This document shows positions 1 through 40,435 of a stretch of DNA of 40,435 nucleotides, piece by piece. The stretch covers positions 1 through 40,435 of the IMG/VR virus record IMGVR_UViG_3300036851_000074; one strand, written 5' to 3'. The stretch comes from a virus. The position numbers and the translations under genes are program-made. Positions within the stretch are counted from its first letter, which is position 1. Each line of letters starts with the position of its first letter. The notes beneath the pieces were generated by a model, which worked only from the letters and a program-made list of their open reading frames with translations, was not told the origin of the DNA and did not search any database.

Positions 1-49
1 GTCGCCATTTCTATCTATCTCAGAAAAAACGTGAAGAGGGTGACGGCCT
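1..49. other. Left genome end / half of putative cos
   Basis: The first seven bases (gtcgcca) are the reverse complement of the last seven of the window (tggcgac), so joining the ends makes a perfect 14-bp palindrome. The terminase genes start at once to the right and a terminase-type HNH gene lies at the other end. This is the usual arrangement around a cohesive-end site. An A-run and the ribosome site of the first gene (gaaGAGGG) follow. The exact overhang cannot be read from the sequence. Confidence 0.5.
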
Positions 50-331
50 GTGACCAGAAAGTTGAAGGTCGTCACCGAGCAGGACCAGGTCCAGGCCCCG
101 AAAACGCTCAAGGATGCCGTTGACGTCTCCGAGCGGGCGCTTCTGGTGACGATCCGGGCGAAGATCGCGGCCGAGATCGATGGCGGGGTTCCTCCGCACA
201 CGCTCGCGCCGCTGACCCGGCAACTTCGGGACATCGACAAGGAGATCCGCGCTCTGGATCTGCGTGCCAAGGAGGAGGCTGACGAGGATGCCGCCTCCGC
301 CGATGAAGAGTGGGACGAGACGGCTCTCTGA
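50..331 (+). CDS. Terminase small subunit (putative)
   Basis: GTG start at 50 after a GAGGG ribosome site; 93 residues. It is a short, highly charged, mostly helical protein with an acidic C-terminus, placed directly before and overlapping the large terminase. Small terminases bind the packaging site and load the motor. Residues about 23-78 predict as helices (SERALLVTIRAKIAAEI, then RQLRDIDKEIRALDL), suiting an oligomerising core. No classical HTH motif is obvious, so the call rests mainly on position, size and composition. Confidence 0.6.
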   Translation: MTRKLKVVTEQDQVQAPKTLKDAVDVSERALLVTIRAKIAAEIDGGVPPHTLAPLTRQLRDIDKEIRALDLRAKEEADEDAASADEEWDETAL

Positions 332-1742
332 GATCGCTCGGCACGTCGTGGCACCCAAGGGCATCACTGCGACAGGGTGGCCGGCGGTCCGGGACAAATG
401 CTCTCAGCTGGGGATCTCGTTCCGTGGGTGGCAGCACGCCACTGGCCGGGTGATTCTGGCGAAGCGTCCTGATGGTAAGTACGCCGCGACCGTGGGTGGG
501 ACGGGGCTGTCAATCCCACGCCAGGTCGGTAAGACGTTCCTGGTGGGTGCGATCGTGTTCGCGCTCTGCCTGATGCTGCCAAACCTGACGGTGATCTGGA
601 CTGCTCATCGGCTGCGGACGGCCGAAGAGACGTTCAAGAAGATGCAGTCGTTCGCGCGCCGCAAGAAGATCGCGCCGCATATCGTGAAGATCGTCCTCGG
701 TTCCGGCGAGGAGGAGATCCGGTTCCGGAACGGTTCGCGGATCATGTTCGGCGCACGCGAGCGGGGCTTCGGCCGCGGCTTCGATGAAGTCGACGTCCTC
801 ATCTTCGATGAGGCGCAGATCCTCACCGACAACGCTCTCGACGACATGATCCCCGCGACGAACCAGTCGCGGCAGCCGACGGGCGCGCTGCTGCTCTTCA
901 TGGGCACGCCGCCGAAGCCGACGGATCCGGGGGAGGTGTTCTTTCGGATGCGAACCGAGGCGTTGACTGGCGATGATGATGACACCGGCTGGATCGAGTT
1001 CGGCGGCGATCCGGAGTTCAGGCCAACGCCAGCTCCCCTGCCGCTGACCGCGGCGGACTGGGCTCAGGTGGCCAAGGCGAACCCGTCCTACCCGGACGAC
1101 ACGCCCCGTGAGGCGATCCTGCGGATGCGGAAGAAGCTCGGCCCAGAGTCGTTCCTGCGGGAGGGTCTAGGGATCTGGGATGACCGCTCCGGCGTCGACG
1201 TCCTCCCAGGATGGAAGGGCGGGTTCCGTGACGAGGAGCCCCCACCTGTGCGAGCGATCGGACTGGGAGTCTCGCTCGACCTGGAGTGGGCATCCATAGG
1301 CGCCGCTGCACCTTGGCCAGACGACCCGGACGTGGTGAATGTCGGGGCGGTTGAACGTCGACGCGGGACTACCTGGCTGATCACCGAAGCCAAGCGCATC
1401 CAGGATGAGCATGGGTGCGCGGTCGTGATCGACGAGAAATGCCCGGACGCGTCACTCCCAGGGGCGCTCGAGGACGCGGGCGTCTCGGTGACAGTCGCAA
1501 AGTTGGGCGACTGCATTGAGGCGTGCTCGGAGTTGGTGAACCGCGTCAAAGACATGCGCGTCACCCATCAGCAGACCACTGAGCTCGATGATGCGATTCG
1601 CGCCGCAGCGTGGCGCATGGTGGGTGATCGAAAACTCTGGGGCCGCAAACAATCGACCGACGACATCTCGATGCTTGAGGCCGTGACGCTCGCCTCATGG
1701 AAGGCGTCCGCTGTGTACGACCCATTGCAATCCGTCTGGTGA
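288..1742 (+). CDS. Terminase large subunit
   Basis: ATP-driven packaging motor and nuclease. From ATG 288 (484 aa) a Walker A variant PRQVGKT lies near residues 77-83, Walker B VLIFDEAQ near 170-177 and the coupling motif LFMGTPP near 203-209. The C-terminal half carries acidic residues expected of the RNase H-like nuclease (GVSLDLEWAS, VVIDEKCPDA, DDISMLEA). ATG 288 has a GGAGGAGG ribosome site nine bases upstream; a GTG at 264 would add eight residues without a good site. It overlaps the small subunit by 44 bases, implying coupled translation. Confidence 0.93.
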   Translation: MPPPPMKSGTRRLSEIARHVVAPKGITATGWPAVRDKCSQLGISFRGWQHATGRVILAKRPDGKYAATVGGTGLSIPRQVGKTFLVGAIVFALCLMLPNLTVIWTAHRLRTAEETFKKMQSFARRKKIAPHIVKIVLGSGEEEIRFRNGSRIMFGARERGFGRGFDEVDVLIFDEAQILTDNALDDMIPATNQSRQPTGALLLFMGTPPKPTDPGEVFFRMRTEALTGDDDDTGWIEFGGDPEFRPTPAPLPLTAADWAQVAKANPSYPDDTPREAILRMRKKLGPESFLREGLGIWDDRSGVDVLPGWKGGFRDEEPPPVRAIGLGVSLDLEWASIGAAAPWPDDPDVVNVGAVERRRGTTWLITEAKRIQDEHGCAVVIDEKCPDASLPGALEDAGVSVTVAKLGDCIEACSELVNRVKDMRVTHQQTTELDDAIRAAAWRMVGDRKLWGRKQSTDDISMLEAVTLASWKASAVYDPLQSVW

Positions 1743-1752
1743 GGGAGGTCTG

Positions 1753-1935
1753 ATGCGCGACATCCTCACCACCGCTCTTGACGCGCTGGGATTATTGCTG
1801 GTCGCGGCCGGTGTCGCGGCGTTGACGTTCCAGTGGATCGGCTGGGCGTGCCTGGCCGTGGCGGGTGTGGTCGTGCTGGGCGGTTCGCTGTTCGCCGCGT
1901 CGCAGGGGCAACCGAAGCGCGGTGAGCATCGGTGA
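1753..1935 (+). CDS. Small membrane protein between terminase and portal
   Basis: 60 residues behind a strong GAGGGAGG site. Two hydrophobic segments (about 12-27 and 29-48) and a short basic tail (QPKRGEHR) predict a two-span inner-membrane protein with a tight turn. It overlaps the portal start by four bases (GTGA). Tiny membrane proteins at this position occur in other actinophages but have no established role; anchoring of head assembly or a host-membrane effect are only guesses. Confidence 0.7.
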   Translation: MRDILTTALDALGLLLVAAGVAALTFQWIGWACLAVAGVVVLGGSLFAASQGQPKRGEHR

Positions 1936-3107
1936 GCCTGTTCAAGCGGCGCGAGTTCTACGGCGTGACCGGCGCACAGGATTTGATCCCGGCGCGCTCG
2001 GACCGGACCGCGGGCACCGTGCTGGTGAACACCGAGACGGCGATGCGTCACTCCGCTGTGTGGGCGTGCCTGAGGTTGCGGGCCGATCTGGTGTCGACGA
2101 TGCCGGTGGATGTGTTCCGCCGCGTGAACGACATCCAGATCGAGATGCCGAAGCCGCCGATCCTGGTCAACCCGGGCGGGGAGCGGGTCGATATCTGCGA
2201 GTGGATGTACTCCACGCAGGTGGACCTCGACCGCGCCGGCAACAACTTCGGCCTCATCACGGAACGCAACGCTGCCGGGTTGCCGAACCGGATCGACCTG
2301 CAGCCGTTGAACGAGTGCTCGGTGATCTCCAAGAACGGGCAGGTCAGCTACCGGATCGGCGGGAAGATCTATCCAGCCGAGCAGGTGTGGCACGAGCGCC
2401 AGTTCACCGTCGGCGGCTTCCCGCTGGGGCTGTCCCCGGTGGCGTATGCGGCGTGGTCGATCGGCCAGTACCAGAGCGCGCAGCAGTTCGCTCTCGACTG
2501 GTTCGGGACGGGCGGTGTCCCGAAGGGCCACCTGCAGAACACCGAACTCACCACGATGGACGCCGAGGCCGCAGCGGTCATCAAGTCCCGGTTTAAGGCG
2601 TCGGTCAGCAACAACGACGTGTTCGTGTCCGGTAAGGACTGGGAGTACTCCCCGTTCCAGGCCGAGGCTGTCGGCGCGGAGTGGCTGGAGGCGCAGAAGT
2701 ACGGCATCGGCGACATCGCCCGCTTCTTCGGTGCCCCCGGTGACCTGATCGACGCGGCCGTGTCTACGGGGTCGATCACGTACGCGAACATCACGCAGCG
2801 GAACCTGCAGTTCCTGATCATGCATCTCGGCCCTGCGATCTACCGCCGTGAGCGGGCACTGTCGAAGCTGCTGCCTCAGCCGCGGTACGTGAAGCTCAAC
2901 AGCAGCGTGCTGCTGCGCATGGACGACCTGACCCGTGCCGAGGTCGACAAGCTGAAGATCGAGGCCCGTGTCCTGGCTCCATCGGAGTCGCGTGAACACG
3001 ACAACTTGCCGCCGTTCACCGAGGAACAACTTGCCGAGTTCGACCGGCTGTTCGGGCCACCGAAGGCCGCACCGTCAAGCACTCAGCCGACTGGAGTATC
3101 GCAATGA
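1932..3107 (+). CDS. Portal protein (HK97 gp3-like)
   Basis: 391 residues, the usual length for HK97-type portals. It starts with GTG overlapping the previous stop. The N-terminal segment with TAMRHSAVWACLRLRADLVSTMP, the central PEGDLIDA-like segment (GAPGDLIDAAVSTGSITYANI) and a C-terminal acidic/proline tail are characteristic of the family. The dodecameric portal forms the DNA gateway at one capsid vertex and docks the terminase and the neck. It ends in an ATGA overlap with the protease. Confidence 0.92.
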   Translation: MSLFKRREFYGVTGAQDLIPARSDRTAGTVLVNTETAMRHSAVWACLRLRADLVSTMPVDVFRRVNDIQIEMPKPPILVNPGGERVDICEWMYSTQVDLDRAGNNFGLITERNAAGLPNRIDLQPLNECSVISKNGQVSYRIGGKIYPAEQVWHERQFTVGGFPLGLSPVAYAAWSIGQYQSAQQFALDWFGTGGVPKGHLQNTELTTMDAEAAAVIKSRFKASVSNNDVFVSGKDWEYSPFQAEAVGAEWLEAQKYGIGDIARFFGAPGDLIDAAVSTGSITYANITQRNLQFLIMHLGPAIYRRERALSKLLPQPRYVKLNSSVLLRMDDLTRAEVDKLKIEARVLAPSESREHDNLPPFTEEQLAEFDRLFGPPKAAPSSTQPTGVSQ

Positions 3108-3907
3108 CCGTAGCGATGGAACGCGCCGCCGAGGAGCGGAAAGCCGCTGCCGTGGCTCGCACTGCCGGCGCTGCGAAGGTCCACTACTACCGTTCCCGCC
3201 CTCCGCAGGGTGTCGAGTGGTCCGCCCCGGCGGGTGTGGCTCGGTCGCTGCCGTTTGCGGCGCAGATGCGCGCCAAGCTCGAGGAGCGCGACGGCCAGGA
3301 GCTGTACCACCTGAACGGCATCGCGTCGGTGACCGATACCCCGTACGACATGTACGACGACTTCGGCCCGTACGAGGAGATCGTCACCGCGTCCGCGTTC
3401 AGTGACACCCTGTCCGCTGACCCTGACGTGGCGTTCCTCGTGAACCACCGGGGCGTCACGATGGCGCGCACCACGAACAACACCCTGAAGCTCGCCCTCA
3501 CCGGCGAGGGGTTGCAGTCGGATGCGTGGCTGAACCCGAAGCGGCAGGACGTGAAGGATCTGGTCATCGCGATCGAGGACCGCAACATCGACCAGATGTC
3601 GTTCGCGTTCATGCTCGAAGAGGGCTGGTGGAACGATGACTTCTCCCAGTTCAAGATCACCAAGCTCGACATCCATCGCGGTGACGTGTCGGCCGTGAAT
3701 TACGGCGCGAACCCGTACACGTCGATCGCGGCCCGCTCGATGGAGATCCTCGACGACCTCGAGCACCTGCCCGCGGGTGCGAAGCGCGCTGCGCTCGCCC
3801 GCCTGGGCACCCAAGACTCGGCGCCAGTCACAGCGCCGCCGGCTCAGCCGGACCCTGCTGGCATGGATGTCTCGGCAGTGAATGCCTGGCTCCTCCAGCA
3901 CTCGTAA
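3104..3907 (+). CDS. Prohead maturation protease (S78 family)
   Basis: 267 residues starting within the portal stop (ATGA). The S78 core is visible: the catalytic His is in LVNHRG (H115) and the Ser in DQMSFAF (S166), with DAWLNPKRQDVKDLVIAI between them and a DIHRGDVSAVNYGANP segment after. The enzyme processes the capsid scaffold domain during head maturation. An N-terminal extension of about 65 charged residues precedes the domain and an Ala/Pro-rich tail follows. The order portal-protease-capsid is canonical. Confidence 0.92.
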   Translation: MTVAMERAAEERKAAAVARTAGAAKVHYYRSRPPQGVEWSAPAGVARSLPFAAQMRAKLEERDGQELYHLNGIASVTDTPYDMYDDFGPYEEIVTASAFSDTLSADPDVAFLVNHRGVTMARTTNNTLKLALTGEGLQSDAWLNPKRQDVKDLVIAIEDRNIDQMSFAFMLEEGWWNDDFSQFKITKLDIHRGDVSAVNYGANPYTSIAARSMEILDDLEHLPAGAKRAALARLGTQDSAPVTAPPAQPDPAGMDVSAVNAWLLQHS

Positions 3908-4025
3908 CACCCACCCCGGACTCGGCAGTCAGACCGAGACGGGCGCTCCGCTGCGAACCGGAAATCAGACCGGTGGCTGTCGGGTGCGAATGGAACCCCC
4001 ACTACGCCCGAAAGGCACCAACCCC

Positions 4026-5459
4026 ATGAAGTCATTCGATGAACTGATCCTGAGCGCCGAGGTGGCGCTGGATCAGGAGATCAAGCGGCGCGACAAGGCG
4101 CTCGCGACCGTGAAGATGATCCACGCCCGCGCGCAGCAGGAGGCCCGTACCGGCCTGACCGAGCACGAGTCCGGCGAGGTCAACTCGGCGATGGAGTCGC
4201 ACGCGAACGCGGAGCGCGCCGTCGCGGAGGCCCGCACCAACGTGGCCCAGCTGAAGGAGGCGAAGGCCCGCGAGGACGCCAACGACCAGGCCCTCGCGCA
4301 GCGCACCGCGGACCCGAAGACCGAGGCCGTGAAGCCCTCCTACGACCGGGTTGCCCGGATCGGCTCCGAGGAGCGCACCTACCACCGGGGCAACACCCAG
4401 GGTGGAGGCTCGTTCGTCCGCGACGTCGTCAACCAGTACCTGTACCGGGACCTGGAGGCGGAGCAGCGGCTGCTGCGGCATATGCAGGAGGAGCGGGTCG
4501 AGCGTGGCCAGTACCTCCAGCGGGCTGCGGGTGACGCGAACACCGGGGCGTTCTCCGGTCTGGTCGTGCCGCAGTACCTGACGGAGATGTACGCCCCCGC
4601 GGTTGCGGCGCGTCGCCCGTTCGCGGACGCGATGACGAAGCTGCCACTGCCGGCGTCGGGCATGACCGTGAACATCTCGCGGATCACCACGGCGACTTCG
4701 ACCGCGCTGCAGTCGTCGGAACTGGCTGCCGTGTCGGCGACCAGCATTGACGACACCCTGCTGACGGAGAACGTGCAGACCGCCGCCGGTCAGCAGTTGC
4801 TGTCGCGGCAGGCGCTCGACCGCGGTACGGGCATCGAGGACACCGTGATGATGGACCTGCAGCGCAGGTACGCCACCACGCTCGACTCGACGATCATCAA
4901 CCAGGCCACCACCGGCCTGCTGGCGGTCGCCACCGACGTCGCCTACACCGACGCCACCCCGACCGGCGCAGAGCTGTACCCGAAACTCCTCGCTGCGGCT
5001 TCCGGCTCCGAGGCCGCGCTGCTCGGGCAGGCCAACCCCGATGTTGTGGTCATGCACTCGCGGCGCTGGTACTGGCTGTCTTCGCAGATGACCAGCACCT
5101 GGCCGTTCATCGCCAACCAGGGCATCCCGACCCAGGCCGGTGGCGTCAGTCTCGCCGAGCGGTATGGCTCCGGCTTCCGGGGCATCCTGCCGAACGGCAT
5201 GGCGGTCATCACCGACAACAACATGCCGGTGAACCTCGGCGCGGGCACGAACGAGGACTCGGTTGTCGTGGCCCCGTCGGAGGAGTCCTTCCTGTGGGAG
5301 GACCCGAACGCGCCGCAGTTCATCCGGGCCGAGCAGCCCGCTGCGGCTCAGCTCGGTGTGCTCCTCGTTCTCTACGGCTACTTCGCGTACACGCTGCGGC
5401 GCTACTCGAACAGCCACCAGGAAGTCACGGGCACCGGCTTGGTCACGCCTCAGTTCTGA
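4026..5459 (+). CDS. Major capsid protein (HK97 fold)
   Basis: 477 residues from ATG 4026 (GAAAGG site 11 bases upstream). Residues 1 to about 130 are charged and coiled-coil-like, the scaffold delta domain removed by the upstream protease. The remainder matches an HK97-type shell protein (FSGLVVPQYL, PFADAMTKLPLP, VMHSRRWYWL, a C-terminal LLVLYGYFAYTLRRYSN). The frame stays open back to 3882, but that extension lacks a ribosome site and is Gly/Pro-rich, so it was not used. No separate scaffold gene is present. A strong hairpin follows the stop. Confidence 0.95.
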   Translation: MKSFDELILSAEVALDQEIKRRDKALATVKMIHARAQQEARTGLTEHESGEVNSAMESHANAERAVAEARTNVAQLKEAKAREDANDQALAQRTADPKTEAVKPSYDRVARIGSEERTYHRGNTQGGGSFVRDVVNQYLYRDLEAEQRLLRHMQEERVERGQYLQRAAGDANTGAFSGLVVPQYLTEMYAPAVAARRPFADAMTKLPLPASGMTVNISRITTATSTALQSSELAAVSATSIDDTLLTENVQTAAGQQLLSRQALDRGTGIEDTVMMDLQRRYATTLDSTIINQATTGLLAVATDVAYTDATPTGAELYPKLLAAASGSEAALLGQANPDVVVMHSRRWYWLSSQMTSTWPFIANQGIPTQAGGVSLAERYGSGFRGILPNGMAVITDNNMPVNLGAGTNEDSVVVAPSEESFLWEDPNAPQFIRAEQPAAAQLGVLLVLYGYFAYTLRRYSNSHQEVTGTGLVTPQF

Positions 5460-5470
5460 CCTTCTGAATC

Positions 5471-5503
5471 CATGTCCCCACCTTCTAGTAAGGTGGGGAC
5501 ATG
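5471..5503 (+). promoter_or_regulatory. Perfect 14-bp stem-loop covering HNH ribosome site and start
   Basis: The two 14-base arms (catgtccccacctt and aaggtggggacatg) are perfectly complementary around a five-base loop ctagt. The right arm contains the only ribosome site (AAGGTGG) and the ATG of the downstream HNH gene. On a transcript coming from the capsid gene this would fold and hide the start. It lacks a U-tract, so simple rho-independent termination is less likely, though it may protect the capsid mRNA 3' end. Confidence 0.85.
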
Positions 5504-6040
5504 GAGAGGCGAACCTGCAACCGGTGTGGAGAATCGAAGGCGGAACCCGAATGGGCACCGTCACAGTGGCGCAAGGGTGGATGGTGCAGAGCGTGCTACC
5601 GCGAGTGGCATCGCCAGCGCTACATTCCGACCACTGGAGCCACGGACGACGAGCGCCAGTGCGTCGTGTGCGGTCGGATGTACCAACCGAAGAACCGCCG
5701 CCCCAGCACTTACTGTTCGCAGGACTGCAAGACGCGCGAACGCAAAGAGAGCGGCCAGCAACGCGACCAGCACCTGCGCCGAAAGTACGGCATTAACGCC
5801 GTTGATTATGACCGGATCCTTGCCGAGCAAGGCGGCGGATGCGCGCTCTGTGGCGTGAAACCAGAGGACCTCACGCAGGGCCGATACCGGACCTACCTGC
5901 ATGTCGACCACTGCCACGAGACGGGTCGGGTTCGTGGGTTGCTGTGCCCTGAGCACAACCTGCTGCTGGGCCGATTCGGGGATTCCCCGGAGATGTTCCG
6001 AAAGATTCTTAAATACCTGGAGGCCGCTGCCTCCAAGTGA
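5501..6040 (+). CDS. HNH endonuclease, recombination endonuclease VII type
   Basis: 179 residues. The N-terminus has two zinc-binding regions (CNRCGESK with CRAC; CVVCGRMY with YCSQDC), then RRKYGINAVDYDRILAEQ and the endonuclease VII core: CALCG, HVDHCHETGRVRGLLCPEHN and LLGRFGD. This architecture is typical of free-standing phage homing endonucleases. It interrupts the late operon between capsid and tail-tube genes. The start must be ATG 5501 because the first Cys motif begins at residue 6, which places the ribosome site and start in a strong stem. Confidence 0.9.
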   Translation: MERRTCNRCGESKAEPEWAPSQWRKGGWCRACYREWHRQRYIPTTGATDDERQCVVCGRMYQPKNRRPSTYCSQDCKTRERKESGQQRDQHLRRKYGINAVDYDRILAEQGGGCALCGVKPEDLTQGRYRTYLHVDHCHETGRVRGLLCPEHNLLLGRFGDSPEMFRKILKYLEAAASK

Positions 6041-6055
6041 AATGGAGGCAGAGAT

Positions 6056-6349
6056 ATGGCCCAACGGGCTGATCTTCTCGCGGAGATCGACACCACGCTC
6101 GACGGCTCGGGTGACTACACCGGCGACTGGATCGATTCGAGTGAGATCTATTCGGTGCGGGTTCTCTACTCTGGCGTTGGTACGCAGGCTCTCATTCAGG
6201 AGTCGGCTAACCAGACCAACGTTCTGAGCACGTCCCTCCCAGTCGGGTTCGGCGAGGTGCCGATCACCGCACGATACTTCCGCTTCGCGGTCGACGGCGG
6301 TTCAGCTAACGCCACGCTTCGCGCAACGGTCCGAACGGTGGGATCGTAA
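6056..6349 (+). CDS. Hypothetical structural protein
   Basis: 97 residues, GGAGG ribosome site at about 6043, and a one-base overlap (TAATG) with the next gene. Predicted mostly beta: YSVRVLYSGVGTQ, PITARYFRFAVDGG and ATLRATVRTVG form strands. The pattern (difference from a reference, standard-error-like loops, ARYFRF) resembles small beta-sandwich decoration or neck proteins, but I do not recognise the family. It may have followed the capsid gene directly before the HNH gene arrived. Confidence 0.7.
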   Translation: MAQRADLLAEIDTTLDGSGDYTGDWIDSSEIYSVRVLYSGVGTQALIQESANQTNVLSTSLPVGFGEVPITARYFRFAVDGGSANATLRATVRTVGS

Positions 6350-6768
6350 TGGCCATCTTCACGCTCACCGACGCCTACGTGGCCGTCAACGGTGTCGTGC
6401 TGTCCGACCACGCGAACCAGGTTCAAGTGGAGGACACCCGCGATACGGTCGACATCACCGCGTTCGGCGCCACTTCCAAGGCGGTCACGAAGGGTCTTGG
6501 TGACGCCAAGATCACCGTGACCTTCTTCCAGGACTTCGCCTCCGGCAAGGTCCACGCCACTCTGCAGCCGCTGATCGGTTCCACCACGGGTGTGACGATC
6601 GAGGTCCGCGCGACCTCGGGCGCCCGCTCCGCCACGAACCCGGCCGCACTGATGACCGGGCTGTTGATGAACTACAACATGCTGTCCGGTGGCGTGGGTG
6701 ACGCCTCGTCCATCCAGGCAGAGTTCGTGAATTCATCGCAAAGTGGGATGACGTATCCCACTTCCTGA
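6349..6768 (+). CDS. Major tail (tube) protein, putative
   Basis: 139 residues. Features seen in small tail-tube proteins of actinophages: FTLTDAYVAVNGVVLSDH, then VEDTRDTVDITAFGA, a KGLGDAKITVTFFQDFASGKV strand-turn-strand, and the C-terminal SGGVGDASSIQAEF. Such proteins polymerise as rings around the tape measure. The position is early, before the connector genes rather than directly before the chaperone. A decoration role cannot be excluded, but no other gene in the block looks more tube-like. Confidence 0.6.
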   Translation: MAIFTLTDAYVAVNGVVLSDHANQVQVEDTRDTVDITAFGATSKAVTKGLGDAKITVTFFQDFASGKVHATLQPLIGSTTGVTIEVRATSGARSATNPAALMTGLLMNYNMLSGGVGDASSIQAEFVNSSQSGMTYPTS

Positions 6769-6783
6769 TTGAAGGAAGAAGCA

Positions 6784-7167
6784 ATGGCTACTCTCGACGC
6801 CACCCCGAACGGCGCACCGGATCAGGTGAACCTGAGTTCGGCGCAGACCGGAAACGGCCAGTCGACGAACGTCGCCGATCGTGGTGGCGCGAGGGGGCCT
6901 GCGCTGCTGAAGATCACGACGACGATCGGCGCTACCCCCACCTGCACGTACGCGATCGAAGGATCGCCGGACGGAACGGCCTGGTTCGCGATCCCGTACG
7001 CGGACTCGGCGACCCCAACCACCACCAGCGTCGCGACGTTCGTGATCACGACCGCGACCACCGTCTACAAGCTGCTGCAGGTCGACCAGCCGTGGCGGTA
7101 TGTGCGGCTCACCTACAGCGCCAACACCAACGTGACCAACACCGCTGACGTTTGGACCTTCGCATGA
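6784..7167 (+). CDS. Beta-rich structural protein (decoration or neck)
   Basis: 127 residues from ATG 6784 with GAAGGAAG upstream; a TTG at 6769 lies on the ribosome site and was rejected. A flexible N-terminus rich in Asn/Gln/Ser precedes a Thr/Ala/Val-rich beta domain (PALLKITTTIG, YAIEGSPDGTAWFAIPYAD, WRYVRLTYSANTN). The 'measured value of a sample' pattern is common in small virion decoration folds. It overlaps the next gene by four bases. The exact role is unknown. Confidence 0.65.
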   Translation: MATLDATPNGAPDQVNLSSAQTGNGQSTNVADRGGARGPALLKITTTIGATPTCTYAIEGSPDGTAWFAIPYADSATPTTTSVATFVITTATTVYKLLQVDQPWRYVRLTYSANTNVTNTADVWTFA

Positions 7168-7412
7168 GTGACGAGACCCCGTACCAGATCGCTCCGCAGG
7201 TGGCGGCGCTGCAGGCGGAGCGGGAGAACGCCGTGGCCTACGGCAACGAAACCCGCGTGGCGCAGATCGACCGTCAGCTCGCCGACCTCGGCGTGAAGGC
7301 GAAGGCCGCCGAGGAGCGCAAGGCTGCCTCCGATGACGCCAAGCAGGCCGCACCGAAGGGCCGCCGCAGCAAGGAGTCCGCGCAGACGACCGAGGGTTCA
7401 AGCGAAGCCTGA
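7164..7412 (+). CDS. Small charged coiled-coil protein
   Basis: 82 residues, ATG overlapping the previous stop. One long helix (about 9-62) with heptad-like Leu/Ala spacing (QVAALQAERENAVAYGN, RVAQIDRQLADLGVKAKAAEE) precedes a Lys/Ser-rich tail. It lies among virion genes and could be a minor head or linker protein. No family is recognised. Confidence 0.65.
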   Translation: MSDETPYQIAPQVAALQAERENAVAYGNETRVAQIDRQLADLGVKAKAAEERKAASDDAKQAAPKGRRSKESAQTTEGSSEA

Positions 7413-7435
7413 CGCTCCGCTGAGAGGAGTGAGCC

Positions 7436-8164
7436 ATGCCCGCTCCGACATTCAGCAACCTCACCGCGAATGGTGCATCCAGCGCCACCTCGTTCAACAC
7501 GGCATCGGTCTCGCCGACGGGGAACCGCCTGATCCTGGTTTCGATCCACGCCTACATCTCCACCGGCTCGGCGCAGCCGTCGGCGCCGACGGTGACTGGC
7601 AACGGGATCACGTACACGCTGATCGGGTCGGGGCAGGACGTCGACAACGTAGGCACCGACCGGGCGACGATGTGGATCTACCGGGGTATGGCGGCGTCAC
7701 CGTCTGCAGGTGCGATCTCGATCAGCTTCGGCGCGACGACGATGACCCGCTGTTTCTGGTCTGTCGACCAGTCGGATGCGAACGTCGACACGTCGGGAAC
7801 GAATGGGTCGGGTGCGATCGTCACCGATCCGCCGGTCGGTGTCACGGTGGCCGCCGCAACGGGTACCGGCAACATCACTTACTCCCCGGTGATGACCTCT
7901 GGGAACTCGGCGTTCGCGGCGATTGCCCACCAGACGAACGAGCAAGTCACGCCGCGCGCTTCGTGGACCGAGCTGGCCGACACATTCCCGGTGACGCTCG
8001 GCAACATCGAGACCCAGTACCTCGCCGGCACCGACACTGCCGCATCCGGTACATGGACCACGTCGGCCCGCGGTGCCGGTATCGCGCTGGAGATCAAGGC
8101 CGCCGGAGCCACTTCTCAGAACCCGACCCCCGTGGTCATCAGTCAGTACACAGGTTTCTTCTAG
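7436..8164 (+). CDS. Beta-sandwich virion protein, hypothetical
   Basis: 242 residues with an AGGAG site. Rich in Thr, Ser, Ala and Gly with alternating strands (NRLILVSIHAYIS, ATMWIYRGMAAS, GAISISFGATTMTRCFWSVDQ, GIALEIKAAG). The overall pattern resembles carbohydrate-binding or capsid-decoration beta-sandwiches; a strand with SVDQSDANVD is typical of that group. It is not recognised as an enzyme. Its neighbours point to a head surface or neck protein. Confidence 0.65.
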   Translation: MPAPTFSNLTANGASSATSFNTASVSPTGNRLILVSIHAYISTGSAQPSAPTVTGNGITYTLIGSGQDVDNVGTDRATMWIYRGMAASPSAGAISISFGATTMTRCFWSVDQSDANVDTSGTNGSGAIVTDPPVGVTVAAATGTGNITYSPVMTSGNSAFAAIAHQTNEQVTPRASWTELADTFPVTLGNIETQYLAGTDTAASGTWTTSARGAGIALEIKAAGATSQNPTPVVISQYTGFF

Positions 8165-8178
8165 AAAGTGAGCAGTCC

Positions 8179-8646
8179 ATGGCCCGCTACACCTCGCAGC
8201 TCGAGTCATCGGCTGCTCTCGCGGTAGACACCGGCTTCGCCTGGCTCCGTCCCGTCGCGGGCGCGGGTTGCAAGTTGCGCCGCGTCACTCTCGGTGTCGT
8301 CGCCGGTGCCACCACCCCCACCTCCCAGCAGGTGGTCGTGGGCATCGTCCGCACCACCAATGCCGGCACCACGCCGGGTACGGCGATCGCGACGAACAAG
8401 ATGGACCCGAACTCGCCGACGGCGTCATGCTCGCTGATTCCTTCGTATGCGACACCTCCCACCGTCGCTTCGGCGGACGCGATGCGGCTCGGCTTCAACT
8501 CGCAGAGTGGAGTGGACTATCCGTGGGAGCTTCTGGAGGAGTTCGTCGTGGGGGCGGGGACCACGGACGGGATCGCGTTCATCAACCGTGACAACGCCCT
8601 CCCCGCCTCGCACAAGTACGTCATCACCCTGGAATGGGAAGAGTGA
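8179..8646 (+). CDS. Hypothetical beta-rich structural protein
   Basis: 155 residues; ATG 8179 with only a weak GAAAG site. The segments CKLRRVTLGVVAGATTPTSQQVVVGIVRTTNAG and HKYVITLEWEE suggest a compact beta fold, and the conserved-looking ending VITLEWEE is reminiscent of small virion proteins in actinophages. It sits between two other unassigned virion proteins. The frame is open far upstream, but only this start fits the 14-base gap after the preceding stop. Confidence 0.65.
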   Translation: MARYTSQLESSAALAVDTGFAWLRPVAGAGCKLRRVTLGVVAGATTPTSQQVVVGIVRTTNAGTTPGTAIATNKMDPNSPTASCSLIPSYATPPTVASADAMRLGFNSQSGVDYPWELLEEFVVGAGTTDGIAFINRDNALPASHKYVITLEWEE

Positions 8647-8688
8647 CGCTGCATAGCTAGGCCCGTCACTAATAGGCAGGGGTAGCGC

Positions 8689-9522
8689 ATGTCTCGTCGG
8701 TGGCGTTACCCCCGTTCGCGTCGCGGAGCGTTCTACGGGATCATTCAGACCCAGGCTGCTCCTGCTGCCCCGTCCTTCATTCCGGCCTTCCAGGAGCCTT
8801 CTGGGCGCAACTCCCGGCCACGCATCACGCGCCGCGGGCGATACGCGGCCGTCACCCCGGCGACGGCCTTCATTCCCGCTGTCACTGAACCGGCAGCCCG
8901 GAACTCGCGCCCGCGGACAGTGCGCCGCGGCAAGTTCTACACGGTTCCACTCGTCGGCGTAGCGCCAGCGGCGGCACCGTGGATCCCGCCGGTTCTGGAT
9001 CCCGCTCGGCGCACACCGGCACGTCCCACCCGGCGCGGCGAGTTCTTCACGATCCCCCTGGTCGGGGTCGCACCAGCCGCACCTGTTCCTCCGCCGCAGA
9101 TGCTGCGCTCTCGCCCGCGGGCATTGTCGACCCGACGAGGTCACATCTGGTCGCCGCCACTCCCGCAGCAGACGTCGGCAACACCATGGGTCCCGTCGCT
9201 TGCGAGGACGCACCGCTCCCCGTCGTCACCGGTTCGCCGAGGTCGGTACCTGGCGGTTCCTTCGCAACGTTTCGATTGCCCGACTCGGATTGTCTCGCGC
9301 CGCACCCCGGTGCCGATGTGCCGAAGGGGCCGGACATGGATGCCGCCATGGCCCTACGTCCCACAGGTCCCGCCGACGGCGGGAACCGCGCACGCGGCGA
9401 CCGGCGCCGCGCCTGCTGCTGCGGGCGCGTTCGTCGCCACGGCCAGCGCTGATGCAGCGACCTTCCTAACCGAGGCTGCGTACGCCGGCTCCATGACCGT
9501 CCCTACTGCGACAGGAGGATAG
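8689..9522 (+). CDS. Arg/Pro-rich protein with seven RRG-aromatic repeats
   Basis: 277 residues, unusually basic for a virion gene. RRG followed within two residues by an aromatic occurs at about 11, 48, 79, 115, 149, 183 and 212, so the unit is about 34 residues: P-rich linker, WIP/WVP/FIP, R-x-R-P-R, RRG-x-F/Y/W. Units 3 and 4 are closest (FYTVPLVGVAPAA, FFTIPLVGVAPAA). A Thr/Ala-rich tail of about 50 residues follows. It is unrecognised; nucleic-acid contact inside the head or neck is an inference from charge only. Confidence 0.75.
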   Translation: MSRRWRYPRSRRGAFYGIIQTQAAPAAPSFIPAFQEPSGRNSRPRITRRGRYAAVTPATAFIPAVTEPAARNSRPRTVRRGKFYTVPLVGVAPAAAPWIPPVLDPARRTPARPTRRGEFFTIPLVGVAPAAPVPPPQMLRSRPRALSTRRGHIWSPPLPQQTSATPWVPSLARTHRSPSSPVRRGRYLAVPSQRFDCPTRIVSRRTPVPMCRRGRTWMPPWPYVPQVPPTAGTAHAATGAAPAAAGAFVATASADAATFLTEAAYAGSMTVPTATGG

Positions 9523-10332
9523 ATGCCGTACGACATCGGCGACTCCGTCCCGATCGCCTGGGACGTGAAGGACTCGACGGGCGCGTTGGCGAACGCCACC
9601 ACGGTGACGCTGACGGTTACACTCCCCGACGGCACCACCGCCACCCCCAGTGTCACGAACCCACCCACGTCGACCGGTCAATACCGCGTCACCTACGTCC
9701 CGACCCTCGAAGGTCGGTATGCATGGCGGGCGGTCACAACGAGCCCGAACACCGCCTACGAGGATGTGTTCGTGGTCCGGGGGGCAGTCTCGCCCGCGCT
9801 CCTATCGCTGGCCGACGCGAAGAGCCATTTGAACATCACGACCACCACCTACGACGACGAGCTCCGCGAATACATCGAGGCGGCGACGGAGATCGTCGAG
9901 TCCTATGTTGGTCCCGTCGTCTCACGCACTCACACGGCGAGGGTGTGTGGGTATCGGTACAAGATCCCGCTGCCGCACACGCAGGTCACCGCGGTCACGA
10001 ACATCACCGTGATCCGCACCGGCACGACGCCGATCACCCTCACCGATCTGACGATTGACACTCCGGCAGGGGTCATCTCCTACAAGAATGGGATCGCGTT
10101 CCCCTATGGGGAGATGGACGTCACCTACACAGTTGGGCAGACGTCAGTGAAGGCGAACTGGACGCTCGCGGCGAAGATCATCGTGAAGCACAACTGGGAC
10201 ACCCAGTTGGGGAACCTGCCGAGCATCCAAGGTGATTCGCCTGGGTACGTGGTTTCCGGCTCCGGGTTCCTCGTCCCGTTCCGCGCTGTCTCGCTGCTGC
10301 AGACCGATCAGGTACCGGCAGGGTTCGCGTGA
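9523..10332 (+). CDS. Head-tail connector (gp6-like) with N-terminal Ig-like domain
   Basis: 269 residues after AGGAGG. Residues 1 to about 88 look like an Ig/BppU-type beta domain (DIGDSVPIAWDVKDSTG, YRVTYVPTLEGRYAWRAV). From about 93 the HK97 gp6 connector pattern appears: LLSLADAKSHLNI, DDELREYIEAATEIVESYVG, the PLPHTQVTAVTNI strand, and NWTLAAKIIVKHNWDTQLG. Gp6-type proteins form the ring under the portal. The fused Ig-like domain is an addition likely exposed on the neck. Confidence 0.8.
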   Translation: MPYDIGDSVPIAWDVKDSTGALANATTVTLTVTLPDGTTATPSVTNPPTSTGQYRVTYVPTLEGRYAWRAVTTSPNTAYEDVFVVRGAVSPALLSLADAKSHLNITTTTYDDELREYIEAATEIVESYVGPVVSRTHTARVCGYRYKIPLPHTQVTAVTNITVIRTGTTPITLTDLTIDTPAGVISYKNGIAFPYGEMDVTYTVGQTSVKANWTLAAKIIVKHNWDTQLGNLPSIQGDSPGYVVSGSGFLVPFRAVSLLQTDQVPAGFA

Positions 10333-10778
10333 CCACCAAGGTCGACGCAGTATGCCTCGCGCTCACCGCGCTTTGGCAATCAGCGCTCACCAACGTCCAG
10401 GTAGCCGACGGACCGCAGGCCAACAGCGACGCCGCGAACGACTGGCTGTTCGTCGGTGCCGACGGTGACGCACCGGATGAAGGCAACGAGGCCGCGGCGG
10501 TGGACCAGTCGTGGATGGCGTTCGCGAAGACGATGCAGGAAACCGCCGAGATCACATGTGCTGTCGTGTCCCGTAGCGGCGATACGGATATCCCAGCTCT
10601 GCGGGCACGCGCGTACACGATCCTCGCGTCAGCCGAGACGGCGCTGCGTGCCGACCCTCTCCTGGGTGGGCTGGTGATGCAGTCCTACATCTCGGCGCAC
10701 CAGTACATGCCGGCCCAGACGACACAGGGCGCGAAGGCCCGCGTCGTGTTCACCGTCACCTACCAGGCCCAACTCTGA
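10329..10778 (+). CDS. Tail terminator protein
   Basis: 149 residues starting in a four-base overlap (GTGA) with the connector. The pattern ALTALWQSAL, a central acidic loop, RARAYTILASAETALRADPLLGG and ending GAKARVVFTVTYQA is the usual tail-terminator layout, in which a hexamer caps the tail tube and joins it to the head. Size and position between connector and gp10-like protein support this. Confidence 0.75.
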   Translation: MTTKVDAVCLALTALWQSALTNVQVADGPQANSDAANDWLFVGADGDAPDEGNEAAAVDQSWMAFAKTMQETAEITCAVVSRSGDTDIPALRARAYTILASAETALRADPLLGGLVMQSYISAHQYMPAQTTQGAKARVVFTVTYQAQL

Positions 10779-10790
10779 GCAGGAGAACAC

Positions 10791-11141
10791 ATGGCAACCC
10801 TCACCACTCAGTCCGTCACCAGGGCTGGGATCACTCCGTCGTTCGCTGCGGTGAACTCGGGCGGTGACGCCTGCGAATGCGGTGACGACATCTACCTGGA
10901 GTTCAAGAACACGAACGCCGCCACCTGCACGGTGACGTTGGCGATTCCCTCCGCCGCGTCGACGTACTCCAACGTCACCTATACCAACGTGGCCGTGACG
11001 ATTCCTGCGACCACGGGAGACAAGCTGATCGGCCCGGTCTCGGCACTGTTCAAGGACCCGACGACGGGTCTCTGTACGATCACCTACTCGGGCACGTCGA
11101 CCAACACGACCGTTGCCTGCTTCAAGCTGCAGGCGCCGTGA
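10791..11141 (+). CDS. Small beta-rich virion protein
   Basis: 116 residues with an AGGAGA site. Contains CECGDDIYLEFKNTNAATCTVTLAI, TIPATTGDKLIGPVSALFKDPTTGLCTITYSG: strands joined by short turns, with five cysteines. Proteins of this type sit near tail-terminator genes in other actinophages without assigned function. Stop and next start share a base (TGATG). Confidence 0.65.
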   Translation: MATLTTQSVTRAGITPSFAAVNSGGDACECGDDIYLEFKNTNAATCTVTLAIPSAASTYSNVTYTNVAVTIPATTGDKLIGPVSALFKDPTTGLCTITYSGTSTNTTVACFKLQAP

Positions 11142-11461
11142 TGAACACTTACCGCGCCCTCACTGCTGCTGCTGTCGCCGCCTTCGAGGACGGCGTGTTC
11201 GAGCGTGACTTCTCCCCGACGGAGGAGAGGGACTGGCTCGACTCCGGTGTCCTCGAGCTCGTGCCTCGTACCTACCGGGTCTTGTCGAGCAACTTCGCCG
11301 CGGGTGAGCAGGGGTCCGAGATCGAGGCCGCGTACCCGGTCGAGGTCGAGCAGGCACTGCTCCAGGGTGGCCACCTCGAGCGTGTCGAAGCACCCGCCGA
11401 GGAGGAAGACGCAGGCGAGGTGGACGACTCCGAAGACGAAGCTCCGCCGGCCGATGTCTGA
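11141..11461 (+). CDS. Hypothetical acidic protein
   Basis: 106 residues from ATG 11141; a GTG three bases earlier is possible. The N-terminal half is compact and helical (ALTAAAVAAFEDGVFERDF), the middle hydrophobic (VLELVPRTYRVLSSNF), and the last 30 residues are almost all Glu/Asp/Ala and probably disordered. The C-terminus overlaps the next gene by eight bases. Function unknown. Confidence 0.65.
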   Translation: MNTYRALTAAAVAAFEDGVFERDFSPTEERDWLDSGVLELVPRTYRVLSSNFAAGEQGSEIEAAYPVEVEQALLQGGHLERVEAPAEEEDAGEVDDSEDEAPPADV

Positions 11462-11912
11462 TCTGTCGATCACCGGCGCGGAGAAGTTCGAGAAGGTCGC
11501 CAAGGCGCTCAAGCAGGCCGGCGACAAGGAACTCCGCAAGGAGCTCTACTCGGCGATCAACCGGGCCACGAAGCCGATGCGCGCCGAGGCGAAGAAGTCT
11601 GCGGAGCGGAACCTTCCGAAGGCTGGCGGGTTGAACAAGCGGGTCGCTCAGGCGCGGTTCTCCACTCGTCGGCGTGCCGGCCGGAACCCGGGTGTGCAGA
11701 TCGTCGCCAAGGGCATGGGCCAGTTGGCTCTGATGGATCGCGGTCGGGTGCGGCACCCGGTGTACGGGAACCGCAAGCGCTGGGTGAATCAGCCGATCCC
11801 TGACGCGGAGGGCTGGTTCACGCAGCCGATGGAAGAGGGCAAGCCGGTCGCACAGAAGGAGATCGTCCGCACCCTCGACGACGTGGCGAAGAAGATCGCC
11901 CGCAAGTACTGA
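11454..11912 (+). CDS. HK97 gp10-like minor virion protein
   Basis: 152 residues, basic. The helical opening (FEKVAKALKQAGDKELRKELYSAINRATKPMRAEAKKSAERNLP), a middle QARFSTRRRAGRN segment and the ending EIVRTLDDVAKKIARKY fit the HK97 gp10/tail-completion group that acts at the head-tail joint. ATG 11454 lies inside the previous gene and is the last sensible start before the conserved helix. Confidence 0.75.
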   Translation: MSDLSITGAEKFEKVAKALKQAGDKELRKELYSAINRATKPMRAEAKKSAERNLPKAGGLNKRVAQARFSTRRRAGRNPGVQIVAKGMGQLALMDRGRVRHPVYGNRKRWVNQPIPDAEGWFTQPMEEGKPVAQKEIVRTLDDVAKKIARKY

Positions 11913-11915
11913 AGC

Positions 11916-11951
11916 CAGCGGCCCCGTTTCCCTGACCGGACGGGGCCGCTG
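11916..11951 (+). terminator. 12-bp stem-loop upstream of chaperone genes
   Basis: Arms cagcggccccgt and acggggccgctg pair perfectly around a 12-base loop. It follows the gp10-like stop by three bases and precedes the chaperone ribosome site (AGGAGAAG). No run of T follows, so it is more likely an attenuator or RNA-processing/stability element adjusting the ratio of neck to tail genes than a full terminator. Confidence 0.6.
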
Positions 11952-11988
11952 CCATGTCCAGGTCAGGAACACGGTCAGGAGAAGAAGC

Positions 11989-12267
11989 ATGGCTGTCAAG
12001 CTCAAGGTCGTATACACCGATGGTCGCGAGGTGGAGGTTGTCGCCTCTCCTCGCGCGCAGGTGATGACGGAGAAGTACCTCGGGGGGTACGGCGAATCGC
12101 GGCAGGTCGAAGGCGGCTACTACCTCGCGTGGGCCTCGCTGCACAAGGCCGGCAAGGAGCCCGCCGATTACGAGACGTGGCTCGACACGATCGCCGACGT
12201 CGGCGAGGTGACCTCGGAGGTCACCCCTACCGTCCCGGCTCAGCCCGACGGTACCTCGTCCGACTGA
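11989..12267 (+). CDS. Tail assembly chaperone, upstream (G) part
   Basis: 92 residues with AGGAGAAG. The protein begins VKLKVVYTDGREVEV and continues with a helical WASLHKAGKEPADYETWLDTI, matching the small first chaperone of siphophages, directly before a second short open frame and the tape measure. In this group the two parts are usually also made as a fusion by ribosomal frameshifting. The last 20 residues are Pro/Thr/Ser-rich. Confidence 0.75.
   Translation: MAVKLKVVYTDGREVEVVASPRAQVMTEKYLGGYGESRQVEGGYYLAWASLHKAGKEPADYETWLDTIADVGEVTSEVTPTVPAQPDGTSSD
12207..12225 (+). repeat. 9-bp inverted repeat in chaperone 3' end
   Basis: ggtgacctc and gaggtcacc pair perfectly with one base between them. 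In RNA the usable loop is the central ctcggag, leaving about a six- to seven-pair stem. It sits about 40 bases before the first chaperone stop and upstream of where the frames must switch, so it may influence frameshifting, but a stimulatory structure would normally lie downstream. Confidence 0.4.
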
Positions 12268-12422
12268 GCCTCCAAACCGGCATCCCGTTCTCGGTCCTCG
12301 CGGATGAGGACTGGGAGACGCTGCGCACCTACGAAGAAGTGCTCGATGAGTTGAACGGCAAGGAGAAGCCTGCGGATGGTCGCCAGGCTCTCATCAACCA
12401 GGCTCAGAAGTTCGGGGGTTGA
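12243..12422 (+). CDS. Tail assembly chaperone, downstream (T) part in -1 frame
   Basis: This frame has no stop from 12129, but protein-like sequence begins only near 12255 (LSLQTGIPFSVLADEDWETL, TYEEVLDELNGKEKPADGRQ). GIPFSVL followed by DEDW is typical of the C-terminal chaperone half. There is no ATG, GTG or TTG with a ribosome site at its beginning, so it is probably translated by a -1 shift from the upstream frame. I see no classical X XXY YYZ heptamer in the overlap. The start given is approximate. Confidence 0.6.
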   Translation, partial: ARRYLVRLSLQTGIPFSVLADEDWETLRTYEEVLDELNGKEKPADGRQALINQAQKFGG

Positions 12423-12424
12423 TC

Positions 12425-15274
12425 GTGGCTGATTCGACGCTGTCATTCTCGATCCTCGCGAAGGACAATGCGTCCTCGACGATCACGAAGGTCGGGCAGC
12501 GGTTCGGCGCGCTGCATCTCTCGGTGGGGAAGGTCGCCAAGGGGATCGCCATGGTCGGTCCCGCTCTTGCGGGATTGGCTGTCGGTGCGGGCCTCAAGCA
12601 GTTCGTCGATGACGCCCGCGAATCGGCGAAGGTCGGGCGCCTCACCGAGCAGGTCATCAAGTCCACTGGTGGCGCCGCGAAGCTCACCGCCGATCAGGTG
12701 GGTGCGCTCGCGACCGCGATCAGCAACAAGACCGGCGCCGACGACGAGGCGATCCAGTCCGGGCAGAACCTGCTGCTGACGTTCACCAACATCCGCAACG
12801 GTGTTGGCAAGGGTAATGACATCTTCAACCAGGCGTCGCAGGCGATCACCGACATGACCGCTGCGATGAACGGCGGCGAGGTCACCGCCGATGGCATGAA
12901 GACCTCGAGCATCCAGCTGGGTAAGGCGTTGAACGACCCGGTGAAGGGTGTCACCGCACTGTCGAAGGTGGGCGTGTCGTTCACCGAGCAGCAGAAGAAG
13001 CAGATCAAGACCCTCGTCGACTCCGGTAAGACGATGCAGGCCCAGAAGATCATCCTGGGTGAGTTGTCGAAGGAGTTCGGCGGGGCCGCTGCCGCGGCTG
13101 CGGATCCGGTGACGAAGCTGAAGACGATCGTCGGTAATGCGAGCGAGGCGATCGGCGGGGCTCTACTGCCTATCGTCGACAAGGGCGCGACCATCCTGGG
13201 CAGGGTCATCCCCGCAGCGGTGAGCAAGGCGGGGATGGGCCTTCATGCCCTCGGTGAGGCGTTCAAGGGTGAGGGTGTCACCAGCACCGGGTTCGTCGGG
13301 GTCATGGAGCGGATCGGTGTCGTGGCCCGCTCGGTCTTCGACACCTTCCAAACCTCGGTCCTGCCGCGACTGAAGGAGTTCGGCGGGTTCATCACTGGGA
13401 CGATCCTGCCGAAGCTGGGCGAGTTCGCCGGGTTCATCAAGAACCAGTTCGTCACCTACGTGATCCCCGCGGTCCAGAACCTCGTAGCAGTCTTCAAGCC
13501 GCTCGTGATCGAGGTGGGCACTGCTCTCGTCGGAGCCTTCAAGAAGATCGAGCCGCCCGTGGCGAGTCTGGGCACGACGATCGCCAAGGATGTCGGGCCG
13601 GCGCTGAAGAGCTTCACCGGGTTCCTGAAGGACAACGGCACCATCGTCCGGTCGGTAGCGGTCGGTGTCGGCGCGATCGTCGGCGCGATCCTGCTGTACA
13701 AGGGCGTGCTCGGCGTTGTGTCGATCGCGACGAAGGCGTTCGCGGCGGTGCAGGCCATTCTGAACGCGGTGCTGTCGGCGAACCCGATCGGCATCGTCGT
13801 CCTCGCGCTTGTCGGGCTGGCCGCTGGTTTGGTGTACGCCTACAAGCACAGCGAGAAGTTCCGCGACATCGTCAACAAGGTCTTCGGCGCGGTCCGTGAC
13901 ACCGCGGTGTCCGTGTTCAAGGCTGTTGTCGGCGCGGTGAAGACCGCGATCGACTGGGTGAAGGGGAACTGGCCGCTGCTGCTGGCCGTTCTGACCGGGC
14001 CTATCGGCCTCGCCGTCTTGGTGATCGCCAAGCACTGGGAGGCGATCAAGAGCGGCGCCCGTACCGCGATCGCGTTCGTGGTCGACAAGTTCCTCGGCTT
14101 CGTCGGCGCCATGATCTCCGGGGCCGCGAAGGCGTTCGGCTGGGTGCCTGGCCTGGGCCCGAAGCTGAAGACTGCGGCGGCGGAGTTCGCCAAGTTCCGC
14201 GACGCGGTCAACGCGAAACTCAGCGGCATCCAGGATCAGCAGATCAACTTCTCGATAAAGTACACCAACACCGGCGTGAACCTCTCCACCCCGTCCAGTG
14301 TCGGGCGCAGGGCTAGGGGTGGACCCGGCGGCCCGGTGAGCGGACCAGGCTCCACCACCTCAGACGGCGCCGGCCTGTATGCGTTGTCGAACAAGGAGTG
14401 GGTCATCAAGGCCGCGTCGTCGATGAAGTACGGCGATAGGGCGATGGCGTCGGTCAACGACGGCACCGCCGTGGTCATTCCTGGACTGGCTGCCGGCGGT
14501 AAGGCGGGTCTGGGTACTCGCCTCATCGCCGACAGCAGCGGTTTGGCGAAGTCGGTGAAGGCCGTAGTTGTCGCTGCCGCGTCATCGGCGGCGAAGGCGA
14601 TAGCGAGGACCGGTGGCGGGCTGGCTGGGACGATGGCATTCGGCCGCTCACAGGCCGGAAAGCCCTACATCTGGGGCGCTGCCGGCCCCAACGGTTACGA
14701 CTGCTCCGGTTTCGTCGGTGCCCTCATCAACTATGCGCGTGGGCGCAACCCGTACCGCAGGCTAGGTTCGACCGAGTCGATGCCGTGGTCTGATCTCGCA
14801 TCCGGGACGGGCCGGTTCATGGTCGGCTGGTTCAAAGGCAACCCAGGCCACACGGCGGCGACGATCAACGGCGTCAACTTCGAGTCCCGCGGCGGACGGG
14901 GGGTTGTCGTCGGCTCCGCTGCGCGCGGCGCATACGACGGGCTGTTCAACCGCCGCGCCAAGGTGAGGGGGTTCGCCCAGGGAGGGAAGGTCGGTGATCT
15001 TCCGTTCGACCTGCTCGACCCGCGCGGGAAGGACTACCAGGGGCAGTTCCGTTTCCCGCAGTACAGGCAGGGCACTCCGTGGGTTCCGAATGATCAACTG
15101 GCCTACCTTCACCGGGGTGAGCAGGTCATCCCGGCTGGGGCGAACCGCGGAGCACTGCGGATCGAGATCGCAGCCGGCGACAGCAGCCCGTACACCGAGT
15201 TCCTCGTTCGGGAGCTCCGCAAGCACATCCGCGTCAACGGCGGCGACGTGCAGGAAGTGTTGGGTCGGCGGTGA
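12425..15274 (+). CDS. Tape measure protein with NlpC/P60 peptidase
   Basis: About 949 residues from GTG 12425, six bases after GGGGG; TTG 12419 is an alternative. An Ala/Lys-rich helical N-terminus precedes hydrophobic segments near 410-480 and 520 (GAIVGAILLYKGVLGVVSIA, NPIGIVVLALVGLAAGLVYAY). Near residue 745 an NlpC/P60 domain begins: GKPYIWGAAGPNGYDCSGFV with catalytic Cys760 and a His near 809 in NPGHTAA. The protein sets tail length, then likely cuts peptidoglycan as DNA enters. The largest gene in the window. Confidence 0.93.
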   Translation: MADSTLSFSILAKDNASSTITKVGQRFGALHLSVGKVAKGIAMVGPALAGLAVGAGLKQFVDDARESAKVGRLTEQVIKSTGGAAKLTADQVGALATAISNKTGADDEAIQSGQNLLLTFTNIRNGVGKGNDIFNQASQAITDMTAAMNGGEVTADGMKTSSIQLGKALNDPVKGVTALSKVGVSFTEQQKKQIKTLVDSGKTMQAQKIILGELSKEFGGAAAAAADPVTKLKTIVGNASEAIGGALLPIVDKGATILGRVIPAAVSKAGMGLHALGEAFKGEGVTSTGFVGVMERIGVVARSVFDTFQTSVLPRLKEFGGFITGTILPKLGEFAGFIKNQFVTYVIPAVQNLVAVFKPLVIEVGTALVGAFKKIEPPVASLGTTIAKDVGPALKSFTGFLKDNGTIVRSVAVGVGAIVGAILLYKGVLGVVSIATKAFAAVQAILNAVLSANPIGIVVLALVGLAAGLVYAYKHSEKFRDIVNKVFGAVRDTAVSVFKAVVGAVKTAIDWVKGNWPLLLAVLTGPIGLAVLVIAKHWEAIKSGARTAIAFVVDKFLGFVGAMISGAAKAFGWVPGLGPKLKTAAAEFAKFRDAVNAKLSGIQDQQINFSIKYTNTGVNLSTPSSVGRRARGGPGGPVSGPGSTTSDGAGLYALSNKEWVIKAASSMKYGDRAMASVNDGTAVVIPGLAAGGKAGLGTRLIADSSGLAKSVKAVVVAAASSAAKAIARTGGGLAGTMAFGRSQAGKPYIWGAAGPNGYDCSGFVGALINYARGRNPYRRLGSTESMPWSDLASGTGRFMVGWFKGNPGHTAATINGVNFESRGGRGVVVGSAARGAYDGLFNRRAKVRGFAQGGKVGDLPFDLLDPRGKDYQGQFRFPQYRQGTPWVPNDQLAYLHRGEQVIPAGANRGALRIEIAAGDSSPYTEFLVRELRKHIRVNGGDVQEVLGRR

Positions 15275-17361
15275 CGACGAAGGTCGAGATCCAGACCGCG
15301 CCCGGTGTGTGGCTGGATATCACTGACGACGTGTACCAGCGGGACTCGATCCAGATCTCGCGGGGCCGCAGTGATGAGCAGTCGCAGGCGGGTCCGCAGC
15401 GGATGACGTTCACCCTGGACAACCGCGCCGGCAGGTACAGTCCACGGAATCCTTTGTCGGACCTGTATGGGAAGATCGCACGCAACACCCCTGTCCGCTG
15501 CGTGTTGGACGGGGTGTACGGCCGCTTCTACGGCGAGGTGTCGTCGTGGCCCCCGAAGTGGGATCCGTCGCATTCCGACAACTATGTCCCGGTCGAGGCG
15601 TACGGGGTCCTGCGGAGGTTGGGTCAGGGTCAGCCTCCGGTGTCGAATGCCTTGCGGGACTGGATCCTGCAGCAGTCGACACTATGGGCGTACTACCCGC
15701 TGTCGGGTGGTGAGGGCACGACGTACAGCCAGAACATCGCCCCCGGTAAGACGGGTTCGTTCCGTGGCGCGAACGGGCCGGTCTTCTCCTACGGCGTCGA
15801 CATGGGCGCGGCGTGGCTCGGGACCGGGATGGAACTGAACTCGACCGAGACGACGAGTTGGATGGAAGGTGGCGGCAACGCCGCCGGGTCGAACGCCGCA
15901 TTCGACTTCGTGTTCCAATCCCCGGCGCTCGGTGTGCTGGACGTGCAGTTGTGGCCGACGCTTGACAGTTACTGGAACCTGCGGTTGAACACCTCGGCCG
16001 ATGCGGGGACGCTGCAGGTGTCGTACTACGACGACAACATCGGCTTGTGGACCGACGGCGCCTCCGGCCTGATCCCCGCGTTGCAGGACACCAATCTGCA
16101 CACGTGCAGGTTCGAGCTGCAAAACAACGGCCAGACATACGTCGTATACATCGACGGCGCGGGTACGGTCACCAACGGGAACGGTTCCATCCCGTTCCTG
16201 ACCAACATCCCGATGTTCCGGTTCAAGTACGACCGGTTCACGGGCCAGACGGTCATGAACATGGCCCACCTGGCCTTGTGGGCTGACAACACGTGGGCCA
16301 ATATGCCCACCGCCGCCGCGTACCATGATGCCGCGTTCGCGTACTCGGGTGAGGATGCGGTCAACCGTCTTACCCGGATCGCCACCGACGCCGACCTCCT
16401 GTTCAGCGCCAACGCTTCGGATCCGAACGAGGCGGCGATCATGGGGCCGCAGTTCACGGAGACGAGGTTGGCGCAGTTCCGTGACGTCGAGACAACCGAC
16501 ATGGGGCTCCTCTACGAGGACACCGTCACCTCGGCGCTGGAGTACAAGTCCCGGTCGTCGCTGTACAACCTGACCCCGGCGTTCACCCTGGACTATTCGG
16601 CGGGGCACGTGTCGCCCCCGCTGGAGCCGGTGGACGACGACCAAACCACCCGCAACGACGTGACCGCGACGAGACGGGACGGCGGCTCGGCGAGGTTCAC
16701 GGTCGACGAGGGTCCGCTGTCCACCCTGGATCCGCCTGACGGGGTGGGTAGGTATGACACCGAGGTCACGGTGAACGTGCAGACCGACGGGATGTTGGAC
16801 GGTGTCGCGGCGTGGGTCGCGAACCTCGGCACCCTGGACAAGGCCAGGTGGCCTTCGGTGACGGTGAACCTCGCCAACCCGAGGGTCTCGTCCACGCTGA
16901 GGACTCAGATCATCGGCGCGCAGATCGGCGACTGGTTCGTCATCAAGAACATGAGGCAGGCGTACGTCTATGACGACGTGTCCCTGATCATCATCGGCTA
17001 CTCGGAGACGATCGAGCAGTTCCAGCACATCATCACGTTCGTCTGCATGCCCGCTGACCCGTACACGGTCGCCATTTACGACACGGCGAGGTATGACGCG
17101 GACGGCTCCACCCTCACCTCCAATGTCACCTCCACGGCCACGTCCCTGTCGGCGACGAACACGACGACGGTCTGGACGACTGACGCGACGATGTTTCCGT
17201 TCGACATCCGTGTCGGTGGTGAGCGGATGACCGTCACCAACATCACCGGGTCGAGCTCTCCGCAGACGATGACCGTCACCCGATCTGTCAACGGCGTCGT
17301 GAAGGCGCAGACAGCGGGGACCGAGATCGCCCTATGGGACACCCCCAGATATGCACTCTGA
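15271..17361 (+). CDS. Minor tail / tail-tip protein with lectin-like insert
   Basis: 696 residues, GTG start overlapping the tape measure stop. The opening TKVEIQTAPGVWLDITDDVYQRDSI with ISRGR, then TFTLDNRAGRYSPRNPLSDLYG is typical of the main tail-tip protein of this phage group. Residues about 130-345 look like a concanavalin/LamG beta-sandwich (LNSTETTSWMEGG, NLRLNTSADAGTLQV, HTCRFELQNNGQTYVVYIDG). The remainder returns to hub-like sequence. No separate Dit gene is evident, so this protein may cover both roles. Confidence 0.8.
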   Translation: MTTKVEIQTAPGVWLDITDDVYQRDSIQISRGRSDEQSQAGPQRMTFTLDNRAGRYSPRNPLSDLYGKIARNTPVRCVLDGVYGRFYGEVSSWPPKWDPSHSDNYVPVEAYGVLRRLGQGQPPVSNALRDWILQQSTLWAYYPLSGGEGTTYSQNIAPGKTGSFRGANGPVFSYGVDMGAAWLGTGMELNSTETTSWMEGGGNAAGSNAAFDFVFQSPALGVLDVQLWPTLDSYWNLRLNTSADAGTLQVSYYDDNIGLWTDGASGLIPALQDTNLHTCRFELQNNGQTYVVYIDGAGTVTNGNGSIPFLTNIPMFRFKYDRFTGQTVMNMAHLALWADNTWANMPTAAAYHDAAFAYSGEDAVNRLTRIATDADLLFSANASDPNEAAIMGPQFTETRLAQFRDVETTDMGLLYEDTVTSALEYKSRSSLYNLTPAFTLDYSAGHVSPPLEPVDDDQTTRNDVTATRRDGGSARFTVDEGPLSTLDPPDGVGRYDTEVTVNVQTDGMLDGVAAWVANLGTLDKARWPSVTVNLANPRVSSTLRTQIIGAQIGDWFVIKNMRQAYVYDDVSLIIIGYSETIEQFQHIITFVCMPADPYTVAIYDTARYDADGSTLTSNVTSTATSLSATNTTTVWTTDATMFPFDIRVGGERMTVTNITGSSSPQTMTVTRSVNGVVKAQTAGTEIALWDTPRYAL

Positions 17362-17370
17362 GGAGAACTG

Positions 17371-18048
17371 ATGGTCCAAGCAGCCGGCGACAAGATCCTC
17401 GCCCCCGGATTGCCGAATGTGCAGATGTTCACTTCCAGTGGCTCGTGGACGAAACCGTCAGGTCTGCGGGCGGTGATGGTGGAGTGCATCGGTGGCGGTG
17501 GGGCGGGTGGCGGTGGGGCCAACCCGGGCGGCTCGGGACACTCCAAGGGCGGCGGCGGTGGTGGTGGTGGGTACGTCCGCAAGCTCTACCAGGCATCCGA
17601 CCTCGGCTCGTCCACCTCATTCACGGTGGGTGCGGGTGGCACTGGCGTGTCCGGTGCCAGCGGCAACAACGGCACCGCCACCACCTGGCTGACCCTCACC
17701 GCAGGCGGTGGAAATGGCGGTACCACGTCGACCAGCACGGCGTCTTTCGGCGCTGCGCCGGGCGGTGGCGGCACTGCCAGCGGTGGAGACTTCAACTGCG
17801 GCGGTGGGGCAGGGTCTATCGGCTGGGGTGACGGCAGCCTGGCCGCCTCGGGCAGCGGTGGCTGTAGTGCCTTCGGTGGCGGCGGTGTGGGCAAGGTCGG
17901 GGCCTCCGCCAACTCGTCCAGTGCAGGCGCTCCGGGCAATGCCCCAGGTGGCGGGGGCTCCGGCGGCCTATCCAACGCGACGTCCGGTGTAGCTGTTGCC
18001 GGCGGCAATGGCGCAGCCGGCGCGATCGTCGTGACAACGTATTTCTGA
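17371..18048 (+). CDS. Glycine-rich tail-tip adhesin
   Basis: 225 residues after GAGGAG. An N-terminal strand region (NVQMFTSSGSWTKPSGLRAVMVECIG) precedes long Gly-rich stretches, including eight Gly in a row near residue 65, and the protein ends in GAAGAIVVTTYF. This 'SGSWTKP...V.VEC.GGGG' layout is typical of phage Gly-rich tip proteins that pack as polyglycine helices and bind the cell surface. It probably helps fix host range. Confidence 0.8.
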   Translation: MVQAAGDKILAPGLPNVQMFTSSGSWTKPSGLRAVMVECIGGGGAGGGGANPGGSGHSKGGGGGGGGYVRKLYQASDLGSSTSFTVGAGGTGVSGASGNNGTATTWLTLTAGGGNGGTTSTSTASFGAAPGGGGTASGGDFNCGGGAGSIGWGDGSLAASGSGGCSAFGGGGVGKVGASANSSSAGAPGNAPGGGGSGGLSNATSGVAVAGGNGAAGAIVVTTYF

Positions 18049-18063
18049 GATAGGAGATCCGAT

Positions 18064-18330
18064 ATGCCGTGGTCCGCACCTTCAGCCCAGCCGCCCTCAC
18101 AGGCTGGTTACGCCGCCTACTTCATGTCGACACTGCCGGACAGTGTGGGCGGTGGCGGCCCGTTCACCATCAAGGTCATCGCGGACTGGGAGGTCATCGG
18201 CGCTACGCAAGCGGAGTGGGACGCCGTGTTCCAGTCGGTCGTGGACACCCTCGACTCCTCGGCGGGATTCAACTTCTTGCACGCGGAGAAGCAGGGTGCC
18301 ACCACCTGGACACTCACCCCGAGCCCGTAG
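18064..18330 (+). CDS. Small tail-region protein, hypothetical
   Basis: 88 residues with AGGAGA. After a Pro/Ser-rich start come YAAYFMSTLPDSVGGGGPFTIKVIADWEVIGATQAEWDAVFQSVVDTL and a closing KQGATTWTLTPSP strand. Similar short proteins follow Gly-rich tip genes in other actinophages. Function unknown; likely virion or chaperone. Confidence 0.6.
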   Translation: MPWSAPSAQPPSQAGYAAYFMSTLPDSVGGGGPFTIKVIADWEVIGATQAEWDAVFQSVVDTLDSSAGFNFLHAEKQGATTWTLTPSP

Positions 18331-18340
18331 GAGGTGACGG

Positions 18341-18505
18341 GTGGGGAAGAAACCCACCCAGGAGGAACGGATCGCCGACCTCGAGCGGCGCCTTGCCGCA
18401 CTCGACGCCGAGCATGAGGAACGGATCGCGGCGATCGAGGCGGCGTGCAGGGCATTCGCCGTGGTGTTCGCGATTCCCAGAATCACTCCTGGGGACGAGG
18501 GCTAG
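18341..18505 (+). CDS. Short coiled-coil protein
   Basis: 54 residues; GTG 18341 lies five bases after a perfect GGAGGT site that overlaps the preceding stop. The chain KPTQEERIADLERRLAALDAEH then ERIAAIEAACRAF is a continuous amphipathic helix with heptad Leu/Ile/Ala, and it ends with VVFAIPRITPGDEG. It precedes the holin-like protein and could be a partner in tail or lysis assembly. No family recognised. Confidence 0.7.
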   Translation: MGKKPTQEERIADLERRLAALDAEHEERIAAIEAACRAFAVVFAIPRITPGDEG

Positions 18506-18524
18506 TTGAACTGGGGAGGTGCCT

Positions 18525-18824
18525 GTGCCTGATGAGCCCACGAACTGGGAACTCAAACGCAACTATGAGAGTCTGCGGGCCGACATGCGCGAGGGCTTCA
18601 ACCAGGTCAATACCCGCCTCGACAAGATGCCCAGCTCGGAAGTGTTCACCGCTCTCCTGGGTGAGCTCCAGCGCCGCGTCCTCGACGTCGAGCAGGACGT
18701 TGCGAATGACCAGCAGAACCGCAAGTCTGATCGGCGCCTCGTCGCAGGGGCCATCCTCGCCGGAGTCGTGTCGCTCGTGACGCAGTTCGTGACGAGCCTG
18801 CTGGCAGCCAAGGGGGCCGGATGA
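18525..18824 (+). CDS. Holin-like protein: coiled coil plus C-terminal TM
   Basis: 99 residues from GTG 18525 (GGGGAGG five bases upstream; GTG 18519 is on that site). A soluble helical part ([46 protein letters not shown]) is followed by one TM segment, about 72-92 ([23 protein letters not shown]). This resembles XhlA/hemolysin-type phage proteins that help holins in lysis. It overlaps the collagen-like gene by four bases. Confidence 0.65.
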
Positions 18825-19444
18825 GAAGGCGTCCCATTCGGCGAATCTGGTGGCTCTATTTCCTTGGCTTCACAACCCTGGTCGCGTTGCTGGTGTGGAC
18901 GCAGACCTCGATCCAGTCGCTCGGCGACGACCTGAAACAGAGCCAGGCCGACAACGCCGCCCTCGCTGCCCAGGTCCGCGCTCTCGGCGGGAAGCCGGTA
19001 GCCGAAGGTAAGCCCGGTGCGCGCGGCGACCAAGGCCCTCCAGGTCCGCAAGGTCCACCTGGCCCACAAGGCGCCCCCGGTCCAGTAGGGAAGCCGGGAC
19101 TGATGGGTGTGGCCGGCCAAACCCCCGCATGCCTGCTCGCGCCTACCCAGTGTGTCGGTCCGAAAGGAGCCACCGGCAACCAAGGCGAGACTGGCCCCCA
19201 AGGACCGCAGGGCGATACCGGCGCTACAGGTCCGCAGGGCGATCAAGGCGTCCCTGGGGTAGACGGCAAGGACGGTGCCGATGGCAAGGACGGAACTGAC
19301 GGTGCGCCGGGTGCTGATGGCCGCGGCATCACCAAGGTCGAGTGCCAGCAGGACGGTACTTGGCTCATCACCTACACCGACGCGACCACCAGCACGACAG
19401 AAGGACCGTGCCGAGTGATCCCACCCATAGGAACGGGGAGTTGA
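18821..19444 (+). CDS. Membrane-anchored collagen-like protein
   Basis: 207 residues. A basic N-terminus and TM helix (about 9-27) predict type II anchoring. A short coiled coil (33-57) follows, then Gly-X-Y repeats at about 63-98 and 113-169, interrupted by a loop with two Cys ([10 protein letters not shown]), and a small C-terminal domain ([18 protein letters not shown]). It lies between a holin-like gene and the amidase, so a role at the cell envelope around lysis is possible; a tail-fibre role is the alternative. Confidence 0.8.
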
Positions 19445-19447
19445 ACC

Positions 19448-20242
19448 ATGTGGTATCCAGGTGCGGTCAAGAAGGAGATCCGCCCCGGCGAGAACGACCC
19501 GATGATCGTCCCGATCGGTGTCATCCTGCACACCGACGCCGGCAACTCGGCATCGCTGTTCAACTACTTCAACGGACCGAGCGGCGGGATCGAATCCCAC
19601 TTCCACATCCCGAAGGTGAATCCGGTCGAGCAGTACCGCGACACCGGCTACGAGGCGGACGCGAACCTGAAGGCGAACAGCTTCTGGGTCAACGGCATCC
19701 GCTTCGGCTTCCTATCGGTCGAGACCCAGGGTTACGCCACCGATCCGTGGAACGACTACCAGCTCGCGGAGATCAAGAAGCTGATCCTGTGGGCGCGCTC
19801 GGTCCATAAGGACATCCAGCTGCGGGTATGCCCGGGACCGTTCTCGGCGGGGATCGGCTACCACGTGATGTTCGGTGCCCCGGGTCCGTGGACGCCAGTG
19901 GCTAAGGTCTGCCCCGGTCCTCTCAGGGTCAAGCAGTTTGAAGACATTCTGGTCCCCTGGTTCAAGAACCCCGTCTCACCACTGGAGAGCGATATGAGCG
20001 CTGAAGATGTCAAGGCCATCAACGACTACACGGCCGCGGTATCGACTCAGATCCAGAAGCACATCGACCAGCTGATCGACGACATCGGCCGGAGTGCTGC
20101 GGCTGCGACGATGGCGCTGCTGAACACGGACGAGCTCGCCGCGAAGATCGTGGCGAGTCTCCCGTCCGGGGCGGTGGACCAGGCCACCGTCGAGGCCGGT
20201 GTCCGTGCAGTCCTCAAGGCGGGCACAGACCCGTCCGCCTGA
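19448..20242 (+). CDS. Endolysin: N-acetylmuramoyl-L-alanine amidase
   Basis: 264 residues. The amidase_2/PGRP fold is clear: zinc ligands H28 (ILHTDAG), H139 (GYHVMFG) and C155 (VCPGPLR), and catalytic Glu in SVETQG (E92). It cuts the bond between MurNAc and the stem peptide. Residues about 180-264 are helical and unlike a known wall-binding domain (DMSAEDVKAINDYTAAVSTQ, ATVEAGVRAVLKAG). There is no signal peptide, so holin-type proteins nearby should release it. Stop and next start share one base. Confidence 0.93.
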   Translation: MWYPGAVKKEIRPGENDPMIVPIGVILHTDAGNSASLFNYFNGPSGGIESHFHIPKVNPVEQYRDTGYEADANLKANSFWVNGIRFGFLSVETQGYATDPWNDYQLAEIKKLILWARSVHKDIQLRVCPGPFSAGIGYHVMFGAPGPWTPVAKVCPGPLRVKQFEDILVPWFKNPVSPLESDMSAEDVKAINDYTAAVSTQIQKHIDQLIDDIGRSAAAATMALLNTDELAAKIVASLPSGAVDQATVEAGVRAVLKAGTDPSA

Positions 20243-20421
20243 TGGCGTTGTACGAGTACGAAACGTGGAGCGGTATCAAGCAAAGCATCGAAGCCGACCA
20301 CGTCGTCTTCAAACCTGGCCACGTTCTCTTCTTGAGCGCCGACTCCCAACTGGTGCTGGCGGAACGGAACCCGAACGTCAACCACCTGAGACAGGTATCC
20401 CCAGAGGTAGGTGGACTGTGA
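20242..20421 (+). CDS. Small hypothetical protein in lysis cassette
   Basis: 59 residues, ATG sharing a base with the amidase stop (TGATG) and ending in a four-base overlap with the holin. A compact beta pattern is seen (YEYETWSGIKQSIEADHVVF, HVLFLSADSQLVLAERN). Soluble, no TM. The tight packing between two lysis genes makes it real; function unknown. Confidence 0.7.
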   Translation: MALYEYETWSGIKQSIEADHVVFKPGHVLFLSADSQLVLAERNPNVNHLRQVSPEVGGL

Positions 20422-20606
20422 AGTACGCAAAAGCTATCTACGGTGCCGGGATTGGCTTCATCGCTCCCGGTGCTGCCGTGCTGGTGACGGAACTGGCCGG
20501 CGACGGCATTCAAGGCTCGGACTGGCTGAAGGCTGGTCTTGTCTGCATCGTGTCCGCTGCTGCTGTCGGTGGTGGTGTTGCGCTCGCTCCGAAGAACGCC
20601 GACTGA
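20418..20606 (+). CDS. Holin (putative, two TM)
   Basis: 62 residues from GTG 20418. Two hydrophobic segments (about 8-26, YGAGIGFIAPGAAVLVTEL; and 38-56, KAGLVCIVSAAAVGGGVAL) with a charged turn (GDGIQGSDW) and a short tail KNAD. This matches small class II-type phage holins that open the membrane and set lysis time. It directly follows the amidase and the small linked gene. Confidence 0.75.
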   Translation: MKYAKAIYGAGIGFIAPGAAVLVTELAGDGIQGSDWLKAGLVCIVSAAAVGGGVALAPKNAD

Positions 20607-20607
20607 C

Positions 20608-20706
20608 ATGCCCCGCTGGGTGTGGGTCGCTGTCGGTCTCGCCGCGGTGTTGCTGATCCTATGGCTGCTGGGGATCCGGTTCGGCCTGTCCGTGAGCGGC
20701 GGCTGA
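20608..20706 (+). CDS. Single-TM lysis peptide
   Basis: 32 residues, ATG one base after the holin stop. MPRW, then a TM helix VWVAVGLAAVLLILWLLGI, and a short tail RFGLSVSGG. Tiny one-span peptides next to holins often act as holin partner or antiholin. Its last codon lies just before the terminator. No ribosome site of its own; translation is probably coupled. Confidence 0.6.
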   Translation: MPRWVWVAVGLAAVLLILWLLGIRFGLSVSGG

Positions 20707-20761
20707 CAAGCGCGGCCTCGTCACCTCATCCCCGTGGGTGGCGAGGTCGCCCCAGATATGG

Positions 20762-20799
20762 CGCAGCCCCCGGTTTCCACGCCGGGGGCTGCGTTTCTT
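20762..20799 (+). terminator. Strong terminator ending the late block
   Basis: Perfect 12-bp arms cgcagcccccgg and ccgggggctgcg around an eight-base loop (tttccacg), followed by a T-rich tail (tttctt). It ends rightward late transcription just after the lysis genes and, read from the other strand, can stop the convergent leftward genes. A second, weaker stem (near 20716-20744) precedes it. Confidence 0.88.
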
Positions 20800-20839
20800 G
20801 CGTACCGGGGCCACAAGGCCATGAGGACCCGGTAGATCG

Positions 20840-21103
20840 TTACCCGGTCGCCAGTCTCAGTGTGACGATCACCGCTCCTGCCAGCCATGACCACAGCAGG
20901 ATCTGTCCCATGCCAGCCCAGCGCCAGCGTCTGACGTTCCGGGGTTGGAGCGTCCAGGGGAAGATCATGGCGAAGGCGAGCAGGGGCCAGAGAGCGAACA
21001 CGAGGAGCAACGCGGATTCCGGCACCAAGAACCAGACAGTGGTGACTAGTGCTGCGCCGACCAACATGGTGATGGTGTTCTCGCGGCCCGCGGTCGCGGT
21101 CAT
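20840..21103 (-). CDS. Membrane protein, three TM segments
   Basis: 87 residues from ATG 21103, which overlaps the upstream stop by four bases (ATGA). Hydrophobic segments are TMLVGAALVTTVWFL, ALLLVFALWPLLAFAMIF and GQILLWSWLAGAVIVTL. The region NVRRWRW between the last two is basic. It is the last gene of a leftward cluster that converges on the late terminator. Function unknown. Confidence 0.7.
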   Translation of the reverse strand: MTATAGRENTITMLVGAALVTTVWFLVPESALLLVFALWPLLAFAMIFPWTLQPRNVRRWRWAGMGQILLWSWLAGAVIVTLRLATG

Positions 21104-21324
21104 TCCTCGTCCAGCCAGTGCAGTCTGCCGTCCCCGGTGGCGTGGTGACCTACATGGCGGTCGTTGAGGACGCACGCACCCCCGGTCCTGTGGGTTTCCC
21201 CGCAGGCTGTGGAGCGGACCTGCGCCTCCAGCGCGTCAGCGATCCGCCGCAACTCGATGAGGAAGTCGGCTGGGGTGATGTCTTTCAGTTGGTCGTTCAG
21301 CCACTCGACACCGGGCTCACTCAT
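21100..21324 (-). CDS. Small His/Cys-rich protein
   Basis: 74 residues from ATG 21324 (GGGAGGA about ten bases upstream on the coding strand); an ATG at 21333 sits too close to that site. A helical first half (EWLNDQLKDITPADFLIELRRIADALEAQ) is followed by CGETHRTGGAC and DRHVGHH, which could bind a metal. It overlaps both neighbours by four bases, so it is part of the leftward unit. Confidence 0.65.
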   Translation of the reverse strand: MSEPGVEWLNDQLKDITPADFLIELRRIADALEAQVRSTACGETHRTGGACVLNDRHVGHHATGDGRLHWLDEE

Positions 21325-21761
21325 GGCTTCCATTCCTCCCGATAATCGGCTCTGTCGGCATACGGCCATGCGAGCAGGCGCAGCGTCTCGCAGACGAAGG
21401 TGCCGTCCGGGAAGCAGTCTCTGCCGTAGTCCTCGTGGGTTTCTGGCGACATGTTGGTCCAGAAGCAAAGCTCACTGCTTGGCATGTGCAGTTCGAGGAT
21501 CTTCCGGTCGGCCGCGACCCGGGCCAGCACCGAAGCGGGGTCATGAGCGACGATGTGGGCTCCGATCTCCTCACTGATGCCGCCTCCGTATGCCCCGCAG
21601 GCGACATAGCCGCCACGCTCAGCCCCCACCACGTCATCGGCACCCATGTTCCATTCCTGGCCCGGATACTGCTCGGCGGCTGCCTTAGCTAGCCGCTCTT
21701 CCTCATCCCAGATCTCGGTGAGCCATGCTGCCAGGTCAACAGTCTGTGTCTCAGCAGCCAT
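21321..21761 (-). CDS. DUF6221 family protein
   Basis: About 146 residues from ATG 21761 (GTG 21773 would add four). Recognised by HIVAHDPASVLARVAADRKILELH and the closing LRLLAWPYADRADYREEW, with an acidic N-terminal helix (LTEIWDEEERLAKAAAEQ). The family is common in actinobacteria and their phages and has no known function. It sits in the middle of the leftward cluster, opposite to the late genes, which suggests expression separate from lysis genes. Confidence 0.75.
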   Translation of the reverse strand: MAAETQTVDLAAWLTEIWDEEERLAKAAAEQYPGQEWNMGADDVVGAERGGYVACGAYGGGISEEIGAHIVAHDPASVLARVAADRKILELHMPSSELCFWTNMSPETHEDYGRDCFPDGTFVCETLRLLAWPYADRADYREEWKP

Positions 21762-21906
21762 GAGAGCAGCCACCTAGGTAGCGATGGTTCTCCCAGTGGT
21801 CGAGCGCCGCCTTGTATTCCTCCAGCGTCTCTGGCTCAGTAAATGCGCCGCAGTTGGCTTCGCAGCCGACGGTCGGCCGCTCGTCATCCAGCTTGCTATC
21901 GTTCAC
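21751..21906 (-). CDS. Small Cys-containing protein
   Basis: 51 residues from GTG 21906 with AAGGAG eight bases upstream. It contains VGCEANCGAF, EPETLEEYKAALDHW and ends GGCSHGC, so four Cys and a His could form a small metal site. It overlaps the DUF6221 start by 11 bases. Coding is supported mainly by the ribosome site and overlap. Confidence 0.55.
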   Translation of the reverse strand: MNDSKLDDERPTVGCEANCGAFTEPETLEEYKAALDHWENHRYLGGCSHGC

Positions 21907-21935
21907 TCGTCGAACTCCTTCTCAGTTCGGCTCGC

Positions 21936-21971
21936 GCCGCCACCTCGTTCACGCGGGGTGGCGGCTCTTTT
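21936..21971. terminator. Stem-loop downstream of the SGNH esterase gene
   Basis: Nine-base arms gccgccacc and ggtggcggc around a 12-base loop, with TCTTTT following on the + strand. It lies just beyond the stop of the leftward esterase gene and upstream of the leftward small cluster. The T-tract is on the + strand side; for leftward transcripts it is a stem without a U-run and may allow partial readthrough. Confidence 0.65.
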
Positions 21972-21990
21972 GCTGTTTGGCAGCGTACCT

Positions 21991-22686
21991 CTACAAACGG
22001 CTTGCGATCACGCCCGCCCAGTAGGCGCAGCCGTTACCGTGACCGGTGCCCGCAGTAGCCCATGGGTGGACGCCGTCCTGCAGGTAGTACGACAGTGCCC
22101 GACCGCGCCCGACAGCGCTGGTGAGTGCGGGGGTCCAGCCGATGACGTTCGGGCTCGAGGCGTAGATCGCGGCGTTCACCTGACCCGAGTTGCGGATGTC
22201 GCTCGCGAGGTAGGCAGGACGACCTACGTAGGTGTCCACCCAGTACAGCTTCGAGCCGGTCTCGGACATCCACCTCGCGGCGCGGGAGACCTGAGCGGGA
22301 GCGGCGAACGGGTTGAAGACGTCGTTCGTACCGGCGGCCATCACCACCACCGGGGGCAGGGACAGCTGGTTCATGAGCAGGTCCGTCAGTTGCTTGGTGT
22401 TCGCGCCTGACTGAGCGGCGACAGCCAGCGTCTTGCCTTTGGCGGCCAGCGCGGTCCTGAGTGCCGGGTAGCACCGTGCGGTGATGGAGTCCCCGACGAT
22501 CAGGACGTCCGCGGACTTGCCCGATGTGACGGAGTTGCCGGTGATGCCACCCCAGTAGCCGGAGCCGTAGTTGACGCGGACAGGTACAGCGTCGTACTGG
22601 CTGCCGGCGTCGGCGGTGAGTACGCCGCACCATGCCGCCACCAAGACGGCGACGGCGAGCAGCTTGAAGCGGGTCGTGACGTTCAT
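21991..22686 (-). CDS. Secreted SGNH (GDSL-type) esterase
   Basis: 231 residues from ATG 22686 (GAGAGGA six bases upstream). A signal peptide is clear (basic MNVTTRFK, hydrophobic LLAVAVLVAAWCGVL, then TADAGS). SGNH blocks follow: GDSIT with Ser67, a Gly in QSGA, GTND with Asn121, and DGVHP with Asp204/His207. Family members hydrolyse esters of lipids or carbohydrates outside the cell. It lies beside the putative attP, hence at a prophage end after integration, where lysogenic conversion genes are usual. LysB-like action on envelope esters is an alternative guess. Confidence 0.85.
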   Translation of the reverse strand: MNVTTRFKLLAVAVLVAAWCGVLTADAGSQYDAVPVRVNYGSGYWGGITGNSVTSGKSADVLIVGDSITARCYPALRTALAAKGKTLAVAAQSGANTKQLTDLLMNQLSLPPVVVMAAGTNDVFNPFAAPAQVSRAARWMSETGSKLYWVDTYVGRPAYLASDIRNSGQVNAAIYASSPNVIGWTPALTSAVGRGRALSYYLQDGVHPWATAGTGHGNGCAYWAGVIASRL

Positions 22687-22699
22687 TGCGGATCCTCTC

Positions 22700-22939
22700 G
22701 CCGCTCCACTGCCGCTCCAGATTGTGCAGGTTCCTTTCGGAACCGCCTGCGGAGTGGCGTTCTGAGCGTGAAATCGTGGGATTTGGCTGGGTGCCCCTGC
22801 GATCTGTCACTTTCCTGGCGTGGAAGTAAGAACCGCAGGTCAGGGGCTCTTATGGGTCCAATGTAGCACAAAACGGGTTCATTCGGGAATACCTGAGTCC
22901 GCCTGAGGTGGTTCCTCCTGCCGCTCCACTGCCGCTCCA
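22700..22939. other. Candidate attP with paired arm-type repeats
   Basis: The 20-base sequence gccgctccactgccgctcca occurs at 22700-22719 and again at 22920-22939, both direct. Each copy is itself two direct nine-base repeats (gccgctcca) two bases apart. Two pairs of direct repeats about 200 bases apart flanking an uncoded region beside the integrase gene match the arm-site layout of tyrosine-integrase attP sites. The right pair lies within the integrase 3' end. The core is not identified. Confidence 0.6.
22726..22750. repeat. Inverted repeat inside candidate attP
   Basis: ggttcc and ggaacc pair across tttc, and gcagg and cctgc extend the stem past a small asymmetry. It could be a core-like inverted pair for strand exchange, or an RNA stem between integrase and esterase genes. 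There is no T-tract on either strand. Confidence 0.45.
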
Positions 22940-24027
22940 AGAGCGTCACGCGCCTGGTCGAACCGTGCATCCGTCGGGTGGATGTACCGCTCCGTCGAAC
23001 GCAGCGACTTGTGACCCATCAGGGCACCGATCTGATTCGGTGCGACGTTCTTCTCCGCCAGCCACGACCCGTAGGTGTGGCGCAGGTCGTGCGGTGTCGG
23101 CTGAGGATCCGGCAGTTTCGCCCGCAGCAGTGCCGGCGCCCATACGCTGACGTGCCAGTGCTCGTACCACAACCGGCCACCAGAGTCCGCCGTGAACACC
23201 CATCTCTCGTCGGGAGCAGGGATCACGCGGGACAGTTTGACGACGAGATCGTCCGTCAACGGCACCAATCTCACACCGGAAGGTGTCTTCGGCTTCTTCT
23301 CGTCGCCCTTGCGGGGAAGTACCTTCACGATCTGGATCCTCTTCCGTAGTAGATCGACACGGAATCTCCGCAACCCCGCAGCCTCCTGCCACCTCAGTCC
23401 GCAGTACAACAGCATCTCCACGAACAACCGGTCCCTATCGGCGAACTGCTCGAGCAGCTGCGCTGCCTCTTTCCTGGTGAGTATCCGGTCAACGTGCGGT
23501 TCTGGTGGGGTAGCGACCACGTCGGCGGTCGGGTCGGCGGTCAACAGCTTGTGCTTCGCTGCGGCGCGCAGCATCTGCCCAAGCAACCGGAGCGAGCCGT
23601 TGACCGTCGGCAACCCAACCCCCTTATGTTCCAAATCACTGACCCACGCCTCGACGTCCCACGACTGGATCGCCGCGATCGGCCACGTCCCGAACTTCGG
23701 TTCGATGTGGTTCCGCCACCACCCGTCAGTGCGGCGCTGGGTGGCGATCTCGACCCTGCGGGTCTCCTCCCACTTGTCCCGCCATGCGGCGAGGGTCATC
23801 TTCCCGGCATGCGGATTCACCCACTCGCCGCGACGGATCTTGGCCTCCTCGTCCGCGGCCCACGTCTCCACGACCTTCTTCAGCGGGTCGGACTTGGAGA
23901 ACCGCTCCCCTGAAGGGTGGCGGATCGTGGCCTGCCACATCCCTTTCGGCTTCTCGCTCGCCGGCAACTCTCCCGCGCGTTGCCGGCGCTTCTGCTCAGG
24001 AGTGAGGAGTCTGCGGACGTGCGCCAT
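22879..24027 (-). CDS. Tyrosine integrase
   Basis: 382 residues from ATG 24027 (GAGGGG upstream; GTG 24030 adds one). An N-terminal arm-binding part (MWQATIRHPSGERFSK) and SAM-like core-binding part (MTLAAWRDKW to LLTADPTADV) precede the catalytic domain: Arg in CGLRWQEA (R212), Lys in KTPSGVR, HDLRH (H313, R316), His in MGHKS (H339) and Tyr in STERYIHP (Y348). All catalytic residues are present, so it is likely active. It reads toward attP and follows the repressor gene. Confidence 0.93.
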   Translation of the reverse strand: MAHVRRLLTPEQKRRQRAGELPASEKPKGMWQATIRHPSGERFSKSDPLKKVVETWAADEEAKIRRGEWVNPHAGKMTLAAWRDKWEETRRVEIATQRRTDGWWRNHIEPKFGTWPIAAIQSWDVEAWVSDLEHKGVGLPTVNGSLRLLGQMLRAAAKHKLLTADPTADVVATPPEPHVDRILTRKEAAQLLEQFADRDRLFVEMLLYCGLRWQEAAGLRRFRVDLLRKRIQIVKVLPRKGDEKKPKTPSGVRLVPLTDDLVVKLSRVIPAPDERWVFTADSGGRLWYEHWHVSVWAPALLRAKLPDPQPTPHDLRHTYGSWLAEKNVAPNQIGALMGHKSLRSTERYIHPTDARFDQARDALGAAVERQEEPPQADSGIPE

Positions 24028-24037
24028 CACGCACCCC

Positions 24038-24427
24038 TCAGTTGTCGGCGCGTGCTCCTTCGGTGGCGAGGATCGCCAGCATCCTCCGCGCCCCAGGTGA
24101 GAGTTTCGGCCAGGCCGCGATCACAGCCTCCAGGTCGGGGTCTTGAATGGGTTGCGGGTCCATACCTTTCAGGATCCGCTCCACCGACCCATCCCGCCAC
24201 CTCAAGGCGCGCTCCAATGTCGCCAGGGTGGCGGGGTCGTACGACGACTTCCGGTTGTGCTCGATGTTGTCCAGTGTCGAGGTCGACAGACCTGACCTCG
24301 CCGACAGTTGGGCGATGCTGTAGCCGAGGGAGGCGCGCTGAGTGATCGCGAGCTCCGCGAGCCTGTCCCATCGCCTCTGCACAGAGGTGACAGTGCCCAC
24401 CCGCGAGTCCAGCGGGCACCATCCCAC
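24038..24427 (-). CDS. XRE-type HTH regulator next to integrase
   Basis: Up to 129 residues. The HTH is in SLGYSIAQLSARSGLSTSTLDNIEHNRKSSYDPATLATLERAL; the C-terminal part (AVIAAWPKLSPGARRMLAILATE) is short and helical. No autoproteolytic or RecA-responsive domain is present. The start is uncertain: GTG 24427 has no spaced ribosome site, GTG 24400 also lacks one; a leaderless message is possible. It may repress early genes or control integrase. Confidence 0.75.
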   Translation of the reverse strand: MGWCPLDSRVGTVTSVQRRWDRLAELAITQRASLGYSIAQLSARSGLSTSTLDNIEHNRKSSYDPATLATLERALRWRDGSVERILKGMDPQPIQDPDLEAVIAAWPKLSPGARRMLAILATEGARADN

Positions 24428-24441
24428 ACCTCCGATCGGGA

Positions 24442-24467
24442 ATCGTGGGGAAATCCCTACCCACGAT
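24442..24467. promoter_or_regulatory. Inverted repeat between membrane and HTH genes
   Basis: Arms atcgtggg and cccacgat flank ten bases, themselves holding gggaaatccc. It overlaps the stop of the membrane gene and lies just upstream of the HTH gene. An operator for one of the nearby HTH proteins or a weak terminator would both fit. Confidence 0.5.
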
Positions 24468-24852
24468 CAGCCACACTTGCGACAGCATGAAGAGCGGTAG
24501 CGGTACCACAGCTAGGGCAGTGGGGTAACGGAGCCACCATTAACGGGCGGCGGCGTTCCCCGATGGTCATCCCCGCTTCGTACCCCTCCTTGTAGGCGGC
24601 GTCGTACGTGTCGGCCTCACCTCTTTCCCGGCCGACGTTGTAGATCTCGTCGGCCGCGAGGTTCTTCTCCTCCAGCTTGCGGTGCTGTTCCTCCAGTCTC
24701 TTGAAGCAGATCAGGATCACCCCCGCGATGAACAACGCGATCCCCACTCTGACGGGATCGAACTCTTCGATGCTTCCCCAGACGATGCACACCACCCCCA
24801 AGCTCCCCATGAGTGATCCGGCAAATCCCAGCTTGGTTGGTTTTCTCACCAC
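24457..24852 (-). CDS. Membrane protein with coiled coil and Zn-ribbon tail
   Basis: 131 residues from GTG 24852 (GAAGGGA upstream); the longer frame up to 25017 is Arg/Ser-rich and unlikely to be coding. Two TM segments (FAGSLMGSLGVVCIVWGSI and VGIALFIAGVILICF) are followed by a charged helix (KRLEEQHRKLEEKNLAADEIY), a Tyr-rich repeat (YDAAYKEGYEAG) and a CPSC metal half-site at the end. It sits within the lysogeny genes, so superinfection exclusion is plausible but untested. Confidence 0.65.
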   Translation of the reverse strand: MVRKPTKLGFAGSLMGSLGVVCIVWGSIEEFDPVRVGIALFIAGVILICFKRLEEQHRKLEEKNLAADEIYNVGRERGEADTYDAAYKEGYEAGMTIGERRRPLMVAPLPHCPSCGTATALHAVASVADRG

Positions 24853-24894
24853 GTAATCCCTTCCGAACAGGCTGATCCATGTCGGTCCCCCCCA

Positions 24895-24906
24895 CGGTCT
24901 AGACCG
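24895..24906. promoter_or_regulatory. 12-bp palindrome upstream of membrane gene
   Basis: cggtctagaccg is a perfect palindrome, with CC/GG continuing beyond one mismatch on each side. It lies about 43 bases upstream of the GTG at 24852, in the 140-base gap between two leftward genes, where a promoter-operator would be expected. No convincing -35/-10 pair was found. Confidence 0.45.
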
Positions 24907-24992
24907 CGGTACAGAACGTCTATCCCTGCCGGACCCCAAAAGGTTACGGAAACTTTGCGTTACAGTTGCGTCACAATCCGTGTGTTGAGTTG

Positions 24993-25379
24993 TCATGAGT
25001 CTTCGCGGTGAGACCACCGCACCACACCTCCTGGCTGGTTGCCCGTTCGCCGCAGGGGGGGCATCCCGGATTGGTCATCGAACAAGTCGAGCGTGACCCG
25101 AATGAGATCAGGGTCGGCACCGGAGCTGTAGATCCGCTTCTTGTCGCCGGTCCCGATATAGATGAGCCAGTCAGCCGGCAAGTGGAGTTTGCCGCCGAGC
25201 GCCCGCAGCATCGTGTCGCTGACCTCATCCTCAGCCTTGATGCGCTTGATCGTCGGCAGGCTGGGGCGGCCAGGCGAGGCGCCGAGCGCTCTGGTCGACA
25301 CGCCTTGGCGGGCGATCTCTTCAGTGACGAATCGCGCGATGCGGGCGCGGCCGTGTCTGTCGATCATGTAGAGGATCAT
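24993..25379 (-). CDS. HTH immunity repressor candidate
   Basis: 128 residues from ATG 25379 with GGAAGG six bases upstream. Helical HTH region: ARFVTEEIARQGVSTRALGAS, then SLPTIKRIKAEDEVSDTMLRALGGKLHLPADWLIYI. The C-terminal portion is charged (GADPDLIRVTLDLFDD) and ends in an Arg/Gly tail. It faces the early operon across a divergent region with repeats and a promoter, the classical place for a phage repressor. It is the better candidate for immunity than the HTH gene beside integrase. Confidence 0.7.
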   Translation of the reverse strand: MILYMIDRHGRARIARFVTEEIARQGVSTRALGASPGRPSLPTIKRIKAEDEVSDTMLRALGGKLHLPADWLIYIGTGDKKRIYSSGADPDLIRVTLDLFDDQSGMPPLRRTGNQPGGVVRWSHREDS

Positions 25380-25390
25380 GGCAGACCTTC

Positions 25391-25420
25391 CCGGGTCATT
25401 CCGGTTCATTCGGGTTCATA
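25391..25420. promoter_or_regulatory. Three tandem decamers, putative operators
   Basis: ccgggtcatt, ccggttcatt and cgggttcata stand head to tail at exact ten-base steps, so the same DNA face is presented three times. They lie 12 bases upstream of the repressor ATG and 83 bases from the rightward -35. An arm cgggtt is also mirrored by aacccg at 25432-25437. The position fits repressor self-regulation. Confidence 0.55.
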
Positions 25421-25502
25421 CGAGAGACGGTAACCCGTAGGGGCACGATCCCGCAATAGCCCGTTTGAACCCAGTTGATACCAAAAAAGTCTCACTTGAG
25501 CC

Positions 25503-25540
25503 TTGCGCTCAGTCGGACACGCGGCGTAATGTCTGCGTCG
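25503..25540 (+). promoter_or_regulatory. Early rightward promoter, probably leaderless
   Basis: -35 TTGCGC (25503-25508), 18-base spacer, -10 TAATGT (25527-25532). Transcription would start about seven bases later, at 25539-25540, which is the GTG of the first early gene; no ribosome site precedes that GTG. Leaderless mRNAs are common in actinobacteria. Operator-like repeats lie upstream. Confidence 0.55.
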
Positions 25541-25683
25541 TGAACTCAAATGAGCCCACTTGGACCCACCCCGGTCAGGTGCTGAAGGAAGGGCCGAAGC
25601 CCTACAAGCTTCCCTGCCTCCCACGCCTCGCCGTTGCATTCGTGATCTTCGCGGGCCTACTGACAGGACTGGTGACCCGGTGA
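25540..25683 (+). CDS. First early gene: small single-TM protein
   Basis: 47 residues from GTG 25540. A soluble start (NSNEPTWTHPGQVLKEGPKPYKLP) is followed by one TM helix near the C-terminus (LAVAFVIFAGLLTGLVT). It ends in a GTGA overlap with the excisionase-like gene. It is where a Cro-like protein would be expected but shows no HTH. Function unknown. Confidence 0.6.
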   Translation: MNSNEPTWTHPGQVLKEGPKPYKLPCLPRLAVAFVIFAGLLTGLVTR

Positions 25684-25889
25684 CGAAACCCAAAGAGATG
25701 ACCGCCGAGAAGCGCCTCCTGACCGTCCGCGAGGCCGCCGCAGTCCTCGGCTTCAGCACCCCGAACCCCGTGTACAAGCTGATCGCGGACGGCGAGCTGC
25801 CCGCGGTGAACCTCCCGATCCGCGGCGGCACCCGCATCGACGAGAAGGATCTCGACGTTTTCATCGAGCGGCGCAAGCGCGTCGCCTAA
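25680..25889 (+). CDS. Excisionase-like HTH_17 protein
   Basis: 69 residues. A winged-helix MerR/excisionase fold is seen: LLTVREAAAVLGFSTPNPVYKLIADGELPAVNLPIRGGTRIDEKDLDVFIERRK. Such proteins bind att sites to steer the integrase to excision, or act as Cro. Start GTG 25680 overlaps the previous stop. It is followed by large stem-loops and then the main early operon. Confidence 0.82.
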   Translation: MTKPKEMTAEKRLLTVREAAAVLGFSTPNPVYKLIADGELPAVNLPIRGGTRIDEKDLDVFIERRKRVA

Positions 25890-25893
25890 GACA

Positions 25894-25944
25894 CCGGGCG
25901 GGCGTCGGTCGAGTCCTCCCCCCGGACTCCCGGCGTCCGCCCGG
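25894..25944 (+). terminator. Two-tier stem-loop after excisionase gene
   Basis: Outer 15-base arms (25894-25908 and 25930-25944; ccgggcgggcg facing cgtccgcccgg with two mismatches) enclose an inner hairpin gagtcc/ggactc. It starts four bases after the excisionase stop. No clean T-run follows, so partial termination or an antitermination point before the long early operon are the likely roles. Confidence 0.65.
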
Positions 25945-25975
25945 CTTCCAACTTCACAGCACCACAGAAACAAGC

Positions 25976-26018
25976 GGCCCCTGACTCGCCGCCGACCAAG
26001 GACAGACGAGTAGGGGCC
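25976..26018 (+). promoter_or_regulatory. Leader stem-loop before early operon
   Basis: ggcccctgactcg faces cgagtaggggcc (one base skipped) across an 18-base loop. It ends about ten bases before AAGGGGAG, the ribosome site of the first gene in the long operon. Together with the previous stem it makes the 155-base gap almost fully structured. Likely a 5' leader controlling readthrough or mRNA stability. Confidence 0.6.
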
Positions 26019-26044
26019 ACCTACTACAAGGGGAGATGTTAGCA

Positions 26045-26146
26045 ATGATCGCACTCAAGATCCTCGGGATCTGGTTCTTCATCAGCTTCTTCGTGTTCCT
26101 GCCGCTCTGGATCGCCGCTCACGGTGGCCTGCGGGGTGAACAGTGA
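26045..26146 (+). CDS. Tiny single-TM protein
   Basis: 33 residues behind AAGGGGAG. The chain is nearly all one TM helix (LKILGIWFFISFFVFLPLWIAA) with a short GGLRGEQ tail. Stop and next start share a base (TGATG). It opens the long early operon. Function unknown. Confidence 0.65.
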   Translation: MIALKILGIWFFISFFVFLPLWIAAHGGLRGEQ

Positions 26147-26445
26147 TGAGGCGCAACACTGCAGCAGACGTGATGCTGGAACTCGCCCCCATGCTGACGC
26201 CCGGTCTGCCTGAGCCGCTCGCGGTCAACATCCGCTGGGACTACGACGACCCCGAGAAGGTCTGGGGCGACTCGCGCTGGTGGGGAGAGGTCCACGCCTC
26301 TGCCGCCGACTTTGCCGCGTGGCTGGTTGCGTTCGGCATCGACTCGGATGCCACTACGACCCGCGAGCGCAAGGACGGCTGGGTCGAGCGCTCCGCCACC
26401 AAGGGCGCGATCCGCGTGTTCTGCCTGGAAGCGAGCGAGTCATGA
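26146..26445 (+). CDS. Hypothetical early protein
   Basis: 99 residues from ATG 26146 (GTG 26143 possible). Contains VMLELAPMLTPGLPEPLAVNIRWDY, RWWGEVHASAADFAAWLVAFGIDSDATTT and a closing strand AIRVFCLEA. It appears to be a compact alpha/beta protein. Similar short proteins in phage early regions are unassigned. Confidence 0.65.
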   Translation: MRRNTAADVMLELAPMLTPGLPEPLAVNIRWDYDDPEKVWGDSRWWGEVHASAADFAAWLVAFGIDSDATTTRERKDGWVERSATKGAIRVFCLEASES

Positions 26446-26924
26446 CCGGGGGCATGGGCGAGGTCGCAGGCGTGTACGCGGTCCACTCATTCTCGGAAGG
26501 CATGACCCGCCTCGCCACCCTGTTCTCCAGCCACCCCGAACTAAGGGGGCTGCAGGCAACGGTTGACCAGCTGGGCCACGTCGACATCATCGCGATGGCC
26601 GAACCGGGCGTGCTTCACGACTGGATCCACGCCCTGCCGGCTGCTCGCCGCGAGAAAGGGCTGTTCACCCTGCACTCCGGTCCTGCGTACGAAGAGGTGC
26701 TCCGTGTCGACAACCTGACGGTCCACGTCCGACCCAGGAGCGACCCCCATGAATCCCGCGGCGCCAACCGGCCCGCGGATACCCCGAGAGGAGGTGACCG
26801 CGATGCGCAAGGGATGGGACTGGTGACGAATAAGCCCCTTGCTGGGGGCAAGGGCACACCGGAACTGTGCAAGTACTGCGGAGAGATCGACGGCCACACC
26901 GCTCAATGCCCGGTCGTGTCATGA
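26442..26924 (+). CDS. Hypothetical early protein with C-terminal Zn motif
   Basis: 160 residues, ATGA overlap at both ends. The first half is helical (SEGMTRLATLFSSHPELRGLQATVDQLGHVDIIA), the middle is Arg/Pro-rich and probably flexible, and the end holds CKYCGEIDGHTAQCP, a zinc-knuckle-like C-x2-C-x6-H-x3-C. Nucleic-acid binding is possible. Confidence 0.65.
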   Translation: MTGGMGEVAGVYAVHSFSEGMTRLATLFSSHPELRGLQATVDQLGHVDIIAMAEPGVLHDWIHALPAARREKGLFTLHSGPAYEEVLRVDNLTVHVRPRSDPHESRGANRPADTPRGGDRDAQGMGLVTNKPLAGGKGTPELCKYCGEIDGHTAQCPVVS

Positions 26925-27151
26925 CCATCATGACCGGCCGCCTACGCCGCCACGTCGACGTCTCCCAGGTCTCCGGCATCGGTGACGTGGCCGAGTTCTG
27001 TGAGTTCAGCGACGGCACCGTAGCCGTCCACTGGTTCGGCGAACACCCATCCACGGCTGTGTGGACAGACATCCGCGACGTCGAAGCGGTCCACGGCCAC
27101 GGTGGTTTGACGGAGATCGTATTCGATGCCCTCAGCAAGGAGCAGTCATGA
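26921..27151 (+). CDS. Small hypothetical early protein
   Basis: 76 residues from ATG 26921 (ATG 26930 also possible). Beta-rich: GDVAEFCEFSDGTVAVHWFGEHPSTAVWTDIRDVEAVHGHGG, with a Trp/His cluster. This 'DGTVAVHW' pattern is typical of small actinophage early proteins of unknown role. Four-base overlap with both neighbours. Confidence 0.65.
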   Translation: MTIMTGRLRRHVDVSQVSGIGDVAEFCEFSDGTVAVHWFGEHPSTAVWTDIRDVEAVHGHGGLTEIVFDALSKEQS

Positions 27152-27384
27152 CTTCCGCAACCAAGCGCCAGATCAGATCTCGCTTCAAGGCGGCCCGTGA
27201 AGGCAAGCAGGTGGAACCGCCTGGGGTTCTGGCCGGCGAACTCGTCAAGCTGCTGAAGGTCGCAGCCCGTGACAACCCCGGCGAGTGGTCGCCCGCCTAT
27301 GCGGAATTCGTGATCAACCACTTCGCTGACAGGTACGTCGAACTCTGCCGTATTGCCCCTATCCCGGTAGGGGGCAAGCGATGA
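27148..27384 (+). CDS. Small basic hypothetical protein
   Basis: 78 residues, ATGA overlap. Helical and basic (KRQIRSRFKAAREGKQVEP, LAGELVKLLKVAARDNPGEW, YAEFVINHFADRYVEL), ending in GGKR. It could bind nucleic acid. No family recognised. Confidence 0.6.
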   Translation: MTSATKRQIRSRFKAAREGKQVEPPGVLAGELVKLLKVAARDNPGEWSPAYAEFVINHFADRYVELCRIAPIPVGGKR

Positions 27385-27554
27385 GCGGACTCCTGTGGTT
27401 CTTCGTGGGGTGGTTCTTCTTGATGGCAGTTATGAATGTCGCTCAGGTCGGGAAGGCCCGTAAGCCACTTAGGGCGGCCGTTGCTGCGGGTGTCGTGGTC
27501 ATCGATGCGTTGATCATCGCCGCCATCTTCTACTTCGGTTGGGGGCTGTCATGA
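27381..27554 (+). CDS. Two-TM small membrane protein
   Basis: 57 residues, ATG overlapping the previous stop. Two TM helices (LLWFFVGWFFLMAVMNVAQV and AAVAAGVVVIDALIIAAIFYF) joined by a basic GKARKPLR loop, which puts the loop inside. It lies next to another TM protein, and the pair may act together. Confidence 0.65.
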   Translation: MSGLLWFFVGWFFLMAVMNVAQVGKARKPLRAAVAAGVVVIDALIIAAIFYFGWGLS

Positions 27555-27742
27555 GGTGGCTCGGCTACGCCTGGGACGCAGCGGCCTGGTTCTTCCTGCT
27601 CTCGGTCGCCTCCGCTGGCCTGATCCAACTGGTCCGCAAGTGTCGCGCTAGGGGTAGGCGCAAGTTCAGGGATGAGCCGTTGGCTCGCGTGCTTGCTCTG
27701 CGCCCCAATGCCAACCACGAACACGAGATGGATGCCCTATGA
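27551..27742 (+). CDS. Single-TM small membrane protein
   Basis: 63 residues from ATG 27551. One TM helix (WDAAAWFFLLSVASAGLIQLV) is followed by a very basic stretch (RKCRARGRRKFR) and a soluble tail ending NHEHEMDAL. ATGA overlap at both ends. Function unknown; adjacent to the two-TM protein. Confidence 0.65.
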   Translation: MRWLGYAWDAAAWFFLLSVASAGLIQLVRKCRARGRRKFRDEPLARVLALRPNANHEHEMDAL

Positions 27743-28242
27743 CCGACACCGTCACCCTCACGCTGCCTGATGAGGTCAAGAAGTACGCCGACTCTGCTTG
27801 GGCCGCGATCGCCGAGCATGCCCGCGCCAAGGGTTACGAGTGGATCGCTCAGTCCATCGAGGAGCAGGTAAAGCCAGCAATCGAGGAGCCGACCGAGTTT
27901 GGCTCGATCGTACGCGCTCGGCACCCCACTGACCCGGACGGTGTTGCTGCCGAGTTGTGGCAGATGTCTCCGACGCATGGTCAGCACTACTGGCAGTCGG
28001 AGTCCGAGCAGCTCGCGGTTTGGTCTGAACTCCGTGGCCCCGAGGTGCTACGTGTCGGCATAGGGGAGCAGCCGCTTGCTGCGTGGGAGTTGAACCTGCT
28101 GGACGGTCAGGCCTTGAGGGGCATCGAGGATGTCGTTGCCCGCGGCATCAGGGTGCTGGAGGGCTTCCGCGATCAGGCGATCACCGCTGAACGCAAGGAC
28201 GCCTACCAGAACGCGATCAACGTCCTGCGGGAGATCAAGTGA
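27739..28242 (+). CDS. Hypothetical early protein
   Basis: 167 residues. It opens like a sheet-plus-helix (TVTLTLPDEVKKYADSAWAAIAEHARAKGYEWIAQ), has a Trp/Tyr-rich middle (YWQSESEQLAVWSELRG) and a helical end (IRVLEGFRDQAITAERKDAYQNAINVLREI). No catalytic motif seen. Overlaps both neighbours by four bases. Confidence 0.65.
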   Translation: MTDTVTLTLPDEVKKYADSAWAAIAEHARAKGYEWIAQSIEEQVKPAIEEPTEFGSIVRARHPTDPDGVAAELWQMSPTHGQHYWQSESEQLAVWSELRGPEVLRVGIGEQPLAAWELNLLDGQALRGIEDVVARGIRVLEGFRDQAITAERKDAYQNAINVLREIK

Positions 28243-28400
28243 TCCGGGCCATCGGCTACCTCATCAGCGAAGCCCTGTGGGCCGTCGTCCACCGCTTCCT
28301 CGACCCGTACGCCACCTGGGACGACGAACCCAACCCGGACGCTGACGCAGACGCACGCATCCGGTGGATCAACGACCACCGCCCGGGTGGTGCTGCGTGA
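28239..28400 (+). CDS. Small hypothetical protein
   Basis: 53 residues from GTG 28239. Amphipathic start (IRAIGYLISEALWAVVHRFLDPY) and an acidic Asp/Ala-rich end (NPDADADARIRWINDH). Overlaps at both ends (GTGA). Probably real because the operon leaves no gap. Function unknown. Confidence 0.55.
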   Translation: MIRAIGYLISEALWAVVHRFLDPYATWDDEPNPDADADARIRWINDHRPGGAA

Positions 28401-28585
28401 CCGAACCGAACCTGACCGACGTGCAGCGGGTGGCCCGCGCCACCTGCGCCGAACTGCACGCACGGGCACGCACCGCTGGCTTCCTCGTCCGCGATCAGCA
28501 CGACCCCGGCCAGTACCACGCCAGGTCGGTGTGGCCCATCGTCTTCGCCCTGCTCGCAACCGGACTGGTGGAGGTGAAGCAGTGA
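28397..28585 (+). CDS. Small hypothetical protein upstream of RusA
   Basis: 62 residues from GTG 28397. Helical: LTDVQRVARATCAELHARARTAGFLVRDQHD, then WPIVFALLATGLVEV. Proteins of this kind are often next to recombination genes in actinophages. Function unknown. Confidence 0.6.
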   Translation: MTEPNLTDVQRVARATCAELHARARTAGFLVRDQHDPGQYHARSVWPIVFALLATGLVEVKQ

Positions 28586-28965
28586 CCACCGTCATCCACT
28601 TGGCGATCAGCAGGGACAACCTCATCACCTCCAACATGCGTCTCCACTGGGCCGAGAAGGCCCGCAAAACCAGGGTGATCCGGGAGATGGCTCACGTGAT
28701 GTGCAAGCACCCAAAGCGTCCACACCTGCCGGCTGCGACCTGTGACGTGGTGGTGAAGTGGCCCGACAGGCGGCGGCGTGACGCCGAGTCGATCGCACCC
28801 ACCGCCAAAGCGGCAATCGACGGGTGCGTGGACGCGGAACTGCTCACCGACGACTCCGACCGGTACCTGAAGAAGGTGTCGTACAGCAACTCCGACGAGA
28901 CCCATAACACCCCAGGTGTCGCTTGCTACGTAACGCTCACATTCACACCCACGGGGGACTGGTGA
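28582..28965 (+). CDS. RusA-like Holliday junction resolvase
   Basis: 127 residues from GTG 28582. The RusA pattern is visible: N-terminal strand and LHWAEKARKTRVIREMA, CDVVVKWPDRRRRDAES (D68), TAKAAIDG (K76, D80) and LLTDDSDRYLKKVSY (D90, D91), which supplies the metal-binding Asp set and the conserved Lys. The second Asp of the usual D-x-D-N is Glu/Ser here (DAES). It resolves branched DNA before packaging. Confidence 0.85.
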   Translation: MTTVIHLAISRDNLITSNMRLHWAEKARKTRVIREMAHVMCKHPKRPHLPAATCDVVVKWPDRRRRDAESIAPTAKAAIDGCVDAELLTDDSDRYLKKVSYSNSDETHNTPGVACYVTLTFTPTGDW

Positions 28966-29294
28966 CGAAGAACTCAACCATGCGCGAGGTGGAGAAGCTC
29001 GAGGCCGCAATGGAGGCCTACCCTCCGGTGATTCAGTGGCGGCTCGACCCTGTTCGCAAGGTCCAGGTGGCCTGGTATGTGGACGACCCGTACAGGGACG
29101 GTGCGCACAACGGCGCGAAGACGCACTGCAAGCGGAAGCATCCGTTCGACGAGGACAACACGCTCATCACCACTACCGGGCACAGGCAGTGCCGCACCTG
29201 CACGAACGAGACGCGGAAGCCGCTGACGCCCGAACAGAAGCAGCGGGCGCTAGAACTCAAGAAACAACGACGCCAGGAAGCACGGGTGGCCTGA
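28962..29294 (+). CDS. Protein carrying only the C-terminal zinc module of an HNH endonuclease
   Basis: 110 residues. An N-terminal helical part (TMREVEKLEAAMEAYPP) leads to NGAKTHCKRKHPFDEDNTL, then GHRQCRTCTNETRK, and ends in a basic helix. The C-x4-H-x-F ... C-x2-C module closely matches the tail of the HNH gene at 30099 ([24 protein letters not shown]). No HNH core is present. It may be a DNA-binding remnant of a homing nuclease or a regulator made from one. Confidence 0.75.
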   Translation: MTKNSTMREVEKLEAAMEAYPPVIQWRLDPVRKVQVAWYVDDPYRDGAHNGAKTHCKRKHPFDEDNTLITTTGHRQCRTCTNETRKPLTPEQKQRALELKKQRRQEARVA

Positions 29295-29854
29295 TGGCGA
29301 AGCAGTTCGCGCTCGACTACATCGACGTCGCGGAGCGGATCGTGGAGTTCCGCACCAAGCATCCTGATGGGTCACTGCAGCAGCAGGCGCTCGACTTCAA
29401 GGAGGTCGCCGGCGGCTGGTGGGTCGTCTACACCGCCGCCGCGTACCGGTCCCCTGACGACCCGCGACCGGGCATAGGGACCGCATGGGAGCCCGTTCCC
29501 GGCAAGACGAACTTCACCCGCGACAGCGAACTCCAGAACGCCGAGACGGCCGCCTGGGGTCGTGCGATCGTCGCTGCTCTCGCTGCCGACACCAAGCGCG
29601 GGATCGCCTCCGCTGAAGAGGTGCGCAACCGGCAGGACGACCCCGTGGTGGTGGCGAAGATCGCGGTGAAGAACGCGTGGGAGGCGTCCCGTGGTGAGTT
29701 TGACCGCGAACTCGTGGAGTCGCACTTCCAGGACTGGTCGCAGGGTCAGTTCCTCAACAATGTCGGCGCTTCCCGACTGAGGGAATACGCCGACTGGCTA
29801 CGCGCCCACCCCGAGATGACTGAAGAGGATGCCGGGGAGGTGCTTCAGGGATGA
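29294..29854 (+). CDS. Possible single-strand annealing protein (Erf/Sak-like)
   Basis: 186 residues, ATG sharing a base with the previous stop. It starts FALDYIDVAERIVEFRTKHPDGS, continues GGWWVVYTAAAYRSPDD and contains NFTRDSELQNAETAAWGRAIVAAL with a ADTKRGIASAEEV turn. That layout is widespread in actinophage recombination regions, and the 'NAETAAWGRA' helix resembles the corresponding part of Erf-like annealing proteins. The position beside RusA supports it; the assignment is tentative. Confidence 0.55.
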   Translation: MAKQFALDYIDVAERIVEFRTKHPDGSLQQQALDFKEVAGGWWVVYTAAAYRSPDDPRPGIGTAWEPVPGKTNFTRDSELQNAETAAWGRAIVAALAADTKRGIASAEEVRNRQDDPVVVAKIAVKNAWEASRGEFDRELVESHFQDWSQGQFLNNVGASRLREYADWLRAHPEMTEEDAGEVLQG

Positions 29855-30099
29855 GCGCCGAGTTGGTGGATCCGTTCGCCACCCAAGGCGCCATGACGCA
29901 GCAGCGCTACGAAGATCTGAAGGAGACGGCGAAGGCGCGCTTCCTTGAGGACAAGTCCTACATGCCAAGCCGCTTCTGGCACATGTTCGCTGCTCTGGGT
30001 GCGCGGGCACGCGGTGGCGATGAGTTCGCTGCGGAGGTTCTGGAGGAAGTAGCTCTGGCCAATGCAGGCGACGACTACGACCCGAATGGGGGTGTGTGA
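29851..30099 (+). CDS. Small hypothetical protein
   Basis: 82 residues, ATGA overlap. Helical pieces QQRYEDLKETAKARFLED and FAAEVLEEVALANAGDD, with a PSRFWHMFAALGARARGG segment. It follows the annealing-protein candidate and may be a partner. Function unknown. Confidence 0.6.
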   Translation: MSAELVDPFATQGAMTQQRYEDLKETAKARFLEDKSYMPSRFWHMFAALGARARGGDEFAAEVLEEVALANAGDDYDPNGGV

Positions 30100-30650
30100 T
30101 GCGCAGTGTTGGTTCCGTGATTGATCAGATGTCGGATCGTCTTAGGCGGCGCTTCTGGAGCTATGTGGCGATCGAATCTGAGGGTGAGTGCTGGGTATGG
30201 CAAGGCGTCTTGCAGAAGAACGGCTACGCGCGATTCCGGGTTAACGACAAGCACAAGTGCGCCCATCGTGTCGCCTACGAGATCAATGTTGGCCCAGTCC
30301 CAGAGGATCTCGTACTCGACCACCTGTGCCGCAACCGCGCTTGCGTTAATCCCTCCCATCTGGAGCCAGTCACGCCGCGCGAGAACACCCGTCGCGGCCT
30401 TGGGCCGGCAGCAGACAACGCCGCGAAGACGCATTGCCCGCAGGAGCATCCGTACGACGACGAGAACACCTACATCCAGCCAAAGACGGGCTACCGCTAC
30501 TGCCGCACCTGCCAGAGCGCCCAATCCGCCGCTAGCAGGGCCAGATCGAAGGCGAAGCGACAGGCCCAGACCGGGACCGAGGCAGACAACCAGCTCGCCA
30601 CCCAGACCCTGCGCAGCCTCGTTCAGGACGCGATGGAGGCCGCGTCATGA
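30099..30650 (+). CDS. HNH homing endonuclease (HNH_3 type)
   Basis: 183 residues from ATG 30099 (GTG 30096 possible). The N-terminus has [18 protein letters not shown]; the HNH core is [41 protein letters not shown]; then a zinc module [17 protein letters not shown] and YRYCRTC; and a basic tail. It sits seamlessly in the operon, with a TGATG start and ATGA end. A related gene is nested within the methyltransferase at 35681. Confidence 0.9.
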
Positions 30651-31009
30651 CCCGCGTCCTTGTCACTGGCTCCCGCGACTGGGTGGACAAAGGGCGGATC
30701 TGGCACGAGTTGGATCAGCTCTGGGATCTCGCGTCTGGTCGGCTCACGCTCGTCCACGGTGACTGTCCGACAGGGGCTGACGCATTCGCAGACGCTTGGG
30801 GTGATTCCCGGCATGGCGTCAAGGTCGAGCGCTACCCGGCCAACTGGAAGAAGTATGGCAAGGCGGCGGGCTTCCGCAGGAACGCCGAGATGGTCGCTGC
30901 CGGTGCGGATATCTGCTTCGCCTTCATCCGCAACCAAAGCAAAGGCGCAACCCACACGGCCAACCTCGCCGAGAAGGCAGGCATCCGGGTATGGAGGTTC
31001 CTCTCATGA
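30647..31009 (+). CDS. SLOG-domain protein (YspA/DUF2493 type)
   Basis: 120 residues. Rossmann-like SLOG signatures: VLVTGSRDW at the start, [16 protein letters not shown] (nucleotide loop), GFRRNAEMV and a final GIRVWRF strand. SLOG proteins bind or process nucleotide derivatives; in phages some act in defence or anti-defence, but no substrate can be read from the sequence. Overlaps both neighbours. Confidence 0.85.
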
Positions 31010-31200
31010 GCCTTCGCTGCGGCTGTTCCGCTGAGGGTGACGAGATCGTGTTCGGCCCGGTCCACGAATGCAGCAAGAACCCCGACCTGCGGTACACGAA
31101 GCGTTCCCTGCCCCCATTGGTGCCTAGCTGGGCGTTCGTCGTACCCGCTGAGCGGCCCTACGAGACGACGCTGGATGAAGACGAGAGAGGTGGCAACTGA
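31006..31200 (+). CDS. Small Cys-rich protein
   Basis: 64 residues from ATG 31006. Begins [10 protein letters not shown] and includes [11 protein letters not shown], a possible C-x-C ... H-x-C metal site, followed by a Pro-rich stretch and an acidic end. Function unknown; overlaps at both ends. Confidence 0.6.
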
Positions 31201-31712
31201 TGGCCCGAGGCAAGTACGCATCCAAGGCGGCCGTGAAGAAGGTCGCGGACGAGCGAGACGCGCAGGCTGCCTCCTACCAGCACCACATCCGCAGGCTGAC
31301 CGCCGAGAACGCCGAACTGAAGCAGAAACTCGCGGACCAGCAGGCCGATCACGCCAAGACGGTCCGCGTCCTGAAGGCCGAACGGGATGAAGGTCTGTCC
31401 CCGCAGGTGAAGGTGCTCCAGCAAGAGAACGAGCGCATGAAGGAGCGCGTCAATAAGGCCGAGCGTGAGTTCCAATACATCAAGAAGATCTGGAACGCGA
31501 CCGCTCGGGACATGATTCGCTACCTGGAATCCCTGGGCCTGTCTCCATTGGACGCAAGGGAGATGTTCCTCAATTTCGGTTCCGACGTGCCTGACAAGTC
31601 TGGTGAGACGGGTCCGATGACCATTGTCGAAGAGCCTTCGTTGCGGAAGTTGAACAAGAAGATGCCGGGTGCTGCGAAGGCGATTCAACGTGCCCGAGGC
31701 GAAAGGTCATGA
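31200..31712 (+). CDS. Coiled-coil protein
   Basis: 170 residues. A basic start (ARGKYASKAAVKKVADERD) is followed by a long coiled coil (about 20-100; ENAELKQKLADQQADHAKT, KVLQQENERMKERVNKAEREF), then a helix with DMIRYLESLGLSPLDAREMF and a Lys/Arg tail. It is the first of three successive helical genes. Recombination or replication scaffold roles are possible. Confidence 0.65.
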   Translation: MARGKYASKAAVKKVADERDAQAASYQHHIRRLTAENAELKQKLADQQADHAKTVRVLKAERDEGLSPQVKVLQQENERMKERVNKAEREFQYIKKIWNATARDMIRYLESLGLSPLDAREMFLNFGSDVPDKSGETGPMTIVEEPSLRKLNKKMPGAAKAIQRARGERS

Positions 31713-32050
31713 AGATCAAGCATCGCGTCCCCGCTCATCTGCTGCCAGCGTCAGATCCGGTCACTCCCGAGTATCAAGCTGAGGTTGACCGAAGCACAGC
31801 CAAGGCCGAGGCTGCCTACCGCCGCGCCGAGCAGCGCCTAGAGCGCGAGGAAGCCCGCCTAGAGCGAGCGCGTGGTAAGGCCAAGACCAAGAGGCAGCTT
31901 CACGACGTGAAGGTCTTGGAAGCCCTTGTGGAGCTTCGCAGGACCGAACTCCAGAAGCTTCACATGATGATGGTCGCCTCGCCTGCGTCGTCGCAGCATC
32001 GCGGAACTCATGCCGGTCACAGGCATATTCCATCACCGGGAGTGTTCTGA
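31709..32050 (+). CDS. Coiled-coil protein with basic core
   Basis: 113 residues. Middle helix AAYRRAEQRLEREEARLERARGKAKTKRQL continues to VLEALVELRRTELQKLHMMM, then a His/Gly/Ser-rich end. Overlaps its neighbours by four and one bases. Function unknown. Confidence 0.6.
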   Translation: MKIKHRVPAHLLPASDPVTPEYQAEVDRSTAKAEAAYRRAEQRLEREEARLERARGKAKTKRQLHDVKVLEALVELRRTELQKLHMMMVASPASSQHRGTHAGHRHIPSPGVF

Positions 32051-32376
32051 TGACTAGCGTCCTTGATCAGCTGCAGACGATCTCCCGCGACCTCGACAAC
32101 GCCATCCGCGACCTGTCCCGCCTCGAGCAGCAGGCCGCCGAAGCCGAGTCCGCGTACCGGGTAGCGAAAGCGCAAGCCTTCCTCACTGCCGAGGGTGCTG
32201 TGCAGACCCGCGAACACACCGCCGTCCTGTCCACCCAGCGGCAGTTGATCGAACGCGACAAGACCGCCGCTCTCGTCCGCGTACAGCGCGAGTACATCCG
32301 CGCCTTGCATGCCCGCATCGACGTGGGCCGAACCATCGTCGCCACCGAACGCACCCTCGCGGGGGTGTCGATATGA
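32050..32376 (+). CDS. Coiled-coil protein
   Basis: 108 residues, TGATG start. One long helix: LDQLQTISRDLDNAIRDLSRLEQQAAEAESAYRVAKAQ, then TAALVRVQREYIRALHARIDVGRTI. Heptad Leu/Ile spacing is clear. Such short coiled-coil proteins often sit before phage methyltransferase or recombination genes. It overlaps the methyltransferase by four bases. Confidence 0.6.
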   Translation: MTSVLDQLQTISRDLDNAIRDLSRLEQQAAEAESAYRVAKAQAFLTAEGAVQTREHTAVLSTQRQLIERDKTAALVRVQREYIRALHARIDVGRTIVATERTLAGVSI

Positions 32377-33989
32377 CGCCCCACTACACCGACGAGTCGG
32401 TGACGCTGTACCACGGCAAGTGCGAGGACATACTGCGTGAGATGCCCGACAACAGCGTTGATGCTGTGGTCACTGATCCGCCGTACGGGCTGGAGTTCAT
32501 GGGCAAGAGTTGGGACCGCCTCGGCGATGTTGGGCAGGCGTCTCACCAGGGATTCGCCGATAAGCCGGGGTTCAAGGGGTTCCGTCTTGCATCGTACTCA
32601 GCATCTGCGAACCTCAAGTGCCAGCGATGCGACCGGTGGAAGTTCGACCACGTCGGGCGGAAGTGCGAATGTGGCCCCGCTGCGGTTTGGCCCAATGTGC
32701 GGGCCGTAGAGGGCCGACGAATGCAGGACTGGCACCAAGCGTGGGCTGCCGAGTGTCTGCGCGTCCTCAAGCCTGGCGGACACCTGCTCGCGTTCGGCGG
32801 TTCCCGCACCTGGCACCGGCTCGCGGCCGCGGTCGAGGACGCTGGGTTCGAGATCCGCGACAGCATCGCGTGGCTGTACGGCTCCGGGTTCCCGAAGTCG
32901 CTCGACGTGTCCAAGGCGATCGACAAGCGCCCAGGCGTCACCCGTCACGCTGAGTTTGCGGCGCACCTCGCCGCCCGTCGGGAAGCAGCTGGGTTGTCCC
33001 GCGCCGACGTGTCCGAGCGAGTCGTCGGCACCCGCACTGATGCGTGCTGGAACTGGGAGCATCACCAATTCCCCGAGGCGAAGTGGTGGCCCGCGCTCCG
33101 CGAACTCCTCGACCTAGACGAAGCGACATGGGGGCCTGTCATCGCGGAAGCCGAGCGACAGAAGGTGGGCGAGCGAGCGACAGGAATCGGCACCGGCAAG
33201 GGGGCCGTACCGATCATGGGCGATGGGAACCGCGACATCACCACGAGCGCCACCGAAGCCGCCCAGCAGTGGCAGGGATGGGGCACCGCGCTAAAGCCCG
33301 CGTTCGAGCCAATCGTCGTCGCCCGCAAACCCCTCGCCGGCACAGTCGCCGCGAACGTGCTGGAACACGGCACCGGGGCACTCAACATCGACGGCTGTCG
33401 CGTGGCGCATGGCCGGGATGTCGACCTGGCCCGCGAGCAGCGTCAGCGAAGCGACACGGCAGGTTTCGGCGGAGGCGGGATGAAGGCGGGGCATGTCCAG
33501 CCGTTATACGCCGCCGCTGGCCGCTGGCCGACGAACGTCGTACTAGATGAGTCGCAGGCCGCCGACCTCGACAAACAGAGCAACGGCGCGGGCGCTGCAC
33601 GGCAGGCCATTAGACGAGCTGATAAAAGCGGCATGTGGGGGCTTCCAGGCGACGGACAACGGTATGGCGACGAGGGTGGCGCGTCCCGGTTCTTCCCAAC
33701 GTTCCGATACGAAGCCAAAGCACCGACCGCCGAACGGCCACGCGACGGCGAGACCGCACACCCCACCGTGAAGCCGCTCGACCTGATGCGGTGGCTCGTA
33801 CGGCTCGTCACCCCACCAGGCGGCACAGTCCTCGAGCCGTTCGCCGGCAGCGGCACCACCGCCGAAGCGTGCGTTATTGAGGGGTTCAAGTGCATCGCGA
33901 TCGAGCGGGAAGCCGACTACCTGCCCCTGATCGTTGCTCGCCTCACCAAGCCCATCCAGATCGGGCTGGACTTCGGGGAGGCGGGATGA
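32373..33989 (+). CDS. DNA methyltransferase (N4-C/N6-A) with internal HTH
   Basis: 538 residues. Motif IV TDPPYG (34-39) comes first and motif I EPFAGSGTT (488-496) near the end, the beta-type order. Cys pairs follow motif IV (CQRCDRW, CECG). Residues about 190-255 hold an HTH-like insert (FAAHLAARREAAGLSRADVSERVVG, then WNWEHHQFP) that may recognise DNA. TVKPLDLMRWLVRLV precedes motif I. It may protect phage DNA from restriction. Overlaps both neighbours by four bases. Confidence 0.9.
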   Translation: MTPHYTDESVTLYHGKCEDILREMPDNSVDAVVTDPPYGLEFMGKSWDRLGDVGQASHQGFADKPGFKGFRLASYSASANLKCQRCDRWKFDHVGRKCECGPAAVWPNVRAVEGRRMQDWHQAWAAECLRVLKPGGHLLAFGGSRTWHRLAAAVEDAGFEIRDSIAWLYGSGFPKSLDVSKAIDKRPGVTRHAEFAAHLAARREAAGLSRADVSERVVGTRTDACWNWEHHQFPEAKWWPALRELLDLDEATWGPVIAEAERQKVGERATGIGTGKGAVPIMGDGNRDITTSATEAAQQWQGWGTALKPAFEPIVVARKPLAGTVAANVLEHGTGALNIDGCRVAHGRDVDLAREQRQRSDTAGFGGGGMKAGHVQPLYAAAGRWPTNVVLDESQAADLDKQSNGAGAARQAIRRADKSGMWGLPGDGQRYGDEGGASRFFPTFRYEAKAPTAERPRDGETAHPTVKPLDLMRWLVRLVTPPGGTVLEPFAGSGTTAEACVIEGFKCIAIEREADYLPLIVARLTKPIQIGLDFGEAG

Positions 33990-34363
33990 GCCCCAAGGCC
34001 ACCAGGGCGGTGACGGAAGCCGCCAGAAGGATCGTGCGGCAACGCGACGGACACCGCTGCCAGATGTGCGGCCGGTCGATCGTGGACTTCCCCAGCAGCA
34101 TCCACCACCGCATCAACCGCGGCAGCGGAGGAACCGCGAAACTCGAACGCCCCTCACTGCTGATCCGCATGTGCGGGACCGGCACCACTTTCTGTCATGG
34201 CTGGGTTACGAACGAGCCACGCCAGGCAGGGAAGTGGGGCTGGCTGCTGCCCAAGAACAACCCCGACATCAACCCTGAGCAGGAGCGCATCCTGCTGTAC
34301 GACGGCTGGCACATCCTCACCGACGACGGTTCCCGTCACCCTCTCATCGAGGGGGCCGCATGA
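33986..34363 (+). CDS. HNH endonuclease between methyltransferases
   Basis: 125 residues from ATG 33986. CQMCGRSI is the first Cys pair, SIHHRINRGSGG carries the HNH His pair, and CGTGTTFCHGWV supplies the second metal site; HPLIEGAA ends the chain. It differs from the two HNH_3-type genes. It overlaps the methyltransferase and the next gene by four bases. It may work with the methyltransferases or be another homing nuclease. Confidence 0.85.
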   Translation: MSPKATRAVTEAARRIVRQRDGHRCQMCGRSIVDFPSSIHHRINRGSGGTAKLERPSLLIRMCGTGTTFCHGWVTNEPRQAGKWGWLLPKNNPDINPEQERILLYDGWHILTDDGSRHPLIEGAA

Positions 34364-34851
34364 GGAGCGGTGGGCTGTTCGCCGGGTATGGCGGCCTCGA
34401 CATGGCGGTGGCCGGCGTCGGAGGGGTTTCGGCCGCCACTGTCGGAGGTTTTGCTTCCGACACCGATGCCCTCCTACAGCAGCAGGAATGCGGAGGAGTG
34501 GAGAGCGCAGAGGCCCGCGGGGAACGGCGCGGAGAGGGCAGTGGTGGGCGATCTGCGGATCGTGGTCGAGGAGTTGTTGCCTGGGGTCAGTACGAACCCG
34601 CAATCCGACGATGGGAACACATCCTCGGACGAGTAGCACCCGCGCCTACGGAACTCAGCTCGAAGGGTACGCAACGCCTCTCGCCGCGGTTCGTCGAGTT
34701 CTTGATGGGCCTCCCTGCAGGCCATGTCACCGCCGTCCCTGGCGTGAACCGCAACGCCCAGTTGAAGGCCCTAGGCAACGGCGTAGTGCCGCAGCAGGCC
34801 ATCGTCGCGTTGCGCCACATGTACGCCGCGGAACGCCGGGAGGTCGCGTGA
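34360..34851 (+). pseudogene. Cytosine-C5 methyltransferase lacking its catalytic core
   Basis: 163 residues, fully open. The N-terminus is motif I (GGLFAGYGGLDMAV) and the C-terminus is the usual target-side end: AWGQYEPAIRRWEHILGR, RLSPRFVEFLMGLPAGHVT, LKALGNGVVPQQA. The catalytic Pro-Cys motif IV, ENV and QRR motifs are absent. Between them the frame is Gly/Glu/Arg-rich, while the +1 frame carries family-like pieces (LLPTPMPS, VVEELLPG), so a deletion and two frame changes are inferred. An active enzyme is unlikely; a shortened DNA-binding protein is possible. Confidence 0.75.
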
Positions 34852-36614
34852 TCAACCCCAACGCCGGCCGCGCCTCCGTACTGCGTGCCAACTCCCGATC
34901 CCTTCCACTCGCAGACGACTCGGTGGATCTCGTGGTTACCTCACCGCCGTACTTCGCGCTTCGGAGCTACACCGACAACGGCGTTCACTACACCGGCCAG
35001 ATCGGCGACGAACCGACCCCGGCCGCGTTCGTGGATTCGCTGCTCGAGGTCACCCGTGAGTGTGTGCGGGTGCTGAAACCGTCCGGGTCGCTGTGGGTCA
35101 ACCTCGGCGACAAATACGCGGGTAGCCGGATGGACGGCTCATCGGGGCATGGAACATGGGCACACAAGCAAACCCAGAAGACGAACCGCATGGCGCTCAT
35201 GCAAGCGTCTACAGGCTATGACTCCGCTGCATCGTCGGGCATCGTACCTACCAAGTCGCTGATCGGCATCCCGTGGCGGTACGCGATCCGCTGCATCGAC
35301 GAGCTCGGCCTGATCCTGCGCGCCGAGATCATCTGGTCGAAGCCGAACGGGCTACCCGAGTCCGTCACCGACCGGGTACGCCGCAGCCACGAGCAGTGGT
35401 TCCACTTCACGCTGAACCCGCGGTACTACAGCGCAGTCGACGAGATCCGCGAACCAAACTCGGCACATTGGGAGCGGTACAGCGGCCGGAAGGGCGGCGT
35501 AAAGAGCGACCCGAGTCGGAATGATGCGGTCACCCTGAACATGGCCGAAGCGAATCCGTTGGGGAAGCTGCCGGGGTCGGTGTGGGAGATCCCGACCGAA
35601 CCTGGCGATTCCATCGTTCGCTCAGTTCTGTCGGCCGTCGCGGCTGACGCACTCACCATTGATGAAGGAGAGCGGATCCTATGGGCAGCACACGAGAGTC
35701 ATTCATGGCTCACGTCCTCGTCACCGATGCCTGCTGGGAATGGCAAGGGTGGCGCGACAACCGCGGATACGGCAAGGCCACAGCAGTCGACAGTCGCGGA
35801 AAGGACTGGGCACACCGAGTCGCTTACGCCCTCTTCGTCGGCCCCATCCCAGACGGACTCACTCTCGATCATCTCTGCCGGAACACCAGCTGCGTCCGAC
35901 CCGACCACCTCGAACCCGTCACGCGCGCCGAGAACATCCGACGCGCGTGGCCAGAACGGACCTACTGCCCCGCAGGACACAGCTTGGCCGATGCATACGC
36001 CGACAAGACCCGCCACGGCAAACCCCGGAAGAAGTGCCGGACCTGCCAGCTCGAACGAGGCAGACGCAGGCGACAGCGTGTGGGTGGTGCCGACCGAACC
36101 ACTCAAGGTGCCGGCTGAACTGGGTATCGACCACTTCGCGGCATTTCCTACGGAGTTCCCGCGTCGCATCATCCAAGGCTGGTCACCGGCTGGCGTGTGT
36201 ACGGCGTGCGGCGAAGGTAGGCGACCCGTCGCAACGAAGGCCGCGCACGGCGAGAAATTGAAGCGCAATCTGCGACACATCCCTGGATACGCGGATCCAG
36301 GGGGAGAAGGTCAGCGCGACGTTCGCTACGAGATCACTGGTTACGCCTGCGCGTGTCCCGAACCGACCGCACCCACCACGCCCGCTGTCGTGCTCGACCC
36401 GTTCGGCGGGACTGGTACGACCGCGCTCGTCGCGAAGGCGCTCGGCAGGCACGGCATCAGCGTCGACATGTCCGCGGACTACTGCCGGCTCGCTGACTGG
36501 CGCACCAATGACCCCGACCAGCTCGCGAAGGCGATGCGCGTCGACAAGCCGATCAAGCAGGCCGAGGGCCAACTGTCGATGCTCGACTTGCTCGAAGACG
36601 GTGGTGCGGCATGA
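34848..36614 (+). CDS. DNA methyltransferase (N4/N6) interrupted in frame by an HNH gene
   Basis: 588 residues as read. Motif IV TSPPYF (31-36) and motif I DPFGGTGTT (517-525) are both kept. SVWEIPTEP (about 244-252) is repeated as SVWVVPTEP (about 410-418); the 166 residues between them are mostly Ser/Thr/Pro-rich and correspond to the HNH gene read in another frame. Without them the sequence joins to a normal PTEPLKVPAELGIDHFAAFP. Activity with the insert is doubtful. GTGA start overlaps the previous gene. Confidence 0.85.
   Translation: MINPNAGRASVLRANSRSLPLADDSVDLVVTSPPYFALRSYTDNGVHYTGQIGDEPTPAAFVDSLLEVTRECVRVLKPSGSLWVNLGDKYAGSRMDGSSGHGTWAHKQTQKTNRMALMQASTGYDSAASSGIVPTKSLIGIPWRYAIRCIDELGLILRAEIIWSKPNGLPESVTDRVRRSHEQWFHFTLNPRYYSAVDEIREPNSAHWERYSGRKGGVKSDPSRNDAVTLNMAEANPLGKLPGSVWEIPTEPGDSIVRSVLSAVAADALTIDEGERILWAAHESHSWLTSSSPMPAGNGKGGATTADTARPQQSTVAERTGHTESLTPSSSAPSQTDSLSIISAGTPAASDPTTSNPSRAPRTSDARGQNGPTAPQDTAWPMHTPTRPATANPGRSAGPASSNEADAGDSVWVVPTEPLKVPAELGIDHFAAFPTEFPRRIIQGWSPAGVCTACGEGRRPVATKAAHGEKLKRNLRHIPGYADPGGEGQRDVRYEITGYACACPEPTAPTTPAVVLDPFGGTGTTALVAKALGRHGISVDMSADYCRLADWRTNDPDQLAKAMRVDKPIKQAEGQLSMLDLLEDGGAA
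35580..36100 (+). mobile_element. HNH-bearing insertion flanked by 23-bp near-repeats
   Basis: Bases 35580-35602 and 36078-36100 match at 20 of 23 positions (common parts gtgtggg and ccgaccgaacc). The offset is 498 bases, a multiple of three, so the host frame survives. Between them lie 78 bases with a ribosome site and the HNH gene. Repeat plus nuclease suggests homing-type insertion with host sequence carried along or duplicated. Confidence 0.7.
35681..36118 (+). CDS. HNH homing endonuclease nested in the methyltransferase
   Basis: 145 residues from ATG 35681 with AAGGAG about 11 bases upstream; ATG 35705 is an alternative. CWEWQGWRDNRGYGKA, then AHRVAYALFVG, LTLDHLCRNTSCVRPDHLEPVTRAENIRRA form the HNH core, and YCPAGHSL with KKCRTC the zinc module. 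It parallels the gene at 30099 throughout. The last residues (about 13) are encoded by host methyltransferase sequence past the right repeat. It is in the +2 frame relative to its host gene. Confidence 0.85.
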   Translation: MGSTRESFMAHVLVTDACWEWQGWRDNRGYGKATAVDSRGKDWAHRVAYALFVGPIPDGLTLDHLCRNTSCVRPDHLEPVTRAENIRRAWPERTYCPAGHSLADAYADKTRHGKPRKKCRTCQLERGRRRRQRVGGADRTTQGAG

Positions 36615-36826
36615 CCGACCCCAATGCGTTCCCCGGCCGCCGGCTCGAGGAAGCACGCAAGCTGCAACGCGCGAAACGCCTAGCCGACCCCCTGTACCTC
36701 GAGCTGCTGCGGGAACGGTTCGGCACCTCGGTGTGGTGGACCGACAAGCCACCCAGCCTGACCGACAGGCGCATCCAGCAACTCCTGGATAGACGCGGCA
36801 ACCAAGACGATGAGGAGGCGAGCTGA
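36611..36826 (+). CDS. Small hypothetical protein
   Basis: 71 residues, ATGA overlap. Basic helix (GRRLEEARKLQRAKRLADPLYLELLRERFG), TSVWWTDKPPSLTDRRIQQLLDRRGN and an acidic end. Found before replication-initiator-like genes in other actinophages as a hypothetical protein. Confidence 0.6.
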   Translation: MTDPNAFPGRRLEEARKLQRAKRLADPLYLELLRERFGTSVWWTDKPPSLTDRRIQQLLDRRGNQDDEEAS

Positions 36827-37167
36827 TGCCATGGGCGAACCTAGACGATCAGATGCCGAAGCATCCCAAGAACGTCAAGCTGACTGACGCCGCCTTCAGG
36901 CTCCAGGTGTCGGGGATCTGCTACTGCGCCCAGTACCTGACCGATGGCCTCATCGAGAAGGACGCGGTGCCGCTGCTGGTGCCGCGATTCAAGAAGGCGG
37001 CGCTCGACGAGTTACTCGGCATTCCGCTCTGGATCGACCGCGGCGACCACTACGAGATCAGGCACTACCTGCAATGGAACCGGACCCGCGAGTCGGTGCT
37101 GTCGGAGCGCGACAGGAAGGCCAAGGCCGGCAGGAAGGGAGCAGAGAAACGATGGGGAAACGGATAA
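36826..37167 (+). CDS. Replication initiator-like winged-helix protein
   Basis: 113 residues in the zero frame. PWANLDDQMPKHPKNVKLTDAAFRLQVSGICYCAQYLTDGLIEKDAVPLL and IRHYLQWNRTRESVLSERDRKAKAGRKGAEKRWGN match the N-terminal DNA-binding half of common actinophage replication proteins (HTH followed by a Lys/Arg/Gly-rich tail). The zero-frame stop falls three codons after a GGGAAAC site. Family members generally continue into a longer C-terminal part. Confidence 0.75.
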   Translation: MPWANLDDQMPKHPKNVKLTDAAFRLQVSGICYCAQYLTDGLIEKDAVPLLVPRFKKAALDELLGIPLWIDRGDHYEIRHYLQWNRTRESVLSERDRKAKAGRKGAEKRWGNG

Positions 37168-37192
37168 CAGGAGCTATGGCATTTGCTATAGC
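37155..37192 (+). promoter_or_regulatory. Candidate -1 frameshift signal: GGGAAAC plus hairpin
   Basis: The heptamer G GGA AAC (37155-37161) lies in the correct phase (tgg gga aac). Eleven bases downstream gctatggc (37173-37180) and gctatagc (37185-37192) form an eight-pair stem, one G-U, with an attt loop. A further gctatagc copy is at 37197-37204. This is the standard layout of a programmed -1 shift. Confidence 0.55.
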
Positions 37193-37355
37193 AGGAGCTA
37201 TAGCACGCCGCATCGGAGCTTCCGATGGCCAAGCCAAGCCACTTAAGTACGTGCCTTGCTGGCGTGGTCTTTCATGCCTCGTTCTCATGTCATTCATGCG
37301 CGGCCAGCTACGCGCGTACGCCCGCGAGAGCGGCCGGTTGAGCGCCCATGAATGA
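37161..37355 (+). CDS. -1 frame extension of the initiator-like protein (candidate)
   Basis: A shift at GGGAAAC would add 64 residues (RITGAMAFAIAGAIARR, then a basic/hydrophobic tail ending ESGRLSAHE) and give a product of about 176 residues ending at 37355. That end overlaps the next ATG (37348), restoring the coupling found elsewhere in the operon. The +1 frame also reads as a Ser/Tyr-rich linker (NRSYGICYSRSYS) to 37246 and is an alternative. Confidence 0.4.
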   Translation, partial: RITGAMAFAIAGAIARRIGASDGQAKPLKYVPCWRGLSCLVLMSFMRGQLRAYARESGRLSAHE

Positions 37356-37767
37356 CCAGAAATTCACACCAGAACACGCCAAACACCTGACGCCGTTGAT
37401 CGAGTCGCTGCGTCCCGACTGGCAGCGGCCGGGGATCGCCGACGCGATCTGGAAAGCACGCGACAAGGGCACGGCGCTTGAGGTGTGCATCGCCGCCATC
37501 AAGGCGTGCGTCCTGTCGAACCGCACCCCCGGTGTCATCCCGCTCGACGGCCCGCATTGGAACGAGACCGTCCACGCACCTACCCGCCGGCCAGGGACCG
37601 CGGACAAGGCTCAGCATTGTTCGGCCTGCGGCATCGTTCACACCGCGCTGTCGCCGTGCTCGCCACCCGACCAGCGTTCACACGGCCGCGGCGCTGCAGC
37701 TGCACGTGCTGCTCTCGTTGAAGCTCTTGCCGCCACCCCCTACACCGAACAGGAGACAACCAAGTGA
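37348..37767 (+). CDS. Hypothetical Zn-binding replication-region protein
   Basis: 139 residues. Helical start (FTPEHAKHLTPLIESLRPDWQRPGIADAIWKARDKG), then ALEVCIAAIKACVLSNRTPGVIPLDGPHW, a CSACGIVHTALSPC cluster and an Ala-rich helix. The pattern is common beside phage replication initiators. No ribosome site is seen before ATG 37348, so translation depends on the frame ending at 37355 or on readthrough. Confidence 0.65.
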   Translation: MNDQKFTPEHAKHLTPLIESLRPDWQRPGIADAIWKARDKGTALEVCIAAIKACVLSNRTPGVIPLDGPHWNETVHAPTRRPGTADKAQHCSACGIVHTALSPCSPPDQRSHGRGAAAARAALVEALAATPYTEQETTK

Positions 37768-37946
37768 GCGAGACGCCGAACCGCCCCGTGGCAACCGGGC
37801 CGAAGCCTGAGAACCCCTACTGCATGCGCTGTAGCCGCCACCTCGGTAAGTCGTTCCACGAGACGAACGAGCACAACGAAGCGGCGTCTCGCGAGCAATT
37901 GAGGATCGAGTTCACGGAGATCGTCGGGAGATTGTCTGATGACTGA
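37764..37946 (+). CDS. Small CxxC protein
   Basis: 60 residues from GTG 37764. ENPYCMRCSRHLGKSFHETNEH provides two Cys and several His, consistent with one metal site; the rest is a helix (ASREQLRIEFTEIVGRL). Four- and eight-base overlaps with its neighbours. Confidence 0.6.
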   Translation: MSETPNRPVATGPKPENPYCMRCSRHLGKSFHETNEHNEAASREQLRIEFTEIVGRLSDD

Positions 37947-38208
37947 CGACCGCGAGGTGTTCAAGGTACGCAGGGACGCCGGGTTGGCTAAGCGTCACGA
38001 GACCCGAGAAGCACGAGCCATCCGCCGGCAAGTGGCCGAAGAGATCGCAGCCGCCATTGAGCGCAGCGAAGACGACGCGCGTCGTCTGGGGCAGCAATGC
38101 CAACTCCAAGGCGACAAAGCCGGCGAACTTGAATGCAGCCACCTCGCCACGGGCTACATGCGCAGCGCCGAGCTTGCCCGTGAGATCGGCTCCAAGGAGG
38201 CGACATGA
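37939..38208 (+). CDS. Hypothetical helical protein
   Basis: 89 residues from ATG 37939 (eight-base overlap). Charged helices: VRRDAGLAKRHETREARAIRRQVAEEIAAAIERSEDDARRLGQQ and HLATGYMRSAELAREIG. ATGA at its end. Function unknown. Confidence 0.6.
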   Translation: MTDDREVFKVRRDAGLAKRHETREARAIRRQVAEEIAAAIERSEDDARRLGQQCQLQGDKAGELECSHLATGYMRSAELAREIGSKEAT

Positions 38209-38423
38209 GCGAGGCGAGTCGACCATCAGGCAGCGCCTATGGGACAGGAGCACCCTCGTACCAAAGCACGGCCCTCCAGAGGGCGGCACTTGAGGGACGC
38301 CTCAAGGTCGCGATCTCCATCAGGGATCAACGTCGGGCGATGGGTGACGCGAAGCGGGCTGACCGCTGGGCCGCGATCTGCGATGAACTGCTGGATCGAC
38401 TGCTGGAGGTGCGTGGCCTGTGA
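38205..38423 (+). CDS. Small hypothetical protein
   Basis: 72 residues. After a Ser/Gly-rich start the rest is helical (ALQRAALEGRLKVAISIRDQRRAMGDAKRADRWAAICDELLDRLLEV). ATGA start and GTGA end. Function unknown. Confidence 0.6.
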   Translation: MSEASRPSGSAYGTGAPSYQSTALQRAALEGRLKVAISIRDQRRAMGDAKRADRWAAICDELLDRLLEVRGL

Positions 38424-39193
38424 ACACGCCATGTAGCGTCGAATGGTGCGACCGACCTGTAGTCGAGGGCCACGTCTGCGTCAGATGCTCTGACAGGCTC
38501 CAGGTTGCCCTAGGGGACGTCACCGCACTCTGGGCCGAGTTGGACACCGTCCTCACCCGCCAGGCCCGCTACAGCGAAGCTGAGGGGCGCGGAGGCTCAG
38601 AGAAGGCGCTCCCGTTCAACGCCAACGCCTCCGAGATCGGCTGGGTACTCAGGAACACCCTCACGACGTGGTGCCGCCTCATCGCTGAAGAACGGGGCAG
38701 CGTACTACCCACCGCCGACAATCCGCCCGCGGTTGCTGGCTGGTTGCTCCACCATGTCGAATGGCTGAGGCATCACAAGGCCGGCGCGGAGGCGGTCGAG
38801 GAGATCACCTCAGCCGTCAATGCAGTTCGCAAAGCCGTGGACCGGCCAGCTGAACGGATCTACGCAGGCCCCTGCGCCGATTGCGGTGGAGACATGTACG
38901 GCAAGCCCGACGCCGCCTCGGTGGAGTGCCGACCCTGCGGCCTCAGTTACGACGTGGCAGAGATGCGGGACTGGATGAGAGCCCAGGTGTACGGGCGCCT
39001 CGTCACCGCACGAGAGGGCGTTGTGCTGCTGTCCAGGTTCGGGCTGCCGGTGTCGCAGAAGACCGTGGAGAAGTGGCACCTGCGCAAGCGGGTCACCGAT
39101 CACGGGCACGACACGGCAGGTAAGCGGCTCTACCTGTTCGATGACCTGGTGGCACTGGCTGCCGCGAGCACACCAACCGAGAGGGCATCATGA
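38420..39193 (+). CDS. Zinc-ribbon / HTH DNA-binding protein
   Basis: 257 residues from GTG 38420. Residues 5-23 have CSVEWCDRPVVEGHVCVRC; a helical middle follows; residues about 153-172 hold CADCGGDMYGKPDAASVECRPCG, a zinc ribbon; the C-terminus is MerR-like (LVTAREGVVLLSRFGLPVSQKTVEKWHLRKRVTDHG, GKRLYLFDDLVAL). Similar proteins end early operons in actinophages. Likely a transcription regulator. Confidence 0.75.
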   Translation: MNTPCSVEWCDRPVVEGHVCVRCSDRLQVALGDVTALWAELDTVLTRQARYSEAEGRGGSEKALPFNANASEIGWVLRNTLTTWCRLIAEERGSVLPTADNPPAVAGWLLHHVEWLRHHKAGAEAVEEITSAVNAVRKAVDRPAERIYAGPCADCGGDMYGKPDAASVECRPCGLSYDVAEMRDWMRAQVYGRLVTAREGVVLLSRFGLPVSQKTVEKWHLRKRVTDHGHDTAGKRLYLFDDLVALAAASTPTERAS

Positions 39194-39441
39194 GGTATTC
39201 ACCCCCACCATATGCGGATATAGCGAAGATCGTCAGGGCAAACCCGACTAGATATGCACCCCTAGTGGCCGCTAGGTACGGAGTGGCTGTCAGGACGGCT
39301 CAGCGCTGGGTGAATGAGGGTCGCAAGCGGGGTCTGATTCCACCCAACGAAGGTCACCCGTGTCCGACGTGTGGTGGTACTGGCCTTCGGAAGTACGGAC
39401 CAGGCAGGCAGGGTGGACACGCCGAGAGACCGCTAGCGTGA
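39190..39441 (+). CDS. Small HTH protein with Zn motif
   Basis: 83 residues, ATGA start. An HTH is visible (DIAKIVRANPTRYAPLVAARYGVAVRTAQRWVNEGRKRGLI), then CPTCGGTGLRKYG, half a zinc site, and a basic tail. Last gene of the early operon, just before the non-coding structured region. Confidence 0.7.
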   Translation: MRYSPPPYADIAKIVRANPTRYAPLVAARYGVAVRTAQRWVNEGRKRGLIPPNEGHPCPTCGGTGLRKYGPGRQGGHAERPLA

Positions 39442-39464
39442 CTTGCCACTCTGCGTCTCCTATC

Positions 39465-39485
39465 CTGTTGCCAGACTGGCAGCAG
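39465..39485. repeat. Inverted repeat 1
   Basis: ctgttgccag and ctggcagcag pair over ten positions (one G-U) around a single central base, so in RNA the loop would open to at least three. It starts the structured region. Confidence 0.6.
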
Positions 39486-39512
39486 TGTTGGTAGACGTCA
39501 GTCGCAAATGCT

Positions 39513-39538
39513 GCTCACCATCCCCGTGACCGGTGAGC
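39513..39538. repeat. Inverted repeat 2
   Basis: gctcacc and ggtgagc, seven pairs, with a 12-base loop (atccccgtgacc). No T-tract. Confidence 0.6.
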
Positions 39539-39572
39539 GTTATAGGTCAGGTTTGACTGGTCCTCGTGCGAG

Positions 39573-39594
39573 CATCCGGGTTAATCACCGGATG
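39573..39594. repeat. Inverted repeat 3
   Basis: catccgg and ccggatg, seven pairs, with an eight-base loop (gttaatca). Confidence 0.6.
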
Positions 39595-39626
39595 ACGGCC
39601 TCCAAGCATCGCACTCATCGCAGTCG

Positions 39627-39658
39627 GCAGATCCCCAGCTTGATCGCTGGGGATCTGC
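39627..39658 (+). terminator. Inverted repeat 4, strong stem
   Basis: gcagatccccag and ctggggatctgc, twelve perfect pairs around cttgatcg. It is followed by aatcc rather than T, so on its own it is not a standard terminator. Confidence 0.7.
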
Positions 39659-39662
39659 AATC

Positions 39663-39700
39663 CAGAACCGTCAGTTCACCCCCTGTGACTGACGGTTCTG
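39663..39700 (+). terminator. Inverted repeat 5, strong stem with short T-rich tail
   Basis: cagaaccgtcagt and actgacggttctg, thirteen perfect pairs, 12-base loop, then ttgtgtc. With repeat 4 it makes a tandem terminator-like pair at the end of the early operon. Confidence 0.7.
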
Positions 39701-39783
39701 TTGTGTCACAATCTCGACAAGGGGGAACCGATCAGACACCGCGCGTCGTCCAACCCCCCGACCAATCAGCAACAGGGGGAACA

Positions 39784-40119
39784 ATGGCGATGACAGACAG
39801 GCTCACCGCGAAAGCGCGAGGACGACTCGAAGCACAGGTGGGGCCGAATGAGCAGATCCTGCACTCGGCCACCGTCGGCCCAGTCGGCATGGTGCTCACC
39901 AGCCAGCGACTCATGCTGGCGCCGTACGTCCAGACCACAGCACCAGATCTGAACCTGCCACTGTCCGCCATTCAGGACGTGGCATGGCAGAAGGGCCTAC
40001 TCGGCAGCCAGGGCAAGCTGACGATCCGCACCTCCACCCAGACCCTCGAGTACAAGACCCCGAACAAGCAAGGCGAGCCGGCCGCCATCAAGATCAGGCG
40101 GGCCATCGCCAACCGGTGA
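39784..40119 (+). CDS. PH-like domain protein
   Basis: 111 residues from ATG 39784 with AGGGGGAA upstream. RLEAQVGPNEQILHSATVGPVGMVLTSQRLMLAPY, then LPLSAIQDVAWQKGLLGSQGKLTIRTSTQTLEYKT and AIKIRRAI follow the bacterial PH/GRAM-type pattern (helix, strand with 'vLTsqRl', strands, final helix). Likely a small soluble or membrane-associated protein of unknown role. Its leader lies after the structured region, so it may have its own promoter. Confidence 0.7.
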   Translation: MAMTDRLTAKARGRLEAQVGPNEQILHSATVGPVGMVLTSQRLMLAPYVQTTAPDLNLPLSAIQDVAWQKGLLGSQGKLTIRTSTQTLEYKTPNKQGEPAAIKIRRAIANR

Positions 40120-40138
40120 CACATAGGTGGTGGGAACC

Positions 40139-40408
40139 GTGCCGAAGCCTGGCTCCACCACTGCCCGCGGTTACGGCGGACAGCACAAAGCTATCCGCCG
40201 TGCCATGCAAGCCACTGTCGACGCAGGCCGTGCCATCTGCTCCCTCTGCGCTCAACCCATCACCCCAGGGCAACCCTGGGATGCCGATCACACCGACGAT
40301 CGCACCGGGTATCGCGGGCCAGCGCACCAGCACTGCAACCGCCGAGCAGGCGGCATCAAAGGCCGACGATCAGCGAAATCACGCCGACCACGCCGCTGGA
40401 CCCTCTGA
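40139..40408 (+). CDS. HNH endonuclease, terminase-associated
   Basis: 89 residues from GTG 40139; GTG 40127 lies on the AGGTGG ribosome site. TARGYGGQHKAIRRAM, CSLCAQPITPGQPWDADHTDDRTGYRGPAHQHCNRRAGG contains the paired Cys and DADH metal site of small terminase-linked HNH enzymes, and a basic tail follows. These cooperate with the terminase in cleavage at cos in HK97-like phages. It lies at the right end, next to the terminases on a circular map. Confidence 0.88.
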   Translation: MPKPGSTTARGYGGQHKAIRRAMQATVDAGRAICSLCAQPITPGQPWDADHTDDRTGYRGPAHQHCNRRAGGIKGRRSAKSRRPRRWTL

Positions 40409-40435
40409 CGGTTTTTAACTGCATGGTCTGGCGAC
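40409..40435. other. Right genome end / half of putative cos
   Basis: After the HNH stop come a T-run (gtttttaa) and the final ctggcgac. The last seven bases mirror the first seven of the window, giving TGGCGACGTCGCCA at the joined ends. The T-run may help end transcription before the packaging site. Confidence 0.5.

Follow-up and report, generated by a model that had tools for sequence, protein, structure and literature searches.

The start codon of an Endonuclease VII/HNH gene lying behind the major capsid gene of this virus is enclosed in a long, perfect stem-loop in which a predicted leaderless promoter is nested, and it seems likely that stem and promoter together form the control module of this capsid-linked gene. 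Computation supports this reading through the stem itself, matched changes between its two arms in related loci, the position of a -10 element, the usual lack of a Shine-Dalgarno (SD) sequence and the absence of the arrangement from relatives that have no nuclease. The gene would be silenced on the capsid mRNA, transcribed from the inner promoter early in infection or in the prophage, translated without a leader and used for homing. The features concerned are listed below by their positions in the window, which is the whole stretch of 40,435 nucleotides that was analysed.

3882..5459, + strand: ORF of the major capsid (head) protein (phrog_2263, E 7e-47; start codon not settled)
5469..5484, + strand: 5' arm of the masking stem, the perfect complement of 5490-5505, also paired in the fold; lies outside the predicted leaderless transcript
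5483..5488, + strand: TTCTAG, a copy of the motif TTCTRR, which is found directly upstream of the -10 in 11/23 of the class A loci defined below
5485..5489, + strand: apical loop CTAGT, from the perfect-stem search and the fold
5489..5494, + strand: predicted -10 hexamer TAAGGT (TANNNT), 6 nt before the start codon, at a position conserved in relatives
5490..5505, + strand: 3' arm, spanning the SD-like AAGGTGG, the spacer, the start codon ATG and the next two bases
5501, + strand: predicted transcription start at the first base of the start codon, deduced from the -10 spacing
5501..6040, + strand: free-standing Endonuclease VII/HNH gene of 179 aa, from a Pfam match (start ATG at 5501-5503)
6044..6048, + strand: GGAGG, the SD of the next gene at 6056, just past the nuclease stop

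The 179-aa ORF matches Pfam PF02945 (Endonuclease_7) with an E-value of 1.4e-21 and 76.6 bits (curated cut-off 23.6). D136-H137 and N153, the residues of the HNH motif that are catalytic in HNH/EndoVII proteins, are invariant among the 11 nuclease sequences aligned. The ATG lies 41 nt past the stop of the capsid gene, which agrees with the first-pass annotation in placing an HNH gene there. This nuclease is probably a free-standing homing endonuclease, with the capsid gene on one side and the next virion gene on the other; in the closest nuclease-free relative (L003), a GAGGCAG similar to the SD of that next gene directly follows the capsid stop. The window also encodes an integrase (22879-24030), which means that the virus is probably temperate, and, in its right part, another HNH endonuclease from a different family (phrog_826; 30096-30650).

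The stem-loop occupies positions 5469-5505 and reads TCCATGTCCCCACCTT-CTAGT-AAGGTGGGGACATGGA, with 16 perfect base pairs and a loop of 5 nt. The first-pass annotation had already placed the start of the HNH gene in a perfect stem, of 14 bp; the stem is in fact two base pairs longer, and folding adds outer pairs beyond these 16. The region 5430-5560 folds at -61.9 kcal/mol, as against -43.8 +/- 4.1 for dinucleotide shuffles (z -4.4; 0/200 as good). For loops of 3-60 nt, the whole 40-kb window has no other perfect stem that reaches 16 bp, and 100 dinucleotide shuffles of the window yielded none. The stem region had no match in an Rfam search, nor did a DNA search of a phage collection return one. 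Elsewhere in the window, a + strand ORF contains two perfect inverted repeats of 13 bp next to each other (39627-39639/39646-39658 and 39663-39675/39688-39700).

Searches for the capsid and the nuclease in viral and genome contigs provided relatives with 224 distinct capsid 3' ends; an EndoVII gene follows the capsid gene in 31 of these and is absent from there in the other 193. Class A, as we call it, comprises the loci whose EndoVII start is at most 60 nt from the capsid stop (23 distinct loci, the window included, all of which were examined); the observed distances are 29-58 nt, for start codons that are predicted and, in several loci, chosen among two or three candidates. The nucleases of the other 8/31 are further from the capsid stop, starting some 70 nt or more past it, and, in the cases read, usually have a terminator-like hairpin upstream and an ordinary SD. 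Two isolated phages with distant capsid homologues, Bipper and prophiGD43A-5, have no nuclease behind the capsid gene, and no cultured host system was therefore found. One class A nuclease (L089:3949-4516) has an in-frame stop, by which it may be decaying, and a very long stem with its 3' arm in codons 8-14.

The order found in most class A loci is capsid stop, 5' arm and -10, with this hexamer in the apical loop or bordering it, and with a 3' arm that spans the start codon or flanks it. The arms differ strongly in sequence and length from one locus to another, and their complementarity is kept. This is shown by the pairing of each leader with its own start region, which averages -25.2 kcal/mol compared to -16.3 kcal/mol for partners mismatched between loci: none of 200,000 permutations was as good (the same after removal of three close kin), and 16/23 loci are individually significant against shuffled leaders (combined p 4e-20), with the reservation that class A loci are related, so that permutation and binomial figures overstate their independence. 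The seven loci without individual significance are L038, L164, L081, L046, L049, L275 and L089. The start codon is paired with upstream sequence at a probability of at least 0.8 in 9/23 loci and at least 0.5 in 15/23, a measure that falls short of arm pairing, given that the start of several loci is enclosed by the stem and not contained in it; in others the stem flanks or encloses the start codon.

The clearest single events come from near relatives. L060 has CCCATC/GATGGG with an ATG start where L082 has CCCACC/GGTGGG with a GTG start, so that the 5' arm has changed along with the start codon. Another matched change distinguishes the CTGATCC/GGATCAG of L060 from the CGGATCC/GGATCCG of its near relative L088. 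Oppositions of G with T outnumber those of A with C in the arms (15 vs 7), a bias leaning towards selection on the sense RNA. Compensating changes maintain the mask across relatives; the first-pass annotation had held that stem variation without them would speak against a mask.

What the stem conserves around the start codon is not an SD. The first-pass annotation had placed one in the stem, and AAGGTGG is indeed there in the window (anti-SD energy -7.6), but this is an exception within class A: the mean anti-SD energy is -1.8 kcal/mol for the 23 class A loci versus -6.0 kcal/mol for the 142 first genes after the capsid gene in nuclease-free relatives, and most of the 23 have either a weak match or none to a consensus SD located about 8 nt upstream of the AUG. 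A conserved SD was consequently rejected as the masked element, and the feature that the family does conserve is TANNNT.

In 20/23 class A loci, this hexamer is separated from the start codon by 6 nt (17 loci) or 7 nt (3 loci), the arrangement by which actinobacterial leaderless genes are recognized (TANNNT about 6-7 nt before the start), and the remaining three have NANNNT at 6 nt (GACAAT, CAAAAT and GATGAT). Its place past the 5' arm is a conserved one. By background, TANNNT would occur in class A loci at a rate of 0.0009 per position, and no comparable peak exists at any other upstream position in the 18 loci profiled by position. Behind the capsid gene, none of the 193 relatives without EndoVII has an ORF whose RTG start is preceded at 6-7 nt by TANNNT, and this arrangement is likewise absent from 103 SD-led control genes. 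The first-pass suggestion of a promoter-like element inside the stem-loop is supported, and the element is a putative promoter. An extended -10 (TGN) is present in 11/23 class A loci, and no conserved -35 is seen in their column table. The hexamer of the window, TAAGGT, has only the TANNNT core, lacks TGN and lies mostly inside the 3' arm.

According to a study of Mycobacterium tuberculosis (PMC3898074), TANNNT -10 elements there lie 7-12 bp upstream of transcription starts, with no conserved -35 and with the TGN extension linked to stronger promoters; for Cluster O mycobacteriophages, SigA-like promoters giving leaderless transcripts are predicted (PMC4351075). With the M. tuberculosis spacing, an actinobacterial rule that may not be the one followed by the host of this virus, the transcript of the window is predicted to begin at the start codon. 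A scan with the sigma-70 consensus returned no promoter, as expected for promoters that have TANNNT only. The likeness of the motif to promoters of a host primary sigma factor makes expression early in infection or at the prophage stage plausible. TTCTRR is repeated in the window at the capsid stop (5454-5459), just after it (5463-5468) and beside the -10 (5483-5488), and repeats are found in class A too; the nuclease may recognize this element, or it may belong to an extended promoter motif. EndoVII genes that are not linked to a capsid gene can also look leaderless (20/96 in GC-rich loci), and six loci on actinobacterial genome or viral contigs (L318, L326, L327, L329, L330 and L335) have an EndoVII gene away from this capsid with TANNNT 6 nt before its start.

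These elements would provide the nuclease gene with two kinds of transcript. Transcripts that read through from the capsid gene have both arms, and in them the nuclease start codon and its surroundings would be locked in the stem, which would block fresh initiation as well as re-initiation by ribosomes that have just completed the capsid protein. For a gene that has no SD, ribosomes re-initiating from a capsid stop located 30-40 nt upstream may pose the chief risk. From the promoter inside the stem-loop, whose -10 is in the loop or at its edge and 6 nt before the start, a second mRNA would be made that begins at the start codon; this RNA would be devoid of the 5' arm, could not form the stem and would be translated without an SD. 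The first-pass annotation had the HNH gene silent on the late capsid mRNA: the masking of its start stands, as predicted for any transcript reading through from the capsid gene, and silencing is what we infer from it.

A stem behind a capsid gene could also act mainly on the capsid transcript, as a captured terminator, a processing site or a 3'-end stabiliser, with the masking of the start as a by-product. Among 79 capsid loci, many nuclease-free relatives do have a strong GC-rich hairpin, of variable sequence, 5-40 nt past the capsid stop, and a perfect stem of 16 bp is a possible substrate for RNase III, which could cut it. We nevertheless consider this unlikely: there is no U run after position 5505 and the terminator scan did not list the stem; L055, L060, L088, L049, L357 and L275 have a separate GC-rich hairpin past the nuclease stop; and the nuclease-free L354, whose last 300 nt of capsid gene are 96% identical to those of the nuclease-bearing L162, has in place of the nuclease stem a terminator-like hairpin that is unrelated to it. 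The separate and unrelated hairpins led us to reject the earlier proposal that the stem was the original capsid terminator, captured by the insertion. In addition, the 3' arm tracks the start region locus by locus, for which a terminator would have no need.

The 16-bp repeat could alternatively be a DNA operator covering the -10 and the start codon, through which the nuclease or another protein would repress the gene, much as I-TevI does through an operator that resembles its homing site and overlies its own promoter (PMC2988022). The repeat brackets the -10, and TTCTRR recurs at the capsid stop as well as beside the -10. However, operators of homologous proteins usually keep their sequence, whereas here the arms vary strongly and it is complementarity that is kept, and the bulges and G-U oppositions fit RNA better, so that an operator appears quite improbable. 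It is barely credible that the nuclease is simply translated from the read-through mRNA by way of the AAGGTGG of the window, whose anti-SD energy is favourable, with the stem there by chance or neutral, as the shuffled windows contained no such stem, most relatives have no SD and the stems are maintained across them.

The masking stem seems to descend mostly with the nuclease and to keep changing as it does so, since 20/22 class A proteins fall on one side of a supported branch of the nuclease tree, together with two SD-type proteins (class A L355 and L045, with long branches, fall outside). The L162/L354 pair provides a presence/absence polymorphism of the nuclease at a fixed site in otherwise similar loci. 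In L275 (3890-4830), the nuclease gene has a second copy of the capsid 3' end (30/35 nt, through the capsid stop) where it ends, and the insertion therefore probably targets this part of the capsid gene.

Hairpin-regulated homing endonucleases are known from phages T4 (I-TevI, I-TevII, I-TevIII and SegB) and Aeh1 (MobE) (PMC2988022). There, a stable hairpin sequesters the endonuclease start on longer upstream transcripts, and a gene-proximal promoter gives a transcript too short to form it (PMC2988022); both elements are predicted here, and by computation a stable RNA structure does hide the translation start on the read-through mRNA. In the T4 intron endonucleases, the AUG is preceded at about 8 nt by a consensus SD (PMC2988022), which most class A loci lack, and the class A module, which would work like those of T4, is not counted as one of them because a conserved SD is missing. 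The promoter predicted here is moreover of the actinobacterial TANNNT kind and lies in the stem-loop, the message would be leaderless and the nuclease is of the EndoVII type. Timing would differ as well: for I-TevI, it is a phage late promoter that frees a gene masked in early and middle mRNA (PMC2988022), whereas here the late capsid message would be the masked one. The first-pass annotation, in which an early promoter frees the T4 ribosome site, had this the wrong way round.

Other likenesses are found among actinobacteria and their phages. In Cluster O mycobacteriophages and M. tuberculosis, the -10 sets the transcription start at the start codon, as predicted here, and the extracts of both papers (PMC4351075, PMC3898074), unlike the present case, describe no stem masking that codon. 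The ShiLan element is a hidden actinophage HNH homing gene for which leaderless initiation has also been proposed; it lies out of frame within a methylase gene, however, and no masking hairpin or promoter is reported for it (PMC11855218). Cluster J mycobacteriophages share with our loci free-standing HNH genes resembling T4 gp49 and the invasion of a capsid gene by a mobile element, the LittleE intron, but no regulatory stem or promoter is described, such words being absent from the text (PMC3706429). A literature search, itself incomplete, found no precedent for a leaderless promoter combined with a start-masking stem. We give about even chances to the fuller proposal that actinophages with a capsid-linked EndoVII homing gene have an undescribed, evolving module, in which a leaderless promoter is nested in a stem kept compensated across a diverse clade and the timing of T4 is inverted, with expression by a host sigma factor (early or in the lysogen) and silence on the late capsid message.

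If the nested stem and promoter do control the nuclease, the masking of homing endonuclease starts known from T4-like phages would extend to phages of actinobacteria, in a version matching the use of leaderless mRNA by their hosts. Such genes could be searched for by a simple rule, i.e. a stem around the start codon, a -10 in its loop and a spacing of 6 nt. It would also become testable why selfish nucleases located behind highly expressed genes need to be silent late in infection.

Follow-up and report, generated by a model that had tools for sequence, protein, structure and literature searches.

The right end of this phage genome raises the question of what purpose is served by a non-coding gap of some 340 bases that carries a dense succession of inverted repeats between the last right-arm gene and the final genes before cos. 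The window (the whole stretch of DNA analysed, 40,435 bases, equal to the whole virus record) is the complete genome of a temperate soil actinobacterial phage with cos ends, the closest terminases being those of Nocardioides prophages (62%, contig L042) and Arthrobacter phages (about 49%). Since independent contigs start at the same site ahead of the terminase and resemble the window there in sequence (window, GTCGCCATTTCTATCTATC; L093, GTCGACCTTTTTCTATCTA; L094, GTCGCTTTTTCTATCTACC), and since the right end of at least one of the contigs sharing this start, G001, also lies directly behind an HNH gene, the ends of the window are real. The right arm is read on the + strand and closes with a helix-turn-helix (HTH) gene of the phrog_908 family followed by a small ORF (Table 1). 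Relatives of the former lie at the right end of Gordonia and Rhodococcus phages, where they are annotated as HTH DNA-binding proteins, and its product is a candidate regulator of the junction; a phrog_908 scan of bacterial genomes returned no match. Elsewhere in the window, the family match of the DNA methyltransferase genes (34197-36614 and 32373-33989) is broken up by long unmatched stretches, with positions 138-344 of the phrog_67 profile spread across residues 238-771, a pattern expected from an inserted domain or intein.

An inverted-repeat search of the gap confirmed the presence of all five of the repeats that the initial annotation had placed within 236 bases, and the stem lengths given for them (10, 7, 7, 12 and 13) held with the exception of the fourth, which is a perfect stem of 13 bp and not one of 12. 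The first repeat does exist, but because its spacer is too short for a 10-bp RNA hairpin it is better seen as an operator-like DNA palindrome; the relative L004 retains it, with T and A exchanged on both arms. The T-rich tail ascribed to the last stem is present as TTGTGT, but is too poor for a terminator scan to call. That the gap is non-coding was borne out by the next gene, whose likely start at 39784 is preceded by a Shine-Dalgarno (SD) sequence, and by a GC3 of 0.55 in the upstream open frame vs 0.82 downstream. The predicted fold of the gap has an energy of -151.9 kcal/mol (z -6.6; reverse strand, z -6.7), and none of 100 shuffles folded as well on either strand. Perfect hairpins of at least 7 bp number four, whereas 300 dinucleotide shuffles averaged 0.27 and never exceeded 2; the longest stem is 13 bp, as against 9 bp in the shuffles, and no other 342-nt stretch of the 40-kb genome holds four such hairpins. 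A search of Rfam 15 gave nothing above the gathering threshold for the gap, ARAGORN called no tRNA or tmRNA in the window, and sequence homology with the whole gap yielded no relative among 50,697 annotated phage records. A repressor-type palindrome, TTGTGTCACAA at 39701, was discarded as a single exact copy at chance level. The SD-like sequence behind the cluster forms part of a duplication (39709-39728 and 39763-39782; CAATC..AAGGGGGAAC), and CCCCCC at 39753-39758 could pair with either copy.

Table 1. Coordinates of the features of the window discussed in the text
Feature	Position	Strand	Remarks
Large terminase	264-1742		Followed by portal, capsid, tape measure and lysis genes
Second hp2-type hairpin	20712-20750	+	14-bp stem, bulged U, CAU/GUG, CCCC loop
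hp1-type terminator	20761-20794	+	U-rich tail GUUUCUUG; adjoins second hp2 copy
Integrase	22879-24030	-	
phrog_908 family gene	38420-39193	+	C-terminal HTH, MerR-like; phrog_908 E 2e-54; penultimate in right arm
Last right-arm (early-type) ORF	39190-39441	+	Before the gap
GACACGCCGA box	39416-39425	+	One exact copy in window
Predicted promoter-like element	39438-39466	+	GTGACT-N17-TATCCT; alternative -35 TTGCCA/TTGACA at 39443
Non-coding gap with hairpin cluster	39442-39783		~340 bases; cluster 735 bp from right end
Stem 1	39465-39485		Palindrome around GCCAGACTGGC at predicted start site; 10 nt, 90% complementary, 1-nt spacer
Stem 2	39513-39538	+	7 bp; holds CATCCCCGTGAC (39519-39530), string of hp2 tip
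Stem 3	39573-39594	+	7 bp, 8-nt loop
hp1 (stem 4)	39627-39658	+	13-bp perfect hairpin, CCCCAG/CTGGGG core; terminator-like without U tail
hp2 (stem 5)	39663-39700	+	13-bp perfect stem, bulged U, CAC/GUG, CCCCU loop; conserved tip
SD-like AAGGGGGAAC	39719-39728	+	Duplicate of SD at 39773-39782; no start codon behind first copy
111-aa ORF, weak DUF4429 resemblance	39784-40119	+	Between cluster and HNH; missing in relatives
HNH endonuclease (phrog_1808)	40127-40408	+	Final gene before cos

The gene upstream of the gap led to two relatives, contigs L003 and L004, with which the gap aligns as plain sequence over no more than its first 40-95 bases. Further on, each of them has a terminator-like hairpin followed by a second hairpin immediately before the HNH gene, and this second hairpin has in common with the last stem of the window a tip composed of a bulged U, three CAY/GUG pairs and a CCCC(U) loop. 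When IMG/VR was scanned with the tip pattern GTTCAYCCCC(N)GTGRCTG, 19 contigs were returned, from which a check of the flanking stems brought out L003 and L004 together with L188, L202 and L190, the latter three with full 14-bp stems and with the hp1-hp2 cassette likewise placed before an HNH gene. These five contigs hold four distinct sequences, most of them near-identical in hp2, and the cassette runs in the order TTGACA-like box, hp1, hp2, SD and HNH. In L003, L004, L188/L202 and L190/L205 alike, the first late-side gene is preceded by hp1 and hp2 in tandem. Behind the HNH gene of L003 there is a P-loop kinase-like gene (5486-5890), which recalls HNH/polynucleotide kinase proteins that the Gordonia phages Eyre and Faith5x5 encode at their right ends. 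Stems 2 and 3 are not conserved, no relative of stem 3 having been found; the DUF4429-like protein, used as a search anchor, found no relatives in phages, IMG/VR or plasmids; and the right ends of nine more distant relatives showed compact genes up to HNH and no cluster.

Covariation across relatives had been named beforehand as one of the checks on the cluster, and compensatory changes were found in both hairpins. In a stem-guided alignment anchored on the tip and comprising few sequences (L003, L004, L188, L190 and two window copies), 10 of the 17 pairs of hp2 had changed on both sides, 98.8% of cells were paired, none of 500 shuffles equalled this result and slid controls collapsed; in hp1, four pairs had changed on both sides around a CCCCRG/CYGGGG core. 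These changes provide good but not overwhelming support for a conserved RNA structure, and the earlier suggestion of a structured RNA element is supported by the recurrence of hp1 and hp2 in relatives with such changes, and of the hp2 type at other operon or gene ends. Given that the hp2 hairpins of the relatives are rich in G-U pairs, the form that is kept is that of the + strand RNA, and not of a DNA cruciform or of the opposite strand. Throughout, the tip (bulged U, CAY/GUG, CCCC) is constant while the stems vary.

A covariance model of hp2 constructed without it found a second copy in the window at an E-value of 2e-7 (the E-values of such home-made models being rough owing to a short calibration). 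Its sequence, GCGGCCUCGUCACC-U-CAU-CCCC-GUG-GGUGGCGAGGUCGC, is separated by 5 nt from the stop codon of the preceding ORF (20539-20706), the last late one on the + strand, and the ORFs beyond the adjoining terminator are read on the opposite strand, so that the location is a convergent operon end. A scan with the fixed 15-base tip CCTCATCCCCGTGGG returned 27 contigs, and in one of these, the unrelated L261, an hp2 with a perfect stem of at least 14 bp and of unrelated stem sequence follows the stop codon of a structural-type gene (322 aa) at a distance of 7-9 nt. The placing of these two hairpins identifies hp2 as a + strand RNA structure found where operons or genes end, at their 3' side; hp2 hairpins occur in several contexts, and it is this setting that they share, and not cos, an origin or an SD sequence. 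Contig L158 has a strong hairpin with a CACCCCCGTG tip and no bulge between two late genes, and the tips of L272 (9-bp stem, inside an ORF) and L192 (10-bp stem) are possible chance matches. When applied to 21 isolate phages and to five Nocardioides genomes (reached via terminase matches, and not proven hosts), the model gave background-level matches only, the best of which (E 8e-4) was a hairpin with a different tip. The string CAYCCCC(N)GTGRC occurs just twice in the window, in stem 2 and hp2, vs 0.18 occurrences expected in the whole window. A perfect 16-bp inverted repeat at 5469-5505, 10 nt behind the major head (capsid) gene, is likely to be an attenuating hairpin.

Turning to the front part of the gap, the GACACGCCGA box recurs at the corresponding position in L003, L004 and a distant Nocardioides prophage (L019), and the number of near matches within the window is that expected by chance; beyond L003 and L004, a scan with the upstream-box pattern gave three AT-rich chance matches inside polymerase-type genes (L026-L028), which were set aside. 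The best candidate promoter in the window, L003 and L004 has the form RTGACT-17/18-TAnnnT, the arrangement of the window recurring as GTGACT-18-TAGATT in L003 and ATGACT-17-TATCCT in L004. A TTGACA/TAnnnT scan found no promoter in L188, L190 or the cluster K mycobacteriophage Adephagia, and the match in the window was weak. The cluster K start-associated sequence (SAS), the definition of which allows no more than 2 mismatches to GGGATAGGAGCCC ahead of a start codon (PMC12699233), was considered and rejected, the nearest string (GGATAGGAG at 39457-39465 on the - strand) having 3 mismatches over 13 and facing away from the genes. On the complementary strand, GGATAGGAG is present in the gaps of both the window and L004, and the late-start gap of Adephagia (L246 ~1680; Adephagia ~58,680) has GGGATAGGAGGCC, inside a hairpin loop; these may reflect a common -10-like string, CTCCTATCC.

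Long non-coding gaps occupy the same HTH-to-HNH slot in the Arthrobacter phages BrayBeast, Kumotta and MargaretKali, and in the latter two TTGCAA-17-TAAAGT precedes a textbook terminator complete with T run; promoter-like boxes are also present in the slot in BetterKatz (TTGACA-19-TAGGCT) and DumpsterDude (TTGACA-18-TACGCT). In Adephagia, the late transcription start has been mapped to the equivalent hairpin-rich gap between genes 92 and 93 (PMC11373665). This gap of 432 bp holds a hairpin cluster (z -6.9) with a T-tailed terminator and, as at the right end of the window, small genes (here two), HNH and cos come next. It differs, however, in being without the hp2 tip, and no sequence similarity to the window was found; the Arthrobacter and Adephagia parallels are analogies of position and anatomy.

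The gap is probably, to judge from its sequence and that of its relatives, an operon-junction control region in which the right-arm transcript is ended or protected by hp1-hp2 and a late promoter lies in the front part. We infer termination, a promoter, a leader RNA and control by the phrog_908 protein, along the following lines. The right-arm (early/replication) transcript would arrive from the left and be ended, or have its 3' end protected, by hp1 and hp2, which would act in the + strand RNA as a hairpin-cluster terminator, while positions 39416-39485 would carry the late promoter with its operator-like palindrome. The late transcript would take in the last genes and HNH and, after circularisation, continue across cos into the terminase and structural genes. 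With a promoter upstream and the hairpins downstream, the late RNA polymerase would have to pass the same hairpins, which would yield a short leader transcript and an opportunity for control, as at PR'-tR' of lambda. The early-to-late switch of actinophages is poorly known, and the gap is a compact candidate for such a switch.

The stems had been thought denser than a terminator needs, but their density is compatible with termination, hairpin clusters without U-tracts and less than 15 nt apart being reported as the prevailing type of intrinsic terminator in GC-rich bacteria (PMC8355165). The spacing between hp1 and hp2 is 4 nt, whereas the earlier stems are 27-34 nt apart and fall outside this limit. 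The pair resembles such terminators as tandem GC-rich hairpins at an operon end with no U tract, but departs from them in having a conserved tip common to hairpins with unrelated stems, and in lying ~185 nt behind the stop codon, beyond the promoter-like box. With respect to the canonical intrinsic terminator, hp1 and hp2 each provide a GC-rich hairpin of 13 bp, but a U-tract follows neither (AATCC after hp1, TTGTGT after hp2), no terminator scan called either, and only their partner at 20761-20794 possesses one. Other observations that count against the junction reading are the small number of distinct relatives and the weak promoter match; in addition, the cluster is missing from many other phages of the group, and in L003 and L188 hp2 lies directly before the HNH start codon, a position fitting a leader element.

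It is possible, and may be entertained tentatively, that the gap is an attenuated late leader, in which a constitutive promoter would give short transcripts ending at hp1/hp2, until passage of the polymerase into HNH, cos and the late genes was permitted by a regulator, perhaps the phrog_908 protein. The window, L003 and L004 share the order regulator, promoter-like box, hairpins/terminator, HNH, cos and terminase, which is also seen in Kumotta, MargaretKali and BrayBeast, there with canonical terminators, and a late start is placed in the equivalent gap of Adephagia (PMC11373665); the second hp2 copy, however, stands at an operon end without any leader function, and the window alone has a DUF4429-like gene between leader and HNH. 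The relevant precedent is lambda, in which Q acts on PR'-tR' with its 6S RNA and the regulator gene, promoter, terminated leader and late genes follow in that order. The likeness of order is an analogy only, and differs in that no Q homologue is shown here and hp2 is also found at a plain operon end. A stable phage small RNA is rather unlikely. The strong + strand fold near the right end would suit it, and right-end RNAs are known from cluster A phages (PMC5712189) and the Rhodococcus phage WC1 (PMC10986025), that of L5, D29 and StarStuff being an abundant RNA of ~500 nt, toxic to M. smegmatis (PMC5712189), which likewise comes from a structured non-coding stretch near an actinophage right end. 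However, transcription of the L5 RNA begins at Pleft, ahead of the early genes, and proceeds leftward into the right arm, a layout the reverse of that in the window, and the RNA has no similarity to the gap; the phage-record and Rfam searches were blank, and conservation does not extend to stems 2 and 3.

The tandem arrangement of two hairpins within about 74 nt, with a promoter-like box a short way upstream in L188, also calls to mind the put RNAs of HK022, which comprise two stem-loops in ~70 nt (PMC9378689) and act as antiterminators on RNA polymerase; such a role is very improbable, as it would make no sense for the second copy, where an operon ends and a terminator and convergent genes come next, and there is no Rfam match. 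Least credible of all is a replication origin or a DNA-packaging element next to cos, both of which had been proposed in the initial annotation. Dense palindromes 735 bp from the right end would favour it, but the G-U pairs of the relatives' hp2 favour RNA, direct repeats are two-copy only with no iterons, and the second hp2 lies at a convergent operon end some 20 kb away, at 20.7 kb. Furthermore, two genes separate the cluster from cos, and the stems are missing near cos from related phages with comparable cos ends.

The tip of hp2 requires separate consideration, as plain termination has no need for one tip to be shared by two junctions of the same genome and by unrelated stems in other phages. 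This conserved tip is new, and is absent from Rfam. By analogy with the bulged hairpin that serves as a protein-binding RNA operator in MS2, it might be such an operator, or it might pair with the SD sequence of the next gene, in either case controlling translation; an invariant tip on variable stems would fit both, but the proposal is decidedly improbable. Pairing of the loop CCCCCUGU (39679-39686) with ACAGGGGG (39772-39779) would amount to 8 bp in the window, and a 7-bp complementarity is apparent by inspection in L188 and L190; in L003 and L004, however, it is just 4-5 bp, SD sequences are G-rich in any event, and the second copy in the window precedes a convergent gene with no SD available. 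As a plain terminator needs no fixed tip, and SD pairing is weak in L003 and L004 and impossible at 20.7 kb, contact with a protein or with the polymerase is the idea that would be left to account for its constancy. A doubtful extension of this idea is that hp2 represents a new family of actinobacterial-phage RNA motifs, with a constant tip (bulged U, CAY/GUG, C4 loop) and changing stems, that is located at the 3' ends of operons and of highly expressed genes and read by a protein of phage or host, or by the polymerase complex, in deciding between ending and passing; if true, one tip would control several junctions of the genome.

The right-end slot of the Arthrobacter phages also contains tRNA-like elements in BrayBeast (L209, ~1250-1308), Kumotta (L210, ~1148-1226), MargaretKali (L211, ~991-1063) and Gorpy (L218, ~297-375), none of the four being called by ARAGORN or Rfam. 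They consist of an acceptor-like stem, a T-arm (GGTTCGA) and an irregular middle, with ACCA encoded at the end in MargaretKali. In contig L095, the slot holds a called tRNA-Trp.
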